NCBI RefSeq assembly: GCF_009659535.1
Contig: NZ_VJZZ01000004.1
Span: forward strand, 372,001-436,000
Reading direction: 5' to 3'
Origin: Aggregicoccus sp. 17bor-14
Lineage (GTDB): Bacteria; Myxococcota; Myxococcia; Myxococcales; Myxococcaceae
DNA: 64,000 nt
The notes under the pieces were generated by a model, which was given only the letters and a program-made list of their open reading frames with translations, made no database searches and had not been told where the DNA came from. A program made the translations under genes and the position numbers. How positions within the stretch are numbered: the stretch's first letter is position 1; every line of letters starts with the position of its first letter. Of this stretch, positions 1 to 64,000 are shown one piece after another.

Positions 1-98
1 GCGACAACCTCACCGCGCTCGAGGCGGAGACGCACCTGCGCTTCCGCGTCGTCAGCCCCTCCGCGCGCAACGGCACGGGCCAGAAGGCGGACGCCTAG
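1..98 (+). CDS. C-terminal end of an unidentified protein (partial)
   Basis: An open frame enters from the left edge and stops at the TAG at 96-98. It gives about 31 residues, ending in ARNGTGQKADA. The codons are GC-rich at the third position like the neighbouring genes, and a good terminator follows directly, so this is probably the true end of a gene. No domain can be recognised in so short a piece and no function is assigned. Confidence 0.6.
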   Translation, partial: DNLTALEAETHLRFRVVSPSARNGTGQKADA

Positions 99-128
99 TC
101 CCAGGGCGTAGCCAGGCTGCGCAAAGAC

Positions 129-167
129 GAAAGGCCGTGCGGGGAAGTCCCTCGCACGGCCTTTTTT
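129..167 (+). terminator. Intrinsic terminator after the left-edge gene
   Basis: A perfect 10-bp stem (arms 131-140 and 154-163) with a 13-nt loop is followed by a T run up to 167. It lies 30 nt after the stop codon of the left-edge gene and abuts the 3' end of the tRNA-Arg gene on the other strand. The T run is clear only in the plus-strand direction. Confidence 0.85.
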
Positions 168-168
168 G

Positions 169-242
169 CGCGCCCAGAGGGACTTGAACCCCCAACCCTC
201 GGCTTCGAAGGCCGATGCTCTATCCAGTTGAGCTATAGGCGC
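169..242 (-). tRNA. tRNA-Arg (anticodon TCG)
   Basis: The minus strand folds as a tRNA. Acceptor arms GCGCCTA and TGGGCGC pair, T8-A9 is followed by D-stem GCTC, and the anticodon stem TCGGC/GCCGA closes a 7-nt loop with anticodon TCG, which reads CGA. The T-loop has TTCAAGT. CCA is not encoded. It is the last of four minus-strand tRNA genes. Confidence 0.93.
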
Positions 243-275
243 TTGAGAGTGGGCGAAGCAGAGGGGGCGAAGAAG

Positions 276-350
276 GGCGGCCAACCGGGATCGAACCGGT
301 AACCTCAGGAGTCACAGTCCTGCGCTCTAACCAGTTGAGCTATGGCCGCC
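276..350 (-). tRNA. tRNA-His (anticodon GTG)
   Basis: The anticodon stem CAGGA/TCCTG encloses CTGTGAC, giving anticodon GTG. Counting back from T8-A9-GCTC leaves an extra G at position -1, at 350, opposite C73 at 276. That extra G-1:C73 pair is the identity element of histidine tRNAs. CCA is not encoded. Confidence 0.95.
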
Positions 351-395
351 GTCACGACTCGCACCCAGCTCCCGAGCAGCGGAGCGGGGCGCGCT

Positions 396-424
396 TCCCT
401 ATCCTGGATGCCAGGGCGGTTCAA
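396..424 (-). promoter_or_regulatory. Possible sigma70-type promoter for tRNA-His
   Basis: On the minus strand a TTGAAC box (419-424) and a TAGGGA box (396-401) are separated by exactly 17 nt and lie about 45 nt upstream of tRNA-His. The -10 box is a poor match, so this is tentative. The tRNA could instead be processed from the upstream tRNA transcript. Confidence 0.3.
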
Positions 425-445
425 GCCCTTTTCGGGGTGAAACGG

Positions 446-522
446 TGGCGCCCCGGGCGGGACTCGAACCCACGACCCTCGGCTTAGAAGGCCGATGCTC
501 TATCCAGCTGAGCTACCGGAGC
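446..522 (-). tRNA. tRNA-Arg (anticodon TCT), CCA encoded
   Basis: The anticodon stem TCGGC/GCCGA encloses CTTCTAA, giving anticodon TCT for AGA codons. The acceptor GCTCCGG pairs with CCGGGGC using one G-T wobble. The discriminator base is G and is followed by an encoded CCA at 446-448. It is the only one of the four tRNAs here with a genomic CCA. It lies 31 nt after tRNA-Pro and is probably cotranscribed with it. Confidence 0.94.
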
Positions 523-553
523 CCGACGTTTCACACCGTACGGCTACGACGAA

Positions 554-627
554 TCGGGACGAGAGGATTCGAACCTCCGACCCCCTGCGCCCAAGGCAGG
601 TGCGCTACCAGGCTGCGCTACGTCCCG
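554..627 (-). tRNA. tRNA-Pro (anticodon TGG)
   Basis: The acceptor CGGGACG/CGTCCCG is perfect. The D-arm begins TAGCGC, the anticodon stem CCTGC/GCAGG encloses CTTGGGC with anticodon TGG, and the T-loop has TTCGAAT. The discriminator is A and CCA is not encoded. It is the most upstream of the four minus-strand tRNA genes. Confidence 0.94.
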
Positions 628-704
628 ATGAAATTCCCTGAAGTCCCCCGAGCAGCGGGGCGGCGGCATTCTTCGCCCATCCGCCGCGGGGAGGCAAGGC
701 AAGT

Positions 705-1301
705 TCAGGCCCCCCGCAGGGCGAGCAGGTGCGGGCGCATGAGGCGGAAGGCGGCGCCGCGGTGCGAGAGCCTCCCCTTCTCCTCCGACGTCAGCTCCGC
801 GAGGTGGCGGCCGTCCGCGAGCAGGAACACCGGGTCGTAGCCGAACCCATGCGTCCCCCGGGGCGCGTGCGCGATGGCGCCGCGGCACTCGCCGACCTCC
901 ACCTGGATGGCCCCTCCGCCGGGCTGCGCGAGCGCGAGCGCACAGCGGAAGGAGGCCGTGCGCTGGGCCTCCGGCACGCCCGCGAGCTCGCGCAGGAGCT
1001 TCTCGTAGCGGGCGCGGTCGTCGCCCGGGGCGTAGCGCGCCGAGAGCACGCCGGGGCGCCCGCCGAGCGCGTCCACGCACAGCCCCGAGTCGTCCGCGAG
1101 CGCGGGCAGCCCGCTCGCGCTCGCGTAGGCGCGCGCCTTGAGCTGGGCGTTCTCCTCGAAGGTGTCCGCGTCCTCCGAGGGCTCGGGGATGGGAGCCACG
1201 TCCGCGAGCCCCAGCACCTCGAGCGCGTCACCCACCAGCCCGCGCAGCTCGCGCAGCTTGCCCGCGTTGGTGGTGGCGAAGAGCACGCGGGGGGCGCTCA
1301 T
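705..1301 (-). CDS. rdgB: XTP/dITP diphosphatase (RdgB/HAM1 family)
   Basis: This 198-residue protein should hydrolyse non-canonical purine triphosphates (XTP, dITP, ITP) to monophosphates and keep them out of DNA and RNA. The family signatures are present: TTNAGKLRE near residue 10, ADDSGL near 68, GFGYDPVF near 150 and LSHRGAAF near the C-terminus. The length is normal for the family. I chose the ATG at 1301, reading MSAPRVLFA, over an upstream extension because it starts right at the conserved first strand and overlaps the rph stop as ATGA. The two genes are translationally coupled. Confidence 0.95.
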
Positions 1302-2020
1302 CCGCCCTCTCCCAGCACCTTCGCCTGCGCGGCGCACAGCTGCGCGATGGCGGCGAGCCCGCCGTCGAGCATCGCGTCCAGGCCCTTGCGGTCGAAGAGC
1401 TTGTGCTCCGCCGTGCCCTGCACCTCCACGATGCGCCCGTCCGCCGTGGCCACCAGGTTCAGGTCCACCTCGGCGTTGGAGTCCTCGTCGTAGTCGAGGT
1501 CCACGCGCACCTCGCCCGAGACCACGCCCACGGACACCGCCGCGAGCGGCAGCAGCTTCACGTTCTTGGTGAGGGTGCCCTTCTGCTTCAGCGTGCGCAG
1601 CGCGAGCGCGAGGGCGACGTAGGCGCCCGTGATGGAGGCAGTGCGCGTGCCGCCGTCCGCCTGCAGCACGTCGCAGTCCAGCGTGAGGGTGCGCGGCCCC
1701 AGCTGCTGCAGGTCCACTGCGGCGCGCATGGAGCGGCCGATGAGGCGCTGGATCTCCTGCGTGCGGCCGGTCTGCTTGCCCTTGGCCGCCTCGCGCTGGC
1801 TGCGCGTGTGCGTGGCGCGCGGCAGCATCCCGTACTCCGCCGTCACCCAGCCCGTGCCCTTGCCCATCAGGTGCGGCGGTACGCGCTCCTCGGTAGAGCA
1901 GGTGACGAGCACGCGGGTGTGCCCGAACTCCACCTGCACGCTGCCCTCCGCGTGCCGCGAGACGCCAGGAGTGAGGGTGACCGGGCGCAGGTCGAGCGCG
2001 CCGCGCTGGAAGGACCGCAT
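1298..2020 (-). CDS. rph: Ribonuclease PH
   Basis: This phosphorolytic 3'-5' exoribonuclease trims the 3' ends of tRNA precursors. The protein is 240 residues, the usual size. Near the N-terminus are the [13 protein letters not shown] and CSTEERVP segments, then [16 protein letters not shown] and the arginine-rich [13 protein letters not shown]. The phosphate/catalytic strand is [19 protein letters not shown]. The start MRSFQRG at 2020 matches family N-termini, and upstream in-frame codons lack similarity. It overlaps rdgB by four bases, a pairing seen in many bacteria. Confidence 0.96.
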
Positions 2021-2088
2021 GGAGGGGACTCCTTGTCTCAGGTGGGTGGCGGGTGGCCTGCGCGTGTGTAGCACACGCGGGCCGCCCC

Positions 2089-2880
2089 TCAGGGCGCGCT
2101 CTCGCGCGCGACCGGCGGCGGCTGCCCGCCTGCGTCGCGACGGCGCGTCTCCTCGAGGAAGGCCTGCACCCCTTGCGCGATGGCCCCCGCCACGCGCTCC
2201 TGGTAGGCGGCCGTGGCCAGGCGCGCCCCCTCCTCGGGATGCGAGATGAAGCCCACCTCGACCAGGATGGCGGGCGCCTCCACTCCCATCAGCACGAAGA
2301 AGGGCGCCTGCTGCACGCCGCGGTCGTACGCGCGCGTGGCCGCGATGAGCCGCGGGTGCACGGCATAGGCGAGCCGGCTCGCGTCCGCGTGCGCCTCGGT
2401 GCGCACCAGGTCCTGCAGGATGCGCGAGAGCGTGTCCTGGCCCGCGCTGCTCGCGCGCGCCGGCGCCTCCGCGTTCTCGCGCGCCGCCGTGCGCCGCGCC
2501 GCCTCTCCGGAGGCCGAGGCGGAAAGGAAGTAGGTCTCGATGCCCTCGGTGCGCGCGCGCAGGGAGCGCGTGGGCATGGAGTTCGCGTGCAGGGAGACGA
2601 AGAGGTCCGGCGCCTCGCGGTTCGCCGCCGCCACGCGCTCCGGCAGCGGCACGTCCTTGTCCCCCGTGCGCGTGAGCGTCACCTGCACGCCCTGGCGCGT
2701 GAGCTGCGCCTCGAGGCGGCGCGAGAGCTGCAGCGCGAGCTGCTTCTCCGCGTAGCCCTTCGCGCCCTTTGCGCCGTCCTGCGCGCCGCCGTGCCCCGGG
2801 TCGATCACCACGCGCGCGCGGCGCTCGGCGGCGAGGGTGGGCACGGCGAGCAGCAGGAGCAGCAGCGGGGCGAGGCGCAC
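2089..2880 (-). CDS. N-acetylmuramoyl-L-alanine amidase (Amidase_3), secreted
   Basis: This is a 263-residue zinc amidase that cleaves the bond between N-acetylmuramic acid and the stem peptide in peptidoglycan. Residues 1-18 form a signal peptide ([18 protein letters not shown]). The catalytic domain starts at once, with VVIDPGHGG (zinc ligand H30), a second ligand around E45, VSLHANS (H98) and the catalytic glutamate in ILVEVGFIS (E208). There is no AMIN or SPOR domain, so targeting may depend on other factors. It lies between rph and selD on the same strand, 68 and 84 nt away. Confidence 0.9.
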
Positions 2881-2907
2881 GGGAGGCGGATGGTAGTGGT
2901 TCTTCGC

Positions 2908-2930
2908 CCCCTCTCCCAGGGGGAGAGGGG
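2908..2930. repeat. Short REP-like palindrome, copy 1
   Basis: A 10-bp C-rich arm (2908-2917) pairs with its inverted copy (2921-2930) across a 3-nt loop in the gap between selD and the amidase gene. Nearly the same palindrome occurs at 38953-38975 inside the 3' end of mutY, which suggests a dispersed element rather than a local terminator. There is no T run. Confidence 0.55.
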
Positions 2931-2964
2931 ACGGCTGCGCTCTTCTACCCGGCAGGCGGGGGAG

Positions 2965-4017
2965 CTAGCCCAGCACGTCGATGCCGGGGCGGCCCTGGAT
3001 GACCTCGCCGATGAGGGCGGCCTCCACGCCGGCCTTCTCGAGCGCGCGCAGCGCCTTGGGCACGTCGCGCGCGGGGACGCTCGCGAGCAGCCCGCCGTTG
3101 GTCTGCGCGTCGGCGAGCACCCACTGGATCTCCTCCGGCAGGCCCTCGGGGAAGCGCACCCGCTTCGCCACGTGCGCGAGGTTCGCCTTCGTGCCCCCGG
3201 GCACCACGCCCTGCGCCGCGAGCGCGGGCACCCCCGCCATGAGCGGGATGCGCTCCAGGTCCACGAGCGCCCGCGTGCGCGCCCCCTCCATCATCTCCAG
3301 CAGGTGCCCGAGCAGGCCGTAGCCCGTCACGTCGGTGAGCGCGTTCACCCGGAACTTCCCCGAGGCGAAGGCCTCGCCGGCCGCGCGGTTCAGCGTGCTC
3401 ATCAGCGCCACCGCGCGCTTCGTCAGCTCGCGCGAGGCGAGCCCGCGCTTGATGGCGGTGGTGGCGATGCCCGAGCCCAGCGGCTTGGTCAGCAGCAGCG
3501 CATCGCCCACCTTCGCGCCCGCGTTGGTGAGCACCTTCTTCGGGTGCACCGTGCCGGTGACGGCGAGCCCGTACTTGGGCTCGGGGTCCTGGATGGAGTG
3601 GCCGCCGAGGATGGGGATGCCCGCCTCCTCCGCCTTGGACTGGCCGCCCTCGAGGATGCGCGAGAGCACCTTGAGCGGCTGCTCCTTGGGGAAGCCCACC
3701 AGGTTGAGCGCGAAGAGGGGCTTCGCGCCCATGGCGTAGATGTCCGAGAGCGCGTTGGCGGCCGCGATGGCGCCGAACTGGAACGGGTCGTCCACCACGG
3801 GGGGGAAGAAGTCCACCGTGTTGACCAGCGCCATGCCGGGGGCCACGCGGTACACCGCGGCGTCATCGCTGGTGCCGAAGCCCACCAGCGCGCGCTTGTC
3901 CTTCGTCGTCTTCATGTGGCGCAGCACGTGCGCCAGGTCCGAGGGCCGGAGCTTGGCCGCTCAACCCGCGCAGTGACTCAGCTCGGTGAGGCGCTTGGGA
4001 GGAAGGGGCTTGTCCAT
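2965..4017 (-). CDS. selD: Selenide, water dikinase with an in-frame UGA selenocysteine
   Basis: SelD makes selenophosphate from selenide and ATP for selenocysteine and selenouridine synthesis. A frame broken at TGA would start near 3927 and lack the catalytic N-terminus. Reading through the TGA at 3961-3963 gives 350 residues starting at the ATG at 4017: the N-terminal segment is LTELSHCAG-U-AAKL, with U at codon 19. This aligns with the HGAGCGCK segment of E. coli SelD, so U replaces the catalytic Cys17 and the following Cys is Ala. Family glycine-rich motifs and VTGYGLLGHL follow. A hairpin lies downstream of the UGA. Selenocysteine insertion is inferred from sequence, but this arrangement is well known in SelD. 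Confidence 0.93.
3917..3935 (-). promoter_or_regulatory. Candidate bacterial SECIS hairpin in selD mRNA
   Basis: In the mRNA sense a perfect 7-bp stem, TGGCGCA/TGCGCCA, with loop CGTGC begins 26 nt after the selenocysteine UGA. The apical loop is 33-37 nt downstream, at the far end of the usual distance for bacterial SECIS elements read by SelB. No conserved loop bases can be claimed by eye. Confidence 0.5.
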
Positions 4018-4038
4018 GCCCCTTCCCTACCCCAGGCG

Positions 4039-4989
4039 CTAGCCCACGCGCACGTATTCCTTCTTCATCAGGTGCACGAGTGCTTCCGCGGTGACGACGT
4101 CGTCGCTGGGCGAGTGGTCCAGCACGGGCTGCAGCGCGCCGTGGTTGTGCACGGCCTGCAGCACGTCCAGCTGCACCGGGGACAGCTCGCGCAGGGGCGC
4201 GCTGAGCGGCTGCGCGAGCGCGAGGCGCGCGGCGGGCGGCGGCAGGTCCTTCTGGATGCGCTTGAGCTCGTCGAGCTGGCGCAGCGCGTCCATCAGGAGC
4301 GCCTCGGTGGAGGAGTCCAGCTCCACCATGAACTCCTGCGCCTCGGCGGGGCGCAGCTCGAAGTCGCCCTGCTCCCAGGTGACGATGCGGTTGAAGCTCT
4401 TCTGGGGGCCGAGGTCGTGGTTGTCGTCGATGACGGCGTAGTAGACGCGGCCCTGGCGCAGGTAGACGCGGCCCTCGTGCGCGTCGTTGACCACGAGCAC
4501 GCCGTTCTTCTTCGAGGTGTGGAAGAGCTGGAGGAGGTCCGGAAGTGGGATCTCCTCGATCTTGCCCGTCATGGACGAGGCCTTGGTGGAGGTGCGCGCG
4601 GCCTGGGCGGCGGCGGCCTCCTCCAGCTTGCGCTTCGCCATGGACTCGTCGACGTGGGCGCTGTCCGCGCCCTGCTGCACGAGCTTGAGGATGGAGGTGC
4701 CGATGAGGATGCGGTCCCCCTCCTTGAGCTGCGCCTGCTTCACCTTCTCGCCGTTGACGAAGGTCCCGTTGGTGGAGCCGAGGTCCTCGATGGTGATGCC
4801 GCTGGCCGCCACGGTGATCTTGGCGTGCTTGCGGCTGACCATGTCCTCCACGAGCACCATGTCCAGCTCGCTGGAGCGGCCGATCACGATCTGCTTCTCC
4901 GTCTTCAGGGGGAACTCGCCGCCCTGGTACTTGCCGGAGATGAACTTGAGCGCGAAGGCCTTCGCCGCCGAGCTGGAGAGAGTGTTCAC
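4039..4989 (-). CDS. FHA domain protein with DUF4388 (PATAN-like) domain
   Basis: This 316-residue cytoplasmic protein begins with a forkhead-associated phosphothreonine-binding domain at about residues 14-107. The key FHA motifs are visible: IGRSSELD, SRKHAKI and DLGSTNGTFVNGEKV. A short linker with KRKLEEAAAAQAA leads to a DUF4388 domain (about 138-240, starting SMTGKIEEIPLPDLLQLF). The C-terminal 70 residues look helical. Such fusions are common in myxobacteria and are thought to link Ser/Thr-kinase signalling to other proteins. The partner is unknown. It lies 21 nt upstream of selD, so they may share a transcript. Confidence 0.85.
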   Translation of the reverse strand: MNTLSSSAAKAFALKFISGKYQGGEFPLKTEKQIVIGRSSELDMVLVEDMVSRKHAKITVAASGITIEDLGSTNGTFVNGEKVKQAQLKEGDRILIGTSILKLVQQGADSAHVDESMAKRKLEEAAAAQAARTSTKASSMTGKIEEIPLPDLLQLFHTSKKNGVLVVNDAHEGRVYLRQGRVYYAVIDDNHDLGPQKSFNRIVTWEQGDFELRPAEAQEFMVELDSSTEALLMDALRQLDELKRIQKDLPPPAARLALAQPLSAPLRELSPVQLDVLQAVHNHGALQPVLDHSPSDDVVTAEALVHLMKKEYVRVG

Positions 4990-5025
4990 GGTCCTGTGAC
5001 CCCCAGAGGAGCTACGCCGAAACCA

Positions 5026-5757
5026 TCAGCCTGCATCTTCCACCTTGGCCGGGTCCTTCACGTCCCGGACGAGGTTCAGGTACATCTCGGCGCTCTTGTT
5101 GCCAGGGCTGCGCAGGAGCACCTCTTCCCAGACGCGGACAGCGTCCGCCCGCCTGCCCGCAGAGTAAAGCGCAATGCCGTAGTGGATGCGACCCGGGAGA
5201 AAGCCCGGGTTCTGCTCGAGGATCTGCTCGAACTCGGCCACGGCCTCCTCGCGGGCGCCCGAGTCGCGCAGCGCGTCACCCAGGCGCAGCCGGATGTCCA
5301 CGAACTGGGGGCAGAGGGCGAGCGCGCGCCGGTACTCGGCGATGGCCTGCTCCCACACGCCGCTGGAGAGGAACACGTCGCCGATGTCGGCGTACATGTT
5401 GGCGATCTTCCCCTTCACGAAGGGGTCCATCTCCCCGGGGGCGCTCTTCTGCCGCGCGAGCGCCGCCTGGTAGACCTCCTTCGCCTCCTGGTACTTCCCC
5501 ATGTCGTTGTAGATGACGGCCAGGTTCAGCGCCGCCTCCGTGTACGCGGGGTTGAGCCGCAGCGCCGCCTCGAACGCGCGCTGCGCCCGGGCGAACTGGC
5601 CCTGGTCGTGGTGGATGATGCCGAGCATGTTGTAGACGTCGGCGAACGCCTGGTTCTGCTCGACGAACTGCGACAGGTAATGCTCGGCCTGGGCGTACTG
5701 CTTCTTTTCGAAGTAGCCCCGCCCCAGGGTCAGCAACTGCTTGAGCGCCTCGTCCAT
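5026..5757 (-). CDS. Tetratricopeptide repeat protein
   Basis: This 243-residue soluble protein is made almost wholly of TPR units from about residue 7 to 230, with repeat cores such as ADVYNMLGIIHHDQGQFARA and AYTEAALNLAVIYNDMGKYQ. There is no signal peptide or catalytic motif. TPR arrays act as protein-binding scaffolds. It sits between a membrane protein and the FHA-DUF4388 gene on the same strand, 36 nt from the latter, and may work with it, but the ligand cannot be inferred. Confidence 0.85.
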   Translation of the reverse strand: MDEALKQLLTLGRGYFEKKQYAQAEHYLSQFVEQNQAFADVYNMLGIIHHDQGQFARAQRAFEAALRLNPAYTEAALNLAVIYNDMGKYQEAKEVYQAALARQKSAPGEMDPFVKGKIANMYADIGDVFLSSGVWEQAIAEYRRALALCPQFVDIRLRLGDALRDSGAREEAVAEFEQILEQNPGFLPGRIHYGIALYSAGRRADAVRVWEEVLLRSPGNKSAEMYLNLVRDVKDPAKVEDAG

Positions 5758-5787
5758 GTCCCGACCTTGCTGGGTAGGGGGGTGAGC

Positions 5788-6552
5788 CTACATGACCCCG
5801 GGGGAAAAGAAGAATTCCTCGCCGCGGCGAACGAGCAGCAGCCGGCGCTCCCCCCGCAGGTCCACCCGGCTGCCCCCGGGCGCCGAGCCCGTGAGGTGCC
5901 AGTGCTCCCCCACCGAGGCCTCGTCGCGCTCGAGGCGCACGTACCAGGCCTCGGCGCGGTAGTCGCGGTCCTGCACGGAGAGCACCTGCGCGAGCGCCTC
6001 TTCGGAGGCCTTCGGGGCCGCGCCCTGCGGAGCGCCCCCGGCCGAGAGGGCGGCGAGCCGGGTCCGGTCTCCGGCCTCGAGCGCCTGGCGGCGCGCCTCG
6101 AGCGCGGCCACCACCGCCACGAGCCGCGGCGCGGCGCTCGCCACCGGGCGCCAGCGCGCGACGCCCCCGCTCCCGGAGGCGCCCGGGGCGAAGGGCACCT
6201 GCTCCACGCCCACCGAGCTCACCTTCGTCGCGCCCAGCGCCCCCTCGAAGTCCAGCGTCGCGCGGGCGAGCGCGGCGGCGCCCGGGGGCCCGGCGCCATC
6301 CGCCGGCCCCACGCTCAGGCGGCTGAAGTGCACCGTGCGCGAGCGCAGCGGCTGGGGGCTTCCGGGCACGGAGAGCTCGAGCCCGCGCTGCTCGAGCGAC
6401 TTGAGGGCGGTGAGGATCTCCGCGCGCGGCCCCGCCGAGAGCGAGAGCAGGCGCGGCGAGAGGAGGAGCAGCGCGAGCGCGAGCGCGCCGACGAGCAGCC
6501 CTGCCCTGCGCGCCCGGGCCTCGGCTCGGGCTGAGGCCTGCGCTGCGCTCAC
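5788..6552 (-). CDS. Membrane-anchored protein of unknown function
   Basis: I do not recognise this 254-residue protein. A short basic N-terminus (ARAEARARRAG) is followed by one clear transmembrane helix at about 18-36 ([15 protein letters not shown]). The rest is an Ala/Gly/Arg-rich domain presumably outside the membrane. The C-terminal 60 residues form regular strands (AEAWYVRLERDEASVGEHWH, then RVDLRGERRLLLVRRG). Its start overlaps the bamD stop by ATGA, so it is translated with bamD and may be an envelope protein. Confidence 0.7.
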   Translation of the reverse strand: MSAAQASARAEARARRAGLLVGALALALLLLSPRLLSLSAGPRAEILTALKSLEQRGLELSVPGSPQPLRSRTVHFSRLSVGPADGAGPPGAAALARATLDFEGALGATKVSSVGVEQVPFAPGASGSGGVARWRPVASAAPRLVAVVAALEARRQALEAGDRTRLAALSAGGAPQGAAPKASEEALAQVLSVQDRDYRAEAWYVRLERDEASVGEHWHLTGSAPGGSRVDLRGERRLLLVRRGEEFFFSPGVM

Positions 6553-7322
6553 GCGCCCAGCAGCTTGCGGGCGCGCTCGGCCGCGGGCGTGCCGGGCATC
6601 CGGCTCTGCACCCGCCGCAGCGTCTCCTGGGCGCGCGCGGTGTCGTGCAGCTTCTCGTAGGCCTCGTGCAGCAGGAAGAAGGCCTCCTCCTCCTTCGAGG
6701 AGCCCGGGTAGGCCTCGAGCAGCCCCTCGAGGCGGCGCGCGGTGCCGGCCCAGCGGTCGCGCTTCGCGTAGAAGCGCGCCACGTACAGCTCGTGGTCCAC
6801 GAGGCGGCGGCGCACGTCGTCGAAGAGCTTGCGCGCCTCGCCCTCGTACTTGGAGCCCGGGTACTCCTTGAGGAAGTCGCGCAGCGCCTCGTACGCGCCC
6901 TTCACCTCCACCTGGTCCTTCTCCGAGGCCGGGGGCAGGAAGAAGATCTCGGTGGGCATGTCCTTGAGGTGCGTGGTGGCGGCGCGGAAGGCGGCGTAGT
7001 CCACGCTGGGGTGCGAGGGGTGCGCCTTCACGAAGGCCTGGTAGCGGTCGCGCGCCTCGGCGTAGCGCTCGCGGGCGTAGTCCAGGTCGGCCATCAGCAG
7101 CTCGGCCTCCTTCGCCTCCTCGAGGAAGGGGTACTTGGTGCGCACCTCCTCGAAGTAGGTCTGCGCCTCCTCGAACTCCTTGCCCTCGAGCGCCTCCTTG
7201 CCCTTGTCCAGGTTGGAGCGGGCGTCCTGGGTGAAGTTGACCGGGGCGTGCTGGGTGCTGGCGCAGCCGGCAGCGAGCAGGAGGGCACAGCAGCAGGACA
7301 GGGCGAGGCGGAGGGTGCGCAT
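6549..7322 (-). CDS. bamD: Outer membrane assembly lipoprotein BamD
   Basis: BamD is the essential TPR lipoprotein of the BAM complex, which folds beta-barrel proteins into the outer membrane. The protein is 257 residues. A lipoprotein signal ends in LLLAAGC, with the lipidated Cys near residue 21. TPR-like repeats follow, including GKEFEEAQTYFEEVRTKYPF and ARERYAEARDRYQAFVKAHP. The spacing matches BamD/YfiO. The start MRTLRLAL at 7322 gives a clean signal peptide, and the longer reading adds unrelated residues. recX lies 16 nt upstream and the membrane-protein gene overlaps downstream. Confidence 0.9.
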   Translation of the reverse strand: MRTLRLALSCCCALLLAAGCASTQHAPVNFTQDARSNLDKGKEALEGKEFEEAQTYFEEVRTKYPFLEEAKEAELLMADLDYARERYAEARDRYQAFVKAHPSHPSVDYAAFRAATTHLKDMPTEIFFLPPASEKDQVEVKGAYEALRDFLKEYPGSKYEGEARKLFDDVRRRLVDHELYVARFYAKRDRWAGTARRLEGLLEAYPGSSKEEEAFFLLHEAYEKLHDTARAQETLRRVQSRMPGTPAAERARKLLGA

Positions 7323-7338
7323 GTTCGGGGGCGACACG

Positions 7339-7929
7339 CTAATCCTCCCCGCCAGGGGGGTCCAGCGCTCCCGCACCGAGCAGCTCGTTCACCAGGTCCT
7401 CGGAGTAGCCCCGCCCGAGCAGGAGGCGGGCGGCGCGCGCCCGGTCCCTCGGCCCGAGCGGGGCGGCGCCGGGCAGCAGCCGCCGCTTCTGCAGGAGCGC
7501 GCGCGCGGCCGAGCGGGCGTCGAAGCCGGCCTCCGCGCTCGCCTCCCCCAGCGCCGCGCGCGCCGCCGCCCCCTCCACCCCTTGCGCCTCGAGCCGCTGC
7601 AGCACCGCCGCGGGCGCGAGCCGGCCCCGGGAGAGCAGCGCCCCGGCACGCTCGCGGGCGAAGCGCGCGTCGTCCAGGTAGCCCCAGCCGCGAAGCCGCT
7701 CGAGCGCCTCGTCGCGGGTGGCCTCGGAGAAGCCGCGGCGCTCCAGCGCGAGCGCGAGCTCGCGCGTGCTGCGGGCGCGCGCGCGCAGCAGCCGCAGGCA
7801 GGCGTCCTGCGCGGCCTGCAGCGCCTCGGGGCCCGAGGGGGGCGGCGGCGCCCGCTTCGCGCGCGGGCGGCGCGGGCCGCCGTCCGGAGAGCCTTCCCGG
7901 GAGTCATCCTGTGAGTCGTCGGACGCCAT
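7339..7929 (-). CDS. recX: Regulatory protein RecX
   Basis: RecX binds RecA filaments and limits their activity. The protein is 196 residues, starting MASDDSQDD. A basic, proline-rich N-terminal tail of about 35 residues precedes the three-helix repeats. Recognisable segments are LLRARARSTRELALALERRG, GYLDDARFARERA and the C-terminal LLLGRGYSEDLVNELL. I chose the ATG at 7929 because the upstream in-frame region is antisense to the divergent gene and unlike RecX. recA is not in the window. Confidence 0.88.
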   Translation of the reverse strand: MASDDSQDDSREGSPDGGPRRPRAKRAPPPPSGPEALQAAQDACLRLLRARARSTRELALALERRGFSEATRDEALERLRGWGYLDDARFARERAGALLSRGRLAPAAVLQRLEAQGVEGAAARAALGEASAEAGFDARSAARALLQKRRLLPGAAPLGPRDRARAARLLLGRGYSEDLVNELLGAGALDPPGGED

Positions 7930-7981
7930 GCACCGCTCCTCTACACCGCCCTCCCACAAGGTGCTAACAGCCCCCTCTGTC

Positions 7982-8722
7982 ATGCACCCCGTCCTCGCCC
8001 GCTTCCTCGACCCCGACGCCGCCCGAGACACCCTGCGCAAGCTGGAGGCGGGCGAGCCGCTGGAGGGGCCCGAGCCCCTCTTCGCCGCCGCCGCCCAGGC
8101 CCACCCCGAGCAGCGCGCGGTGCTCACCGGCTCGCGCACGGCGCGCCACCTCTCCTCGGACACCCAGGCCGCGCTCGTGCTGCTCTCGGCGCACGCCGCC
8201 GTGCGCGCGCTCGCGGAGGACGCGCGGCTGGGGCCCGCCGTGGCGCGCGCCCGCGCCGCGCTCGGCACCGAGGGCGCGAGCGACGAGGAGACGGACGCCT
8301 TCATCGCCTCCATCCTCCTGGAGGAGGCCTTCGGCTACGACGACGAGGGCGCGGACTTCGACGCGGACTTCGTGCTCGAGACGCTGGGCGAGGTGCCCGC
8401 GCTCGCGTCCCTGAGCCGCGAGCGCGTGGACGGGCTGGTGGACACGTACGCGCGCGAGGGCTCCACGCCCGAGGCGCGCACCCTGCGCGAGCGCATGGCG
8501 CGCGCGCTGGTGAACGCGGCGTGGGAGGACGGCCCCGCCCCCATCAACCCCGAGCACGTGGAGTCCGTGGTGGAGGGCGAGCTCGAGGGGCAGGACGAGC
8601 AGGCCCAGGGCCTGGCTCTCGCCGCGCTCGTGGGCTGGCTGCAGACGCTCGCGCGCGAGGGGCTGGTCGGCCCCTCGCGCCTCGTGCGCCTGCGCGCGCA
8701 GCTGGGCGACGACGACGCCTAG
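7982..8722 (+). CDS. Acidic protein of unknown function
   Basis: This 246-residue protein begins MHPVLARFLDPDAARDTL. It is strongly acidic in its middle (SDEETDAF, GYDDEGADFDADFV) and helical throughout, with no signal peptide or membrane helix. I do not recognise the family. A longer start near 7929 is possible but would overlap the divergent recX start. Its stop codon directly abuts the pilT stop on the opposite strand. Confidence 0.65.
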   Translation: MHPVLARFLDPDAARDTLRKLEAGEPLEGPEPLFAAAAQAHPEQRAVLTGSRTARHLSSDTQAALVLLSAHAAVRALAEDARLGPAVARARAALGTEGASDEETDAFIASILLEEAFGYDDEGADFDADFVLETLGEVPALASLSRERVDGLVDTYAREGSTPEARTLRERMARALVNAAWEDGPAPINPEHVESVVEGELEGQDEQAQGLALAALVGWLQTLAREGLVGPSRLVRLRAQLGDDDA

Positions 8723-10096
8723 CTAGAAGCGCTCGATCTCGAAGTCGTCCGCGCCCGCCGGCTTGGGCGCAGGCGGCACGGCGGCCGGCGCAGGGGCCGC
8801 GGGCGCGGGGGCTGCGGGGCGCGGCGCGGCCGGGGTCATGGTGCGCGCGGGAGCCGCGGGCCCGGTGGGCGGGCGGATGGGCCCGCCGGCCAGCGGCGCG
8901 CGCGCAGCGGCGGCCGGGGGCGCTGCGCCCGCCGGAGCACCGCGCTGGGCGAAGGCCTGGGTGCCGGGCACCGCGGGCGCCTCGCCGGCGCGCGCGTCGA
9001 AGTCGTCCCACTTGGAGTCCGAGGTGCCGCTGATGCCGCTGAAGCGCAGCGCGAAGTCGTCCGGGTTCGTCGACTGGCGGTGCGCCTCGTCGTAGCTGAC
9101 CAGGCCGTTGCGCACGAGCTGCATGAGCGACTGGTCGAAGGTCTGCATCCCGTAGGTCTGGTGGCCCTGGGCGATGGCGTCCGGGATCTCCTTCGTGCGG
9201 TCCTTGTCCTCGATGAGCTCCTTCACGCGCGTGGTGCACTTGAGCACCTCGACCGCGGCCACGCGGCCCTTGCCGTCCGCGCGCGGCACGAGGCGCTGGC
9301 TGACCACCGCCTTGAGCACGCTGCCCAGCTGGATGCGCACCTGCTTCTGCTGGTAGGGCGGGAAGGCCGAGACGATGCGGTTGATGGTCTCGGTGGCGTC
9401 CAGCGTGTGCAGGGTGCTGAGCACCAGGTGGCCGGTCTCGGCCGCGGTGAGCGCGGTCTCGATGGTCTCCAGGTCGCGCATCTCGCCCACCAGGATGACG
9501 TCCGGGTCCTGGCGCAGCGCGCTCTTGAGCGCCACGCTGAAGGAGGCGGTGTCCACGCCCACCTCGCGCTGGTTCACGATGGAGCGCTTGTCGCGGATGA
9601 GGAACTCGATCGGGTCCTCCACCGTCATGATGTGGCTGGTCTCGTGCGAGTTGATGTGATCGATCAGCGCCGCGAGCGTGGTGCTCTTGCCCGAGCCGGT
9701 GGTGCCGGTGACCAGGATGAGGCCGCGCTCCTCGAGGCAGATCTTCTCGAGGCTGGGCGGCAGCATCAGCTCCTTGATGGAGAGCACCTTGAAGGGGATG
9801 ACGCGCAGCACGGCGCCGATCGTGCCGCGCTGCTGGAACACGTTGACGCGGAAGCGCCCCAGGCCGGGCACGCCGTAGGCGAGGTCCACCTCGTTCGAGC
9901 TCTTGAACTTCTCCTTCTGGAACTCGTTCATGATCCCGAACGCCATGCGCGCCACCTCCTCCGGAGGCAGCCGCTTGCCGTCCTTGAGGGGCACGAGGCT
10001 GCCGTCCACCCGGAACATCGGGGGCAGGCCCGCCTTGAGGTGGATGTCCGAAGCGCCGCCGCGCAGCGCGATCTGCAGAATCTCGTTCAGTTCCAT
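8723..10096 (-). CDS. pilT: PilT-type pilus retraction ATPase with a long Pro/Ala tail
   Basis: This is a hexameric secretion ATPase of the PilT/PilU group, which powers type IV pilus retraction at the inner membrane. It has 457 residues, while PilT is usually 345-375. The start is MELNEILQIALRGGASDIH. Motifs: Walker A GTTGSGKST, Asp box VEDPIEF, Walker B ILVGEMRD and His box TGHLVLSTLHT. The usual AIRNLIRE segment reads TRVKELIED. After the conserved GMQTFDQSL end, about 100 residues of Pro/Ala-rich sequence follow and end DDFEIERF. Myxobacteria carry several PilT paralogues, and this may be an accessory one. Confidence 0.85.
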   Translation of the reverse strand: MELNEILQIALRGGASDIHLKAGLPPMFRVDGSLVPLKDGKRLPPEEVARMAFGIMNEFQKEKFKSSNEVDLAYGVPGLGRFRVNVFQQRGTIGAVLRVIPFKVLSIKELMLPPSLEKICLEERGLILVTGTTGSGKSTTLAALIDHINSHETSHIMTVEDPIEFLIRDKRSIVNQREVGVDTASFSVALKSALRQDPDVILVGEMRDLETIETALTAAETGHLVLSTLHTLDATETINRIVSAFPPYQQKQVRIQLGSVLKAVVSQRLVPRADGKGRVAAVEVLKCTTRVKELIEDKDRTKEIPDAIAQGHQTYGMQTFDQSLMQLVRNGLVSYDEAHRQSTNPDDFALRFSGISGTSDSKWDDFDARAGEAPAVPGTQAFAQRGAPAGAAPPAAAARAPLAGGPIRPPTGPAAPARTMTPAAPRPAAPAPAAPAPAAVPPAPKPAGADDFEIERF

Positions 10097-10196
10097 GACG
10101 CCGTTCCGGCTCGACCCGGTGAGGAGGGGAGCCGCGGACTCTAGCACCCGCATGGGCGCGGGCGCGCCGTGGGAGCCGCGCACACAGCGGCCCCGC

Positions 10197-10237
10197 AAAA
10201 GCACAACGGCGGAGGCTCCCGAGGGAGGCCTCCGCCG
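10197..10237 (-). terminator. Intrinsic terminator after rpsI
   Basis: Reading the minus strand, a perfect 10-bp GC stem (arms 10228-10237 and 10207-10216) with an 11-nt loop is followed by TTGTGCTTTT. It lies 38 nt after the rpsI stop codon and closes the rplM-rpsI operon before pilT. The T run is short and interrupted. Confidence 0.6.
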
Positions 10238-10274
10238 CTGGCGTACTTCCGAAGCTTCGGTGTTCCCGAGCGGC

Positions 10275-10676
10275 TTAGCGCTTGGAGAACTGGAACCGGC
10301 GACGGGCGCCCGGCTGACCGTACTTCTTGCGCTCGACCGCGCGAGCATCGCGGGTGAGGAAGCCGGCCTTCTTGAGGGCCGGACGGAACTCCGGGTTGAA
10401 GGCGCAGAGGGCGCGCGCGATGCCGTGGCGGATGGCGCCGGCCTGGCCGCTGAGCCCGCCGCCCTTCACGTTCACCGTGACGTCGATCTTGCCCTTCTGC
10501 TCGAGGATCTCGAGGGGCTGGTTGAGGACCATCTTCGAGGTCTCGCGACCGAAGTAGTCGTTGAGCTCGCGGCCGTTGACGGTGATGACGCCAGCGCCAG
10601 CCTTGAGCCACACGCGCGCGGTGGACTCCTTGCGGCGGCCGGTCGCGTAGAAACCGTTGTAAGTAGAGGTAGCCAT
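10275..10676 (-). CDS. rpsI: 30S ribosomal protein S9
   Basis: The 133-residue S9 carries the family sequence [20 protein letters not shown] at its start and NGRELNDYF shortly after. The glycine-rich [19 protein letters not shown] is in the middle, and the basic C-terminal tail ends RRRFQFSKR, the part of S9 that reaches the ribosomal P site. The gene follows rplM by 30 nt, the usual L13-S9 operon. Confidence 0.98.
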
Positions 10677-10706
10677 TGTGTTTTGTCGTCTCTCTCGAAG
10701 AGGGCT

Positions 10707-11153
10707 TTAAGCCTCGACCTCGCGCGCGACCGGCTTCTGGGCGGCGTGCGGGTGGGCGTCGGTGGCGTACACCTTGAGCTTCGTCATCATCTGGCGGCCG
10801 AGCGCGTTGCGCGGGAGCATGCGCTTCACGGCGTTGATGATGACGTCCTCGGGGTGACGCTCGCGCAGCTTCTCGAGGTTCGTGGTCTTCAGGGCACCGG
10901 GGAAGCCGGCGCGCGGCTGACGGTGATAGAGCTTCTGCTGCTCCTTCTTGCCCGTCACCTTCACCTGCGCCGCGTTGATCACGATCACGTGATCCCCGGT
11001 GTCGATCGACGGGGTGTAGATGGCCTTGTGCTTGCCCTTGAGCAGGGTGGCGATCTGGCTGGCCGCGCGGCCGAGCACCTTGTCGGACACGTCGATGACG
11101 TGCCACTGGCGCTTGATGTCCGCGGGCTTCGCGCTGTAGGTCCTCTGCGACAT
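10707..11153 (-). CDS. rplM: 50S ribosomal protein L13
   Basis: L13 is an early-assembly protein of the large subunit. The protein is 148 residues and starts MSQRTYSAKPADIKRQWHVI. Family motifs are DVSDKVLGRAAS, YTPSIDTGDHVIVINA, KLYHRQPRAGFPG and VKRMLPRNALGRQMM. The start at 11153 has an AAAGGGAG ribosome-binding site upstream, and earlier in-frame codons are leader sequence. A strong promoter lies about 110 nt upstream. Confidence 0.98.
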   Translation of the reverse strand: MSQRTYSAKPADIKRQWHVIDVSDKVLGRAASQIATLLKGKHKAIYTPSIDTGDHVIVINAAQVKVTGKKEQQKLYHRQPRAGFPGALKTTNLEKLRERHPEDVIINAVKRMLPRNALGRQMMTKLKVYATDAHPHAAQKPVAREVEA

Positions 11154-11271
11154 TGCGTGAACTCCCTTTAGAACTGCTTGAATCTGCGGCGCCTCCCTCA
11201 GCGGGCCGCAAGCTGTTCCCAACCCTCCGACCCTCTACTGGACGAGCCGGGCAGGCGGGCGGAAAGCGGGC

Positions 11272-11300
11272 GAGATAGGACGACGGGGACGGGAAGTCAA
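11272..11300 (-). promoter_or_regulatory. Sigma70-type promoter of rplM-rpsI
   Basis: On the minus strand TTGACT (11295-11300) and TATCTC (11272-11277) are separated by exactly 17 nt. Transcription would start near 11265, leaving a leader of about 110 nt before rplM. This is the best housekeeping-type promoter I see in the window. The leader has no obvious terminator. Confidence 0.65.
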
Positions 11301-11362
11301 GGACAGGTGGGCGGCGCGCGCTCATCCCGCCCCTCGCCAGGAGGCGCTCCCTCCCCTGCCCC

Positions 11363-13405
11363 CTAGCCCGTCTTCGCCTTGAAGCGGCTCTTGAGGTCCG
11401 CGAAGAAGTTCTTCTCCTTCTCCGTGGGGGGCCCGGGGGGCGGCGCGCTCAGGTCCACCAGCTCCACGCACTCGTCCGGCAGGTCCTGGAGGAAGCGGCT
11501 GGGCGTGCGGGGCACCTCCTTGCCCCGCTTCACCCGGGTGCCGGCGCGCGTGAGGTAGAGCAGCTCCTTGGCGCGGGTGATGCCCACGTAGCAGAGGCGG
11601 CGCTCCTCCTCGAGGTTCTGCGCCTCGCCCTGCATGCCGCCGTGGGGCATCAGGTCCTCCTCCATGCCGATGAAGAAGACGAGCCGGTACTCGAGCCCCT
11701 TGCTCGAGTGCAGGGTCATCAGCGTCACCCGCTTCGCCCCCGTGGGCAGCTCCTCCTCCTCCTGGCGCGTGTCGAGCGAGAGGCGGTTCAGGTAGGTGAG
11801 GAGGCTCGCCTTCTTGCCCTCGCGCTTCTCGAAGTTGTCCAGGGACGTCAGCACCTGGTCGATGCTCTTGAGCTTGCGGTCCGCCACGGTGGCGCTCGCG
11901 GTGAGCGCGCGCGCGGCCTCCTTGAAGCCCGTCTCCTCGAGCAGCCGGCGCGTCGTCTCGGCGAGGTTGCCGCGCGTGTAGGCCTGGCGGTAGCGCTCGA
12001 TGAGGGCGAGGAACTCGCCCACCTTCTCGGCCGCTCCCGTGGGCAGGTCCTCGCACTCGGCGGCGAGCGCCATGGCGTCCGGCAGGCGCACGCCCTTCAC
12101 CCGCGCGAAGGCGGCGAGGCGCTCCATGGTCACGTCCCCGATGCCGCGCGCCGGCACGTTCACGATGCGCAGCAGGCTCACTTCATCCTGCGGGTTCGCG
12201 ATCACCTTGAAGTAGGCGATGACGTCCTTCACCTCGCGCCGGTCGAAGAACTCGCTGCCGCCCACCACCTCGTAGTGGATGCCCTTCTCGCGCAGCTGCT
12301 CCTCGATGGGGTGGGCCTGGCCGTTGGTGCGGTAGAGCACCGCGATGTCGTCCGCGGGGATGCCCGCGGACAGGTGCTTGAGGATCTCGTGCGCGACGTA
12401 GCGCGCCTCCTCCTCCTCGCTGGGGCAGGTCACCACCTTGATGCGCTGGCCCCCGGCGCGGTCGGTCCACATCCGCTTGGCCTTGCGCTCGGGGTTCTGC
12501 GCGATGACGGCGTTGGCGGCGTCCAGCACCACCTGGCTCGAGCGGTAGTTCTGCTCGAGCCGGACCTCCTTCCCACCGGGGAAGTACTGGTCGAAGCGCA
12601 GGATGTTCTTCACCTCGGCGCCGCGCCAGCTGTAGATGCACTGGTCGTCGTCGCCCACCGCGCACACGTGGCGGTTGTCGCCCGCGAGCAGCGTGAGCAG
12701 GTCCAGCTGCGCGTAGTTGGTGTCCTGGAACTCGTCCACCAGCAGGTAGCGGAAGCGCCGGGTGTACTTCTCGCGCAGGTCCGGGAACTCGCGCAGCAGG
12801 CGCGCGGGCAAGAGCAGCAGGTCGTCGAAGTCCACCGAGCCCTGCGCCTTGAGGCTCAGCTGGTAGAGGGGAAAGACCAGGTGGGTGATGAGATCGTAGT
12901 CGTCCCCCATCCCCTCGCCGTCCGGGCCCAGGCCCTTGGGCTGGGGCTCCTGGCCCGCGTTCTTGTGGCGCGAGATGAGGGTGAGCACCTTGCGCGCATC
13001 GAAGGCGCGGTCGTCGATGCTGCGCTCGCGCATGGCGCGCCGGATGATGGCCAGCTGGTCGCCCATGTCCGCGATGGCGAACTTCCTGGGCCACCCCAGC
13101 CGGTGGATGTCCTCGCGCAGCACCTCGGCGCCGAAGGCGTGGAAGGTGCACACCAGCACACCCTGGGCGCGAGGGCCCGCCATGTGCACCAGCCGCTCCT
13201 TCATCTCGGAGGCGGCCTTGTTGGTGAAGGTCACGGCGAGGATGTTGCGGGCGAGGATGTTGCCCGGGCGCTCGTTGAGCAGGTGCACGATGCGGTGCGT
13301 GATGACGCGCGTCTTGCCGCTGCCGGCCCCGGCGAGCACCAGCAGGGGGCCCTGCAGGGTGGTCACGGCCTCGCGCTGTGGCGGATTGAGCTTCGAGAGG
13401 TCCAT
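11363..13405 (-). CDS. UvrD/Rep-family ATP-dependent DNA helicase
   Basis: This 680-residue superfamily 1A helicase unwinds DNA 3' to 5' in repair or replication restart. Motifs in order: Q motif LNPPQREAV, Walker A LAGAGSGKT, motif Ia FTNKAASEMKERL, motif II VDEFQDTN, motif III VGDDDQCIYSWRGA, motif IV LEQNYRSS, motif V TLMTLHSSKGLEY and motif VI EERRLCYVGITRAK. The size suits Rep or a short PcrA/UvrD. I leave the symbol blank because these cannot be separated by eye. Start MDLSKLNPPQ at 13405. It is divergent from a lipoprotein gene only 34 nt away. Confidence 0.93.
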   Translation of the reverse strand: MDLSKLNPPQREAVTTLQGPLLVLAGAGSGKTRVITHRIVHLLNERPGNILARNILAVTFTNKAASEMKERLVHMAGPRAQGVLVCTFHAFGAEVLREDIHRLGWPRKFAIADMGDQLAIIRRAMRERSIDDRAFDARKVLTLISRHKNAGQEPQPKGLGPDGEGMGDDYDLITHLVFPLYQLSLKAQGSVDFDDLLLLPARLLREFPDLREKYTRRFRYLLVDEFQDTNYAQLDLLTLLAGDNRHVCAVGDDDQCIYSWRGAEVKNILRFDQYFPGGKEVRLEQNYRSSQVVLDAANAVIAQNPERKAKRMWTDRAGGQRIKVVTCPSEEEEARYVAHEILKHLSAGIPADDIAVLYRTNGQAHPIEEQLREKGIHYEVVGGSEFFDRREVKDVIAYFKVIANPQDEVSLLRIVNVPARGIGDVTMERLAAFARVKGVRLPDAMALAAECEDLPTGAAEKVGEFLALIERYRQAYTRGNLAETTRRLLEETGFKEAARALTASATVADRKLKSIDQVLTSLDNFEKREGKKASLLTYLNRLSLDTRQEEEELPTGAKRVTLMTLHSSKGLEYRLVFFIGMEEDLMPHGGMQGEAQNLEEERRLCYVGITRAKELLYLTRAGTRVKRGKEVPRTPSRFLQDLPDECVELVDLSAPPPGPPTEKEKNFFADLKSRFKAKTG

Positions 13406-13439
13406 TGCGCGGCGGCCCGGGATACTCTTTGATTTCACC

Positions 13440-14171
13440 GTGCGCAACCACCGACCCGTGCAGGCGCTGCTGGCAGTACTCAGTGTCGTGCTGCTCCCTG
13501 CCGCCGGGTGCGGCCGCAGCGCTGCGTCCGGCGAGGACCTGGGCCTGCGTGGGTCCCCGGACGCGGGCGCCGTGGCGGCGGCCGCCTCGCGCGCGGCGGC
13601 GGCCGCGAGCGCCGCGGGTGCGGAGCAGGGCTGCATGCCCTTCCGCACGTTGCAGGCCTTCCTGCCGCCCCCGCCCGAGGGCTTCCGCCCCTTGCGCGCC
13701 GTGGCCTCCACGGGCCGCTACGGCGAGGTGCGGGTGAGCGAGGCCGAGCAGGTGTTCAGCGCGGGCAGCGCCCTGGACGCCGGGGAGCTGGGGCCGGGCG
13801 GCGAGCGCGGCGCGCGCCAGCTCTCGGTGCGCATCGTGGACACCTCGCTGTACGCGCGCATCGCGGAGTCCATCCGCACCACCACGCAGCAGGCCCAGGC
13901 CGCCGAGGCGAGCCGCCTCGCCGCGGGGCTCCCGGTGCTCGCGCTGCCCACCCGCCCCCTGCTCTTCGACAGCGCGGTGGGCTACGTGAGCCACCGCCCG
14001 GACGACAGCGGGCGCGTGGAGGCGATGCTATTGGTAGGCGAGCGCTTCGTGGTGGCCGTGACGGGCCACGGCTTCAGCTCCACGGCGGAGGCGCGCGCCG
14101 TGCTGCAGCGCATGGATCTACCGGGTCTGTCGCGGCTCGCGCAGGCCCCCATCGCCCTCGGGGGCAGGTAA
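13440..14171 (+). CDS. Lipoprotein of unknown function
   Basis: A GTG start at 13440 gives a 243-residue protein beginning VRNHRPVQALLAVLSVVLLP with lipobox PAAGC, so it should be an envelope lipoprotein. An Ala-rich stretch follows the lipidated Cys, then a folded region with SVRIVDTSLYARIAESI and a C-terminal GRVEAMLLVGERFVVAVTGH. I do not recognise the domain. It is followed 17 nt later by the cysteine-triplet protein gene, and the two are probably cotranscribed. Confidence 0.72.
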   Translation: MRNHRPVQALLAVLSVVLLPAAGCGRSAASGEDLGLRGSPDAGAVAAAASRAAAAASAAGAEQGCMPFRTLQAFLPPPPEGFRPLRAVASTGRYGEVRVSEAEQVFSAGSALDAGELGPGGERGARQLSVRIVDTSLYARIAESIRTTTQQAQAAEASRLAAGLPVLALPTRPLLFDSAVGYVSHRPDDSGRVEAMLLVGERFVVAVTGHGFSSTAEARAVLQRMDLPGLSRLAQAPIALGGR

Positions 14172-14188
14172 AAAAGGAGCACCGCACC

Positions 14189-14692
14189 GTGGTCAAGGAG
14201 TCGGGCAAGGGAGCAGGGACGCGGGCGACGGAGTCCGCAGCGGACGTGGAGGCGGCGCGCGCGGCGGTGGCGCAGCTGGGCAAGCGGGAGTTCCTCGAGC
14301 AGTTCGGCCGCCTGGCGAAGCAGTTCTCGGCGGACCCGGGCAACCCCGGCTCCTACGCGTGCGAGGGCTGCCAGCGCTGTGCGAACTGCATGTTCTGCAC
14401 CGACTGCGACAGCTGCTACCAGTGCACCCACTGCACGCGCTGCACCCTGTGCAACAACTGCAGCCACTGCACGGACGCGAAGAGCTGCAACGCGTGCGCG
14501 TACTGCATCCAGTGCGAGAACTGCAGCACCAGCGCCTACCTGGTGCTGTGCCGCAACCTCTCGGACTGCAACTACTGCTTCGGGTGCGTGGGGCTCTCCA
14601 AGAAGGACTTCCACATCCTCAACGTGGCCTTCGGCCGCACCGAGTACTTCAAGGTGGTGGGCCGGCTGCGCAAGGAGCTGGGGATCGAGTAG
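14189..14692 (+). CDS. Cysteine-triplet-repeat protein, unknown function
   Basis: This 167-residue protein starts with GTG at 14189 behind an AAAAAGGAGC ribosome-binding site. A helical charged N-terminus (KREFLEQFGRLAKQF) leads into a 76-residue core, residues 58-133. The core has 22 cysteines, every one in the same three-residue register: 13 consecutive C-x-x triplets, then gaps of 6, 9 and 6 that keep the phase. The C-terminus (KKDFHILNVAFGRTEYFKVVGRL) is ordinary. There is no signal peptide, so it is probably cytoplasmic, where the thiols could bind metal or Fe-S clusters. The family is not identified and metal binding is only inferred. Confidence 0.85.
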   Translation: MVKESGKGAGTRATESAADVEAARAAVAQLGKREFLEQFGRLAKQFSADPGNPGSYACEGCQRCANCMFCTDCDSCYQCTHCTRCTLCNNCSHCTDAKSCNACAYCIQCENCSTSAYLVLCRNLSDCNYCFGCVGLSKKDFHILNVAFGRTEYFKVVGRLRKELGIE

Positions 14693-14709
14693 CGCCCTGC
14701 GCGCGGCCG

Positions 14710-15930
14710 CTAGAGCACGCGCAGGTAGAGCGCCTTGAGGTACTCGCTCTCCGGCAGCCCCGCGAGCACCGGGTGATCCAGCCCGGCGCCGCGCCGCTCG
14801 AGGATCTGCACGCTGCGGCGCGCGTCGTGCGCCGCCGAGAGCACCATCTCCTCGAAGGCCTCGCGTGAGAGCTTGCCCGAGCAGGAGCAGGTGACCAGCA
14901 GCCCCTCGGGCCGCACGCACTTGAAGGCGCGCAGGTTCAGCTCGTGGTAGGCGCGCAGCGCCGTGCCGAGCCCCTCCTTGCGCTTGGCGAGCCCCGGCGG
15001 GTCCAGCACCACCGTGTCGAAGCGCGGCTCGCCCTGGGCGAAGGTGCGCAGCACGTCGAAGGCGTTGCCGTGCTGCACCTCCACGTTCGAGAGCGCGTTC
15101 GCGCGGGCGTTGTGCCCGATGCGCTCGGCCGCCGTGGCGTCCTGCTCCACCGCGAGCACGCGGCTGCAGCGGCGCGCGAGCGAGAGCGCGAAGCCGCCGT
15201 GGTAGCTGAAGAGATCCAGCGCCTCGCCGCGCGCGAGCTCGCCGGCGCGCAGGTGGTTGTCCACCTGGTCGAGGAAGGCGCCCGTCTTCATGTCCCCGAG
15301 CAGGTCCACCTCGAAGCGGTTCTGCCCCTCGTGGTAGGTGAAGCGCGCGGGCGCCTCGCCGGCGAGCAGCCGCACCTCGCGCGGCAGCCCCTCGAAGTCG
15401 CGCCCGCTCGCGTCGTCCCGGCACACCACGTGCGTCACGCCCTGCTCGCGGGTGAGCGCGAGCAGGTGGCGCGCGAGCGCCTCCTTGCGCACGTCCATGC
15501 CCTCGCTCAGGGTCTGCAGCGTGAGGCCCGCGCCGTAGCGGTCCACGAAGAGGCCGGGCAGGAGGTCCGCCTCGCCGTGCACCAGGCGCACGCCGTCGCG
15601 CGGGCCGAGGGCCGAGCGCCGGGCGAGCGCGAGCTGCAGGCGGCGCTCGAAGAAGGCCTCGTCCACCGGCTCCTGCGCGGCGCTCCGGCGGGTGAGCAGG
15701 CGCAGCGCGAGCGGGCTCTTCTGCGCGTGGAAGGCCTGCCCGATGGGGTTGCCCTGCAGGTCCACCACCCGGACGACGGCGCCCGGGGGCAGGGCCTCCG
15801 GGGCCTCCACGACCTCCGTGCGGTACAGCCAGGGGCTCGCGCCCCGCAGGCCCTTGGCCCCCTTGGGGCTCACCTTCACCGTGGGCAGCAGCTGCTCCGG
15901 TGCGAGGGCGGTCTTCTTGTACTTCGACAT
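14710..15930 (-). CDS. rlmI: RlmI-type 23S rRNA cytosine-5 methyltransferase
   Basis: The protein has 406 residues. An N-terminal PUA-like domain (about residues 20-110, VRVVDLQGNPIGQAF) precedes a class I SAM-dependent methyltransferase domain. Motif I is LDLFSYHGGFALSLA, motif IV is VVLDPPGLAK, and motif VI is LVTCSCSGKL with the catalytic Cys. This layout is that of RlmI (m5C1962 of 23S rRNA) and its relatives. Start MSKYKKTALAPEQ at 15930; upstream in-frame codons belong to the spacer before the next gene. Confidence 0.88.
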   Translation of the reverse strand: MSKYKKTALAPEQLLPTVKVSPKGAKGLRGASPWLYRTEVVEAPEALPPGAVVRVVDLQGNPIGQAFHAQKSPLALRLLTRRSAAQEPVDEAFFERRLQLALARRSALGPRDGVRLVHGEADLLPGLFVDRYGAGLTLQTLSEGMDVRKEALARHLLALTREQGVTHVVCRDDASGRDFEGLPREVRLLAGEAPARFTYHEGQNRFEVDLLGDMKTGAFLDQVDNHLRAGELARGEALDLFSYHGGFALSLARRCSRVLAVEQDATAAERIGHNARANALSNVEVQHGNAFDVLRTFAQGEPRFDTVVLDPPGLAKRKEGLGTALRAYHELNLRAFKCVRPEGLLVTCSCSGKLSREAFEEMVLSAAHDARRSVQILERRGAGLDHPVLAGLPESEYLKALYLRVL

Positions 15931-15937
15931 GGCGCGC

Positions 15938-17197
15938 TCACTCGAGCCCGCGCGCGGCGAGCTCCTCGTCGTCCTCACCGCGCAGGTGCCCCACCTCGTG
16001 GAGCAGCGTGACCTGGATCTGCTCGAGCAGCTCCGCCCGGCTGGTCACGGCGCGCGCCAGGTTCTTGCGGTACAGGGCCACCGAGCGGCAAGGACTTTCG
16101 CTCCCGTCACAGGGCTCATCGAGCGGAGGGCCGCGGAACAGCCCCAGGATGGTGGGCGAGAGCGGCGGCTCGCCCGAGAGCAGGTCCGCATCCGCCGGCA
16201 CGTCCTCGGCCGTGACCGGGATGCCCTCCAGGTCCTTGCGCATGTCCGCGGGCAGCGCCGCCACGGCGCGCGCCACCTCCGCCTGGAACTCCGGGACGCC
16301 GAGCAGCTGGGGCGCGGGGAACTCGTCCGGGGAGAGCGCGCGGGCCCGGTCCAGGTGGGCCTGCGCCTCCTTCAGCTTCCCCTCGCGCTCGAGCAGCAGG
16401 CCCAGGTGATGGTGCGCGTGGGCGCCGCGCTCCGGGTCGTCCAGCAGCGCGGTGAAGGCGGCCTTGGCCTCCTTGAAGCGGCACAGCTCGAAGAGCGCGA
16501 GCGCGCGCTCGTACGCGGCCTCGCGGTCCTTGGGCTCGCGCGCGAGCACCAGCGCCGCGCGCTCGAGCGCCTCGGCCGAGCGGCCCAGGTCGTTGAGCGC
16601 CATGGCCGCGAGCAGCGCGAAGTCCGCGAGCTGCTCGGGGCGCTTCACGGACTCGGAGAGGCCGCGCTCGGCGTAGAGCAGCCCCAGCTCGTCGTGCTCG
16701 CGGCTGCTCGCGAGCTGGACGATGTACAGGTGCGCCGCGCCCCACAGCGCATTGGTGTTGCCCGGCTCCAGCGCGAGCGCGCGCGCGAAGGCGAGCTGCG
16801 CCTCGGCATCCTGCTCCAGCGCCGCGAGCGCGAGGCCGCGCTCGGCGTGCGCGTCCGCGCTGTCGGGCTCGAGCGCCGCGGCGCGCGCCGCGCAGCTGAG
16901 CGCCTCGGCGTAGTGCTGGGCGTCGTAGTGGGCGCGCGCGGCCTCGAGCGGCGGGGCGCCTCCGTCCTTGCACACCGCGAGCGGCTGCACGTGCGGGTGC
17001 GGCTCGCCGCGCGGGGGCTCGCGGACCTCAGGCGTGCGCTCGGGCGTCGTGCGCTCGGGCGCGGCGGGGACGGCAGCGGCGGCCGCGCGGGGAGCCTCCG
17101 GCTGGGTGCGCTGGCAGCCCGCCGCGGCGAGCAGCAGGGCGAGGGCGAGGGCACGCCTGGGCGTGGTGAGAGGGCCGCGGAGCCGGCGCGTCGACAT
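15938..17197 (-). CDS. TPR lipoprotein with C-terminal minimal metallopeptidase domain
   Basis: The protein is 419 residues. A lipoprotein signal ends [10 protein letters not shown] Pro/Glu-rich linker follows, then TPR units from about 75 to 300 (for example [20 protein letters not shown]). The last 110 residues resemble the small zincin family PF06262: [20 protein letters not shown] then [19 protein letters not shown], with zinc motif HEVGH. The family is normally a stand-alone cytosolic protein of about 120 residues, so an outer-membrane TPR fusion is unusual. Protease activity is not established. It lies 7 nt upstream of the rRNA methyltransferase gene. Confidence 0.82.
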
Positions 17198-17318
17198 AGG
17201 GCCCGGCAGGCTACGGCATCGCGTCGATGGGGGAAAGCTGGGGGAAGGCCGGGCGCGCGGCGCCTGCCCCCTCGCTCCGTTGGCGCCGGCCGCCTGCACG
17301 ATTACGGTAGGTCCCACC

Positions 17319-17897
17319 ATGCGTGAGCTCATCCTCGCCTCCACCTCCCCTGCCCGCCGCGCGCTGATGGACGGGCTGGGGCTGCCCTACCGCACCGAGG
17401 CGCCCGGCGTGGACGAGGCCGTCTCCCCCACCCTCGGCGCACGAGAGGCCGTCCGACTGCTCGCCCAGCGCAAGGCGCAGGCGGTGAGCGCGCGCCACCC
17501 GCAGGCCTGGGTGCTGGGCGCGGACCAGCTGGTGGAGGTGGAGGGCGAGGTGCTCGCGAAGCCCCCCACGCGCGAGGCCGCGCGAAGGCAGCTGGGCCAG
17601 CTGCTGGGCCGGACGCACGCCATCTGCACCGGGGTGTGCCTGCTGGGGCCGGGGCACGCCGCGCAGGCGGTGGAGGTGAGCCTGCTCTCGTTCTATCCGG
17701 TGGGTGAGGCGGAGCTGGAGCACTACCTGGACACCGGCGAGTGGGAGGGCTGCGCGGGCAGCTACCGCGTGGAGGGGCGGGGGCAGGCGCTGCTGCAGCG
17801 GCTCGAGGGCGACCGCACGAACGTGCAGGGGCTGCCCATGCTCACCGTGGTGCGGATGCTGCGCGAGGCGGGCTTCGACCTCTTCGCCACGCGTTGA
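17319..17897 (+). CDS. maf: Maf-family nucleoside triphosphate pyrophosphatase
   Basis: Maf proteins hydrolyse dTTP, UTP or 7-methyl-GTP to monophosphates. The protein is 192 residues. The N-terminal [17 protein letters not shown] holds the nucleotide-binding Ser-x-Arg-Arg signature. [17 protein letters not shown] has the catalytic Asp, and [15 protein letters not shown] matches the family loop. The ATG at 17319 lies directly before the first strand. It is divergent from the TPR-metallopeptidase lipoprotein gene, with a 121-nt gap. Confidence 0.92.
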
Positions 17898-17957
17898 GTG
17901 CTGCGTGCGCGGTGCGCACCCCGGCGCGCACAACAGCGCACGCTGTGGGCCCGCGCC

Positions 17958-17985
17958 TACCTCGCAACGTTTGCGTACCTCGCAA
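17958..17985. repeat. Direct repeat upstream of the plus-strand pilin operon
   Basis: The 10-mer TACCTCGCAA occurs at 17958-17967 and again at 17976-17985, 18 bp apart start to start. The interval between the copies contains a near-palindrome, CGCAACGTTTGCG. It lies 65-90 bp upstream of the candidate promoter at 18049, so it could be an activator site. No regulator is identified. Confidence 0.45.
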
Positions 17986-18048
17986 GAAGTAGCCTGCTCG
18001 GGAGGGGTCTCGGCGGGCGGAAGCCAGCGATTTCCGTGATGTTGAAGG

Positions 18049-18064
18049 GTGCACTACTCTTGCA
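18049..18064 (+). promoter_or_regulatory. Possible sigma54-type promoter of pilin operon 1
   Basis: GTGCAC-N5-TTGCA has the TTGCA -12 half and correct spacing for sigma54, but TG instead of GG at -24. Transcription would start near 18075, close to the fimT start codon, so the fit is imperfect. The short palindrome GGCAC/GTGCC at 18065-18079 follows it. Confidence 0.3.
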
Positions 18065-18079
18065 GGCACCTTGAGTGCC

Positions 18080-18712
18080 ATGAGAGTGCAGATGCAACGC
18101 GGTTTCACCCTGCTGGAGATCGCCATCGCGCTGGCGATCGTCACGACCCTCGCAGGGCTCAGCTACGCCGCGCTCGGCAACATGAAGAAGCGCGCCACCT
18201 ACTCGAACGCGACCACCGAGGTGGCCCAGGCGCTGCGGCGCATGCGCGCCGAGGCGGTGGGCCGCGGGATCACCACGGCGTTCGTCGTGGACACCACCGG
18301 CAAGCGGTGGTGGGGCGTGCAGGCGCCCGCGGCCGGCTTCAACCTGGACACCTTCGACCCGACCGCGCCCGGCACGGTGCTCGCGTCCGGCACGCTGCCT
18401 TCGGACGTGAGCTTCGCGGCGTCCTCCTACGCGGCGCTCCCGGCGCCCTTCGCCCAGGTGCCCGTCACCACGGCGCAGGGGGCCTCGCTGGCCTCGTGCA
18501 GCTTCTGCAAGTCCTCCGGCACGAACTCGGGCTTCGGCGCGGTGCTCTTCACCTCGAACGGCGCGGCCTCGTTCGCCGGAGCGAGCGCCGCCTCCTCGCC
18601 GACGGTGATCGGCCAGCAGTTCAGCATCAAGGGCACCACCGGCAACCTCACCCGCACCTTCACGGTGGCCGTCATCCGGCGCTCCGGTGTCATCGAGGTC
18701 TTCGAGCAATGA
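18080..18712 (+). CDS. FimT/GspH-type minor pilin (cluster 1)
   Basis: This 210-residue type IV prepilin-like protein has a short basic leader MRVQMQRG. It is cut before FTLLE, leaving the Glu5 mature pilin signature and a hydrophobic helix (IAIALAIVTTLAGLSYAAL). The globular part has a CSFC pair, also present in the second cluster's FimT (CSFC near its C-terminal third). FimT/FimU proteins join the minor-pilin complex that primes pilus assembly. Starts at 18080 or 18092 are both possible. It overlaps pilV by ATGA and heads a five-gene operon ending in pilY1. Confidence 0.88.
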   Translation: MRVQMQRGFTLLEIAIALAIVTTLAGLSYAALGNMKKRATYSNATTEVAQALRRMRAEAVGRGITTAFVVDTTGKRWWGVQAPAAGFNLDTFDPTAPGTVLASGTLPSDVSFAASSYAALPAPFAQVPVTTAQGASLASCSFCKSSGTNSGFGAVLFTSNGAASFAGASAASSPTVIGQQFSIKGTTGNLTRTFTVAVIRRSGVIEVFEQ

Positions 18713-19260
18713 GCACGCACTCGCGCCGCCTTGCCGCCCAGCGCGGCACCACGCTGGTGGAGGCCATGATCGCCATGGGCGTGGTGCTCGTGGGTCTGCT
18801 GGGCTTCGCCTCGCTGCAGATCATCACGTCGCGCGCCAACGTCTTCAACAAGCGCATGGCGCAGGCCACCACCGTCGCCCAGGAGCTCGCCGAGAACATG
18901 CGGGGCTGGCCCTACGCGGACAGCCGGCTGTCTCCCGGCACCGCCATCACCTCGCTCGCCGACACCAATCTCACCAGCGGCTGGGACCTGGGACGCGCCG
19001 CGACCCCGAGCCCCACCCCGCAGTTCTCCGACAGCGTGCTGACGGCCGCGAACTACCGGGGCCTGGCCCTGGACGCGGACCGCGACGGGACGGCGGAGTT
19101 CACCCGCTACTGGAACGTGTACGCCGCGAACCTCACGGGCGGTGGCCAGGCCAACGGCAAGCTCATCCAGATCATCGTGCGCTGGAAGGAGCCCGGCCTC
19201 GGCTTCCGCCAGGTGACCACCATGGCCTACAAGCCCAACCCCCAGGCCGTCTTCCAATGA
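18709..19260 (+). CDS. pilV: PilV-type minor pilin (cluster 1)
   Basis: This 183-residue protein has prepilin leader MSTHSRRLAAQRG and mature start TTLVEAMIAMGVVLVGLLGF, the PilV pattern with Glu5. The globular part follows. It overlaps the upstream fimT stop and the downstream pilW start by ATGA on both sides, so the genes are tightly coupled. It is a likely member of the pilus-tip minor-pilin complex with FimT, PilW, PilX and PilY1. Confidence 0.88.
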   Translation: MSTHSRRLAAQRGTTLVEAMIAMGVVLVGLLGFASLQIITSRANVFNKRMAQATTVAQELAENMRGWPYADSRLSPGTAITSLADTNLTSGWDLGRAATPSPTPQFSDSVLTAANYRGLALDADRDGTAEFTRYWNVYAANLTGGGQANGKLIQIIVRWKEPGLGFRQVTTMAYKPNPQAVFQ

Positions 19261-20486
19261 GTGCTCGCCCCTCGCGTCCCCGCGGCTTCACGCTGCTGGA
19301 GCTGATCATCGCCTCGTCGATCATGTTCATCACGATCGGCATGGCGTCCATGGCCTTCCTCAGCCAGAACAAGAACCTGCAGGCGATGGACATGTCGCGC
19401 GTGGCGAGCGAGTCCAGCCGCGACGCGCTGCTGCAGCTGGAGACCTCGCTGCGCAGCGCCGGCTGGGGCATCGACCCGCGCAACGCGCTCGACTTCAAGT
19501 ACCTGTGCCCCACCGCGCCCTGCCGCGACAAGACCGATGGCCCCGACGAGCTGGTCTTCGTCTCGCGAAACCCCAGCTACCGGATGGAGAGCAACACCGG
19601 CACCTGCACGGCCCCCTCGACCGGTGGCGGCGCCACCGGCAGCTGCTACTGGGGCAATGCGTGGCCGGTGGACAGCGCGAACCTCACCGCCACCACCCCC
19701 ACCGTCACCATCACCCTGCGCGCGAACCAGGTGCTGGAGAAGGGGCGCGTCGTCCAGGTGATGTGCCAGGGCGCCACGAAGCCCGTGATGCTCACGCTCT
19801 CGGCGCGCTACTCCGCGGGCGCCAGCGCGACCGCGGTCACCCTGACCCCTGACACCGTCGACAGCGCTCCCTACAACAACCTCACGGACCTGAAGGCGGA
19901 CAACTGCCACGGCGCGGTCACCGCGAGCGTCTTCCTCGTGGACCGCTACCGCTACTTCGTGGCGACGCCCAACGGCAGCCCGGATCCCTGGCTCATGCTC
20001 GACACGGGCCTGGACCTCAACGGCACCTCGCCCGCCACCGGCGTGGACGAGGCCGACTGGGTGCCCATCGCGCGCAACGTGGTGGACATGCAGGTGGCCT
20101 ACATGGTGCCGCCGACCGGCGGCGTCACCAACTACCCGGACGCCAACTCCGACTGGATCATCGGAAACAGCGGCGGCCCTGAGGAGCCGGCGTACGGCAG
20201 CGTGACGGTGGGCGGGACCACCTACGCCCCGCCCACCTACTCCACCCCCGCCGCCGACCTCTCCCGCTTCACCAAGAACGAGGCGAACGTGCGCGGCGTC
20301 CGGGTGACCCTCACGCTGCGCTCGGTGCGCACGGACGCGAACCGCGGTGCCACCTGGGCCGGCGACTCGCTCGATGGCGCGGAGAACCGCACCACCCCAG
20401 TCCAGATCCAGGGCCGCAAGCTCTACACCGCCCAGACCCAGGTCTCGCTCCGCAACATGGAATCGCGGAGTAACTTCACCTTCTAG
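19257..20486 (+). CDS. pilW: PilW-type minor pilin (cluster 1)
   Basis: The protein has 409 residues. Leader MSARPSRPRG is followed by FTLLELIIASSIMFITIGMA, with Glu5. It is a large minor pilin with a PilW-like C-terminal half (WVPIARNVVDMQVAYMVPP, then a variable loop and VRGVRVTLTLRSVRTD). The equivalent protein in cluster 2 has the same VENFQVAYVM and VRAVRVSFTVRS elements. It should sit in the tip complex between the pilin fibre and PilX/PilY1. Confidence 0.9.
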   Translation: MSARPSRPRGFTLLELIIASSIMFITIGMASMAFLSQNKNLQAMDMSRVASESSRDALLQLETSLRSAGWGIDPRNALDFKYLCPTAPCRDKTDGPDELVFVSRNPSYRMESNTGTCTAPSTGGGATGSCYWGNAWPVDSANLTATTPTVTITLRANQVLEKGRVVQVMCQGATKPVMLTLSARYSAGASATAVTLTPDTVDSAPYNNLTDLKADNCHGAVTASVFLVDRYRYFVATPNGSPDPWLMLDTGLDLNGTSPATGVDEADWVPIARNVVDMQVAYMVPPTGGVTNYPDANSDWIIGNSGGPEEPAYGSVTVGGTTYAPPTYSTPAADLSRFTKNEANVRGVRVTLTLRSVRTDANRGATWAGDSLDGAENRTTPVQIQGRKLYTAQTQVSLRNMESRSNFTF

Positions 20487-20501
20487 TTCCTGGAGTATCC
20501 C

Positions 20502-21008
20502 ATGCGCAGTCCCCTCCCGGGCGCGCGCCGGGCCGAGCGAGGTTCGGCCCTGCTGCTCGCCGTCATGCTGGTCCTCGTCCTCGCCATCGTGGGGCTCGCC
20601 ATCGCGAACCGCGCCTCGAGCGAGGGCGAGTCCGTCTCGGCCAAGCGCCACCACGATGCCTCGGTCAGCTGCGCGGACACCGCGCGCGAGCTGCTGATGA
20701 GCAAGTTCAGCGCCTACGGCGCCTCGCCCACGCAGGTGACGCTCAGCGAGTCCGTGAACGATCACACGCTGGCGACCGGCCACTATGACCTCTCGGGGGC
20801 GACGGTGACGTCGGTGGTGGCCGTCACGTCGGGCTCCGCGCAGTCGCAGATCGGCGTGAGTGACGTGTCCAACCGCATCGCCAAGGCCGGCTTGGGCGGC
20901 CAGGTGTACCGGATGACGGTGGTCTGCTCGAGTAGCGCGCCGGGCAGCACCGCGGACGGCGGGTTCCGCCAGAGCGAAGTCGAGTACCTGGTCCGCTTCG
21001 GACTGTGA
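20502..21008 (+). CDS. pilX: PilX-type minor pilin (cluster 1)
   Basis: The protein has 168 residues, with leader MRSPLPGARRAERG then SALLLAVMLVLVLAIVGLAI. Position 5 of the mature protein is Leu rather than Glu, as in PilX_N and GspK-type tip pseudopilins. The C-terminal half has conserved Cys residues (SCADTARELL and MTVVCSSS). It is the first gene of the operon with a spacer (15 nt) rather than an overlap upstream. It overlaps the possible GTG of pilY1 downstream. Confidence 0.85.
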   Translation: MRSPLPGARRAERGSALLLAVMLVLVLAIVGLAIANRASSEGESVSAKRHHDASVSCADTARELLMSKFSAYGASPTQVTLSESVNDHTLATGHYDLSGATVTSVVAVTSGSAQSQIGVSDVSNRIAKAGLGGQVYRMTVVCSSSAPGSTADGGFRQSEVEYLVRFGL

Positions 21009-21019
21009 GGGCAGACACC

Positions 21020-24000
21020 ATGCGACGCCTCTTCCACTTCACCACCGCCGCCGCCGCGCTGCTGCTCGCCTCCTCCGCGCTCGCCTCCAACGAGGACGAC
21101 ACCGCGTGCTGGAACCGCGACGTCGAGCGGTTGGACTTCTTCTCGAACCCGCCCGAGCGCGGTGACAACCAGTTCTTCACCGGCACCTCGGCCCAGGGCA
21201 GCAACACCAACGTCACGCTGGTCTACCCGGCCAAGGCGTCGATGAAGCAGTTCACCCACCGCATGTACAGCATCCGCCAGGCCGGCACCGGCTGCGCGAA
21301 CACGTACCTGAACGGGCTCACCTACTTCATGAGCACCAACGTGGCGCCGCCCACGGGTGCCGCGGCCCTGCAGGGCACGTACAAGAACAGCTCGACCGTC
21401 AGCTACCCGGACCCGGGCCCCACCTACGCGGGCGGCGGCGGCCAGAGCGATGGCCTCACCCCGGGCAACGCCTACCGCTATCTCACGTGGCCGGCCAACG
21501 GCTCGGCGGCGGGTGAGACCTTCGACACGGCGTGCACCAATGCCGGCGGTTCGTCGCAGAAGAACGCCTGCCGCGCTTGCTTGGACAGCAACGGCTACTG
21601 GATCAACCCCGTCCCCAACCCGACCGACAATTCCACGCAGGCCGTGTTCACCGGCAAGTTCCTGCGCTTCCACCCGCCCAAGTGGACCCTGTTGAGCCTC
21701 GCCTACAAGCGCCTGGTGAACGGCCCGCTGCTCGCGTCCCTGCGCGAGGCGGTGGTGGCCACGAACGGCGCCACCGGCGGCCAGGTGGTGCAGAAGATGC
21801 TCCCCCAGTCCTGCCAGGGCCAGGGCCGTCCGCTGAACCAGAAGCTCGGGGCCATCGACTCGCTCAGCTACGCGAGCAGCGCGAACCCCACGGCGGAGAT
21901 GCTCTTCAACACGGGCTGGTACATGGATGGGCAGCCCTCCAGCTGGTACGTGGCGAGCAGCGCCTCGCAGACCACCATTCCCGGCGCCGCCATGGCGAAC
22001 GGCAGCAGCGGCCCCTGCCCCGGCGGCTGCGCGGGTGACTTCATCGTCCTCTTCACCGACGGGCGCGGAGATACGGCGAACCCGCGCTGCACGAAGAACG
22101 CCCTGGGCATCCTGCCGGGCTACTGCAACGCGGAGCAGCAGTGCACCACGGTGGGCATGGGCACGGAGGACGACGGCAACGAGTTCCTCAACCCGACCTG
22201 GCCTGCGCTCTCGAGCATCACGGGCGCGGGCAGCCGCCAGTCCTCCACCAATACCTGCGACATGGACTTCGCGGACGACGTGGCGCGCTGGCTCAACACG
22301 CGCGCCTCTCCGGCGCCGCGCATCAGGACCTACGTGGTGGGCATCGGCGAGCGCAGCAGCCCCGCCGGGGAGATGCTCGGCCTGGACGAGATCGCCTCCG
22401 CGGGAGGCACCCAGTCCGCGCTCATCGCGGACGAGTTCGAGGACCTGGAGAACAACATCAAGAACGTGCTGGTGAGCATCATCTCGCGCGCCACCTCGTT
22501 CTCCGCCGCCGCCATCACCTCGGTGCAGACGCGCGGCTCCACCTCGGCGTTCATCCCGCGCTTCCGCCCCTCGGACGGCCCGCAGTGGTCCGGAACGCTC
22601 ACCCGCTTCGAGCTGTACAACGAGTTCACCGCCGGCTGCACCGCCGCCAACTACGGCACCGACGGCGGCCTCAACCCGAACGGCAACCGCAGCTGCGCGG
22701 ACCTCTACCTGCGCGACCGCAACGGGAAGTACGTGGGTGAGAACGCGAACGGCGACTTCGTGGAGCTGGACACGAGCCAGCCCTACGGCACCAACGGCTG
22801 GCCCATCAAGACCAAGGCGGACGGCGGCGACTACCCGGCGACGCCCATCTGGGAGGCCTCCGCGAACCTCACCGCCCGCACCGAGGCGCTGCTCGGGGCG
22901 GCGGACGGCGGCGCCGCCACCACCCAGACGGCCCGGCGCATCTTCACGGTCGCGCCCAGCGGGAGCGTGGGCAGCTACGGCACCGGCCTCGTGGACTTCA
23001 CCTTTGCCAACAGGGCCAACATCACGCCCCTGCTCAGGCTGGGTGGGTACCAGGGCGAGCTCTGCACGACGCTCGGCGCGCTCACGCGCCACACGTACAC
23101 CTCGGACGACGACTGCACCGCGGACGTGATCCGCTTCATGCATGGCGAGAACGTGCTGAGCCAGCTGCAGGTGCTGGCGGACGGCGGGAGCGTCACGCCG
23201 CGGGCGCGCCCCAAGATCCTCGGCGACATCTTCCACTCCACGCCCGTGCTGGTGACGCCGCCCGCGGCCACCTTCCTCTGCGACACGGGCCTCATCAACC
23301 AGTGCGTGCCCTCGCTCTACAGCACCACGCTCACGCCGGGCGGCGTGGCGGCCTACAACTCCTACGCCTCGACGTGGGCGCAGCGGCAGCAGTTCGTGCT
23401 GGTCGCGGCCAACGACGGCATGCTGCACGCCTTCAACGCGGGCAACTACCAGGCGGCCACCACCGACGGCGGCGTGAGCAGCTTCGACCTCGGCACCGGC
23501 GACGAGCTGTGGGCCTTCATCCCGCCCGACATGCTCCCCAAGCTCATCCGCTACATCATCGGCGAGCGCCACGAGCTGCTGGTGGACGGCACGCCCATGG
23601 TGCGCGACATCTGGGCGGACGGCAGCGGCAGCACGACCACGAAGGACAACCTGAAGCAGGCGGACGAGTTCCACACCGTGGCGATCGTGGGCAAGCGCGA
23701 GGGTGGCCGTGGCTACTTCGCGCTGGACGTCACCGACCCCACCTCCCCGCGCTTCCTCTGGTCCTCCCCTACCCCGGGCACCACCGAGTCGCTGGAGATG
23801 GGCGAGTCCTGGAACGACCTGGGCCCGGGCGCCGCGCCGATCGGGCCCATCGCCCAGGCCTACACGGGCACCGGGACCGCGCCCTTCAGCGTGGGCACCA
23901 CCCCCGCCATCGAGCGCTACATCGTGGCGGTGGGCGGCGGCTTCGACCCCGCGTACCTGCGCGGCCGCTCGGTCCACATGCTCGACGCCTGGACCGGGGC

Positions 24001-25387
24001 GCAGGTGTACCGCTTCGCCCGAAGCGACGCCGGGGCGGGGACGGACGAGGTGCGCCAGCGCCTGATGCCGGTGGCCGCGCCGCCCTCGCTCGTGGACAGC
24101 GACCAGGACGGGCTCTTCGACCTGGCCGTGGTGGGTGACACCGGCGGTCAGATCTGGGTGATGAACCTGAAGGCCCCGGGGACGCCCAACACTGCGGGCC
24201 TGTACACCAACTGGTACGGCGCCCGCGCCTTCGTGCAGCTCAAGGGCAGCTCCTACTCGCAGCGCAGCCCCTTCTTCCAGCGCGCCGTGGTGGCGAGCCT
24301 GCCGTCCGGCGAGCTGCGCATCCTCGTGGGCTCGGGCAACCGCGACCAGATCAAGGACCCGAACGGCGGTTCGTGCGGCCTCGCGAACCTCACGGCCTGC
24401 ATCCGCAAGGGCTGCAGCGTCTCCGTCCAGGCGACGAAGTACCGGTTCGGCAGCTCGCCCACGGGTGGCACCAGCGGCCACTACGCCACCGGGAGCTGGA
24501 GCCTCGATGCCGGCTCCACGGACGTGCCGTCGGGGAGCTTCAGCAAGGACAGCGCCAGCAGCCCGAGCGCCAGCTGCAGTGACGTGGTGGACGTGAACAT
24601 CAACTACGGCATCACCTGCAGCACCACGCTGGACGGCGGCTCGGCGACCTACGCCGCGCCGGCGTACTGCGACTGGGGCGGCACGGACGGTGGCGTCCAG
24701 TGTCCCGTGGACACCGGCCGCCCGCTGGGCACCAAGGTCGAGACGGTGGCCAACACCGTGACGAAGACGCGCTTCTACTCGTTGAAGCTCTTCGACACGA
24801 CGGGCAACCGCGCGCGCTTCACCACGGCCACGCAGGCCAAGACCTACGACGACTACGCCCTGTCGGACTCGACGCTCAAGAACGCGGCGAGCCAGGTCTC
24901 CTCCGCGAGCGACGACGGCTGGTACCTGGACCACAGCAACGCGAACACCGCGAGCTACGTGGGCGACGAGCGCACGGCGAGCTCGGCGCTGCTGCTGGGC
25001 GGGTGCGTGCTGTGGAACACGCTGGTGCCGAACGCGAACACCACCATCGCGTGCGGGCAGACCACGCTGCCTCCGGACACCGCCTACATCTACCAGGCCG
25101 ATGCGATCACCGGCGCCATCTCGTGCGGCACCGCCGGTGGCTCCACCTACACGGCGACCGCCCGCTCCGTGCAGCGCACGACCTACATCGCGCCGCAGCA
25201 GCCGGCCCCGGTGATCTCGGTCAACGCGAACACGGGCGAGATCCTCTACAGCGGCGTGTCCATCGAGCCCGGCGCTCCGCCCATGTCCGTGTCCGTGGGC
25301 GCCGGCGATCTCATGGGCCCCATCCACTGGCTCGAGGTCCCGCGCAACGTGCACGACTGCCGCCACAACGGCACGAACTGCAACTGA
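21020..25387 (+). CDS. pilY1: PilY1 pilus-tip protein (cluster 1), MIDAS lost
   Basis: The protein has 1455 residues with a signal peptide ending near SSALA (residue 22). The ATG at 21020 has GAGGG just upstream, and an in-frame GTG at 21005 is less likely. The N-terminal half is VWA-like (NVTLVYPAKASM, FIVLFTDGRGD), but the MIDAS DxSxS reads PAKAS at 70-74. The C-terminal PilY1 propeller is clear: RPKILGDIFHSTPV, LVAANDGMLHAFNAG, ELWAFIPPDMLPKL and GYFALDVTDPTSP. A full calcium loop, DSDQDGLFD, is at 1026-1034. PilY1 primes pilus assembly with the minor pilins and acts as a tip adhesin. Confidence 0.93.
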   Translation: MRRLFHFTTAAAALLLASSALASNEDDTACWNRDVERLDFFSNPPERGDNQFFTGTSAQGSNTNVTLVYPAKASMKQFTHRMYSIRQAGTGCANTYLNGLTYFMSTNVAPPTGAAALQGTYKNSSTVSYPDPGPTYAGGGGQSDGLTPGNAYRYLTWPANGSAAGETFDTACTNAGGSSQKNACRACLDSNGYWINPVPNPTDNSTQAVFTGKFLRFHPPKWTLLSLAYKRLVNGPLLASLREAVVATNGATGGQVVQKMLPQSCQGQGRPLNQKLGAIDSLSYASSANPTAEMLFNTGWYMDGQPSSWYVASSASQTTIPGAAMANGSSGPCPGGCAGDFIVLFTDGRGDTANPRCTKNALGILPGYCNAEQQCTTVGMGTEDDGNEFLNPTWPALSSITGAGSRQSSTNTCDMDFADDVARWLNTRASPAPRIRTYVVGIGERSSPAGEMLGLDEIASAGGTQSALIADEFEDLENNIKNVLVSIISRATSFSAAAITSVQTRGSTSAFIPRFRPSDGPQWSGTLTRFELYNEFTAGCTAANYGTDGGLNPNGNRSCADLYLRDRNGKYVGENANGDFVELDTSQPYGTNGWPIKTKADGGDYPATPIWEASANLTARTEALLGAADGGAATTQTARRIFTVAPSGSVGSYGTGLVDFTFANRANITPLLRLGGYQGELCTTLGALTRHTYTSDDDCTADVIRFMHGENVLSQLQVLADGGSVTPRARPKILGDIFHSTPVLVTPPAATFLCDTGLINQCVPSLYSTTLTPGGVAAYNSYASTWAQRQQFVLVAANDGMLHAFNAGNYQAATTDGGVSSFDLGTGDELWAFIPPDMLPKLIRYIIGERHELLVDGTPMVRDIWADGSGSTTTKDNLKQADEFHTVAIVGKREGGRGYFALDVTDPTSPRFLWSSPTPGTTESLEMGESWNDLGPGAAPIGPIAQAYTGTGTAPFSVGTTPAIERYIVAVGGGFDPAYLRGRSVHMLDAWTGAQVYRFARSDAGAGTDEVRQRLMPVAAPPSLVDSDQDGLFDLAVVGDTGGQIWVMNLKAPGTPNTAGLYTNWYGARAFVQLKGSSYSQRSPFFQRAVVASLPSGELRILVGSGNRDQIKDPNGGSCGLANLTACIRKGCSVSVQATKYRFGSSPTGGTSGHYATGSWSLDAGSTDVPSGSFSKDSASSPSASCSDVVDVNINYGITCSTTLDGGSATYAAPAYCDWGGTDGGVQCPVDTGRPLGTKVETVANTVTKTRFYSLKLFDTTGNRARFTTATQAKTYDDYALSDSTLKNAASQVSSASDDGWYLDHSNANTASYVGDERTASSALLLGGCVLWNTLVPNANTTIACGQTTLPPDTAYIYQADAITGAISCGTAGGSTYTATARSVQRTTYIAPQQPAPVISVNANTGEILYSGVSIEPGAPPMSVSVGAGDLMGPIHWLEVPRNVHDCRHNGTNCN

Positions 25388-25388
25388 C

Positions 25389-25437
25389 CTACCCCCGCTC
25401 CGTGGCGCGCCGACCGGGCGCGCCGCGGAGTAGGTAG
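25389..25437. terminator. GC hairpin between the two pilY1 genes
   Basis: A nearly symmetric hairpin has arms CTACC (25389-25393)/GGTAG (25433-25437), CTCCG/CGGAG and GGCGCGCC/GGCGCGCC around a 5-nt loop. It begins 2 nt after the pilY1 stop codon. There is no T run, so it is either a U-independent terminator or an mRNA 3' end stabiliser. Confidence 0.5.
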
Positions 25438-25961
25438 GGCCGCCGCACGCGCCCGCCACCGGGCACTGCCCCTCCTTCGGGACTGCGGTCTGCGCAGAGA
25501 GTCCGGGGGCCACTGCGTCCGGCTCCCGGCCCGGCGCGAGTCCGGGACGGCCTTCACGCCCGGGCTCTGCCTGCGCGCAAGACGGCGAAGCCACCCGACG
25601 AGGCTTCCCGCGCGCAATGCCAGGGCCGCCACGGAGACTCCTGCCGGAGCGCGAGGCCCCGCATCCACCATGCCGGGCTTCTCTGCGTGCGCCCTGGCGC
25701 GCCCTTCCTGTTCGAGTCCTCGGCGGGCGCCGGGAGGCTCTCGGCGGGAGCCGCCCGCGGTGCGGGCCTGCGGGCGCTCACCGCGCATGCCGAGGCCTCC
25801 CACAGCGCGCGCTGCAGGCTCCCGAGGCGCACGCTGCGGATTCCCGACGTACGGGCCGCGCGCCCGTGCCGGGCGCCTCGCGGTCCCGCCGCGGGCCGCA
25901 GGCTCCGGCTGCGCCTGAGCGCGAGGAGGGCGTCAGCGCGCCTCGCCCTCCCGCGCCCCGC
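25438..25961. other. Non-coding gap between convergent pilin operons
   Basis: About 520 bp separate the hairpin after the first pilY1 from the stop of the second. The open frames here are short, arginine/proline-rich and lack a ribosome-binding site or family resemblance. I see no promoter, tRNA, repeat array or mobile-element end. A terminator for the minus-strand operon should lie here but none is obvious. Confidence 0.5.
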
Positions 25962-28900
25962 TCAGGGCGCCGCCGGGTAGCAGTTCTTCGGGTCCTCGTG
26001 GCGGCACGCGTGCAGGGCGCGCGACACGGGCAGCTCGTAGATGGACTGGAGGAGGTCTCCGCCCGAGCTCACATTGAACTTGGTCGCCTCGGTGGTGCCC
26101 GGCTCGAGGAAGGCCACGCTGTAGCGCACCTGGCCGCTGCGCGAGACCTGGATGGCGGTGCCCGGCTCCGGAGGCGGGGCCAGCACGTCGCGCCCCTTGC
26201 GGCGATCGTAGGTCGCATCGGCCCGCAGGAAGCCCAGCGCGCAGTTCGGCTGGCCGGTCACGAAGTCCGCCTGGTACCCGTAGCTGCGGGCGTTGGCCGG
26301 AGCGGCGCAGGTGGCGGTCGTGGTCACCGGGTACACGGTGCTCCAGAGCACGCAGCTGCCCAGCAGCGCAGCGCCACCGGCCGTCTTGTGCTCGAGCGAG
26401 GCCACGGTGGGCGCCCCGGCGGTGTCCTCGTACTCGAGGAACCAGCCGAGCCCGGTCTCCGCGCCCGCGTTCCCCGAGCAGCTCGTGCTCGTGCAGCTCG
26501 TGCGCGTGACGTCCACCAGCTCTGCCGGGTGCGCGGCATCGCCGCGGTCGGTGAGGCGGGCGGCGTCGAACTGGGCCACGGTCTTCTTGCCCGTCTCCTG
26601 CGCGATGAGCCCCTCGTCGAAGATGCGGTCCGAGCGCTTGCCGTAGACCCACACGCCGTAGAAGCGGTTGCGGCCGAGCTCTGCGAGGCGTGCCGCCGTG
26701 GGCGTGACGCTGGTGTCGCCCAGCTCGTTGAGCTGCGAGAGGTCCGTGTACCGGCACGCGTAGTTGCCGGCGGCATCCTGGCCGCAGCGCACCTCCAGGC
26801 CCTGGCGGAAGTCGAAGTCCTGGGCGGGGCCCGAGGCCATGGGACAGCTCGTGGCGCCGTCCAGCGAGAAGCCCGCCACCACGTTGTCCGTGCTCGCGCT
26901 GCCGCAGAAGCTCGCCGTGCGGGAGGCCGCCTCCACGCTGCTCGCGCCCAGGGTGGCATTGCCCCACGCGGTGGAGGCCGCCGTCTGGTTCAGCGCCGCG
27001 CGCTGCACCTGGTAGTCGTGCGAGACGCTCGAGCAGCCGTACTTGGAGCAGGAGGCAGGATCGTCGAAGCGGCAGGTGCCCGCCTTGCGCTCCAGCAGGG
27101 CGTAGCGGTTGCCCGTCCCCACGAAGGCCCGCAGCGCCTTGTTGTCCACCTGCAGCGCCACCGAGGGCAGGTAGAAGAAGGGCCAGACGTTCTTCACGCT
27201 CTTCGCGCCCGCCGCGTTCACGGCGTAGCGGTCCTGCTCGAAGGAGCGCGCCGCGCTCCAGTTGGTCACCAGGCCGTCGCTGCCGCGCTGGCCCGGGGCG
27301 TAGAAGCGCAGCGTCCAGAGCTGGCCGGCCATGTCTCCGACGATGCCGGTGTCGAAGAAGCCGTCGCTCGCGACCTCGTCGTTGCCGCCGTAGTCCACCA
27401 TCGCCACGGGGGCGGCGAAGCTGTGGGTCATGTACTTGCGGGTGACCTGGCGCTCGCCGTCCGCGGCGTCGTCGTACTCCCACTTCCAGAGCAGGTTGTC
27501 CTTGTCCGTGCGGTTCGCCACCTCGCCGCGCCACACGTCCACCATGTAGAGGCCGCGGCCCTTCTCGTTCATGGGGGACCAGCCGCCGTGCAGCATGGCC
27601 ACCCACGTCTCCTGCGAGCGCACGCCGTGGCGCACCTGGCCCACGTCCTCGCTGGCGAGCAGCACCGGCCCGATGGGCGGAGGCTTGGGGCTGAGCGAGA
27701 GGAAGGTCTTGCCGAAGCGCGCCGCCTCGTCCGAGCAGGGCTGCGGGAAGAGCCAGCGGAAGCCGGGGGCGGTCGCATCGCCGTTGCTGTCGAACTTCAG
27801 CTCGAGCGCGAAGTAGTGGGTGCCGCCGCGGCCCTCCGCGGCGAGCGCCACGGTGTGGAACTCGTCCGCGTCCTTGACGCCGTCCCCGTCCTGGTCGGCC
27901 CAGATGTCGCGCACCATCACGTCGCCGTCCACGTAGAAGCTGTGGCCGCGCGGCAGGTCCTGGAGGCGGGGCAGCAGGTCCGGAGGCACGAAGGCCCACA
28001 CCTCGCGGCCGCTGCTACCCGAGTAGTTGACCAGCCCGCTCGCGCAGTCGGCCGCGCCGTCACCGTCGTGGAAGGCGTGCAGCATGCCGCCGTTCGAGCC
28101 CACGAGGATGAGCTTGTCGCGCCTGCGCTGGTCCCACTGGTACTTGTCGTAGGCGTTGCGCGTCACCGTGGAGGTGCCGTCGCAGGTGGGCTGCGCCGTG
28201 TAGCTCGCCAGCGGCGTGGCTGCGACGCCCAGCTCCTGCTCGAACAGCGTGTAGAGGCACTGGTTGGACACCCCGAGCTTGCACAGCGTGGGCTCTACCG
28301 GGGGGCCCACCTCCACGGGCGAGGAGTGGAAGATGTCGCCCAGGATGGAGGGGCGCGAGTCGTCGCGGCTGCCGTCGCGGTCCTCGTCCGCGAGGTCGCG
28401 CCCGCGCACGTACTGGATGAGCGCCTTCACGCACAGCTCGTCGCGCCGCGCCTGGGTCGAGGTGTCGGTCACGCCCACCAGCGCGGCCATCTCGGCGGTC
28501 GTGCGGCCCAGCAGCCGGAAGAAGTTGCCCGCGTCCACGGCGGTGGGACAGAAGGCCGTGCCCGCGACGCCGAGGTAGGGCTTGAGCGTGGCCCAGTTGT
28601 CCGTGCTGAACGCGATGACCGCGTCCTGCTCGCTGAAGAGCCCGTCGGTGTTGGAGTCGGTGACGGTGTAGACCTTGCGCGCGGCCCAGCCGAGCTCGCG
28701 CAGCTTGGCCCCGGCCTCCCAGTACGGGGTGGCGTCCGGGGTGCTGGGGTTGCCCGGGGTCGGCGCGCGCACGAACTGCCCGGTGCTGTCCTCCCGCACC
28801 ACGGCCCCGGTGGAGTCGGTGAGGAAGAGGTCGTCCTTGTCGCCGTCGCCGTTCTTGTCCTGGTCCTCCACGAACTCGTTGAACTGGCCGAAGCGGTAGA

Positions 28901-30446
28901 GGGCGCCGCGCCAGGGCTGGTTGCGCTGGGGGGACATGCGCGGCAGCACGGCGCTCGCGGTGACGTCCGCGGACTGCAGCGAGGCGAAGGAGGCCGAGGA
29001 GAACGAGGTGCTGCGGTTGTTGATGTCCTCGAAGATGTTGAGCAGGGCCTGCTTCAGCTGCGGCGCGCTCTTCGCGGACAAGGGCAGGCCGCCGCCCGCG
29101 GTGGCCGCGCTGGCGAGCAGCTTGCCGCCCGAGGAGTCGGGGTCCAGGGCGAAGGCCACGGTGTAGGTCGCGAGCTTCTGGTCGCCGGCCTGGTCGCCGC
29201 GCAGGTCGTGGGTCCACAGGAAGCGGGCCACGTCGTCGAAGTCGCTGTCGGGGCAGCCGTCGCAGGTGACCTCCTGCGGGCTGTTGACGGCGCTGGGCAT
29301 CTGGGAGTCCAGGGCACCCGTGGGCTCTCCGTCCGTGAGGACGATGGCCGCGTTGAAGCTGCAGGCCGTGCACACCGAGATGTTCTGCCCGCCGCGCTCG
29401 TCCAGTCCCGAGGTAGAGGCGTTGCGCACGACGACGTTCCTGGGCGTGCGCTTGAGCACGTCCGCCCAGTTGCTGCCCACCGTGGCCGGGTAGAGCGAGT
29501 TGGCGTTGGAGGTGTCCGTGAAGTAGCGCCCCACGCCGTAGAGCGTCTGGGCGAGCGGCGTGTAGTCGCGCAGCTTCACGGTGTTCAGATCGTTCACGAT
29601 GGACTGGCGGTTGCTGTCGAAGTTGCTCGCGTTGGCCGCCGGGTCGCTCTGGTTGCAGGGCGGGTTGAAGGCCTGGCGCAGGCGCGGAGAGGGCTGGTTC
29701 TCGTCCAGGCCGAAGTCGAAGAACGACATGCGCACGGGCCGGATGTCGCGCACCACCTGCTTCACCACGCGGCGCGCCATGATGTAGCGGGGCGAGAAGA
29801 AGTTGAGGAAGTTGCCCACCATGCGGCTGCGCGCGGTGAGGCGGTCGATGTAGTAGCCCTCGTCGCGCAGGCAGCGCTGGCAGGTGTCGCTGCTGCTGGT
29901 GCCGCTGCAGGCCGAGCTGATGGCGTCCGCGCGCGTGGCGCCGGTCCACCTGCTGCCCCGCGGCGGCGTACTGTCGGAGACGGTGATGGACCCCTGGTTG
30001 TCGCGGGTGCCGTAGTCGCCGATCATCCCGTTGACGTCCGACTCCTGGCCCAGTGCCACCTGGTACACCTTGTCGTTGGCGAACCACTCGTTGAAGAAGC
30101 GGTTGTTGGGCGAGCTCGAGTTCAGCTGGCGGATCTCCGGCTCGTACACCGCGTTCTTGTCGTAGCCGAGCGCGTGGATGAGCGAGGAGTCGCAGTTGTT
30201 GCTGCTGCCCTCGTAGGTGAGGGGCCACTCGTACATGGACGTGGAGTTGTCCAGCACGATGGCCACGTTGGGTGCGCCGCCCGGCGAGGTGAAGAAGCGC
30301 TCGTCGCCGGCGCTCACCGGGTTCATCATCTCGTCCAGGCGCGAGGTGGACTGCGTGCAGCAGGCGGCGTCGCCCGGGCCCGCGCTCGCGGTGGGCGAGA
30401 GCACGAGCGAGAGCAGGAGGGCCAGGGGAAGGCGGAGGAGTCGCAT
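25962..30446 (-). CDS. pilY1: PilY1 pilus-tip protein (cluster 2), MIDAS intact
   Basis: The protein is about 1494 residues with signal peptide MRLLRLPLALLLSLVLSPTASA. Starts at 30461 and 30473 are also possible; 30446 gives a clean signal and has GGGAG upstream. The N-terminal VWA domain has a full MIDAS, DNSTS at 66-70 after NVAIVL, plus AAIVLTDGEPTG. A CQRC pair and several other Cys pairs follow. The C-terminal propeller has RPSILGDIFHSSPVEV, LVGSNGGMLHAFHDG, VWAFVPPDLLPRLQ and VRDIWADQDGDGVKD. The calcium-loop equivalent reads EVASDGFFD, lacking two acidic ligands. It closes operon 2, tail to tail with operon 1. Confidence 0.93.
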   Translation of the reverse strand: MRLLRLPLALLLSLVLSPTASAGPGDAACCTQSTSRLDEMMNPVSAGDERFFTSPGGAPNVAIVLDNSTSMYEWPLTYEGSSNNCDSSLIHALGYDKNAVYEPEIRQLNSSSPNNRFFNEWFANDKVYQVALGQESDVNGMIGDYGTRDNQGSITVSDSTPPRGSRWTGATRADAISSACSGTSSSDTCQRCLRDEGYYIDRLTARSRMVGNFLNFFSPRYIMARRVVKQVVRDIRPVRMSFFDFGLDENQPSPRLRQAFNPPCNQSDPAANASNFDSNRQSIVNDLNTVKLRDYTPLAQTLYGVGRYFTDTSNANSLYPATVGSNWADVLKRTPRNVVVRNASTSGLDERGGQNISVCTACSFNAAIVLTDGEPTGALDSQMPSAVNSPQEVTCDGCPDSDFDDVARFLWTHDLRGDQAGDQKLATYTVAFALDPDSSGGKLLASAATAGGGLPLSAKSAPQLKQALLNIFEDINNRSTSFSSASFASLQSADVTASAVLPRMSPQRNQPWRGALYRFGQFNEFVEDQDKNGDGDKDDLFLTDSTGAVVREDSTGQFVRAPTPGNPSTPDATPYWEAGAKLRELGWAARKVYTVTDSNTDGLFSEQDAVIAFSTDNWATLKPYLGVAGTAFCPTAVDAGNFFRLLGRTTAEMAALVGVTDTSTQARRDELCVKALIQYVRGRDLADEDRDGSRDDSRPSILGDIFHSSPVEVGPPVEPTLCKLGVSNQCLYTLFEQELGVAATPLASYTAQPTCDGTSTVTRNAYDKYQWDQRRRDKLILVGSNGGMLHAFHDGDGAADCASGLVNYSGSSGREVWAFVPPDLLPRLQDLPRGHSFYVDGDVMVRDIWADQDGDGVKDADEFHTVALAAEGRGGTHYFALELKFDSNGDATAPGFRWLFPQPCSDEAARFGKTFLSLSPKPPPIGPVLLASEDVGQVRHGVRSQETWVAMLHGGWSPMNEKGRGLYMVDVWRGEVANRTDKDNLLWKWEYDDAADGERQVTRKYMTHSFAAPVAMVDYGGNDEVASDGFFDTGIVGDMAGQLWTLRFYAPGQRGSDGLVTNWSAARSFEQDRYAVNAAGAKSVKNVWPFFYLPSVALQVDNKALRAFVGTGNRYALLERKAGTCRFDDPASCSKYGCSSVSHDYQVQRAALNQTAASTAWGNATLGASSVEAASRTASFCGSASTDNVVAGFSLDGATSCPMASGPAQDFDFRQGLEVRCGQDAAGNYACRYTDLSQLNELGDTSVTPTAARLAELGRNRFYGVWVYGKRSDRIFDEGLIAQETGKKTVAQFDAARLTDRGDAAHPAELVDVTRTSCTSTSCSGNAGAETGLGWFLEYEDTAGAPTVASLEHKTAGGAALLGSCVLWSTVYPVTTTATCAAPANARSYGYQADFVTGQPNCALGFLRADATYDRRKGRDVLAPPPEPGTAIQVSRSGQVRYSVAFLEPGTTEATKFNVSSGGDLLQSIYELPVSRALHACRHEDPKNCYPAAP

Positions 30447-30462
30447 CGGGAGGGCTCCCATC

Positions 30463-30954
30463 TCAGAGGCCATAGCGGAAGAGGAACTCGAGCTCCGAGG
30501 AGCGGCCCTCCTCCTTGCACATCACGACGACGCGGTAGTACGCGCCGCCCATCGTGGGGGGGACCAGGCGGTTGGCGAGGTCTCGCGCCTGCCCGCGCGA
30601 GCTGCTCACGGACGAGGCCGACACGGCCACCACGGTGGCCTGCCCGTTCGGATCGCCGTAGTGCGTGGTGGTCATCACCGAGCGGCGCGAGGCCACCGCG
30701 TCGTCCATCAGCGTCTGCTCGAGGCGCAGGCTGGTGGGGTCCAGGTTGTAGAGGCGCAGCTTCGCGAGCAGGTAGCGCCGCGCCGTCTCGGCGCAGGCCG
30801 AGACGCGGTCCCCGCGCATCTTGGAGACCGCCGCCATGCGGTTGGTGCCGGTGAACTGGATGGCGCCCACCACCAGCACGCCCAGCACCGCGAGCGCCAC
30901 GAGGGTGAGCAGCAGCGCGCTGCCGCGCACGGCCGGAGCGAGGTTCGGACGCAT
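30463..30954 (-). CDS. pilX: PilX-type minor pilin (cluster 2)
   Basis: This 163-residue protein starts MRPNLAPAVRG then SALLLTLVALAVLGVLVVGA. As in cluster 1 the fifth mature residue is Leu, not Glu, and Cys-containing segments SACAETARRYLLAKL and VVVMCKEEGR match the other PilX. I preferred the start at 30954 for its typical leader length. It lies 4 nt after the pilW stop. Some alternative pilY1 starts overlap its stop. Confidence 0.85.
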   Translation of the reverse strand: MRPNLAPAVRGSALLLTLVALAVLGVLVVGAIQFTGTNRMAAVSKMRGDRVSACAETARRYLLAKLRLYNLDPTSLRLEQTLMDDAVASRRSVMTTTHYGDPNGQATVVAVSASSVSSSRGQARDLANRLVPPTMGGAYYRVVVMCKEEGRSSELEFLFRYGL

Positions 30955-30958
30955 CGGG

Positions 30959-32116
30959 TTAGCCTCCCCACACGTTGAGCTCAGCGGGATCCGCACCGGT
31001 GAGCTGGATGGGTGGGACGAAGAAGGCGCGCGCCGCCAGGTTGGGCACGCGCACGGAGGTGGTGACGCTGAGGCGGTAGTAGCCGTCCGCGGCGCCGGAG
31101 AGCGTCTGGTTCTCCAGCGTCTGCGGCGCGAAGGCGATGCGGCCCGTGCTCTCCTTGCGGGCAGAGCGCACCGTGAAGCTCACGCGCACGGCGCGCACGT
31201 TGGCCGGGTGGCGGGAGAAGCGGGCGGAGTCGTCGTAGCCGGTGTCGAAGGTGGGCGCGGTGGCGGTGGTGAGCGGCAGGTCGTTGTCCGTGGCCGGGTC
31301 GTCGCCCAGGATCCAGTTGCCCCCGGTGCCGTCCACCGGCGTGGCCGCGCCCGTGCGGGGGCGGTTCATCACGTACGCCACCTGGAAGTTCTCCACGTCC
31401 GCCGCCACCGGGTCGTAGTCGGTGTTCCCCGCGACCGGGTCCAGGTTGCGGAAGGCCACGAGGTAGGGGCGGCTGCCGAGGCGGATGACGCGCAGGCGCA
31501 GCTCGTGGACGAGCATCACGAAGGGGCGCTCGGAGGCGTCCGAGAGGCACGCGGCGCCAGGGCCCGGGAAGGCCGGCACCGCGGCGTGGTCCGTGAGCAC
31601 CGCCGTGGTTGCGGTGCTGGAGACCACGCGGCGCACCGTGTACTGGCGCGCGCCCGGGCAGGCGATGAGCAGCGCCTGGCCCACCTTCGGGGTGAAGCCC
31701 CAGGTGGTGTCCGGCGCGAGGGTGAGCGCGGTGCCGTCCGTGGAGAGCACCCCGCGGCGCAGGAAGGCCGGGTCGCGGTAGCGGAAGGCGAGGTCGTCCG
31801 TGGTGACCGTGTCTCCAGAGACGGTGGACGCGTAGTTGTCCTTGTCGTTGCCGGGCAGGCCGGCCGTCTGCACGTCGAAGGCGTGCACGGGATCCAGGCC
31901 GTAGCCCGCCATCCTCAGCGTGCGCTCGATGTAGATCTCCGCCGTGCGCGAGCCCTCCACCGCGCCCTTCACCAGGGCCTCCCCGTGGTAGCTGCGCGAG
32001 ACGGCGAGAAAGGCTGCGGTCACGGCGGTGAGGATGATGGCGGTGATGGCGATGCCCACCATCATCTCGAGCAGCGTGAAGCCCCGCCGCGCAGCGTGTA
32101 TGCCCGGGCGCCTCAC
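30959..32116 (-). CDS. pilW: PilW-type minor pilin (cluster 2)
   Basis: The protein has 385 residues with a GTG start, leader MRRPGIHAARRG and FTLLEMMVGIAITAIILTAV with Glu5. The globular domain has YIERTLRMAGYGLDP, which resembles LETSLRSAGWGIDP of the cluster-1 protein, and later VENFQVAYVMNRP and VRAVRVSFTVRSARKE. It is the largest minor pilin of cluster 2 and lies one base from the pilV stop. Confidence 0.9.
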   Translation of the reverse strand: MRRPGIHAARRGFTLLEMMVGIAITAIILTAVTAAFLAVSRSYHGEALVKGAVEGSRTAEIYIERTLRMAGYGLDPVHAFDVQTAGLPGNDKDNYASTVSGDTVTTDDLAFRYRDPAFLRRGVLSTDGTALTLAPDTTWGFTPKVGQALLIACPGARQYTVRRVVSSTATTAVLTDHAAVPAFPGPGAACLSDASERPFVMLVHELRLRVIRLGSRPYLVAFRNLDPVAGNTDYDPVAADVENFQVAYVMNRPRTGAATPVDGTGGNWILGDDPATDNDLPLTTATAPTFDTGYDDSARFSRHPANVRAVRVSFTVRSARKESTGRIAFAPQTLENQTLSGAADGYYRLSVTTSVRVPNLAARAFFVPPIQLTGADPAELNVWGG

Positions 32117-32117
32117 G

Positions 32118-32699
32118 TCAGATCTCCACCAGGGCGCCGTTGAGGGCGGGATCGTAGAGGCCGATGAAGAGCGGCAGGAACTGGCGCTGCGCGAGGCTGC
32201 GCCAGGAGACCACCACCGCCACCTGCTCGGTGCTCGCGGCGGCCACCGGCCGGATGCGCACGAGCACCCGGCGGAACACCTGCCGGTTCTCCGCGAGGTA
32301 GCCCGGCACCAGCGCCGGGCTCGCCGCCGTGGGGGCGTCGTCGTGCGCGTCCAAGTCCACCACGCACACGGCGGCCTCGGCGGCGGGGAGCGCCTCGAGC
32401 CCGCCGGCGAGCGCGAGCACGTCCGGAGCGCTGGAGCAGGTGTCGAAGAGCGCGTTGACCCGCGCGCGCCCGAGCACCTCGAGCCCGGCGCGCACCTGCT
32501 GGGCCACGGAGCCTGCGCGCGCCATGCGGCCGGCCAGGGCGTTCTGGTGCGAGGCCGTGATCACGCCCTGCAGCACGCCTGCGAGCCCCACCAGGAGGAT
32601 GGCGCTCGCCGCGAGCGCCTCCACGAGGCTCATGCCCCGCGGGGCTGCGCGCCGGCGGCGAGCGAGACGACGGTGACGAGGCGAGGGGGAGGCCGTCAT
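32118..32699 (-). CDS. pilV: PilV-type minor pilin (cluster 2)
   Basis: The protein has 193 residues. A long, very basic leader (residues 1-22, HRRLARRRRAAPRG) precedes MSLVEALAASAILLVGLAGV, the PilV-type mature start with Glu5. The conserved small-residue patch AGSVAQQVRAGLE matches TTVAQELAENMR in cluster 1. Its start overlaps the fimT stop by ATGA. Confidence 0.86.
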   Translation of the reverse strand: MTASPSPRHRRLARRRRAAPRGMSLVEALAASAILLVGLAGVLQGVITASHQNALAGRMARAGSVAQQVRAGLEVLGRARVNALFDTCSSAPDVLALAGGLEALPAAEAAVCVVDLDAHDDAPTAASPALVPGYLAENRQVFRRVLVRIRPVAAASTEQVAVVVSWRSLAQRQFLPLFIGLYDPALNGALVEI

Positions 32700-33391
32700 G
32701 GTCCGTAGGTCCCGACGAAGGAGGTGGGGGCGGAGATGCCGAAGAGGTACGCGCGCGCTTGCGCCGCATCGACGATGCCCAGCGACGCCGCGCGCTCGGC
32801 CACCAGCGCGCCGCTGGCGTCCACGAAGCGGGTGGTGCCGTCCCCGCTGAAGACGATGGCCCCGCGCGCGGGCGTGCCCGTACAGAAGCTGCAGGTGCCG
32901 GCGTCCATCGCGAACGGGGCCGAGAAGCTCGCGAGTGCCGGGTTCACGCCGAAGTGCACGCCGGCGCGGCGCGAGTAGTCCGCGAGGTAGCGCTCCTCGA
33001 CGAGCACGCCCTCCGCCACGCCCGCAGTCGGGCGCAGCCGCGACGGGGGAGCGAACTGCGCGTAGCTCAGGCCCCCGTCCGGCGCACCACCGTCGGCGGC
33101 ACCGAACTGGCCGGAGCGGTCCTCGTAGACGAAGTAGGCCCCGCCGCCGTCGCTCGGGCCGTCGCGCTGGCCCTCGGGATAGACGATGACCCAGACGTCC
33201 ACGCCGCGCTCGTAGGCGCGCGCACGCGCGAGGTTGAGCACCGACTGCAGATCGTTGGCCGCGCCCAGCGCTGCCGTGCGGTCCCCCACTCCCTGCAGGC
33301 TGGCGAGCCCCAGGGCCGCGAGGATCGCGGCCACCGCGAGCACGACCATCAGTTCGAGCAGCGTGAATCCCGCGCGGGGCGAGAGACGCAT
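32696..33391 (-). CDS. FimT/GspH-type minor pilin (cluster 2)
   Basis: The protein has 231 residues, leader MRLSPRAG and mature start FTLLELMVVLAVAAILAALG. It contains LQSVLNLARARAYERGVDVW, typical of FimT/GspH, and a CSFC pair followed by GAIVFSGDGTTRFVD, close to the CSFC and GAVLFTSNG elements of the cluster-1 protein. It is the first gene of operon 2, transcribed away from the DHH gene's 3' end. Confidence 0.88.
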   Translation of the reverse strand: MRLSPRAGFTLLELMVVLAVAAILAALGLASLQGVGDRTAALGAANDLQSVLNLARARAYERGVDVWVIVYPEGQRDGPSDGGGAYFVYEDRSGQFGAADGGAPDGGLSYAQFAPPSRLRPTAGVAEGVLVEERYLADYSRRAGVHFGVNPALASFSAPFAMDAGTCSFCTGTPARGAIVFSGDGTTRFVDASGALVAERAASLGIVDAAQARAYLFGISAPTSFVGTYGP

Positions 33392-33412
33392 GGGAAGGAC
33401 CTCCAGAGGTAA

Positions 33413-33449
33413 GTAGGCAAGCGACTCAGACCAGCGGCCGCTTGCCTAC
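33413..33449 (-). promoter_or_regulatory. Inverted repeat in the leader of pilin operon 2
   Basis: Two perfect 11-bp arms (33413-33423 and 33439-33449, core TAGGCAAGCG) are separated by 15 nt, 22-58 nt upstream of the fimT start codon. There is no T run after it, so it is not a simple terminator. It could be a dimeric regulator site or an mRNA hairpin near the ribosome-binding site. Confidence 0.5.
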
Positions 33450-33531
33450 CTGCTCTTCTTGTCCCTCAGACCCTGGGTGAATGGCAAGGCCCTGCGCGCA
33501 GAAAATTCAGGACAGCAGGTGAATTCCGCCG

Positions 33532-34518
33532 CTACGGCAACTCCGCGCCCTGCAGCTCGGCGAGCAGCTCGCGGTAGGCGCTGCGCGCGCGCTCGGGCTC
33601 GTCTGCCTTGAAGCTCACCGCGGCCACCACCGGGTGGCCGCCGCCGCCGTAGCGCCCCGCGAGCTGGGAGAGGTCGTGGCGGCGCAGCTCCGGGTGCCAG
33701 GGGTTGGAGCCGAGGCTCACCTTGCTGCGCTTGGGCCCCCGCCCCACCCACAGCGTGTAGCGCGCCTGCGGGTAGAGCGCGTAGGCGATGAACTTGTTGA
33801 GGCTGTCCACGCCCTCGTCCACCAGGTCGAAGTGCACCACGCCCCGCTCGTAGACGGCCTTGGCGCGCACCCGCTCGATGTCCTCCTGGTGCTTCTTCCA
33901 CAGAGGGGCGAAGGGCTGGGCGACGAGGGGCGAGGCGGCAATCTGCGCGAGCGGCTCACCCTGCATGCGCCGGATGACCTCGGGGATGAGCGCGGGGTCG
34001 CGGTTGGGCTCGAGCACGGTCATCAGCTGCAGCGCCGGCTCCTTCAGGGCCACGGCCATCTCGGGGCTGGGGAACTGCGCCCCGTCGATGAGCTCCGCCC
34101 AGTCGATGAGCTCCTGCATCGGGCTCGCGTCCCAGCCGAAGCGCTCGCGCGCCACGTCCGCGAGGTACTTCGTGCAGCTCTTGCGGTGCGCGTCGTGGAA
34201 CTTCCGCCCGCTCGCGTCCGCGCGGAAGTGCGCCTCGTCCCCGGGCTGCTGGAAGGCAGAGGCGTGGTGGTCGAACCACCAGGTGAGCCGGGGGTCCTGG
34301 CTGTAGCGGAAGTCCACGATCGCGTTCACGTCCCCCGTGAACACCGCCGGGTCCACCGCCGAGCCCCCCGCCTGGTGGCTGAGCCCCGCGTAGCCGAAGG
34401 TGGCCTGCGGTGCGACGCGCTCGCGAAAGAAGCGCGTGAACACGGCGGCGCTCGCGGCCCCGTCGAAGCAGTTGTCGTGGAAGAGGACCTGGACCCGGGG
34501 GGCAACGGTGCTGTTCAT
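33532..34518 (-). CDS. DHH-family phosphoesterase
   Basis: The protein has 328 residues. The DHH catalytic domain shows LFHDNCFDGAASA (motif I), IVDF (motif II) and the signature WWFDHHASAF (motif III). The C-terminal DHHA1 domain has the substrate loop RYGGGGHPVVAAVSF. DHH enzymes cleave phosphodiester bonds in nano-RNA, cyclic dinucleotides or DNA. It lacks RecJ's extra domains and the sensory parts of GdpP, so the substrate is not assigned. It is divergent from the 80-residue gene. Confidence 0.88.
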   Translation of the reverse strand: MNSTVAPRVQVLFHDNCFDGAASAAVFTRFFRERVAPQATFGYAGLSHQAGGSAVDPAVFTGDVNAIVDFRYSQDPRLTWWFDHHASAFQQPGDEAHFRADASGRKFHDAHRKSCTKYLADVARERFGWDASPMQELIDWAELIDGAQFPSPEMAVALKEPALQLMTVLEPNRDPALIPEVIRRMQGEPLAQIAASPLVAQPFAPLWKKHQEDIERVRAKAVYERGVVHFDLVDEGVDSLNKFIAYALYPQARYTLWVGRGPKRSKVSLGSNPWHPELRRHDLSQLAGRYGGGGHPVVAAVSFKADEPERARSAYRELLAELQGAELP

Positions 34519-34687
34519 GACCCGCGTTTAGCGCACCCCGCGCCCCCTCCGGTTGAACGAAATAGTGCGTCCGGCCGGACCCATGGGTGCGGCAAGTGGA
34601 AAGATTCATTCAACGGCTTGCGATGTCCGGCGCTGGTCAGCGCACTCAACCCCGCGGAATCACGAGGCAGGCAGAGAGGCGAGCCCC

Positions 34688-34703
34688 TGGCCTTGCTCTT
34701 GCT
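34688..34703 (+). promoter_or_regulatory. Sigma54-like promoter of the 80-residue protein gene
   Basis: TGGC-N7-TTGCT keeps both the GG and GC dinucleotides with the required 10-nt spacing. It differs from the consensus TGGCAC only after the fourth base. A transcript would start near 34715, giving a 26-nt leader with GGGAG before the ATG at 34741. Confidence 0.4.
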
Positions 34704-34740
34704 AACTCCTCTTCCACCTCAGCGGAGAGCGGGAGCGTCC

Positions 34741-34983
34741 ATGGCCAGGGTGACGAAGGCAGCCGGGAGCAAGGTCTCACGCAAGGGGCGGCGCGTGCTG
34801 CCCACCCTGCGTCGCACCGCGCAGCGGGTGCAGGCGGCCGCGAGCCTCGCGCAGCTGTCCCTGGGGGAGATCATCGCCGCGGCCTTCGACACGGCGGGCG
34901 GCGAGCCCCACGAGGTGCTCAAGCTGGTGACGTCCCCCCAGATGACCCGGGCGCTGGGCCGCCGCATCGTGCTCACCCGCTGA
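34741..34983 (+). CDS. Small basic protein, unknown function
   Basis: This 80-residue protein begins MARVTKAAGSKVSRKGRRVL. The first 40 residues are rich in Arg and Lys, and the rest is helical (LAQLSLGEIIAAAFDTAG). There is no signal peptide. The base-rich N-terminus would suit nucleic-acid binding, but no family is recognised. A GGGAG ribosome-binding site and a sigma54-like promoter sit upstream, which supports it as real. Confidence 0.6.
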   Translation: MARVTKAAGSKVSRKGRRVLPTLRRTAQRVQAAASLAQLSLGEIIAAAFDTAGGEPHEVLKLVTSPQMTRALGRRIVLTR

Positions 34984-35056
34984 CGCGGGCCGCTGCAACT
35001 GTGCATCGCCCGTAGCCTCCGGGCGCGGTAGAGGGGCCTCTCGCGCGCCCCTCCCG

Positions 35057-35854
35057 ATGATCGACACCCACTGCCACCTGGACGCCTCCCGCTTCGACCC
35101 GGACCGCGACGCCGTGCTCGCGCGCGCCTGGGCCGCGGGCCTCACCGGGCTCGTGCTCCCGGCGGTGGGCCCCGCGGACTGGGAGGACGTGCTGGCCTGG
35201 CCCGGCCGCGAGCCCCGGGTGCAGGTGGGGCTCGGCATCCACCCGCAGCTGCTCCCCCACCTCCCGGAGCGCGACGACGAGGCGCACCTCGCCCGGCTCG
35301 ACGCGCTGCTCGCGCGCGGGGGCGCGGTGGCCGTGGGCGAGTGCGGCCTGGACGGGCCCAGCCTCCCCGGCGCCCCGCTCGAGCGCCAGCTGCGGGTGCT
35401 GCGCGGCCACCTCGAGCTCGCGTGCCGCCACGACCTGCCCGTGCTCATGCACTGCCACCGGCTGCACCCCGCGCTCATCGCGCTGCTCAAGGAGGTGCCG
35501 CTCCCGGAGGCGGGCGTGCTGATGCACAGCTACAGCGGCGGGGTGGAGCTCGCCCGCTTCTACCTGGGCCGCGGCTGCCACTTCTCCTTCGCGGGGCCGG
35601 TCACCTGGGCCAATGCCCGCAAGCCGCTGGACGCGCTGAGGGCCATCCCGCTCGAGCGGCTGATGGTGGAGACGGACGCCCCGGACCAGACGCCGGTGCC
35701 CTTCCGCGGGACGCGCAACGAGCCCGGCCACCTGCCCCGCGTGCTCGAGGGGATGGCGCGGGTGCGCGGGGAGCCCCTGGAGTTGCTCGCCGAGCGGACG
35801 ACCGAGAACGCCCGCCAGCTGTTCCGGGGAGCGTTCCCCTCCCCTTCACGGTAG
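35057..35854 (+). CDS. TatD-family metal-dependent hydrolase
   Basis: TatD enzymes are two-metal TIM-barrel deoxyribonucleases linked to DNA repair and quality control. The 265-residue protein has all ligand motifs: MIDTHCHLD at the N-terminus, AVGECGLDG, LMHCHR, LMHSYSGG and the terminal VETDAPD. ENARQLF near the end is also typical. The symbol is left blank because TatD, YcfH and YjjV cannot be separated by eye. It is followed 30 nt later by the tRNA dehydratase gene. Confidence 0.92.
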   Translation: MIDTHCHLDASRFDPDRDAVLARAWAAGLTGLVLPAVGPADWEDVLAWPGREPRVQVGLGIHPQLLPHLPERDDEAHLARLDALLARGGAVAVGECGLDGPSLPGAPLERQLRVLRGHLELACRHDLPVLMHCHRLHPALIALLKEVPLPEAGVLMHSYSGGVELARFYLGRGCHFSFAGPVTWANARKPLDALRAIPLERLMVETDAPDQTPVPFRGTRNEPGHLPRVLEGMARVRGEPLELLAERTTENARQLFRGAFPSPSR

Positions 35855-35884
35855 CGGGCCGCTCTGCGTTATAGAGGCCCCGCC

Positions 35885-36745
35885 ATGATCGAGCAGCCCA
35901 CCCCCACGCCCGCCGCCGTCCCCCCTCCCGCCGTCTCCCCGCTCGCCAAGCCCTTCAAGCTCTCGCGGCGCTTCGACCGCACGGGGCGGCTGCTCGGCGA
36001 CAGCGCGATGGAGCGGCTCGCGGGCGCGCGCGTGGTGGTGTTCGGCCTGGGCGGCGTGGGCAGCTACGCGGCCGAGGGCCTGGTGCGCAGCGGCGTGGGC
36101 CACCTCACGCTCGTGGACTTCGACGAGGTGTGCGTCACCAACACCAACCGGCAGCTGCACGCCACGGCCAAGACCGTGGGCAAGAGCAAGGCCGAGCTGA
36201 TGGCGCAGCGCTGCCGGGAGATCAACCCGGACGCGAAGGTGGAGGCGCTGCGCGAGTTCTACCGCGACGAGCTGAGCGAGCAGCTGCTCAGCCCGGGCTA
36301 CGACTTCGTGGTGGACGCCATCGACAACGTGAAGGCGAAGCTGCACCTGCTCAACGCCTGCGTGAAGCGCGGCCTGCCGGTGGTCAGCTCCATGGGCGCC
36401 GCCGGCCGCCTCGACCCCACCGCCATCCGCGTGGAGGACCTGTGCGAGACGCACATGGACCCCTTCGCCAAGGACATCCGCAAGCTCCTCAAGCGCAAGT
36501 ACGGCGTGGACACCGAGAAGCACACCGGCATCACCGCCGTGTACAGCATCGAGGTGCGCCGCCAGCCGGTGGGGCTCAAGTACGACGACGCGCACGACGG
36601 CTTCCTGTGCGTGTGCCCCAACGACAACGACTTCCACACCTGCGACTCGCGCACGCAGATCGACGGCAGCGTGGCCTTCGTCACCAGCGTGTTCGGGATG
36701 AACGCGGCGGGCGTCGTGGTGCGCCGGCTGGCCGCTGCCCGCTAG
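35885..36745 (+). CDS. tcdA: tRNA threonylcarbamoyladenosine dehydratase
   Basis: TcdA (CsdL/YgdL) uses ATP to cyclise t6A37 to ct6A in tRNAs. The 286-residue protein has an E1-like Rossmann fold after a proline-rich N-terminus. RFDRTGRLLGDSAMERL is the family entry, VVVFGLGGVGSYAAEGLVRS the nucleotide loop, and VDFDEVCVTNTNRQ the E1 signature. VVDAIDNVKAKLHLL follows. The C-terminal FVTSVFGMNAAGVVVRRL matches TcdA. It converges with the downstream nuclease gene, overlapping by four bases. Confidence 0.93.
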   Translation: MIEQPTPTPAAVPPPAVSPLAKPFKLSRRFDRTGRLLGDSAMERLAGARVVVFGLGGVGSYAAEGLVRSGVGHLTLVDFDEVCVTNTNRQLHATAKTVGKSKAELMAQRCREINPDAKVEALREFYRDELSEQLLSPGYDFVVDAIDNVKAKLHLLNACVKRGLPVVSSMGAAGRLDPTAIRVEDLCETHMDPFAKDIRKLLKRKYGVDTEKHTGITAVYSIEVRRQPVGLKYDDAHDGFLCVCPNDNDFHTCDSRTQIDGSVAFVTSVFGMNAAGVVVRRLAAAR

Positions 36746-37710
36746 GCCGCGGCGACGGCGACGCTCTCGCGCCCGCAGGCGCGGCGGAACACGCACTTCG
36801 CGCACACGCCCAGGTCGTCCGTCATGGGGAAGGCGCTCTCGTCCTTCGCCACGTTGGAGGCCGGGTCCGCGAGCAGCGAGCGCATGCGCTCCACCGAGCG
36901 CGAGAAGTGCGCGCGGAAGCCCGCGATCGCCGCCTCGTCCACCGGCACGTCCGTCTCCAGGGGGCGGCTGTCCTGCAGCTCGTTGAGGTACACGAGCGAG
37001 GTGCGCACCCGCTCCACCGGGAAGCGGTAGCGCTGCGCCACGTAGAGCGCGTAGCCGAGCACCTGCTCGTCGTAGCCGTCGCGCGCGCGGCCCGTCTTCC
37101 AGTCCACCACCACCGGCGTGCCCGCCTCGTCCACGAAGGCGAAGTCCGGAATGGCGAACACCTTCACCCCGTCCAGGGTGAAGTGCGAGAACTCGAAGCC
37201 CGCGTCCACCTCGAGCCACTGCTCGGGCTTGAGCGAGCGCGCGACGGTGGGCCAGCGCGAGGCGAAGAAGCCCGCGAGCGCGGCGCGCGCCGTCTCCCAG
37301 CTGTCCTTCCACGCCTGGTCCGTCACCGGCTCCGCGTACTCGTGCTCCACGAGCCCCGAGAAGGACTTGCGCGGCCCCTTGCCCTGGCGGTACGCGCGGC
37401 TCTTGGAGTGGCGGAAGTCCTCGCGCATCACGTTGCGCGCGCGCTCCTCCACCTTCGGCGGGTCCACCGGGCGGCCCGCGCGGATGTCGAGCAGCACGTC
37501 CTTGATGGCGTCGTGCACCACGCTGCCCGCCCAGGTGTAGCGGTTGCCCAGCTTCTTGAGCATGTACAGCTCGCGCGCCTCGGCCGGCGCCGCGCGGTCC
37601 CACCCACCCCAGGAGCGGTAGTAGTGGAAGTAGTAGGCGCGCAGGCACTCGGAGAGCTTCTCGTGGCGGCTCTTCGACCAGGAGAAGTCGTTCGTCAGGA
37701 CGCGGGGCAT
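36742..37710 (-). CDS. RecB-like PD-(D/E)XK nuclease with predicted Fe-S cluster
   Basis: The protein has 322 residues. The nuclease motifs are IPDFAF and VVVDWKTG (motifs II and III, Asp in place of Glu before the Lys), and DEQVLGYALYVAQRY (motif QxxxY). One Cys near the N-terminus (C22 in KLSECLRAYYF) plus C303, C306 and C312 near the C-terminus (CAKCVFRRAC) reproduce the 4Fe-4S staple of Cas4 and AddB nucleases. No helicase or cas gene is adjacent. It is divergent from mutY. A role in DNA end processing is likely but the partner is unknown. Confidence 0.85.
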   Translation of the reverse strand: MPRVLTNDFSWSKSRHEKLSECLRAYYFHYYRSWGGWDRAAPAEARELYMLKKLGNRYTWAGSVVHDAIKDVLLDIRAGRPVDPPKVEERARNVMREDFRHSKSRAYRQGKGPRKSFSGLVEHEYAEPVTDQAWKDSWETARAALAGFFASRWPTVARSLKPEQWLEVDAGFEFSHFTLDGVKVFAIPDFAFVDEAGTPVVVDWKTGRARDGYDEQVLGYALYVAQRYRFPVERVRTSLVYLNELQDSRPLETDVPVDEAAIAGFRAHFSRSVERMRSLLADPASNVAKDESAFPMTDDLGVCAKCVFRRACGRESVAVAAA

Positions 37711-37807
37711 GCGGGCGGGCACTCTAGACGCTCGCCCGCTCTTCCAGAAGGGGGGCAGGCATCCAGGCGAGCGCATGCTCTCGCAATGGCCTAGGGTGCC
37801 GGGCGCG

Positions 37808-38986
37808 ATGGTCACCCGGAAGACAGGGCGCGCGGCCCCGAGCGCACCCGCAGTGAAGGCTTCGCTCCCCGAGGCTGCCCGTGCCCCCCTGCGGGCCGCC
37901 CTGCTCGCCTGGTACGACCGCGAGAAGCGCGACCTGCCCTGGCGGCGCACCCGCGACCCCTACGCCATCTGGCTCAGCGAGGTCATGCTGCAGCAGACGC
38001 AGGTGGCCACCGTCATCCCCTACTGGGAGCGCTTCCTCGCGCGCTTTCCCACGGTGGCCGCGCTCGCCGCGGCGCCTCTGGAGGAGGTGCTCACCGGGTG
38101 GAAGGGGCTCGGCTACTACAGCCGCGCGCGCAACCTGCACCGCGCCGCGCAGGAGGTGGTGCAGCGCTACGGCGGGCAGCTGCCGCGCACCGCCGCCGAG
38201 CTGCTCACCCTGCCCGGCTTCGGGCGCTACACCGCCGGCGCCGTGGCCTCCATCGCCGGGGGCGAGGCGGCGCCGCTCGTGGACGGCAACGTCGCCCGGG
38301 TGCTCAGCCGCCTCTTCGAGGTGAAGGGGCTGCCCGGAGACCGCGCGCGCGAGGCGCGGCTGTGGCAGCTCGCGGGGGAGCTGGTGCAGGGCGAGCGCCC
38401 CGGCGACTTCAACCAGGCGCTGATGGAGCACGGGGCCACCGTGTGCCGCCCGGAGAAGCCCCTGTGCCTCCTATGCCCGGTGCGCGAGCACTGCGGCGCC
38501 TACCGGCACGGGCGCGTGGACGCGCTGCCGCCCGCGAAGGTGCGCGCGGCGCCGAAGCTGCTCACGCTCGCGCTTGCGGTGTGGGCGGATGACGAGGGGC
38601 GCCTCCTGCTCGCGCGGCGCGCGGAGAAGGGCCTGTTCGGCGGACTCTGGGAGCTGCCCGCGGCGGAGGTGGCGGCGGAGGCCACGGACGCGCAGGCGGG
38701 GGAGGCGCTCTCGGAGGCGCTCGGGGTGCGCGTGCTGCCCGAGCGCGCGCTCGGTGAGGTGAAGCGCCAGCTCACGCACCGCTCGCTCACGCTGCGGCTC
38801 GTGCAGGTCTCGGGGGCGAAGGTGCCGGTGACGGCGCCGGGCTTCGTGGACCTGCGCTGGTGCACGCGCGAGGAGGCGCTCGCGCTGGGGATGAGCACCG
38901 CGATGCACAAGGCGCTGGAGGTGGCACTCCTGAACACGGCGGGGAAGCCACTTCCCTCTCCCAAGGGGAGAGGGAGGACTAGGTAA
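37808..38986 (+). CDS. mutY: A/G-specific adenine glycosylase MutY
   Basis: MutY removes adenine opposite 8-oxoguanine. The protein has 392 residues. The N-terminal glycosylase domain has SEVMLQQTQVATVIPYWERF with the catalytic Glu, the HhH LLTLPGFGRYTAGAVAS, and the catalytic Asp in VDGNVARVLSR. The 4Fe-4S motif is C-x6-C-x2-C-x5-C (CRPEKPLCLLCPVREHC). A C-terminal NUDIX-like domain reads the 8-oxoG strand. The last residues, LPSPKGRGRTR, come from a REP-like palindrome that runs into the stop. I chose MVTRKTGR (37808); an earlier ATG at 37775 is possible. Confidence 0.95.
   Translation: MVTRKTGRAAPSAPAVKASLPEAARAPLRAALLAWYDREKRDLPWRRTRDPYAIWLSEVMLQQTQVATVIPYWERFLARFPTVAALAAAPLEEVLTGWKGLGYYSRARNLHRAAQEVVQRYGGQLPRTAAELLTLPGFGRYTAGAVASIAGGEAAPLVDGNVARVLSRLFEVKGLPGDRAREARLWQLAGELVQGERPGDFNQALMEHGATVCRPEKPLCLLCPVREHCGAYRHGRVDALPPAKVRAAPKLLTLALAVWADDEGRLLLARRAEKGLFGGLWELPAAEVAAEATDAQAGEALSEALGVRVLPERALGEVKRQLTHRSLTLRLVQVSGAKVPVTAPGFVDLRWCTREEALALGMSTAMHKALEVALLNTAGKPLPSPKGRGRTR
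38953..38975. repeat. Short REP-like palindrome, copy 2, inside mutY end
   Basis: Arms at 38953-38962 and 38966-38975 form the same C-rich/G-rich hairpin seen at 2908-2930. It encodes the last residues of MutY and lies where mutY and the core-MetE gene overlap tail to tail. It may be a mobile repeat that extended the MutY reading frame. Confidence 0.55.
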
Positions 38987-40028
38987 GCGCCTCGCGCAGC
39001 AGGCGCTGGGCCTGCTTCAGCTCTCCGAGGATGCGCTCGGCGTCCACCACCGAGCGCATCGCGAGCCCGCAGGCGGGCGTGAGCAGCACGTGCTCGGCGA
39101 GCGCCTGGGCGGAGTGCCCCTCGGGGAGCCCTGCGCGCAGCAGCGCCGCGACGCTCACCACCCGCTCCTCCACGCTGTAGCCCGCGGCGAGGTCCGTGGG
39201 GATGATGCCCAGGCTCAGGGTGGCGCCGCCCTCGAGGAAGCGCGCGAGCGCCGCGCGCGCGAGCAGCAGCGGCTCGAGCGAGAGCCGCGCGTCCAGCGAG
39301 ACGACGTCCACGCCCGTCTCCAGCACGCTGCCCCAGTCGGTGTTGCCGCAGCAGTGCACGCCCACCAGCGCGCCCTCGCGCTGCAGGCTCGCCACCAGCA
39401 GCCGCAGGTGCTGCAGCGCGAGCAGCTGGCGGGGGTTCGCGCGGGCGAAGGCGTAGAGCCCGGGCTCGTCCAGGAAGAAGAGCGGCGTGGTGCCCGCGCG
39501 CCGCAGCGCCCGCACCATGGCGAGCGAGCGCGCGAGCAGCAGCCGGAACACCGCGTCCTCCAGGCCGGGCAGCTCGGGCCCGGCGGCGCCGCGCACCACC
39601 CCCAGCACGGTGAAGGGGCCGGCGAGCTGCGCCTTGGCGAGCGCGAGCTTGCGGTGCTCCACCTCCCAGAGGAAGGGGCGCCAGGCACGGGCCGCCGCGG
39701 CGCTGGGCTCGAAGGGCTCGAGCGAGCCGCCGGGCGCGAGCGCCGCCTCGAGCCGCTCCTCGAACGCGGCGCGCCCCGCGGAGAAGGCCGCGGGGTCCAC
39801 GCTGCACAGGCCGTCCGCGTCCGCGCGCAGGCCCGGCAGCCCCTCCAGCGCGGCGGGCAGCATGAACTCCGCGGGCGCCCCCACCGGCAGCTGCGGGAGC
39901 GCGGGGATGTCCAGCTGCAGCGCGGCCTGCAGCGCGAGCTCGAGCTGGGTGAGCGGCAGGCTGCCCACGGCGGTGGTACCGAGGCGGGGCAGCAGCTGGA
40001 CGGCGCGGCGGATGGTGGGCGCGGGCAT
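38979..40028 (-). CDS. Core-MetE (cobalamin-independent methionine synthase C-domain only)
   Basis: The 349-residue protein corresponds to the catalytic C-terminal half of MetE. The family entry TTAVGSLP is at 19-25. DEPGLY (187-192) matches the homocysteine-binding DEP. The zinc site is H225 and C227 in VGVHCCGN, with C320 in LTPACGLA. The N-terminal half of MetE is absent. Stand-alone core-MetE proteins in other organisms take methyl groups from corrinoid proteins or other donors instead of folate. It lies 24 nt after metH on the same strand, so the donor could be MetH or a free corrinoid. The URO-D family is the alternative, but the zinc ligands favour MetE. Confidence 0.8.
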   Translation of the reverse strand: MPAPTIRRAVQLLPRLGTTAVGSLPLTQLELALQAALQLDIPALPQLPVGAPAEFMLPAALEGLPGLRADADGLCSVDPAAFSAGRAAFEERLEAALAPGGSLEPFEPSAAAARAWRPFLWEVEHRKLALAKAQLAGPFTVLGVVRGAAGPELPGLEDAVFRLLLARSLAMVRALRRAGTTPLFFLDEPGLYAFARANPRQLLALQHLRLLVASLQREGALVGVHCCGNTDWGSVLETGVDVVSLDARLSLEPLLLARAALARFLEGGATLSLGIIPTDLAAGYSVEERVVSVAALLRAGLPEGHSAQALAEHVLLTPACGLAMRSVVDAERILGELKQAQRLLREALT

Positions 40029-40052
40029 GGCGGGTCGCGGAAGCGCTGGAGA

Positions 40053-43000
40053 CTAGGTCACCGAGAAGTAGAACGCCTGCGGGTGGTGGAAGACCAGGGC
40101 GGACACCGAGGCCTCCGGCTCCATCATGCACCCATCCGTGAGCTGCACGCCGATGTCCTGCGGCTTCAGCGCATCGAAGAGCAGCGCCTGGTCCTCGAGG
40201 CGGGGGCAGGCCGGGTAGCCGAAGGAGTAGCGCTTGCCGGTGTACTCCGCGCGGAAGCGCTCGAGCATCGTCATCTCCGGCCGGTCCGGGAAGCCCCACA
40301 TGCTGCGCAGCTGGGTGTGCAAGAGCTCCGCGTAGCCCTCGGCCGTCTCCAGCGCGAGCGCCTGCACGGCGTGCATCTTGAGGAACTGCCCCTTCGCCTT
40401 GTAGTCGTCGCTCAGCTCGCGGATGCCCGCGCCCGCGGTGGTGACGAAGAGGCAGACGTTGTCGCGCGGCGCGCCCCCCTCCAGCGGCGCCACGAAGTCC
40501 GCGAGGCACACCCCGCCCTCCTTCTCCTGGCGCGGGAAGTCGAAGCGGGCCACCTCGCGGCCGCTCGCGCCGTCGAAGAGCAGCACGCGGTTGCCCTCGC
40601 TGCCCGCCTTGAAGAACTGGAACACGGCGCGCGCGTGCATCTGCCCTGCGCGCAGCCCCGCCTTGAGCTCGTCCACCACGCCCTTGAGCTCGAGCGCCTT
40701 GCGCCCCTCCTCGGTGCGCGCGAGCTCGCCTTCCGCGGGAGTGCCCAGCTGGCGCGCGGCGCCCTTGAGGCCCAGGTGGCGCCCGTAGAGCATCACCGGG
40801 TTGATGAAGCGCCAGATGTGGTCCAGCGGCGTGTTGGTGAGCACGTGCCGCTCGTAGTCGGGCGCGGGCGGGAGCTCGGCGAGCAGCGGCACCTCGCGCG
40901 AGCGCACGGCCGGAACGGGCGCGCTCTTGGGCCGCTCGCGCACCTCGCGCGCGAGCTTCTCGCGCCGCTCGGCGAGCTCGCCCTTGAGCTGCGCGAAGCG
41001 CTGCGGGTCCACCATCTGCTTCGCCAGCTCCAGGCCGCTCATCGCGTCCTGGGCGTAGGCCACCGTGCCCGCGTACGCAGGGGCGATGTTCTTGTCCACG
41101 AAGTTGCGGCTGAGCGCCGCGCCGCCCACGAGCACCGGCACGCTCACGCCCGCGCGGCTCAGGTCCTCGGCGGTGGCCACCATCTGGTGCGCGCTCTTCA
41201 CCAGCAGCCCCGAGAGCCCGAGGATGTCCGGGCGGTGCTCCTTCACCGCGGCCACCAGCTGCTCGGGCGGGACCTTGATGCCCAGGTTCACCACGTCGAA
41301 GCCGTTGTTCGCGAGGATGATCTCCACCAGGTTCTTGCCGATGTCGTGCACGTCCCCCTTCACCGTGGCGAGCACCACCTTGCCGCGGCTCGCGGCCTGG
41401 GCGCGGCTCATGTGCGGCTCGAGGAAGCTCACGGCGGCCTTCATCGACTCGGCGCTCTGCAGCACCTCCGCCACGATGAGCTCGTTGGCGGCGAAGAGGC
41501 GGCCCACCTCGTCCATGCCCTTCATCAGCGGGCCGTTGATGATGTCCAGGGGCGCGTGTTCCTTCAGCGCGAGCTCCAGGTCCTGCGCGAGCCCGTCGCG
41601 CGTGCCCTCCACGATGTAGCGCTCGAGCCGCTGCGCGAGCGGCAGGTCCGAGCGCTGCGCCTTCTGCGGCTTCTTCTCGCGGAAGTGCGCGGCGAACGGA
41701 GTGATGGGGTCCTCCCCGCGGCCGTAGAGCAGGTCCTCGCTCAGGCGCCGGTCCTCGGGCGGGAGCGAGGGGTAGCGCTCGAGCTTCTCGGAGTTCACCA
41801 GCGCCATGTCCAGGCCCGCCTGGACGCAGTGGTAGAGGAACACCGAGTTGAGCACCTCGCGGCCCGCGGTGGGCAGGCCGAAGGAGACGTTGGAGATGCC
41901 CAGCACCGTCTTCACGCCGGGGAGCTGCCCCTTGATGAGGCGCACCCCCTCGATGGTCTCCACCGCGCTGCCGGTGTACTGCACGTCGCCCGAGGCACAG
42001 GGGAAGACGAGCGGGTCGAAGTAGAGATCCTCCGCGCGCATCCCATACTTGCCGGTGAGCAGCTCGAAGGAGCGCCTGGCCACGGCGAGCTTGCGCTCGC
42101 GGGTGACGGCCATGCCGGTCTCGTCGATGCAGCCCACCACCAGCGCCGCGCCGAAGCGGCGCGCGAGCGGCACCACCTTCTCGAAGCGCTCCTCGCCGTC
42201 CTCCAGGTTCACCGAGTTGATGATCGCCTTGCCCTGGCTGTAGGTGAGCGCCATCGCGATGACGTGCTCGTCCGTGCTGTCGATCATCAAGGGCACGCGC
42301 ACCTTTCGCACCACGGACTCGAGGAAGCGGCGCATGTCCTCGCGCTCGTCGCGGTCCGGGTTGGCGAGGCAGATGTCGATGACCTGCGCGCCGCGGCGCA
42401 CCTGGGCGCGGGCGATCTCGCTCGCGTCCTCGTAGGCCTCGGCGACGATGAGCTCCTTGAACTTCTTGCTGCCGATGACGTTGGTGCGCTCGCCCACGAT
42501 GACGGGCCGCTCCTCCTCGCGCACCTCCAGGTAATCCACGCCGGACAGGCTGCTGCGCGGCGAGGGCACGTGGCGGCGGGGCGCGAGGCCCCGCACGGCC
42601 TCGGAGAGGGTGCGGATGTGGCCCGCGTGCGTGCCGCAACAGCCGCCCACCACGTTGAGCCAGCCCTGCTCGCAGAAGCGGCGCAAGCTGCGCGCGAGCA
42701 TCTCGGGCGTCTCCAGGTAGTGCCCGTTCTCGTCCGGCAGGCCCGCGTTGGGCACGCAGGCCACCGGGAAGCGGCTGAGCTGCGCGAGCGAGCGCACGTG
42801 GTCCGTCATGAACTCGGGCCCCGTGGCGCAGTTGAGCCCCAGGTAGAGCAGCTCCACGTGCTCGAGCGAGGCGGCGAGGCTCTCCACGCTCTGCCCCGCG
42901 AGCATGGTGCCCATGGGCTCGATGGTGCCCGACACCGCCACCGGCACCCGGTAGCCCAGCTGCTCGAAGGTGCGCGCGATGCCCAGCAGCGCCGCCTTCA

Positions 43001-43562
43001 CGTTGCGCGTGTCCTGCGCCGTCTCCACGAGCAGGTAGTCGCTGCCGCCCTCGCACAGCCCCCGCGCCTGCAGCGCGAACTGGTCCACCAGCTCCTCGAA
43101 GGTGACGCCGCCGGTCACCGAGATGGCCTTGGTGGTGGGCCCGATGCTGCCGGCCACCCAGCGCAGGCGGCCGTCCTGCCGCTGGACGCTCTCGCAGGCG
43201 GCGCGCGCGAGCCGGGCCGCCTCGCGGTTGATCTCCAGTGCGCGGGGGGCGAGCCCGAACTCCGCGAGCACCAGCGCGGTGCCGCCGAAGGTGTCCGTCT
43301 CGGTCACGTCCGCGCCGGCCTCGAGGTAGCGGGTGTGGATGCGCTGGATGAGCTCGGGCCGGGTGAGCACCAGGTGCTCGTTGCAGCCCTCGTACTCGGC
43401 GCCGCCGAAGTCCGCGGCCTTCAGGTCCTCGCCCTGCAGCAGCGTGCCCATGGCGCCGTCCAGCACCAGCACCCGCTCGGCCAGGGCGGCGCGGAGGGCC
43501 CGGATGCGCTCGGCGCGCGCATCCGGAGGCAGCGGGAGGGAGGGAATCGGAGAGTGGCTCAT
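40053..43562 (-). CDS. metH: Cobalamin-dependent methionine synthase MetH
   Basis: The protein has 1169 residues and is full length. The homocysteine domain covers about residues 20-330, with zinc Cys in LNCATGPEF and VVGGCCGTHAGH. The methyl-tetrahydrofolate domain (about 350-620, IVGERTNVIGSKKF) follows. The B12-binding domain has GDVHDIGKNLVEIILANNGF, where His is the cobalt ligand, and LSGLLVKS. The C-terminal reactivation domain has KRYSFGYPACP. The start MSHSPIPS at 43562 overlaps the stop of the ArsR-methyltransferase gene by ATGA. It makes methionine from homocysteine in the cytoplasm. Confidence 0.97.
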   Translation of the reverse strand: MSHSPIPSLPLPPDARAERIRALRAALAERVLVLDGAMGTLLQGEDLKAADFGGAEYEGCNEHLVLTRPELIQRIHTRYLEAGADVTETDTFGGTALVLAEFGLAPRALEINREAARLARAACESVQRQDGRLRWVAGSIGPTTKAISVTGGVTFEELVDQFALQARGLCEGGSDYLLVETAQDTRNVKAALLGIARTFEQLGYRVPVAVSGTIEPMGTMLAGQSVESLAASLEHVELLYLGLNCATGPEFMTDHVRSLAQLSRFPVACVPNAGLPDENGHYLETPEMLARSLRRFCEQGWLNVVGGCCGTHAGHIRTLSEAVRGLAPRRHVPSPRSSLSGVDYLEVREEERPVIVGERTNVIGSKKFKELIVAEAYEDASEIARAQVRRGAQVIDICLANPDRDEREDMRRFLESVVRKVRVPLMIDSTDEHVIAMALTYSQGKAIINSVNLEDGEERFEKVVPLARRFGAALVVGCIDETGMAVTRERKLAVARRSFELLTGKYGMRAEDLYFDPLVFPCASGDVQYTGSAVETIEGVRLIKGQLPGVKTVLGISNVSFGLPTAGREVLNSVFLYHCVQAGLDMALVNSEKLERYPSLPPEDRRLSEDLLYGRGEDPITPFAAHFREKKPQKAQRSDLPLAQRLERYIVEGTRDGLAQDLELALKEHAPLDIINGPLMKGMDEVGRLFAANELIVAEVLQSAESMKAAVSFLEPHMSRAQAASRGKVVLATVKGDVHDIGKNLVEIILANNGFDVVNLGIKVPPEQLVAAVKEHRPDILGLSGLLVKSAHQMVATAEDLSRAGVSVPVLVGGAALSRNFVDKNIAPAYAGTVAYAQDAMSGLELAKQMVDPQRFAQLKGELAERREKLAREVRERPKSAPVPAVRSREVPLLAELPPAPDYERHVLTNTPLDHIWRFINPVMLYGRHLGLKGAARQLGTPAEGELARTEEGRKALELKGVVDELKAGLRAGQMHARAVFQFFKAGSEGNRVLLFDGASGREVARFDFPRQEKEGGVCLADFVAPLEGGAPRDNVCLFVTTAGAGIRELSDDYKAKGQFLKMHAVQALALETAEGYAELLHTQLRSMWGFPDRPEMTMLERFRAEYTGKRYSFGYPACPRLEDQALLFDALKPQDIGVQLTDGCMMEPEASVSALVFHHPQAFYFSVT

Positions 43563-44467
43563 CGCTTTTTCTCGCCAGTGAGGAGGAAGACGCGGAAGGG
43601 GCTCGCGCCGTCGCGGGAGTGGGTCTCGAAGGAGAGGTGGGTGAAGCCGGCGCGGCGCAGCGAGGCCTCGAGCGCCTCCGGCTCGAAGCCCAGGTGCCGG
43701 TGCCCCAGGCGCTCGCGCACCCAGCGCTCGTCGTGCGGCATCAGCTCCAGCACCACGAGCCGGCCGCCGGGCTTGAGGATGCGTGCGGCCTCGGCGAGCA
43801 CCGCGCCGGGCGCCTCCAGGTAGTGCAGGCTCTGCGAGATGACCACCAGGTCGCGCTTGCCGTCCGGCAGCGACAGCGCGCCCAGGTCCTCGCGCAGGAA
43901 GCGGATGTTGGTGAGCCCCTCGCGCCTGGCGCGCTCGCGCGCTTCCTCCAGCGCCTCGGCGCTCTGGTCGATGGCCCACACCTGCTTCGCCCACCGGGCG
44001 ATGGCCACCGAGAGCACGCCGGTGCCGCAGCCGAAGTCCGCCACGTCCAGCGCCGGCAGCAGGCTCGCGAGCGCGCCGGCCCACAGGAACCAGCTCTGTC
44101 CGGGCTCGAGCAGGCGCCCGTTCTGGCTCTCGGCGAGCGCCTGCCGGTCGGCGCGCTGGCGCAGCAGGTCCTCGAGCCGCGCGCGGTCCCCCGCCCCGTC
44201 CTCGGCCTCCTGCGCGAGCCGGATGAGCGGCCAGCGCCCGTCGTCCGCGGCGAGCCCCAGCGAGTAGTAGCTGAAGCCCGCCTGGCGCTCCTCGCGGATG
44301 AGCCCGAGGCCCCGCAGCTTCGCGAGGTGGTGGCTCACCGAGCTCTGCGCCACGCCCACCAGCGACACCAGCTCCGTCACGTTGAGCGGCGCCTGCGCCA
44401 CGAGCCGCAGGATGCGCAGCCGCGTCGGGTCTCCGAGCGCGCGGAAGGCCTGGCTCAAGTCGTTCAT
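43559..44467 (-). CDS. ArsR-family regulator fused to a SAM methyltransferase domain
   Basis: The protein has 302 residues. The N-terminal winged helix (about residues 1-75) has ALGDPTRLRILRLVAQ and the recognition region GVAQSSVSHHLAKLRGLG. The C-terminal methyltransferase domain begins about 135, with motif I VADFGCGTGVLSVAIARW, the acidic loop WAIDQSAEALE and ILKPGGRLVVLEL. Fusions of this kind are often found beside methionine-cycle genes. Because SAM or SAH can bind the second domain, it may sense the cycle and control this operon; that is inference. Its stop overlaps the metH start. Confidence 0.9.
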   Translation of the reverse strand: MNDLSQAFRALGDPTRLRILRLVAQAPLNVTELVSLVGVAQSSVSHHLAKLRGLGLIREERQAGFSYYSLGLAADDGRWPLIRLAQEAEDGAGDRARLEDLLRQRADRQALAESQNGRLLEPGQSWFLWAGALASLLPALDVADFGCGTGVLSVAIARWAKQVWAIDQSAEALEEARERARREGLTNIRFLREDLGALSLPDGKRDLVVISQSLHYLEAPGAVLAEAARILKPGGRLVVLELMPHDERWVRERLGHRHLGFEPEALEASLRRAGFTHLSFETHSRDGASPFRVFLLTGEKKR

Positions 44468-44479
44468 ATCGGCAAATCT

Positions 44480-44487
44480 ACATATGT
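44480..44487. promoter_or_regulatory. Candidate operator ACATATGT in the arsR-patatin intergenic gap
   Basis: The 57-bp divergent gap is AT-rich against a very GC-rich background and contains the perfect 8-bp palindrome ACATATGT 13 bp from the ArsR start codon. CGACATATG is loosely repeated as CGATATGAA over the start. Such a position suits autoregulation by an ArsR-type repressor. Confidence 0.4.
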
Positions 44488-44524
44488 CGATTCAGGGCGG
44501 GTGACCAGCTAGAATGTGGCCCTC

Positions 44525-45418
44525 ATGTCCTCCCCCACCCTGCACGCCCAGCTCGCCTCCAAACGCTTCGGCCTCGTCCTCTCCGCCGGCTACTTCGGCT
44601 TCTACGGCCACGCGGGCTTCCTGCAGGGGCTGCAGGACGCGGGGCTCAGCCCTTCCGCCTACGCGGGCACCTCCGCGGGCGGCATGGTGGCGGCGTACGC
44701 GGCCGGAGGCATGGAGGTGCAGCGGCTCCAGGGGCTGCTGCTCGAGCAGACGCGCGCGCACTTCTGGGACCCGGACCCCGTGGGCGTGCTGCGCGCGGCG
44801 CTGCCCGGGGGCGCGGGCGCCACGGGCCTCCTCAAGGGCCAGCGCTTCCGCCGGCTCCTCGAGCAGACGCTGCCGGTGGACCGCTTCGAGCGGCTCCCCC
44901 ACCCGCTGGTGCTGGTGGGCGCGAACCTCACGCGCGGCCGCCCCGAGGTCTTCACCCAGGGCGAGCTCGCCCCGCGCGTGCACGCCACCTGCGCCTACCC
45001 GGGGCTCTTTCGCGCGGTGCGCCTGGGCGAGGACCTCTACTGGGACGGCGGGCTGGTGGACAAGGCGCCCGCGCTCGCGCTGCAGGAGAGCGCCGCGGGC
45101 GCGGGGCTCGAGGCGCTGCTGGTGCACTACCTGCCCAGCCGCCAGGGCGCGCGGCTCGGCGGGCCCTTCGCCTACGCCCAGGGCATCGCCGCGGGGAACC
45201 TCGCGCTGCGCCACGACCACTTCCGCCTGCAGCTCGCGCTGCTCGCGGCCCGCGGCGTCGCGGTGCACGTGGTGGTGAGCCACCTGCCCGCGGTGAGCCC
45301 CAAGCGCCTCGAGCAGGGCCGGCTCGCGATGCAGCAGGCGCGAGAGGCGCTGCGCCGCGCGCTCGCCGAGCCGCCGCGCTCGCTCGACGAGGGGCTCGCG
45401 CAGGGGGCACGCGGGTAG
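44525..45418 (+). CDS. Patatin-like phospholipase
   Basis: The 297-residue protein has patatin features: an early glycine-rich LVLSAGYFGFYGHAGFLQGL, the nucleophile elbow AGTSAGGMVAAY with Ser, and the dyad Asp in YWDGGLVDKAP. The usual GGG oxyanion loop is replaced by AGY, so activity may differ. There is no signal peptide. It is divergent from the ArsR-methyltransferase/metH operon. No clear ribosome-binding site precedes the ATG at 44525, and a GTG at 44516 is an alternative. Confidence 0.82.
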   Translation: MSSPTLHAQLASKRFGLVLSAGYFGFYGHAGFLQGLQDAGLSPSAYAGTSAGGMVAAYAAGGMEVQRLQGLLLEQTRAHFWDPDPVGVLRAALPGGAGATGLLKGQRFRRLLEQTLPVDRFERLPHPLVLVGANLTRGRPEVFTQGELAPRVHATCAYPGLFRAVRLGEDLYWDGGLVDKAPALALQESAAGAGLEALLVHYLPSRQGARLGGPFAYAQGIAAGNLALRHDHFRLQLALLAARGVAVHVVVSHLPAVSPKRLEQGRLAMQQAREALRRALAEPPRSLDEGLAQGARG

Positions 45419-45436
45419 AAGCGCCCTTCCCGCTCT

Positions 45437-46138
45437 TCAGCGGAAGAGCTTGCGCAGCAGCCCCTGGACCACCGAGCCCACCGCGTCGGCAGCCTCCTGC
45501 TCGGGAGAAGGCCTGCGCGGCGGCGGCGGCGCGGGCTCGCGGCCCGGCGCTGCGCCCGCGCGCCAGCCGTGCAGGCCGGGCTGGGCTCCGGCCGGGTGGC
45601 CCTCGAGGCCGCTGGGGTCCACGCTCCAGCGCCCGGCGAGCGCCATCACGTCCTGCTCGCCCGGGGTCCACTCGGGGTCTCCCGCGCGCAGCGCCTCCTC
45701 CTCGGGCGTCACGGCGCCCGCGTCCAGCTGCACCTCCCCGGACTCGCCCAGATACGCGTAGGCGCGGCGCAGCGCGCCGTCCACGGCGCGCATCCAGTGG
45801 TGGTACTCGATGACGCGGGAGGTGGCGAAGGCCTGCACCTCGCCGAGCCTCGCGCTGAGCGTGGCCACGCGGTCCGCGAAGGCCCTGGGCGAGTCCGGGT
45901 CCCGCGACGCCTCGGAGAGCAGGTCCTCGCTGGCCACCAGGGTCCAGCCGTCCAGCACGGGGGGCAGGAAGTACTGCCCCTCCCCGTCCTCGCTCACCCG
46001 CTCCAGCCCCTCGAGCCAGGGCACGGGCCGCAGCGACTCGAGGCCGAGCGCCGCCGCCACCTGCTCGGGGGTGCGGCCTCGCACCGCGAGCCAGCCGAGC
46101 TTGTAGCCAAAGGGGACCGCTCCGGTGTCCTGCGCCAT
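45437..46138 (-). CDS. Protein of unknown function
   Basis: The protein has 233 residues, starting MAQDTGAVPFGYKLGWLAVRG. The first 160 residues are a compact domain (TPEQVAAALGLE, GWTLVASEDLLSEASRDP, EVQAFATSRVIEYHHWMRA). The last 70 are Pro/Arg/Gly-rich and end in a short amphipathic helix. I recognise no family. There is no signal peptide or membrane helix. It follows the CoA-binding protein gene by 37 nt on the same strand. Confidence 0.65.
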   Translation of the reverse strand: MAQDTGAVPFGYKLGWLAVRGRTPEQVAAALGLESLRPVPWLEGLERVSEDGEGQYFLPPVLDGWTLVASEDLLSEASRDPDSPRAFADRVATLSARLGEVQAFATSRVIEYHHWMRAVDGALRRAYAYLGESGEVQLDAGAVTPEEEALRAGDPEWTPGEQDVMALAGRWSVDPSGLEGHPAGAQPGLHGWRAGAAPGREPAPPPPRRPSPEQEAADAVGSVVQGLLRKLFR

Positions 46139-46175
46139 CGGGGTGTGCTCCTGGGTCTGGAGGGAGTCGCGGCCT

Positions 46176-46616
46176 TCAGCGGCCGTAGCGGCGGTGGTCC
46201 ACCATGAGGCAGCGGTCCTGCACCACCTGGATGCCCGCCTCGGCGAGGCGCTCGGCGACGCGGTCGTTGCGGATGCCGCTCTGGAACCACACCGCCCGGG
46301 GGCGCTTGGCGAGCAGGTCCTCCAGGTGCTGCTCGAGGTCCTGCGGCCGGCGGAACACGTCCACCAGGTCCAGCTCGCCGGGCACGTCCACGAGCCGGCG
46401 GTACACCTTGCGGCCCAGGATCTCGGTCACCTCCGGGTAGTACACGGGCACCGGCACCACCTCGACGCCCGCCTGCGCGAGGTACTGCGGCACGTAGAAG
46501 GCGGGCTGGCCCGACTGCGCCTCCGTCTTGATGCCGAGCACCGCCACGCGCCGCGCTGCCTGCACCACCTGGCGCACGCCCGCCTCGTCCTCGATGAGAT
46601 TCTCCGGATGCTGCAT
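46176..46616 (-). CDS. CoA-binding domain protein (YccU family)
   Basis: The 146-residue single-domain protein has a Rossmann-like CoA_binding_2 fold: RVAVLGIKTEAQSGQPAFYV, VPVYYPEVTEILGRKVYR, ELDLVDVFRRPQDLEQHLED, AVWFQSGIRND and the terminal VVQDRCLMVDHRRY. The Cys and His in the last motif are conserved in the family. The precise role is unknown. The start MQHPENLIEDE is clear, with GGAGG upstream on the minus strand. Confidence 0.85.
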   Translation of the reverse strand: MQHPENLIEDEAGVRQVVQAARRVAVLGIKTEAQSGQPAFYVPQYLAQAGVEVVPVPVYYPEVTEILGRKVYRRLVDVPGELDLVDVFRRPQDLEQHLEDLLAKRPRAVWFQSGIRNDRVAERLAEAGIQVVQDRCLMVDHRRYGR

Positions 46617-46656
46617 GGCCTCTGACCTCCTTCGGGTTGATGGCGCTCCAGCGCGC

Positions 46657-47634
46657 TCAGGGCTCGAGCCGCTGCGCCACGCTGCTGCGGCTCCACGTCC
46701 ACGCCTGAGGCGCGCCGCCGTCCGCGCCCGGCTCCTGCACGTGCACGCTCAAGCGGCTCCTCACCGGCACGAACGTCCCGCGCGCGAGCACCTGTTCCCC
46801 CTCGCAGGAGACGCTGGGCTCGAGCGCCGGGGCGTCGGAGGAGGCGAGCTGCGCCTGCAGCTCGGCGGGCGCGCCGGGCGGCGGCTGGCCGAGGCAGCGC
46901 AGCTGGAACACCAGCGCCTCGCCGAAGTCGGTGAGCAGCGTGCCGCTCAGGGTGCGCTCGAGCACGTAGCCCCGCTCGCGCCCGCCCACCGCCACCGCGT
47001 CCAGCGCGTACAGGCGCTGTCCCAGCTGCAGGTTGCGCCCGTAGACCCCGCCGTAGCGCGCCGTCCACTCGCGCTGCACCCGCTGCTGCTGCGCCTCCGC
47101 TCCGAGCAGCGCCTGCGCCTGCGCCTGCACCTGCGGGTCCAGGCCCGCCTCCGCGAGCGCGCTCTCCAGCCCCTCGGCCTCCAGCACCCGCACGAAGGCC
47201 CCGTCGCGCGCGAGCTGCACGCGCAGCGGCACGCGCAGGAGCAGGGGCGCGAGCGGGCTCTGCACGTCGGCGCCCTCGTGGCGCAGCTGCAGCGCGGTGG
47301 TGCGCTGCGTGAGCACCCAGGCCTGGTGGTCCGGGGCGAAGCGCGAGACGGTGCGCAGCGTCAGCTCGTCGGTGGGAGGTGCGTCGGAGGCGGCATCGGA
47401 GGAGGCCGCGAGGTCCGCGGCGCCAGGCCGGGTGCGCACGGTGATGTCCTCGACGACGTCGCGGCCCACGGGGGGACGGAACTCCAGGCGCAGGGGCTGC
47501 ACGTACTCGGTGGCGGGCACCAGGGTGCTGCGGCGCTTGCAGCCCGAGGCAGCGCTCAGTGCGAGCAGCGCGAGGGCGAGCCGGCCGAGGCGCGGAAGAC
47601 CAGGCTGCAGACCAGGACGAACGGGGGCGCTCAT
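46657..47634 (-). CDS. Lipoprotein of unknown function
   Basis: The 325-residue protein starts MSAPVRPGLQPGLPRLGRLA and carries lipobox LSAASGC, so it is probably anchored in the envelope. The mature part is mainly beta-strand with LRLEFRPPVGRDVVEDITVR near the start and QREWTARYGGVYGRNLQLGQ in the middle. No family is recognised. An upstream start is possible but would disturb the signal peptide. It precedes the CoA-binding protein gene by 40 nt. Confidence 0.72.
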   Translation of the reverse strand: MSAPVRPGLQPGLPRLGRLALALLALSAASGCKRRSTLVPATEYVQPLRLEFRPPVGRDVVEDITVRTRPGAADLAASSDAASDAPPTDELTLRTVSRFAPDHQAWVLTQRTTALQLRHEGADVQSPLAPLLLRVPLRVQLARDGAFVRVLEAEGLESALAEAGLDPQVQAQAQALLGAEAQQQRVQREWTARYGGVYGRNLQLGQRLYALDAVAVGGRERGYVLERTLSGTLLTDFGEALVFQLRCLGQPPPGAPAELQAQLASSDAPALEPSVSCEGEQVLARGTFVPVRSRLSVHVQEPGADGGAPQAWTWSRSSVAQRLEP

Positions 47635-47701
47635 GCGGCTGCGGACGCTGGCAGAAAGCGCCAGCGCCCGCGAGCCCTTCATGATGCGAGTGCTGTCCCG
47701 G

Positions 47702-48019
47702 TTACGGGTGACGGGTGAGGCCCTCGGGGGCGTTCTCCACCGCATCGCGGCCGAGGTTGCGGCGGTCGCGGTTCGCGCCGTCATCGTCCGACAGCCCGCC
47801 CACCGCCATGCGGCGCGCGGCCTCGGCGAAGTCGCGCATCACGTCCTCGCGCGAGTCGTACTGGCCCTTGGGCAGGAACTTGAAGAGGTTGATGACCTCG
47901 ACGGGCGCCCCGTTGTCCGCGGCGGCCTTCACCAGCTGCTCGCGCCACACGGGGTAGTCCACGCTGTCCAGGTGGGACGACGGCGAGAGCGCCGGGTCCT
48001 CCTTGAGTCCGTAAGCCAT
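47702..48019 (-). CDS. DUF2795 family protein
   Basis: The 105-residue protein starts MAYGLKEDPALSPSSHL. The conserved helical core is SVDYPVWREQLVKAAADNGA, then VEVINLFKFLPKGQYDSREDV, the DUF2795 pattern. The C-terminal 30 residues are polar and likely disordered. The family is small, cytoplasmic and uncharacterised. It lies 67 nt upstream of the lipoprotein gene and is divergent from the 96-residue gene across a 182-nt gap. Confidence 0.8.
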   Translation of the reverse strand: MAYGLKEDPALSPSSHLDSVDYPVWREQLVKAAADNGAPVEVINLFKFLPKGQYDSREDVMRDFAEAARRMAVGGLSDDDGANRDRRNLGRDAVENAPEGLTRHP

Positions 48020-48201
48020 CTTTGCCTGTGCCTTTCTGCCCGGGCGCTTGCGCCGGGCGCTCGGGTCACAAGATGGGAACGCGTGAGCCCGCGCACCAGC
48101 CACCCGGGCTTGCTGCGCCCCGCCGGCCTAAGCCCCCCGCCCGGGCAGGCAGCCAGCCGTGGCCGCCCTTCCGGGGCCCCCGGTCGGTTAGAAGGGGGGG
48201 C

Positions 48202-48492
48202 ATGGATATCCAGATGGACTTGCAGACTGCAGAGCAGATGCTGCAGCTGGCCGAGCAGCTGTTCGAGCGCATGATCACCCAGCAGCAGGCCAAGGTGCTC
48301 AGGCTCGCCCGCCAGGCCGTGCCCAACATCGGGCCGGAGGACCTGCGCAACGCCCACGACTTCCCCGAGCTCAAGGCCCACCCGACCTTCGAGTACGAGG
48401 ACGGCCTGCTCGCGGGGCTCATCTCGGCGCAGATCGCCGTGCGCGCGGAGATCAAGGGCCGCTTCCTGCCGCCCCTGCCGCCCGGAACCTGA
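48202..48492 (+). CDS. Small conserved-looking protein, unknown function
   Basis: The 96-residue helical protein starts MDIQMDLQTAEQMLQLAEQL, with AAGGGGGGGC just before the ATG. A long amphipathic helix runs to about residue 42, followed by IGPEDLRNAHDFPELKAHPT and a second helix ending in a proline-rich tail. Gln-rich helices suggest oligomerisation. I do not recognise it. Confidence 0.65.
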   Translation: MDIQMDLQTAEQMLQLAEQLFERMITQQQAKVLRLARQAVPNIGPEDLRNAHDFPELKAHPTFEYEDGLLAGLISAQIAVRAEIKGRFLPPLPPGT

Positions 48493-48571
48493 CGCTTCGG
48501 TGGGGGGGCCGGTGGGGCTCGGCGGTGCTCGCATTTGCCCCGCGAGGGGCGGAGGGTTAGGTGAAGGGGAC

Positions 48572-49441
48572 GTGACGCGACCCACTGCCGCCACCGCCCG
48601 CCCCGAGCTCGCCCGCGAGCGACTCATCTCCGCCCTCGCGGCCGACCCGCCTCGCCTCGACCTGGCGGCGCTCGCCATCGCCGCGCTCGCCCACCCCGAG
48701 CTGGATGTGGCGGCCTGCCTGCACACCCTGGATGCGCTCGCCGCCCACGTGCAGCTGGAGGCCGAGCGCCACGCCGCCCTGGGCGAGCGCGACCCGGCCC
48801 TCAACCAGCTCGCGGCCCTGCGCCACGTGCTCGCGGACGTGGAGGGCTTCCGAGGCAACACCGAGGACTACGGCGCCCCGGACAACAGCTTCCTGGACTG
48901 CGTGCTGGAGCGGAAGGTGGGGCTGCCCATCACGCTCTCGGTCGTCTACCTGGAGGTCGCGCGCCGCGCCGGCATCCCGCTCTACGGCGTGCCCTTCCCC
49001 GGCCACTTCCTCGTGGCGCGCGAGGTGGGAGACCACAAGCTGGTGCTGGACCCCTTCCACGGCGGGGAGATCCTCACCGAGACCGGCTGCCGCGAGCTGC
49101 TCGAGCGCGTGGCGCCCCAGCTCAAGTTCGAGCCCTCCATGCTCACCCCCGCCCCGGTGGAGCTCGTCACCTACCGCATGCTCGCGAACCTGCGGCGCGT
49201 GTACCTCGAGCGCGAGGACGCCGAGCGCGGGCTCGCCGTGGTGGACCTGCTGCTGCTGCTCGCCCCGAACCACCCGGGCGAGCTGCGCACCCGCGCCGGG
49301 CTCTACGCCGCCATGGGCGCCTTCCGCGCGGCCCTGAAGGACGTGGAGCGCTGCCTCGAGCTGTCCCCCGAGGCGCCCGACCGCGAGCGCCTCGAGATCA
49401 CCGCCCGCGAGCTGCGCGACCGCGCCGCCCTGCTCAACTGA
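48572..49441 (+). CDS. SirB1-family transglutaminase-like protein with TPR
   Basis: The 289-residue protein starts with GTG at 48572 behind GAAGGGG. The transglutaminase-like fold of the SirB1 family is shown by FRGNTEDYGAPDNSFLDCVLERK, then GLPITLSVVYLEVARRAGIPLYG and GHFLVAR. These contain Cys, His and an Asp in LVLDPFHGG. A TPR region (PNHPGELRTRAGLYAAMGAF) closes the protein. Members are uncharacterised; the Cys-His pair could be catalytic. It is followed by a NUDIX gene 12 nt later. Confidence 0.83.
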   Translation: MTRPTAATARPELARERLISALAADPPRLDLAALAIAALAHPELDVAACLHTLDALAAHVQLEAERHAALGERDPALNQLAALRHVLADVEGFRGNTEDYGAPDNSFLDCVLERKVGLPITLSVVYLEVARRAGIPLYGVPFPGHFLVAREVGDHKLVLDPFHGGEILTETGCRELLERVAPQLKFEPSMLTPAPVELVTYRMLANLRRVYLEREDAERGLAVVDLLLLLAPNHPGELRTRAGLYAAMGAFRAALKDVERCLELSPEAPDRERLEITARELRDRAALLN

Positions 49442-49453
49442 CGAGGAGCCTGC

Positions 49454-49999
49454 GTGACTCCGAAGCCCTGGCCCCTGCTGCGCCGCGGCCGCACCTACGA
49501 CTTCAAGATCCTCCAGGTGCGCGAGGACGTGGTCGCCGACCCGCGCACCGGCAACGAGCACCCGCGCGTGACGCTGGAGTGCGCGGACTGGGTCAACGTC
49601 ATCGCGTACACGAAGGGCGGCGAGCTGGTGCTCATCCGCCAGTTCCGCAACGGCATCCGGGCCAACACCCTGGAGGTGCCCGGCGGCATCATCGAGCCCG
49701 GCGAGGACCCCGCGCTCGCGGCGGCGCGCGAGCTGGAGGAGGAGACGGGCTACCGGCCCGCCCGCGTGGAGCCGCTGGGCTGGGTGCACCCCAACCCCGC
49801 GATGCAGACCAACCGCACCTACAGCTTCGTCGCGCGCGACTGCGAGAAGGTGCACGCGGGCGCCCAGGACGCGGGCGAGGACATCGCCGTGGAGCTGCAC
49901 CGGCGCGAGGACGTGGCGCGGCTCATCCTCGAGAACGAGATCACCCACTCGCTCGTGGTGGTGGCCTTCTACCTCGAGGAGGCGCGCTCCGGACGCTAG
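49454..49999 (+). CDS. NUDIX hydrolase, ADP-ribose pyrophosphatase-like
   Basis: The 181-residue protein starts with GTG (MTPKPWPLLRRGRTYDFKIL). The full NUDIX box is present, GGIIEPGEDPALAAARELEE followed by ETGY, with the metal-binding REXXEE. The domain shape (LIRQFRNGIRANTLEVPGG before the box and PNPAMQTNRTYSF after it) is that of ADP-ribose pyrophosphatases. Substrate is not proven. The stop overlaps the small minus-strand gene. Confidence 0.88.
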   Translation: MTPKPWPLLRRGRTYDFKILQVREDVVADPRTGNEHPRVTLECADWVNVIAYTKGGELVLIRQFRNGIRANTLEVPGGIIEPGEDPALAAARELEEETGYRPARVEPLGWVHPNPAMQTNRTYSFVARDCEKVHAGAQDAGEDIAVELHRREDVARLILENEITHSLVVVAFYLEEARSGR

Positions 50000-50160
50000 G
50001 CCTGCGGCGGCTGCTGCCCGGCCTGCTCGCGCCGCTCGTCCCAGCGCCACACGCGCCGGGCCACGAGCGTGCCCAGCGCGATGAGGCCCACGAAGAGCAG
50101 CCCATACACGAGCGGCACCAGCACCACGAAGAGCAGCTCGCCCATCCCCATCTTGAACAT
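49996..50160 (-). CDS. Small membrane protein
   Basis: The protein has 54 residues. After MFKMGMGELL a single transmembrane helix (FVVLVPLVYGLLFVGLIALG) is followed by a charged cytoplasmic tail (RRVWRWDERREQAGQQPPQA). The frame shares GC-rich codon use with its neighbours. It lies 32 nt after the PLP enzyme gene on the same strand. Function unknown. Confidence 0.6.
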   Translation of the reverse strand: MFKMGMGELLFVVLVPLVYGLLFVGLIALGTLVARRVWRWDERREQAGQQPPQA

Positions 50161-50192
50161 CGGTCCCTCGCTCGTCCTGTGCGCGCGCGCCC

Positions 50193-51395
50193 TCAGTGGG
50201 CGCGCTTGCCCTGGAGCTGCTTCTGCAGTGTACCCGAGGCGCGCAGCTCGGCGATGGCCCCGAGGATGGCGCGGCACTCGGCGTCCGAGTTGTAGAAGTG
50301 GGGGCTCACGCGGATGCCGCCGCCGGGGCGGTAGTCCACCACGAAGCCCTGCGCGATGAGGCGCTGGCACGCGTCCTCCGCGCCCTCGAAGTCCATCACC
50401 ACCGTGTTGCCGCGCCGGTGCGGGGCGCGCGGGGTGTTGACGGTGAGCCCCTGCGCGTCCGCCAGCTCCATCAGCAGGGACGTCTGCCGCAGGCTCTTCT
50501 CGCGGATGGCCGGGAGCCCCACCTCGCGGATGATCTCGTAGCCCGCCTTCGCCGCGTGCAGCGCGGGCACGCTGGGAGAGCCGCCCATGAAGCGGTGCGC
50601 GTCCTCCGCGTACTCGGGGTCTCCGAAGCGGAAGTCGAAGGGGTGCGGGTCGCTGAACCAGCCGGTGTTGCGAGGGCGGAAGGTCTTGACGTGGTCGGGC
50701 CGCGCGTAGAGGTACGCCGCGCCGGGGCCGCCGCACAGCCACTTCACGCTGCCGCCGATGAGGAAGTCCACGTTCAGCGCCTGCACGTCGATGGGGACCG
50801 CGCCGGTGGCCTGGTAGCAGTCCAGGATGACCATCGCGCCGTGCCGGTGCGCCTTCTCGATGACCGGCTGGATGTCGATGAGCCCCGAGGAGCGGAAGAG
50901 CACCAGGTCCAGCGCGAGCACGAGGGTCTCGTCGTCGATGGCGGCGAGCAGGTCCTCGGTCTCGACGTTGAGGCCGCCGTCGCGGCTCTTCACCACCTCG
51001 ATGCGCGCGCCCTGGTCCCGCTGCGCGAACCAGTTGTAGGCCACCGAGGGGAAGTTCAGCTCGGTGAGCACCACCTTGTTGCGCTTCTGCCGGAAGTCCA
51101 GCCCCGAGATGAGGATGGAGGTCAGCGTGCTCACGTTCTGGTGCATCATCATCGTGCCCTTGGGCGCGTGGAGGATGTCACCGAGCATGCCCGCGACCTC
51201 GGCCACCATGGGCAGCCAGGTGTGCCAGGCCACCACGCCCTCGCTGTCCCAGCGGTCCGCGTAGGCGCGCAGGTACTCGGGCACCTTGCGCGGCATCGCG
51301 CCGAGCGAGTTGTTGATGAGGTAGCCGGCCTTGCGCTCGAGGATGGGGAACTCCGAGCGCCACTTGAGCAGCGGATCTGGGGTGGAAGGGGCCAT
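50193..51395 (-). CDS. Aminotransferase class V-fold PLP enzyme (kynureninase-like)
   Basis: The 400-residue PLP enzyme has ILDCYQATGAVPIDV, where Asp and Gln bind the cofactor, and the PLP lysine in GGSVKWLCGGPGAAYLY. LINNSLGAMPRKVPEYL at the start and FRPRNTGWFSDPHPFDF resemble kynureninases and related enzymes. No other kynurenine-pathway gene is in the window, so I leave the substrate open. The start MAPSTPDP at 51395 suits the family length. Confidence 0.85.
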   Translation of the reverse strand: MAPSTPDPLLKWRSEFPILERKAGYLINNSLGAMPRKVPEYLRAYADRWDSEGVVAWHTWLPMVAEVAGMLGDILHAPKGTMMMHQNVSTLTSILISGLDFRQKRNKVVLTELNFPSVAYNWFAQRDQGARIEVVKSRDGGLNVETEDLLAAIDDETLVLALDLVLFRSSGLIDIQPVIEKAHRHGAMVILDCYQATGAVPIDVQALNVDFLIGGSVKWLCGGPGAAYLYARPDHVKTFRPRNTGWFSDPHPFDFRFGDPEYAEDAHRFMGGSPSVPALHAAKAGYEIIREVGLPAIREKSLRQTSLLMELADAQGLTVNTPRAPHRRGNTVVMDFEGAEDACQRLIAQGFVVDYRPGGGIRVSPHFYNSDAECRAILGAIAELRASGTLQKQLQGKRAH

Positions 51396-51416
51396 GCCCC
51401 TTCCCTAGCACGGACG

Positions 51417-51862
<446 letters not shown>

Positions 51863-51866
<4 letters not shown>

Positions 51867-53062
51867 GGGCGCTTCACCGCCTCGGCCACCGCGGCGAGCA
51901 GGTCGTCCGCCACGTCGTCCGGGTCCTCGAGGCCCACCGAGACGCGGATGAGGCTCTCCTTGATGCCGGCCGCCTCGCGCTCCTCGGGCGTCATCCGGCG
52001 GGCGCTGGCGCTCGCCGCGTGCATCACCAGCGTGCACACGTCCCCGAGGCTGGGGCCGGGGCGCGCGAGGCGCACCGACTCGAGGAAGCGGAAGCCCTCG
52101 GGGCGGGCCGCGCCCTTGATCTCGAAGGCCACCATGCCGCCATAGCCGCCCTCGAGCACCTCCTTCGCCACCGCGTGGTCCGCGTGGCTCGGCAGGCCCG
52201 GGTAGTACACGCGCTCGAGCAGCGGGCTCTCGCTGAGCCGCTTCGCCACGTGCAGGGCGTGCTCGTTGTGGGCCTTCATGCGCACCGCGAGCGTGCGGAT
52301 GCCGCGCAGCGTGAGCCAGGCCTCGAAGGGCCCGATGACCTCGCCACCGACGAGCCGGTTGCTGCGCAGCTCCGCCATGCGCTCGCGGCTGCCGCTCACC
52401 GCGCCGCCCAGCGCGTCCGAGTGGCCGTTGAGCCACTTGGTGGTGGACTGCACCGCGTAGTCCGCGCCGAGCGCGAGCGCGCGCTGGCCGTGGGGGGACG
52501 GGAAGGTGGCGTCCACCACGAGCGCAGCGCCCACCTCGTGGGCTGCCTTCGCGATGCGGCGGATGTCCGGCACGCTGAGCAGCGGGTTGGTCACGCTCTC
52601 GGCGAGCACCATCCTGGGCTTCACCTGCGCGATGCGCTCGAGGGCGCCGGGCTTGGACATCTGCGCGGTGTGCAGCTCCACGCCGAAGCGGGCGCACAGC
52701 TGCTTGTAGAGGCGCAGGGTGACGCCGTAGCCGTCTCCCGGCATGAGGATGCGGTCCCCGGGCTTGAAGCCCTGGGCCTCGAACACCGCCTTCAGCGCCG
52801 CCATGCCGCTGCCGTAGGCCACGCAGGCCTCCGCCCCCTCGAGCGCGGCGATGGCCTCCTCGAGCAGCTCGGTGTTGGGGGCGCTGATGCGGCTGTAGCT
52901 GTAGTCCTTGCCGTCCAGCGCCAGCTCCAGGTCGTCACAGGAGTCGAAGTAGCTGACGGCCGAGACGTGGATGGAGGGCACCACCGGGTGGGAGCGGGTC
53001 GCCAGGGGGCGGGCGCCCGCGTGCACCGCGACGGTCTTCGCCTTCTGCTGCTTCGTGCTCAT
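51863..53062 (-). CDS. Cystathionine gamma-synthase/lyase family PLP enzyme
   Basis: The 399-residue protein is a Cys/Met metabolism PLP enzyme. Signatures are YSYSRISAPNTELLEEAIAALEG, VAYGSGMAALKAVF, VLAESVTNPLLSVPDI and the PLP-lysine strand STTKWLNGHSDALGGAV. The C-terminal IRVSVGLEDPDDVADDL is typical. Cystathionine gamma-synthase, gamma-lyase and methionine gamma-lyase cannot be told apart here. It is translationally coupled to moaC by a GTGA overlap. Confidence 0.88.
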
Positions 53063-53096
53063 GGAGGGGGGCCTGGGGCTGGAGAGGTGGAGGGGA

Positions 53097-54056
53097 CTAC
53101 TCGCCGTGCTCGATCATCCAGCGCTCGGCGTCGATCGCCGCCATGCAGCCGGTGCCTGCCGCGGTGATCGCCTGGCGGTAGTAGCTGTCCTGCACGTCGC
53201 CGCAGGCGAACACGCCCTCGATGCTCGTGCGGGTGCTGCCCGGCACGGTCTTGAGGTAGCCGTTGTCGTGGGTCTCGAGGATGCCCTTGAACAGCTCGGT
53301 GCTCGGCGTGTGGCCGATGGCCACGAAGAGCCCGGTGGCCGCGAGCTGCTTGCGGTCCCCCGTCTTGAGGTTCTTCACGATGGCGCCGCTCATGCCCTTG
53401 GCGTCCCCGAGCACCTCCTCCACCGCGCTGTCCCAGAGGAAGGAGATCTTGGGGTTCTGGAAGGCGCGCTCCTGCATGATCTTGGAGGCGCGCAGGGAGT
53501 CGCGGCGGTGGATGACCGTGACGCTCTTCACGATCTTGGCCAGGTAGTTGGCCTCCTCCATCGCCGTGTCGCCGCCGCCCACCACCAGCACGTCCTGGTT
53601 CTTGAAGAAGGCGCCGTCACAGGTGGCGCAGGCCGAGACGCCGCGGTTCTGGTAGGTGTCCTCGCCCTTCACGTGCAGCCACTTGGCGGACGCACCGGTG
53701 GCGATGATCACGGTCTCCGAGTGGTAGGAGGCGGTCTCGCCCTGGATGAAGAAGGGGCGCTTGCTGAAGTCCACCTTCAGCACGTTCTCCATGTGGATCT
53801 TGGTGCCGAAGCGCTCGGCCTGCTTCTGGAAGTTCTCCATCAGCTCCGGACCGGTCACACCCGTGGGGAAGCCCGGGTAGTTCTCCACGTCCGTGGTGAC
53901 CATCAGCTGGCCGCCGGGCACGCGCTGGGGCGCCTCGAGCGTGGGGCCGCCCGCGAACATCACCGGCTGCAGGTTGGCCCGCGCCGCGTAGATGGCGGCC
54001 GTGTAGCCCGCAGGCCCCGAGCCGATGATGGTGACCTTGTTGATCTTCTCCGCCAC
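53097..54056 (-). CDS. trxB: Thioredoxin reductase
   Basis: TrxB uses NADPH to reduce thioredoxin. The 319-residue protein starts with GTG (MAEKINKVTIIGSGPAG), behind GAGCGAGG. The FAD motif is IIGSGPAGYTAAIYA. The redox-active dithiol is SACATCDGAFF. The NADPH site is VLVVGGGDTAMEEA, with HRRDSLRASK. The C-terminal FAD motif is EGVFACGDVQD. It is divergent from the cyclic-nucleotide-binding protein gene. Confidence 0.96.
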   Translation of the reverse strand: MAEKINKVTIIGSGPAGYTAAIYAARANLQPVMFAGGPTLEAPQRVPGGQLMVTTDVENYPGFPTGVTGPELMENFQKQAERFGTKIHMENVLKVDFSKRPFFIQGETASYHSETVIIATGASAKWLHVKGEDTYQNRGVSACATCDGAFFKNQDVLVVGGGDTAMEEANYLAKIVKSVTVIHRRDSLRASKIMQERAFQNPKISFLWDSAVEEVLGDAKGMSGAIVKNLKTGDRKQLAATGLFVAIGHTPSTELFKGILETHDNGYLKTVPGSTRTSIEGVFACGDVQDSYYRQAITAAGTGCMAAIDAERWMIEHGE

Positions 54057-54128
54057 TTTGGACCTCGCTCCTGATTGCTGTAGAGAGGGGGAACCGTACC
54101 AGAGCCGCCCTGCCCCCGTGAGTCCCAG

Positions 54129-54587
54129 ATGGATGCCCAGCTGCTCAAGAAGGTTGCGCTCTTCGAGGGATTGACCCAGGGCCAGCTCGCCAAGGTGGCC
54201 AGCATCGCCCAGCCCCGCACCTACGAGGGGGGCGCCTTCCTCTTCCGGGAGGGAGACGCCGGGCACGAGGTGTTCATCCTCCTGTCCGGCAAGGTGCGCA
54301 TTTCCAAGAGCGTGCCAGGCATCGGGGAGGAGGCGCTGGCCATCCTCGAGCCCGGCCAGTACTTCGGCGAGATGGCGCTCATCGAGGACAGCCCCCGCTC
54401 CGCGGACGCCATCGCCCACACCCCCTGCAGCGTGTGGGTCATCGAGCGCGCCCAGCTGGACCGGCTGATGTTCACCGACAAGGACCTGGCGTACGTGCTG
54501 CTCTGGACCTTCGTGCGCACGCTCTCGGTCCGCCTGCGCGAGACGAACGACAAGATCAAGGCGTTCTTCGCCATCTCGCGCTTCTAG
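54129..54587 (+). CDS. Cyclic nucleotide-binding domain protein
   Basis: The 152-residue protein is essentially one CRP-type cyclic nucleotide-binding domain. LFEGLTQGQLAKVASIAQP opens it. REGDAGHEVFILLSGKVRIS and GQYFGEMALIEDSPRSADAI follow, the latter holding the phosphate-binding Glu and Arg-Ser. There is no helix-turn-helix, so it is not a DNA-binding regulator by itself. It may act through protein contacts. It stands alone, divergent from trxB (72-nt gap) and followed by 174 nt before radC. Confidence 0.88.
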   Translation: MDAQLLKKVALFEGLTQGQLAKVASIAQPRTYEGGAFLFREGDAGHEVFILLSGKVRISKSVPGIGEEALAILEPGQYFGEMALIEDSPRSADAIAHTPCSVWVIERAQLDRLMFTDKDLAYVLLWTFVRTLSVRLRETNDKIKAFFAISRF

Positions 54588-54761
54588 CGCCCGCGTTCTC
54601 GGCGCCCGAGAGGGCAGCTGGTGCGGGCGCGTCCGTCCGGGGCCGCGGGCAGCTGCGGCGGGCCGGGACGGCGCGGCCGGGGCCCTGCCCAGGGCGCGGC
54701 GGTGGGCACGCACGTTGCTCTTCTCTCTCCGGCGCGGCCGGCGGCCGGGACGGGGGGCGGG

Positions 54762-55505
54762 ATGGAGCGGTGGGAGGTCGGGGGCGAGGGGTCGGGAGAC
54801 GAGGGGCTGGAGGCACCGCGCGAGCGGCTGTACCGGCTGGGGGCCGCGGCGCTCACCGACCCGGAGCTGCTCGGGGTGCTGCTCGCGCCGGCGGGGCGCG
54901 GCGCCGGGGGTCTCGCGGGCTCGCTGCTCGCGGCGGGCGGCGGCCTGCGGGCCCTGCTGCAGCTGGATCCCCAGGAGCTGTGCCAGCGGCCGGGACTGGG
55001 GCGGGTGCGCGCCGCGCAGCTGGTGGCCGCGCTGGAGCTGGGGCGGCGCGCGCAGCGGGCCTCCGAGCGGCGGCCGCGGCTGCGCACGCCCTCGGAGATC
55101 TACGCCTACCTCGCCCCCACGCTCAGCGCGCTGCGCCGCGAGGTCTTCCACGTCCTGTGCTTCAACCCGCGCAACGTGCTGCTGCACGACGCCCGCGTGG
55201 CCGAGGGCACCATGAACGCGTGCCCGGTGGACCCGCGCGAGGTGTTCGCCACGGCGCTCACCGCGCGCGCGAGCGCCATCGTGCTCGCGCACAACCACCC
55301 CTCCGGAGACCCCGAGCCCTCGGCGCAGGACGTGGCCCTCACCGCCCAGCTCGCGGAAGGGGGGCGCCTCCTGGGCATCAAGGTGCTGGACCACGTGGTG
55401 GTGGGAGATGGCGCCTTCGCCTCGCTGCTCGAGCGCGGGCAGCTGCTCGCGCCGCCCGAAGCGGGCGTGCAGTGGAGCGCGGGCGGCGGCAGGAGGAGGC
55501 GCTGA
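54762..55505 (+). CDS. radC: RadC-family JAMM domain protein
   Basis: The 247-residue protein starts MERWEVGGEGSGDEG behind a G-rich ribosome-binding site. A helix-hairpin-helix-like N-terminal part has LYRLGAAALTDPELLGVLLA and GLGRVRAAQLVAAL. The C-terminal metalloprotease-like domain has REVFHVLCFNPRNVLL and the JAMM motif AHNHPSGDPEPSAQD. RadC proteins are linked to recombination and repair but their activity is unsettled. Its stop overlaps the next start as TGATG. Confidence 0.92.
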   Translation: MERWEVGGEGSGDEGLEAPRERLYRLGAAALTDPELLGVLLAPAGRGAGGLAGSLLAAGGGLRALLQLDPQELCQRPGLGRVRAAQLVAALELGRRAQRASERRPRLRTPSEIYAYLAPTLSALRREVFHVLCFNPRNVLLHDARVAEGTMNACPVDPREVFATALTARASAIVLAHNHPSGDPEPSAQDVALTAQLAEGGRLLGIKVLDHVVVGDGAFASLLERGQLLAPPEAGVQWSAGGGRRRR

Positions 55506-55807
55506 TGGCGGGCATCGGGGGTGTGGGCGGTGCAGGGGGCGCGCTGCAGGTGGAGCTGCTCGAGGGGGCGCGCGCCGAGGTCGTGGACCTGGACACGGGA
55601 CAGGTGCGCGGGATGGCACGTTGCGCACTGCCGCGCGGGGTGCGCGAGGGGGACGTCGTGGTGGACGGCCGGCTGGACGCGGAGCGGACGGCCAGGCTCG
55701 CGGAGGAGGTCCGCGCGCTGCGGGCCCGGCTCGCCGTCCCAGTGGCGGGCGGCCTGGATCTCGCGGCCCCCTCACGCCTTGGGTTGAATTCCCGAAGGGA
55801 ACGGTGA
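55505..55807 (+). CDS. DUF3006-like small protein
   Basis: The 100-residue protein has the DUF3006 pattern: VELLEGARAEVVDLDTGQ, CALPRGVREGDVVVDG and an Arg/Ala-rich helix RLAEEVRALRARLAVPV. DUF3006 proteins are small and uncharacterised, and are usually found beside ComEC-type hydrolases. Here it sits between radC and recQ with TGATG and GTGA-type overlaps. The last 20 residues are not family-like. Confidence 0.75.
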   Translation: MAGIGGVGGAGGALQVELLEGARAEVVDLDTGQVRGMARCALPRGVREGDVVVDGRLDAERTARLAEEVRALRARLAVPVAGGLDLAAPSRLGLNSRRER

Positions 55808-55809
55808 AT

Positions 55810-57852
55810 ATGCGCCGGATGCCCGCAGCCCTGCCCCACCTCGAGCAAGCCCACGCGGGGCTGGTGCGCCACTTCGGGCTCGCGAGCTTCCGGCCCGGCC
55901 AGGACGAGGTCATCAGCGCGGTGCTCGACGGCCGCAACGTGGTGGTGGTGATGCCCACCGGCGCGGGCAAGAGCCTCTGCTACCAGCTCCCGGCGATGCT
56001 CCTGCCCGGGCTCACGCTGGTGGTGAGCCCGCTCATCGCGCTGATGAAGGACCAGGTGGAGGCGCTCACGGCGCGCGGCATTCCCGCCACCTTCATCAAC
56101 TCGAGCCTGGGCGACCTGGAGCGCGCCGAGCGGCTGCGGCGGGTGCGCGCGCGCGAGTACCGGCTGCTCTACGTGGCGCCCGAGCGCTTTCGCAGCGGGA
56201 GCTTCCTGGAGACGCTGGCCGGCGTGGGCGTGGACCTGCTCGCGGTGGACGAGGCGCACTGCATCAGCGCCTGGGGCCACGACTTCCGCCCGGACTACGC
56301 GCTGCTGGGCCAGGTGCGCAAGCGCCTGCGCCCCCCGCGCACCGTGGCCCTCACCGCCACCGCCACCCCCGAGGTGCGCGACGACATCGTGCGCTCGCTG
56401 CTGATGAAGGACCCGCTCGTGTACGCGCGCGGCTTCGATCGGCCCAACCTCTTCCTGGACGTGGTGGGGGTGAGCGGAGACGAGGAGCGGCGCCAGGCGA
56501 GCGCACAGCTCGCCTCCGAGGGCGGCAGCGGCATCATCTACTGCTCCACGCGGCGCGCGGCGGAGGGCCTGCACGCGAGCCTGCGCACGCGGGGGCTGCG
56601 CAGCGTGCTGTACCACGCGGGCATGGAGGACGAGGCGCGGCGGCGCGCCCAGGACGACTTCATGTCCGCGAAGGACGCGGTGGCCGTGGCCACCAATGCC
56701 TTCGGCATGGGCATCGACAAGCCGGACATCCGCTTCGTCGCCCACGCGAACATCCCCAAGGCCGTGGAGGCCTACTACCAGGAGATCGGCCGCGCGGGAC
56801 GAGACGGGGAGCCCGCGCGCGCGGTGCTGCTCTTCAACCACGCGGACGTGTACACGCAGGAGCGGCTCATCGAGAGCAGCCACCCCTCCGAGGCGGTGCT
56901 CGCGGACGTGTGGGGGCTCCTGCAGGGCGTGGACGCGTACGACCGCGGCCTGCTCGCGCTCGCGGGCGCGGTGGGCGCGAGCGAGTTCGAGGTGAGCGCC
57001 GCGCTCAAGATCTTCGAGCGCGAGGGGAAGCTCGAGCGCGGCGGGCGCGGCGAGGGCGAGTACGGCCTCACCCTCACGGAGCGCGCCACCCTCGCCCACC
57101 CCCACGCCCCGGACGCCCAGCGCCTCCTGCAGTCGATGTTGGAGACGGTCTCCATCGGCCGCACCATCACCACCGAGCTGCCCCTGCTCGCGCGCCGCAC
57201 GGCCCTCTCCGAGGACGAGGTGCGCCACGCGGTGGGGCTCCTGGAGAAAGCCGGGGCGCTGCACGTGCGCAGGCCCTTCGCCGGCCGCGCCATCCGCGCG
57301 CTGGCGCGCGTCCCCTTCCGCGAGCTGGGCGTGGACCTGGAACGCGTGCGCGAGCAGGAGCGGCGCGCGCTGCTGCTGCTCAAGCGGATGACGGACTACG
57401 CGTACACCAAGCGCTGCCGCCGCGCCTTCCTGCTGCAGTACTTCGGGCAGCAGGACGTGGAGCCCACCTGCACCGGCTGCGACGTGTGCGCGGGCAGCCG
57501 CGCGCAGAAGCTCGTCTCGGCCTCACGCACGGCGGGCGCACCGGGGGCCCCGCCCCCGGGCTACAGCGAGCTCGCGGCCACCGAGCTGCGGCGCTGGCGC
57601 AAGGAGCTCGCGCGCGAGCTGGACATCCCGCCTTTCATCATCTTCAACGACGCCACCCTGCTGGGCCTCGCCGCGGTGCTGCCCACCGACCGCGCGAGCT
57701 TCCTCGGGGTGAAGGGCACCGGGGAGAGCCGCTGGGAGCGCTTCGGGCCCAAGGTGGTGGAGATCTGCCTCATGGCCCGCGCGGCCGGGCACACCCCCAC
57801 CGCCGCACCCGTGGCGCCGCACCTTCGGCGCGCGCGCAGCCGCAAGGTGTAG
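55810..57852 (+). CDS. recQ: ATP-dependent DNA helicase RecQ
   Basis: RecQ is a 3'-5' helicase for recombination and fork repair. The protein has 680 residues; E. coli RecQ has about 610. Motifs: FRPGQDEVISAVLDG (motif 0), MPTGAGKSLCYQLPA (Walker A), VDEAHCISAWGHDFRP (DEAH), TATATPEV, ATNAFGMGIDKPDIR and QEIGRAGRDG. The RQC zinc Cys set is KRCRRAFLL, then CTGCDVC. The HRDC domain begins YSELAATELRRWRKELA. ATG at 55810 has GAAGGGA upstream. The extra length lies between the RQC helices. Confidence 0.95.
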   Translation: MRRMPAALPHLEQAHAGLVRHFGLASFRPGQDEVISAVLDGRNVVVVMPTGAGKSLCYQLPAMLLPGLTLVVSPLIALMKDQVEALTARGIPATFINSSLGDLERAERLRRVRAREYRLLYVAPERFRSGSFLETLAGVGVDLLAVDEAHCISAWGHDFRPDYALLGQVRKRLRPPRTVALTATATPEVRDDIVRSLLMKDPLVYARGFDRPNLFLDVVGVSGDEERRQASAQLASEGGSGIIYCSTRRAAEGLHASLRTRGLRSVLYHAGMEDEARRRAQDDFMSAKDAVAVATNAFGMGIDKPDIRFVAHANIPKAVEAYYQEIGRAGRDGEPARAVLLFNHADVYTQERLIESSHPSEAVLADVWGLLQGVDAYDRGLLALAGAVGASEFEVSAALKIFEREGKLERGGRGEGEYGLTLTERATLAHPHAPDAQRLLQSMLETVSIGRTITTELPLLARRTALSEDEVRHAVGLLEKAGALHVRRPFAGRAIRALARVPFRELGVDLERVREQERRALLLLKRMTDYAYTKRCRRAFLLQYFGQQDVEPTCTGCDVCAGSRAQKLVSASRTAGAPGAPPPGYSELAATELRRWRKELARELDIPPFIIFNDATLLGLAAVLPTDRASFLGVKGTGESRWERFGPKVVEICLMARAAGHTPTAAPVAPHLRRARSRKV

Positions 57853-57865
57853 GGCCGGCGCGCGT

Positions 57866-57888
57866 GCGCCTCCGGAATGCGGAGGCGC
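57866..57888. terminator. GC hairpin between recQ and the membrane protein gene
   Basis: Perfect 9-bp arms GCGCCTCCG (57866-57874) and CGGAGGCGC (57880-57888) enclose a 5-nt loop in the 46-bp convergent gap. There is no T run on either side, so it resembles the hairpin after the first pilY1 gene. It may end transcription from both directions. Confidence 0.5.
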
Positions 57889-57898
57889 CCCCGGGGCC

Positions 57899-58294
57899 TC
57901 AGTGCCGCTGCTGCAGGCGGCGCTCGAGCGCGCCGCGCACGCTCCAGCCGGCGAGCCCCACCAGCAGCGCGAGCAGGAAGATGACCCCCAGCGTGGTCGC
58001 GCCGAACACGAGCCGCACCCCGAGCTCGCTCACGCGGCCCTCGAGGTACGCGTCGCGCAGGGGCGAGAGCGCCCCCACCAGCTCCAGCGCCCGCGCGGGC
58101 AGCGAGTCCAGCGAGAGCGAGAGGCGCTGCAGGAAGCGCGAGGGGTACATGCGCCGGCCCAGCTCCACGCCGATGCCCAGCAGCAGGTAGAGCACCGAGA
58201 GGATGAAGGCATTGCCGCCGAGCACCGACCACAGCGGGGCGCGCGGGCGCGGGCCCGAGGGCGGCGAGCGGGGTGTGCCGGCAGGTGCGCTCAC
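57899..58294 (-). CDS. Integral membrane protein of unknown function
   Basis: The 131-residue protein starts with GTG at 58294, overlapping the upstream TPR gene stop as GTGA. A Pro/Arg-rich N-terminus leads to two transmembrane helices: one near residue 30 (NAFILSVLYLLLGIGVELG) and one near residue 105 (TTLGVIFLLALLVGLAGW). An extracytoplasmic loop of about 50 residues (RRMYPSRFLQRLSLSLDSLP) lies between them. It is coupled to the large TPR protein and may be its membrane partner. Confidence 0.72.
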   Translation of the reverse strand: MSAPAGTPRSPPSGPRPRAPLWSVLGGNAFILSVLYLLLGIGVELGRRMYPSRFLQRLSLSLDSLPARALELVGALSPLRDAYLEGRVSELGVRLVFGATTLGVIFLLALLVGLAGWSVRGALERRLQQRH

Positions 58295-61200
58295 TGGCCC
58301 ACCGCCACGAGCCGGCGCTTGAGCGTGGGCACGAGCTTCTTCACCCGCGCGGCCTCGGGCGCGGCGCCTGCGCGCTCGAGGAAGGCCTCGTACTCGGCGA
58401 GCGCGCGGCCCGGGTCCGTGCGCTCGAGGGACTCGGCGAGCGCGAGGCGCACGAGCCCGTCCGCGGGCTCGAGCTCGGCGGCGCGCTGCAGCGCCGTGCG
58501 CCCCGCCTCCTCCTGGCGCTGGCGCAGCAGCACCAGGCCGAGCGCGAGCTGGGCGCGGCCGGACTGCGGGTCCAGCTTCACGGCCTCCTCGGCCGCGGCG
58601 CGCGCCTCTTTCGGCGCGCCCGTGGCGAGCAGCACCCGCGCGAGCGCCGCCTGCGCAAAGGCGCGGTCCGCGGCGCTCGGGGCCTTGCCGGCGAGCTGCT
58701 GCAGCGCGCGCACCGCGGGCTTGCCGCCGCCCTCCGGCAGCTCGGACCAGTAGGCGCCCACCTGGCCGCAGGCGCTCTCGGGCTCCTCGCGCCGCGCCGC
58801 CTCGAAGGCCTTCTGCGCGCCCCCGGCGTTGCCCTGGCGCAGGAAGGCGTGGCCGATCTCGCAGAAGGTGGGGGCGCTGTGCGGGTCCAGCTTGTTCGCG
58901 CGCTCGAGCGCGGCGAAGCCCGCCTTCGCGTCGCCTGCGCGGAAGGCGAGCACCGCGCGCAGGCGCTGCGCCTCGGGGTCCGCGGGAGAGAGCTTCACGG
59001 CGCGCGCGGACGCCGCGTCCGCCTCGGCGACCCGGCCCGCCTGCAGCAGGGCGAGCGCGAAGCCCTTCTGCCCCCGCGCATCGCCCGGGTTGTCCAGCTG
59101 CCACGCCTCGTACTGCTTGAGCGCCTCGGGGCCGCGGCCCAGCGCGAGCAGCGTGCGGCCCAGCGCGTCGCGCGCCTCACCGTGGTAGCCGTTGCGGGCC
59201 ACCGCCTGGTTCAGCGGCTCGAGCGCGAGGTCCGGCAGCCCCAGGGAGAGCAGAAGCCGGCCGAGCGCGCAGGCGCCCTCGGCGTCGAGCGGATCCTTGC
59301 TCGCGGACTCGAACTGGCTGCGGGCGCGGTCGCGCTGGCCCAACTGCCAGTACACCTTGCCCAGGGCCACCTGCACGGGCCCGCGCGCGCTGCGCACCGA
59401 GGCCAGCGTGCGCTCGAGCACGCTGCGCGCCTGCTCGGCGTTGCCCGCCGCCGCGTCCGCGAGGGCGAGGTACACCACGGCCTCCGTGGGGTAGCGGTCG
59501 CTCACCCGCGTGCGGGCGAGCTCGGCGCGGGCGCGCTTCCAGTCGCCCAGGCGCGTGTACGCCGCGCCGCGCACCAGGGCCACCTTGCGCCCGGGCGCCT
59601 CGCCCAGCCGCGCGAGCGCGTCGCGCTCGCGGTCGCGGTCCACCAGCGTGCGCCCCAGCCCCTCGAGCGCCTCCTCGTTGTCGGCGCGCAGGGCCAGCGC
59701 CGCCTCGAAGGCGCGCTGGGCCGCGGGCAGGTCTCCGGCCACGCGCGCCACCTGCCCGAGGGCGAGCTGCACCTCGAAGGAGCGCGGCCCCTCGGCCTGC
59801 GCGGCGAGGAGGCTGCGCGCCTCCGGATGGCGGCCCAGCGCCGAGAGCAGCCGCGCCTGTGCGAGCACCTGGCGCTCGCGCAGGCCCTCGGGCAGGCCCG
59901 CGCCCTTCTCGCGCGCGAGCTCCCGGCCCAGCGCCTCCATGTCCGCGAGCGCCTGGGGCAGCTCCTGGCCCAGCGCGATGCGGGCCTCCGCGCTGCCCAC
60001 CCGCACGGCCGGGTGCTGCGGGGAGGCCGAGCGCGCCGTCTCGTACACCTTGAGCGCGTTGGGCAGGTCTCCGTACTCGAGGTAGTAGCCCCCCAGTGCC
60101 ACCAGCGCGCGCACGTGGCGCGGCTGCAGCGCGAGCGCGCGCTGGAAGTGGCCCACGGCGGCCTTCGCGTCGTGCTCGCGCAGCGCGAGCTGGCCGGCGA
60201 GCGCGTGCACCTCCGCGTTCTCCAGGCTCGAGCCGAGCAGCGCAGCGCGGGCGGCGGGGCGCGCGGCGTCGTCCGCCACGCGCAGGTCCGTCACCAGCGC
60301 GAGCGCCGGCTGCTCCGCGCGCACGCCCGGGTGCGCGAGCGCCTCGAGGGCGAGGCGGCGCTCCTCGGGGCTCTGCCCCTGCTCGGAGAAGCGCAGCGCG
60401 TGCGCGTGCGCGCTCAGGCCCCAGGCCCGCGTGCTCTCCGGGTCCATCTCGTGCGCGCGCGAGAGCAGGGTGAGCGCACGCTCCAGTGAGGCGGGCGTGT
60501 CCTCACCGAGCGCCCGCTCCGCCAGGTCCAGGGTCTCGCCCAGCGTCTGCCCGCCCTGCGCAGCGCGGCGGGTGAAGAAGACGCCGGCGCCCACCCCCAG
60601 CACCACGAGCGCGACGAGCGCGAGCGCGAGCTTCGGTCCGTGGCGGCGCAGCAGCGAGGGGCGAGCCTCCTGCTGCGCGAGCTTCTCGCGCAGCTCGCGC
60701 TCGTAGGCCTGGGCAATCTCCGCGGCACGCGTCGGCGTGGTCGCGGTGGGCGCGCTCGCGGCGAGCTCCGGGGCCGCCGGGGGCGCGAGCTCGGGCAGGT
60801 CCTCCAGCAGCGAGCGCTTGGAGCGCGCGGGCGCCGGGACGGGCTCGGGCAGCGGCTCGGGAGGCGGCGGGAGGAGCTCTCCGAGCAGGCCTCCGCCGTC
60901 ACCGCCCGCCACCGGGGCCGCGGCCTCCTGCGGGTCCGCCCAGCTGGGCAGCGCGACGTCCAGGGCGGGCTCGCCCGCGTTGCCCTCGGGAGCGGAGGCG
61001 GCGTGCTCGCTCACGCCCTGGAGGCCGCCGTCGAGCGCCTGCAGCACCGGCGGGGCGAAATCATTCGAGCCGGGCGAGGAGTCCACGGGCTGCAGCACCG
61101 GCGGGGCACCCGCGCTGGGCGGGGCCTCCACCGGCTGCAGCACGGGGGGGCCGCCCTCCGCGGACACGAGCACGGGCGGTGCGCCGCGGGAGCGCTCGGG

Positions 61201-62145
61201 ACGCGCGCGGCGCACCACCTGCGGCAAGCCCGCCTCGCGCGGGGCGGCCGCGCGCGGCGCCTCGTGCACCGGGGTGCCCTGCGCCGGCGTGCTCAGGTCC
61301 ACGTCCTCGGAGGGAAGCTCCGGCTTCCCGGCGCGCCCGCCCGCCGCCGCGGGGCTGGGCAGCGCGTTCGCGTCACCCGCAGCGGAAGTCGCGGTTGCCG
61401 CGGGGCCGGGCAGCGCGATTGCGTCGGGCCCGGCGGAGTGCGTCCGCCCAGCGGGGCCCGGCAGGGCAATCGCCTCGCCCGCGGCGCTCGTCCCCACGGC
61501 GGAGGAGGCAGGCTCCTCCCGTCCGGCGCGCGGCGCCGTCTGCGCACGGAGCCCCGAGGACTTCGCGTTCCCTGCTGCGGGCGCCTCGGCGGTGCTCGAG
61601 GGGCGCGCGCTCGAAGCGCTCACTGCGTCCGGAGCGTGCGTCGATGCGTCGGTGGCGGGCGCGTCCGGGTCGTGGGCCCCCGCGGCGTCCTGCGCGCGCG
61701 TCACGCTGTGGAGGTCGGCGAAGACGGGTGCGGGGCCGCCGGCGAGCGCGCCCTGCGTCTGCTCCAGCCACAGCCGCACGCGCCCGTCCTCGGGCTGCAG
61801 CGCCACGGCCTTGCGCAGGATGGGCAGCGCGGAGCGGTAGAGCCCGCGCTGCAGCAGCGTCTCGCCGATGAGGTTGTAGGCGTGCGGGTTGTCGCGGTCG
61901 ATCGCGATGGCCTGGTCGAACTGGGACATCGCCTCGGCGGGGCGCCCCTGGACGATGAGCGCCTTGCCCCACAGCACGCGGCCCACCACCGAGGTGGGGT
62001 GGTGCGTGAGCCCCTGCGCGCAGACCTCCACGGCGCGCGCCGGGTCTCCGGCATCGAGCAGCGCGCGCGCGAGCTCCACGAACACGGTGGAGGTTGGATC
62101 CTGGGCGAGGACTTGCGCGTAGCGCTCCACCATCGACTTGGCCAT
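58291..62145 (-). CDS. Large TPR protein with internal transmembrane helix
   Basis: The protein is about 1284 residues. TPR units occupy the first 130 (MAKSMVERYAQVLAQDPTST, then YNLIGETLLQRGLYRSAL). An Ala/Pro-rich linker (about 140-490) carries repeats IALPGPA and PPVLQPV. A single transmembrane helix (LALALVALVVLGVGAGVFF) lies near residue 510. From about 540 to the end is a long TPR superhelix (more than 15 units). The topology would put the N-terminal TPRs in the cytoplasm and the rest in the periplasm. Its role is unknown. An upstream ATG at 62202 is possible, but MAKSMVERY is preferred. Confidence 0.82.
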   Translation of the reverse strand: MAKSMVERYAQVLAQDPTSTVFVELARALLDAGDPARAVEVCAQGLTHHPTSVVGRVLWGKALIVQGRPAEAMSQFDQAIAIDRDNPHAYNLIGETLLQRGLYRSALPILRKAVALQPEDGRVRLWLEQTQGALAGGPAPVFADLHSVTRAQDAAGAHDPDAPATDASTHAPDAVSASSARPSSTAEAPAAGNAKSSGLRAQTAPRAGREEPASSAVGTSAAGEAIALPGPAGRTHSAGPDAIALPGPAATATSAAGDANALPSPAAAGGRAGKPELPSEDVDLSTPAQGTPVHEAPRAAAPREAGLPQVVRRARPERSRGAPPVLVSAEGGPPVLQPVEAPPSAGAPPVLQPVDSSPGSNDFAPPVLQALDGGLQGVSEHAASAPEGNAGEPALDVALPSWADPQEAAAPVAGGDGGGLLGELLPPPPEPLPEPVPAPARSKRSLLEDLPELAPPAAPELAASAPTATTPTRAAEIAQAYERELREKLAQQEARPSLLRRHGPKLALALVALVVLGVGAGVFFTRRAAQGGQTLGETLDLAERALGEDTPASLERALTLLSRAHEMDPESTRAWGLSAHAHALRFSEQGQSPEERRLALEALAHPGVRAEQPALALVTDLRVADDAARPAARAALLGSSLENAEVHALAGQLALREHDAKAAVGHFQRALALQPRHVRALVALGGYYLEYGDLPNALKVYETARSASPQHPAVRVGSAEARIALGQELPQALADMEALGRELAREKGAGLPEGLRERQVLAQARLLSALGRHPEARSLLAAQAEGPRSFEVQLALGQVARVAGDLPAAQRAFEAALALRADNEEALEGLGRTLVDRDRERDALARLGEAPGRKVALVRGAAYTRLGDWKRARAELARTRVSDRYPTEAVVYLALADAAAGNAEQARSVLERTLASVRSARGPVQVALGKVYWQLGQRDRARSQFESASKDPLDAEGACALGRLLLSLGLPDLALEPLNQAVARNGYHGEARDALGRTLLALGRGPEALKQYEAWQLDNPGDARGQKGFALALLQAGRVAEADAASARAVKLSPADPEAQRLRAVLAFRAGDAKAGFAALERANKLDPHSAPTFCEIGHAFLRQGNAGGAQKAFEAARREEPESACGQVGAYWSELPEGGGKPAVRALQQLAGKAPSAADRAFAQAALARVLLATGAPKEARAAAEEAVKLDPQSGRAQLALGLVLLRQRQEEAGRTALQRAAELEPADGLVRLALAESLERTDPGRALAEYEAFLERAGAAPEAARVKKLVPTLKRRLVAVGQ

Positions 62146-62252
62146 GGGCGTTGCAGACTCCGGTGCGGACTCTCGGAAGAGCGGGCGGGGGCGCGAGACC
62201 ATAGCACCCGTGCGCGCGCCTCCGGCCTCCCTTGGTGCTAGCCTGCCGCACC

Positions 62253-62681
62253 GTGATCCGCCTGCTCGCCCTGCTCCTGTGCCTCCTCCCCGTACTGGGT
62301 GGGGGCTGTTCCCACACGAAGCCCCGCTCCAGCGGGTTGGAGGGCCTGCGCCCAGTCGTGGAGGACTTCCACAAGATGGTGCGCTGGGGCGAGTACCGCG
62401 CCGCGGCGCGCTACGTCGTGCCCGAGCGGCGCGCGGACTTCGAGCGCGCGCGCCGCGAGCTCAACGACGCGCGCGACCTCTCCATCACCGACTACGAGAT
62501 CGACGAGGCCACGCTCGCCCCCGACGAGCAGCACGCCACCGTCGTCAGCCGCATCCAGTGGATGCGCCTGCCGTCGATGAGCGCGAAGACCTCCACGGTG
62601 ACGTCGCAGTTCGTCTACGTGAACGGGGCCTGGCTGCTCGAGCGCCAGAGCGAGGGCCCCTTCGCGGACGCGCTGCGCTAG
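62253..62681 (+). CDS. Small lipoprotein of unknown function
   Basis: A GTG start at 62253 gives a 142-residue protein with signal VIRLLALLLCLLPVLGGGCS and lipobox LGGGC. The mature part resembles an NTF2-like or cystatin-like small alpha+beta domain: LRPVVEDFHKMVRWGEYRAA, then ITDYEIDEATLAPDEQHATV and SQFVYVNGAWLLER. I am not certain of the fold. It is divergent from the large TPR gene. Confidence 0.72.
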   Translation: MIRLLALLLCLLPVLGGGCSHTKPRSSGLEGLRPVVEDFHKMVRWGEYRAAARYVVPERRADFERARRELNDARDLSITDYEIDEATLAPDEQHATVVSRIQWMRLPSMSAKTSTVTSQFVYVNGAWLLERQSEGPFADALR

Positions 62682-62699
62682 CGAGGCTGCAGCACGCTC

Positions 62700-62744
62700 A
62701 AAAAAATCCGCCCGCCACCCCGGGGCCGGCCGAGGTGACGGGCG
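62700..62744 (-). terminator. Intrinsic terminator of the putative small RNA
   Basis: On the minus strand an 11-bp stem (62734-62744 with 62709-62719, one G-U pair) ends in GGA and seven T (62700-62706). It would also stop read-through from the minus-strand SDR gene, whose stop is about 220 nt upstream. Confidence 0.8.
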
Positions 62745-62777
62745 TCGGGAGCTCCCCCATGGAGCGCCCATGTCGGA
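62700..62777 (-). ncRNA. Putative small RNA with sigma54 promoter and terminator
   Basis: A sigma54 consensus at 62788-62803 would start a transcript near 62777. The transcript ends at a strong terminator (62700-62744), giving about 78 nt. Its 5' half has a small hairpin, GCTCC-ATGG-GGGAGC (about 62749-62764). There is no credible ORF. The layout (sigma54 promoter, about 80 nt, intrinsic terminator) is like the myxobacterial developmental sRNA Pxr. Whether it is Pxr cannot be decided from memory. Confidence 0.6.
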
Positions 62778-62787
62778 GGACCCGAAG

Positions 62788-62803
62788 AGCAATCCAGGTG
62801 CCA
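62788..62803 (-). promoter_or_regulatory. Sigma54 promoter, near-consensus
   Basis: On the minus strand the sequence is TGGCAC-CTGGA-TTGCT, matching TGGCACGN4TTGCW at all but one fixed position. The GG-N10-GC spacing is exact. It points toward the small-RNA region and not toward an annotated ORF. Confidence 0.75.
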
Positions 62804-62963
62804 CCTCGGAGCTTCTCAGGGGCCGCTCGGGAAATCGGGCAGTTGGGCTGACGCAGGGCCTGCGGGGCCCCCTCCCTCCCCGCGGGATGCGACACGACTG
62901 TCAGGGACGGCGTGCAGCGGGCTGCACGCGGGTGGGCAAAGGGCTGCGCACCCGCTCCCCTGT

Positions 62964-63938
62964 CTACTCGCCGAGCACGGCGCGGATGGTCTCGCGCATC
63001 GTGTGGCGCGGCTGCCACGCCACGTCCTCGCGCCAGCGCGCGCCGTCCACCGCGCAGAGGAACTGGATGTGGTCCAGCTCCGGCGGCGGGAAGCTCGCGA
63101 GCCGGTACTTGAAGAGCGCGCCGAGCAGCGGGCGCGCGAGGGGATGGGGCACGGGGATGGGCGTGCTGCCCAGCTCGCGGAAGATGGCGGAGAGCGGCAC
63201 CTCGCCGGGGCCCACCACGTTGTAGACGCCGCGCAGGCCGGGCCGCAGCGCCTCCACCATCGCGCGCGCCACGTCCTCCACGTGGATGAGCTGCACCATG
63301 GGATCGAAACCCGCGAGCACCCACGGGTGGCGCTTGCGCAGGTAGTTGCTGGGCGCGTTCTTGATGCCCGGCCCCACGATGTGCACCGGGCGCAGGATGA
63401 CCGTCTCGATGTCCGGGTGCTTCCAGAAGAAGCCGTGCGCGAGCATGTCCACCTCGATGAGGTCGCGCACGCCCGAGAAGCGGCTCGCGCCCATGAGGGG
63501 CGCATCCTCGGTGAGGAAGTTCGAGTTGTCGGGGCTGGGGCCGTAGACGTTCGCGCTGCTGAGCACCACCAGCTTCTTCACGCCGTACTTCGCGCAGTAC
63601 TCGAGCAGGCGCGTGGTGCCCACCACGTTGAAGGAGTGGTGCTCCTCCTCGCTCATGCGCGGGTCGTGCATGATGCCCATGTGGATGACGGCGCGCACGT
63701 CGTGCTTGCGGAACACGTCCTCCGCCTTCTTCTTGCGCAGGTCCAGCTGGTGCATCTCCACGTCCTTGGGCGCGCCCACGAAGGGGCGGCGGTCCAGGCC
63801 GAGGATGCGCTCGCGCGTGTGCAGCAGCTTCGCCAGCGTGCGGCCGAGGTTGCCGCTGATGCCGGTGACCACCACGCCGGGGCGCTCGCGCCCAGCGCCG
63901 CTGGAGCCGCCGCTGCCGCCCTTCTCGCGCGGGCTCAC
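62964..63938 (-). CDS. NAD-dependent epimerase/dehydratase (SDR family)
   Basis: The 324-residue extended-SDR protein starts with GTG at 63938. After a glycine-rich tail, VVVTGISGNLGRTLAKLLHT holds the NAD-binding GxxGxxG. VIHMGIMHDPRMSEEEH follows. The usual YxxxK active site is not evident: the region reads LVVLSSANVYGPSPDNSNF, so Tyr is at YGP. It is related to UDP-sugar epimerases but the substrate is not assigned. The start overlaps the upstream gene's stop as GTGA. Confidence 0.85.
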   Translation of the reverse strand: MSPREKGGSGGSSGAGRERPGVVVTGISGNLGRTLAKLLHTRERILGLDRRPFVGAPKDVEMHQLDLRKKKAEDVFRKHDVRAVIHMGIMHDPRMSEEEHHSFNVVGTTRLLEYCAKYGVKKLVVLSSANVYGPSPDNSNFLTEDAPLMGASRFSGVRDLIEVDMLAHGFFWKHPDIETVILRPVHIVGPGIKNAPSNYLRKRHPWVLAGFDPMVQLIHVEDVARAMVEALRPGLRGVYNVVGPGEVPLSAIFRELGSTPIPVPHPLARPLLGALFKYRLASFPPPELDHIQFLCAVDGARWREDVAWQPRHTMRETIRAVLGE

Positions 63939-64000
63939 CGGAACACCCCCTGGCGCTCGCGCAGCCCCTGGTTGAGCAGGGTCTGGATGGCGCCCTTCAC
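63935..64000 (-). CDS. C-terminal end of an unidentified protein (partial)
   Basis: The minus-strand frame entering from the right edge gives 21 residues ending LNQGLRERQGVFR before a TGA at 63935-63937. It overlaps the SDR start as GTGA, so the two genes are coupled. The fragment is too short to identify. Confidence 0.6.
   Translation of the reverse strand: MKGAIQTLLNQGLRERQGVFR

Follow-up and report, generated by a model that had tools for sequence, protein, structure and literature searches.

A predicted σ54-controlled small RNA family, distinct from Pxr, in Myxococcaceae and two neighbouring families

Locus and predicted transcript

The locus lies between an epimerase gene and a convergent lipoprotein-like gene in a 64-kb stretch of DNA that was analysed as a whole and is here called the window. 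Its features are as follows.

62964-63938, minus strand: upstream neighbour, NAD-dependent epimerase gene (Pfam PF01370)
62890-62903, minus strand: upstream activating site (UAS), palindrome TGACAGTCGTGTCG (consensus TGACA-N4-TGTCA), a putative enhancer-binding-protein site, conserved across loci
62832-62845, minus strand: IHF-like element of the CAA-N4-(T/C)TGA type, between UAS and promoter, recognized by resemblance
62788-62803, minus strand: σ54 −24/−12 promoter TGGCACCTGGATTGCT (TGGCAC-N5-TTGCT), from a pattern match and conservation across distinct loci
62700-62777, minus strand: predicted small RNA of 78 nt, with +1 at 62777 placed from the −12 position
62747-62769, minus strand: hairpin SL1 with AUNGG pentaloop (AUGGG in the window copy), two-sided changes in 7 of 9 pairs
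62709-62744, minus strand: hairpin SL2, intrinsic terminator stem with CGGCCGGCCCCG tip, from a terminator scan and covariation
62700-62706, minus strand: terminator T-run (T7 to 62700)
62232-62681, plus strand: convergent neighbour, 149-aa lipoprotein-like gene (no Pfam match)

The σ54 site at 62803-62788, already reported in a preliminary description of this DNA, is perfect (11/11 positions) and is the sole zero-mismatch match within the window. When up to one mismatch is allowed, the window has three matches versus 1.5 expected by chance, and therefore the motif alone is little proof. The promoter is not followed by the start of any protein gene. Its −12 C is at 62789, which puts the predicted transcription start 12 nt further on, at 62777.

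The terminator (62744-62709 followed by T7) has a 15-bp stem and is the stronger of two terminator-like sites in 62200-64000, where 0.3 are expected. A 79-nt stretch (62778-62700) that is near-identical to the predicted RNA forms two hairpins, with a folding energy of −47.6 kcal/mol (z −2.9). The hairpin, the strong terminator ending at 62700 and the lack of a gene behind the promoter, all noted in the preliminary description, are confirmed. Its estimate of an RNA of about 78 nt agrees with our prediction in both length and coordinates. A hidden ORF in the sRNA was rejected, as start codon and frame were seen by inspection to vary across alignments.

Two other parts of the window are recorded here. 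A gene for a 1303-aa TPR-repeat protein (58291-62202, minus strand) is conserved and adjoins the sRNA locus family-wide, and four tRNA genes are clustered at 169-627 (minus strand).

Conservation and phylogenetic range

In a DNA search of 60 relatives, 38 proved to have a conserved RNA part, and a pattern scan of named genomes gave matches in Myxococcus, Corallococcus, Pyxidicoccus, Archangium, Hyalangium, Citreicoccus and uncultured relatives. We used a covariance model, R1, derived from a 32-sequence alignment with 76 positions and 24 pairs. On the window copy, which is itself among these 32 sequences, R1 scores 90.8 bits (62775-62700). The model matches 95 of 96 family genomes, including all 83 of good quality, and all 26 genera. 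Across the phylum it matches 101 of 195 genomes, made up of the family, one genome of a second family (f2) and five of a third (f3). None of the other phylum genomes among the 195, the rest of the order included, has a match.

The alignment supports the predicted structure. Paired cells make up 95.2% in the R1 alignment, and 15 of the 24 pairs have two-sided compensatory changes; these amount to 89 cells, compared with 28 ± 8 in shuffled controls and at most 9 in slid controls. The promoter is similarly retained. Among 75 distinct loci, the σ54 site matches at 11/11 positions in 58, at 10/11 in 13 and at 8-9/11 in 4, so that 71 loci have at least 10/11. The preliminary description had named conservation of promoter and stem-loops in relatives as a property on which its proposal would stand or fall, and both are clearly conserved. 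Because of this conservation, a chance origin of the promoter and hairpins is excluded.

The arrangement of neighbouring genes permits another reading, in which the hairpins are the 3′-end structure or terminator of the epimerase gene or of the convergent lipoprotein gene, rather than an sRNA. In most family members the hairpins do lie between these genes (the epimerase is the upstream neighbour in 53 of the 75 loci, and the convergent neighbour is present in 38), and in many the T-run abuts the lipoprotein stop codon. However, the conserved σ54 promoter and UAS separate the epimerase gene from the hairpins, and the lipoprotein strand has no T-run. Moreover, the f3 copies and a second copy in the host genome adjoin other genes, promoter included, and a terminator would not need the degree of conservation seen in the loops and SL1. 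We regard this reading as very improbable. The stand-alone σ54-driven, terminated unit between two protein genes, as originally proposed, is instead supported as a predicted unit that is conserved family-wide. It is almost certainly a real σ54-controlled sRNA gene, with transcription itself being predicted from the DNA, and the family appears to be near-universal in Myxococcaceae and to extend to two neighbouring families.

RNA structure and variant forms

The AUNGG pentaloop of SL1 is found in 76 of 77 family units and in all 8 distant or paralogous copies tested, and the paralog in the host genome likewise carries it. In f2 and f3, the closing pair of SL1 changes from C-G to G-C or A-U, and the pentaloop is unchanged. 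The 12-nt tip of SL2, CGGCCGGCCCCG, is invariant in all units collected; the units scored for it were partly selected by the motif itself, and 30 loci found only by BLAST also carry the tip. With loops that are invariant on stems that covary, constraint falls on the loops, and over most of their length the stems need only be able to pair. Within the family, the tip together with a T-run was found solely at the sRNA locus, and we therefore rejected the idea that the tip is a general terminator motif. The single-stranded leader is short and unstructured, and ends in GGUNAGG.

Measured from +1 to the T-run, the predicted lengths at 55 single-unit loci form two clusters, with 24 loci at 77-79 nt and 20 at 124-132 nt. 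The longer forms (about 128 nt) mostly have an extra 5′ hairpin. Most genera have a single unit, while in Myxococcus a single promoter is followed by 2-4 tandem SL1-SL2 units, each of 71 nt. Three tandem Myxococcus-type units with UAS and σ54 site also occur in a record labelled Comamonas sp. KCTC 72670 (L079, BNCN01000011.1), which looks mislabelled or contaminated.

The second, diverged copy in the host genome (G000:C6:375222-375297; L102 1501-1576) scores 65.4 bits and comes with a UAS, an IHF-like element and a perfect σ54 site (TGGCACTGCGGTTGCT) of its own. Its T-run is weaker, and a patatin-like gene is near. A second copy in another genome (G056, L135) has neither a σ54 nor a UAS match. 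At the f3 loci examined, the genes adjoining the sRNA differ from those in the family. In two of these loci (L137 and L138), the sRNA adjoins a gene with FHA, GAF and nucleotide-cyclase domains, and not the epimerase gene.

Upstream control region

In keeping with an sRNA under the control of σ54 and an enhancer-binding protein, the conserved −24/−12 promoter lies directly upstream of the RNA, and putative enhancer-protein sites (TGACA-N4-TGTCA) usually lie about 90-112 bp before the −24 box, often with a second copy about 45 bp further. The UAS matches at 8/10 positions or better in 66 of the 75 distinct loci, and perfectly in 38. Of the nine loci below this level, five have too little upstream sequence, three belong to a small-genome lineage (g20) and one is degenerate. 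The combined UAS and σ54 pattern was found in 61 of the 96 family genomes, nearly always at the sRNA locus only, while the reversed control gave 0. The f2 copy and most f3 copies retain both elements, although one f3 copy (L137) has a σ54 site of only 8/11. The palindrome is very likely the activator site.

An IHF-like element, for example CAACCCCTTGAATCTCC or CAAGTGCCTGATTTCC, was seen by inspection in the same place at most loci. The IHF consensus is CAANNNNTTR, and the resemblance suggests that IHF may bind here. Directly upstream of the UAS in the window, there is also a perfect inverted repeat, GTGCAGC-CC-GCTGCAC (62912-62927).

Other matches to the combined pattern are few, and include sites upstream of an lpxC-like gene and of a gene for an outer-membrane-type protein. 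These probably reflect chance rather than a wider regulon of the activator. The combination upstream of the lpxC-like gene (L221, G011:C771:4876-4988) resembles that of the sRNA, and could be either chance or a second regulon member. The host genome has four further UAS-like sites, none of them close to a σ54 site.

The palindromes upstream of pxr loci are TTTCAG...TGAAA, and the published NmpR site is GCGCA-N5-TGCGC (PMC11841059). The UAS of the sRNA differs from both, and therefore its activator is likely different from the proteins acting at those sites. A comparison of the activator genes of small genomes gave two candidates that are present in f3, where the UAS is kept, and absent in g20, where it is lost. 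They are orthologs of G000:C25:37052 (an NtrC-like response regulator) and of G000:C1:282976 (an FHA-GAF-AAA+ protein). Since these are draft genomes, their candidacy is suggestive only.

The g20 lineage kept the sRNA, but its UAS is gone and its −24 box partly so. In its three loci (L005, L007 and L067, from genomes of 2.1-2.7 Mb), the −24 box is altered (TGGCC..), and TTGCATTTTGCA / TTGCATTTAGCA repeats occur upstream in place of TGACA-N4-TGTCA. This substitution suggests a change of activator, and the sRNA in g20 may be expressed differently.

Relationship to Pxr

The preliminary description suggested that the RNA might be Pxr or a new sRNA. The general layout is indeed alike, with a σ54 promoter, hairpins and a terminator, and the Pxr model (RF01812) aligns to the locus end to end under permissive settings. 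However, the score of this alignment is 14.3 bits, far under the cut-off of 80, and no Rfam family reaches its threshold at the locus. The true pxr of the host genome is on another contig (G000:C12:99947-100054) and scores 86.9 bits. It lies about 0.7 kb behind a gene for an NtrC-type σ54 activator (C12:98716-99216), an order that corresponds to the published arrangement of the nla19/pxrR activator gene with pxr downstream (PMC5568312). Conversely, R1 is unconvincing on nine pxr loci, with 19 bits as its highest score anywhere in them and 18 bits on pxr.

Structure and context differ as well. Pxr has three stem-loops with a C-rich SL1 loop (UUCCCCC), whereas the core of the new sRNA has two hairpins with the SL1 loop AUNGG, and the 5′ hairpin added in its extended forms has another sequence. 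Instead of lying downstream of nla19/pxrR, it is flanked by the epimerase and lipoprotein-like genes. The palindromes upstream of the two RNAs are also unlike. Finally, the sRNA is present in f2, f3 and one further genome (G020), in all of which no Pxr match was found. We therefore reject Pxr membership, and give practically no credence to the sRNA being Pxr or a paralog of it; the alternative of a new sRNA proved right. Because f2 and f3 gave no Pxr match, the range of the predicted family is wider than that of Pxr and the sRNA is probably older.

A subtler connection would be that the sRNA antagonizes Pxr as a sponge, with GGGGAAC in its SL1 pairing with the UUCCCCC loop. A complementarity of 7-9 nt is visible, and mutation of the SL1 loop is known to inactivate Pxr (PMC5568312). 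By contrast, the predicted duplexes in 11 genomes were in no case clearly stronger than duplexes formed by shuffled sRNA (z −0.3 to +2.3), and the sRNA also occurs in genomes without a Pxr match. Such a role is highly improbable.

In loci L033-L044, the TTTCAG...TGAAA palindromes are conserved about 80-130 bp upstream of pxr, and upstream of an IHF-like element. They are likely binding sites of the Pxr activator.

In the open-access literature, Pxr was the only myxobacterial sRNA that we found, and no description matched the new sRNA. The predicted σ54-controlled family in the window is therefore apparently undescribed, as well as not being Pxr.

Possible mode of action

Given the promoter, putative activator site, terminator, structure and conservation, and with no detectable Hfq or CsrA genes, the best overall explanation is probably a new family of trans-acting sRNAs that is controlled by σ54 and an activator and functions without detectable Hfq or CsrA. 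At the TGGCAC-N5-TTGCT promoter, σ54-RNA polymerase would be activated by an enhancer-binding protein bound to TGACA-N4-TGTCA, and a DNA bend at the IHF-like site would probably assist. The polymerase would then yield a 78-nt RNA ending at SL2. This RNA would act in trans on a partner that is kept family-wide, and would do so by means of its two loops (the pentaloop AUNGG in SL1, CCGGCC in SL2). The partner could be a loop-binding protein that the RNA titrates, or mRNAs with which it pairs. We lean towards action in trans through the two loops, and consider titration and base pairing about even.

Searches for Hfq and for CsrA each gave 0 of 40 genomes, including the host, and were positive in the E. 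coli control. Therefore, neither protein can be assumed as a partner, and both were rejected in this role.

One tentative form of the preferred explanation is that the RNA is a decoy whose AUNGG hairpins titrate an RNA-binding protein, following the logic of CsrB/RsmZ or GlmY. The loop sequence is invariant while its closing pairs swap, and the unit has been amplified 2-4 times in tandem in Myxococcus; both features suit protein titration. On the other hand, the loop lacks the ANGGA-type motif of CsrA, a CsrA gene was not found, and most genera have a single unit.

The other form, which is likewise a tentative possibility, is an sRNA that base-pairs with mRNAs by its loops or its single-stranded leader, and so represses or activates them. 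Base pairing is the mode of known σ54-controlled sRNAs such as Qrr (PMC10162802), and the short unstructured leader would suit it. Points against it are that Hfq was not found and that the invariant stem bases by the SL2 loop exceed what simple pairing needs.

The most specific version of the titration idea is a protein-sequestering system, in which a near-universal σ54-controlled sRNA displays AUNGG hairpins to an RNA-binding protein without Hfq or CsrA, and tandem amplification in Myxococcus tunes the dosage. We consider this version rather unlikely. If true, it would make the AUNGG-displaying sRNA a new protein-sequestering RNA system.

Significance

Myxobacteria serve as models of multicellular development. 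σ54 and the proteins that activate it hold a central place in this programme, for which the σ54-controlled sRNA Pxr has been described. The family predicted here would be a second such sRNA. It is conserved over a wider range than Pxr and is served by a dedicated putative enhancer site, and the model genus Myxococcus has it as 2-4 tandem units. The motif of its activator site is a starting point for finding the enhancer-binding protein. Additionally, the sRNA is a deletable, tractable case in bacteria in which Hfq and CsrA were not detected.

Comparison with known systems

CrcZ/CrcY, which are activator-controlled, and the CsrB/RsmZ sponges resemble the new family in having repeated short display motifs. 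Their motifs are A-rich or contain GGA, while that of the sRNA is AUNGG. In particular, a sponge of the CsrB/RsmZ type would have ANGGA loops and a CsrA in the host, neither of which was found.

Qrr sRNAs use Hfq and are present in multiple copies in some species. In Vibrionaceae, they are small intergenic RNAs controlled by σ54 and an enhancer protein, LuxO/SypG (PMC10162802). The new sRNA shares this predicted mode of control and its small, intergenic nature, and is also multi-copy in some species. It differs in that its locus has no Rfam match and that Hfq was not detected in the host.

GlmY of Enterobacteriaceae has a σ54 promoter with the response regulator QseF/GlrR as activator, and captures the protein RapZ as a decoy (PMC7073468). 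The sRNA is similar in its σ54 promoter and as a small RNA that possibly captures a protein, although the decoy role is one of two readings here and the locus does not match this family in Rfam.

The difference from Pxr (RF01812), the σ54-controlled developmental sRNA of Myxococcus, lies in the lack of a significant sequence or structure match, in three hairpins versus two in the sRNA core, in another upstream palindrome and other neighbours, and in the wider range of the sRNA. Nevertheless, both RNAs are myxobacterial and intergenic, with a predicted σ54 promoter, upstream activator sites and an IHF-like element. Both are also hairpin RNAs with an intrinsic terminator that occur as tandem copies in some lineages.
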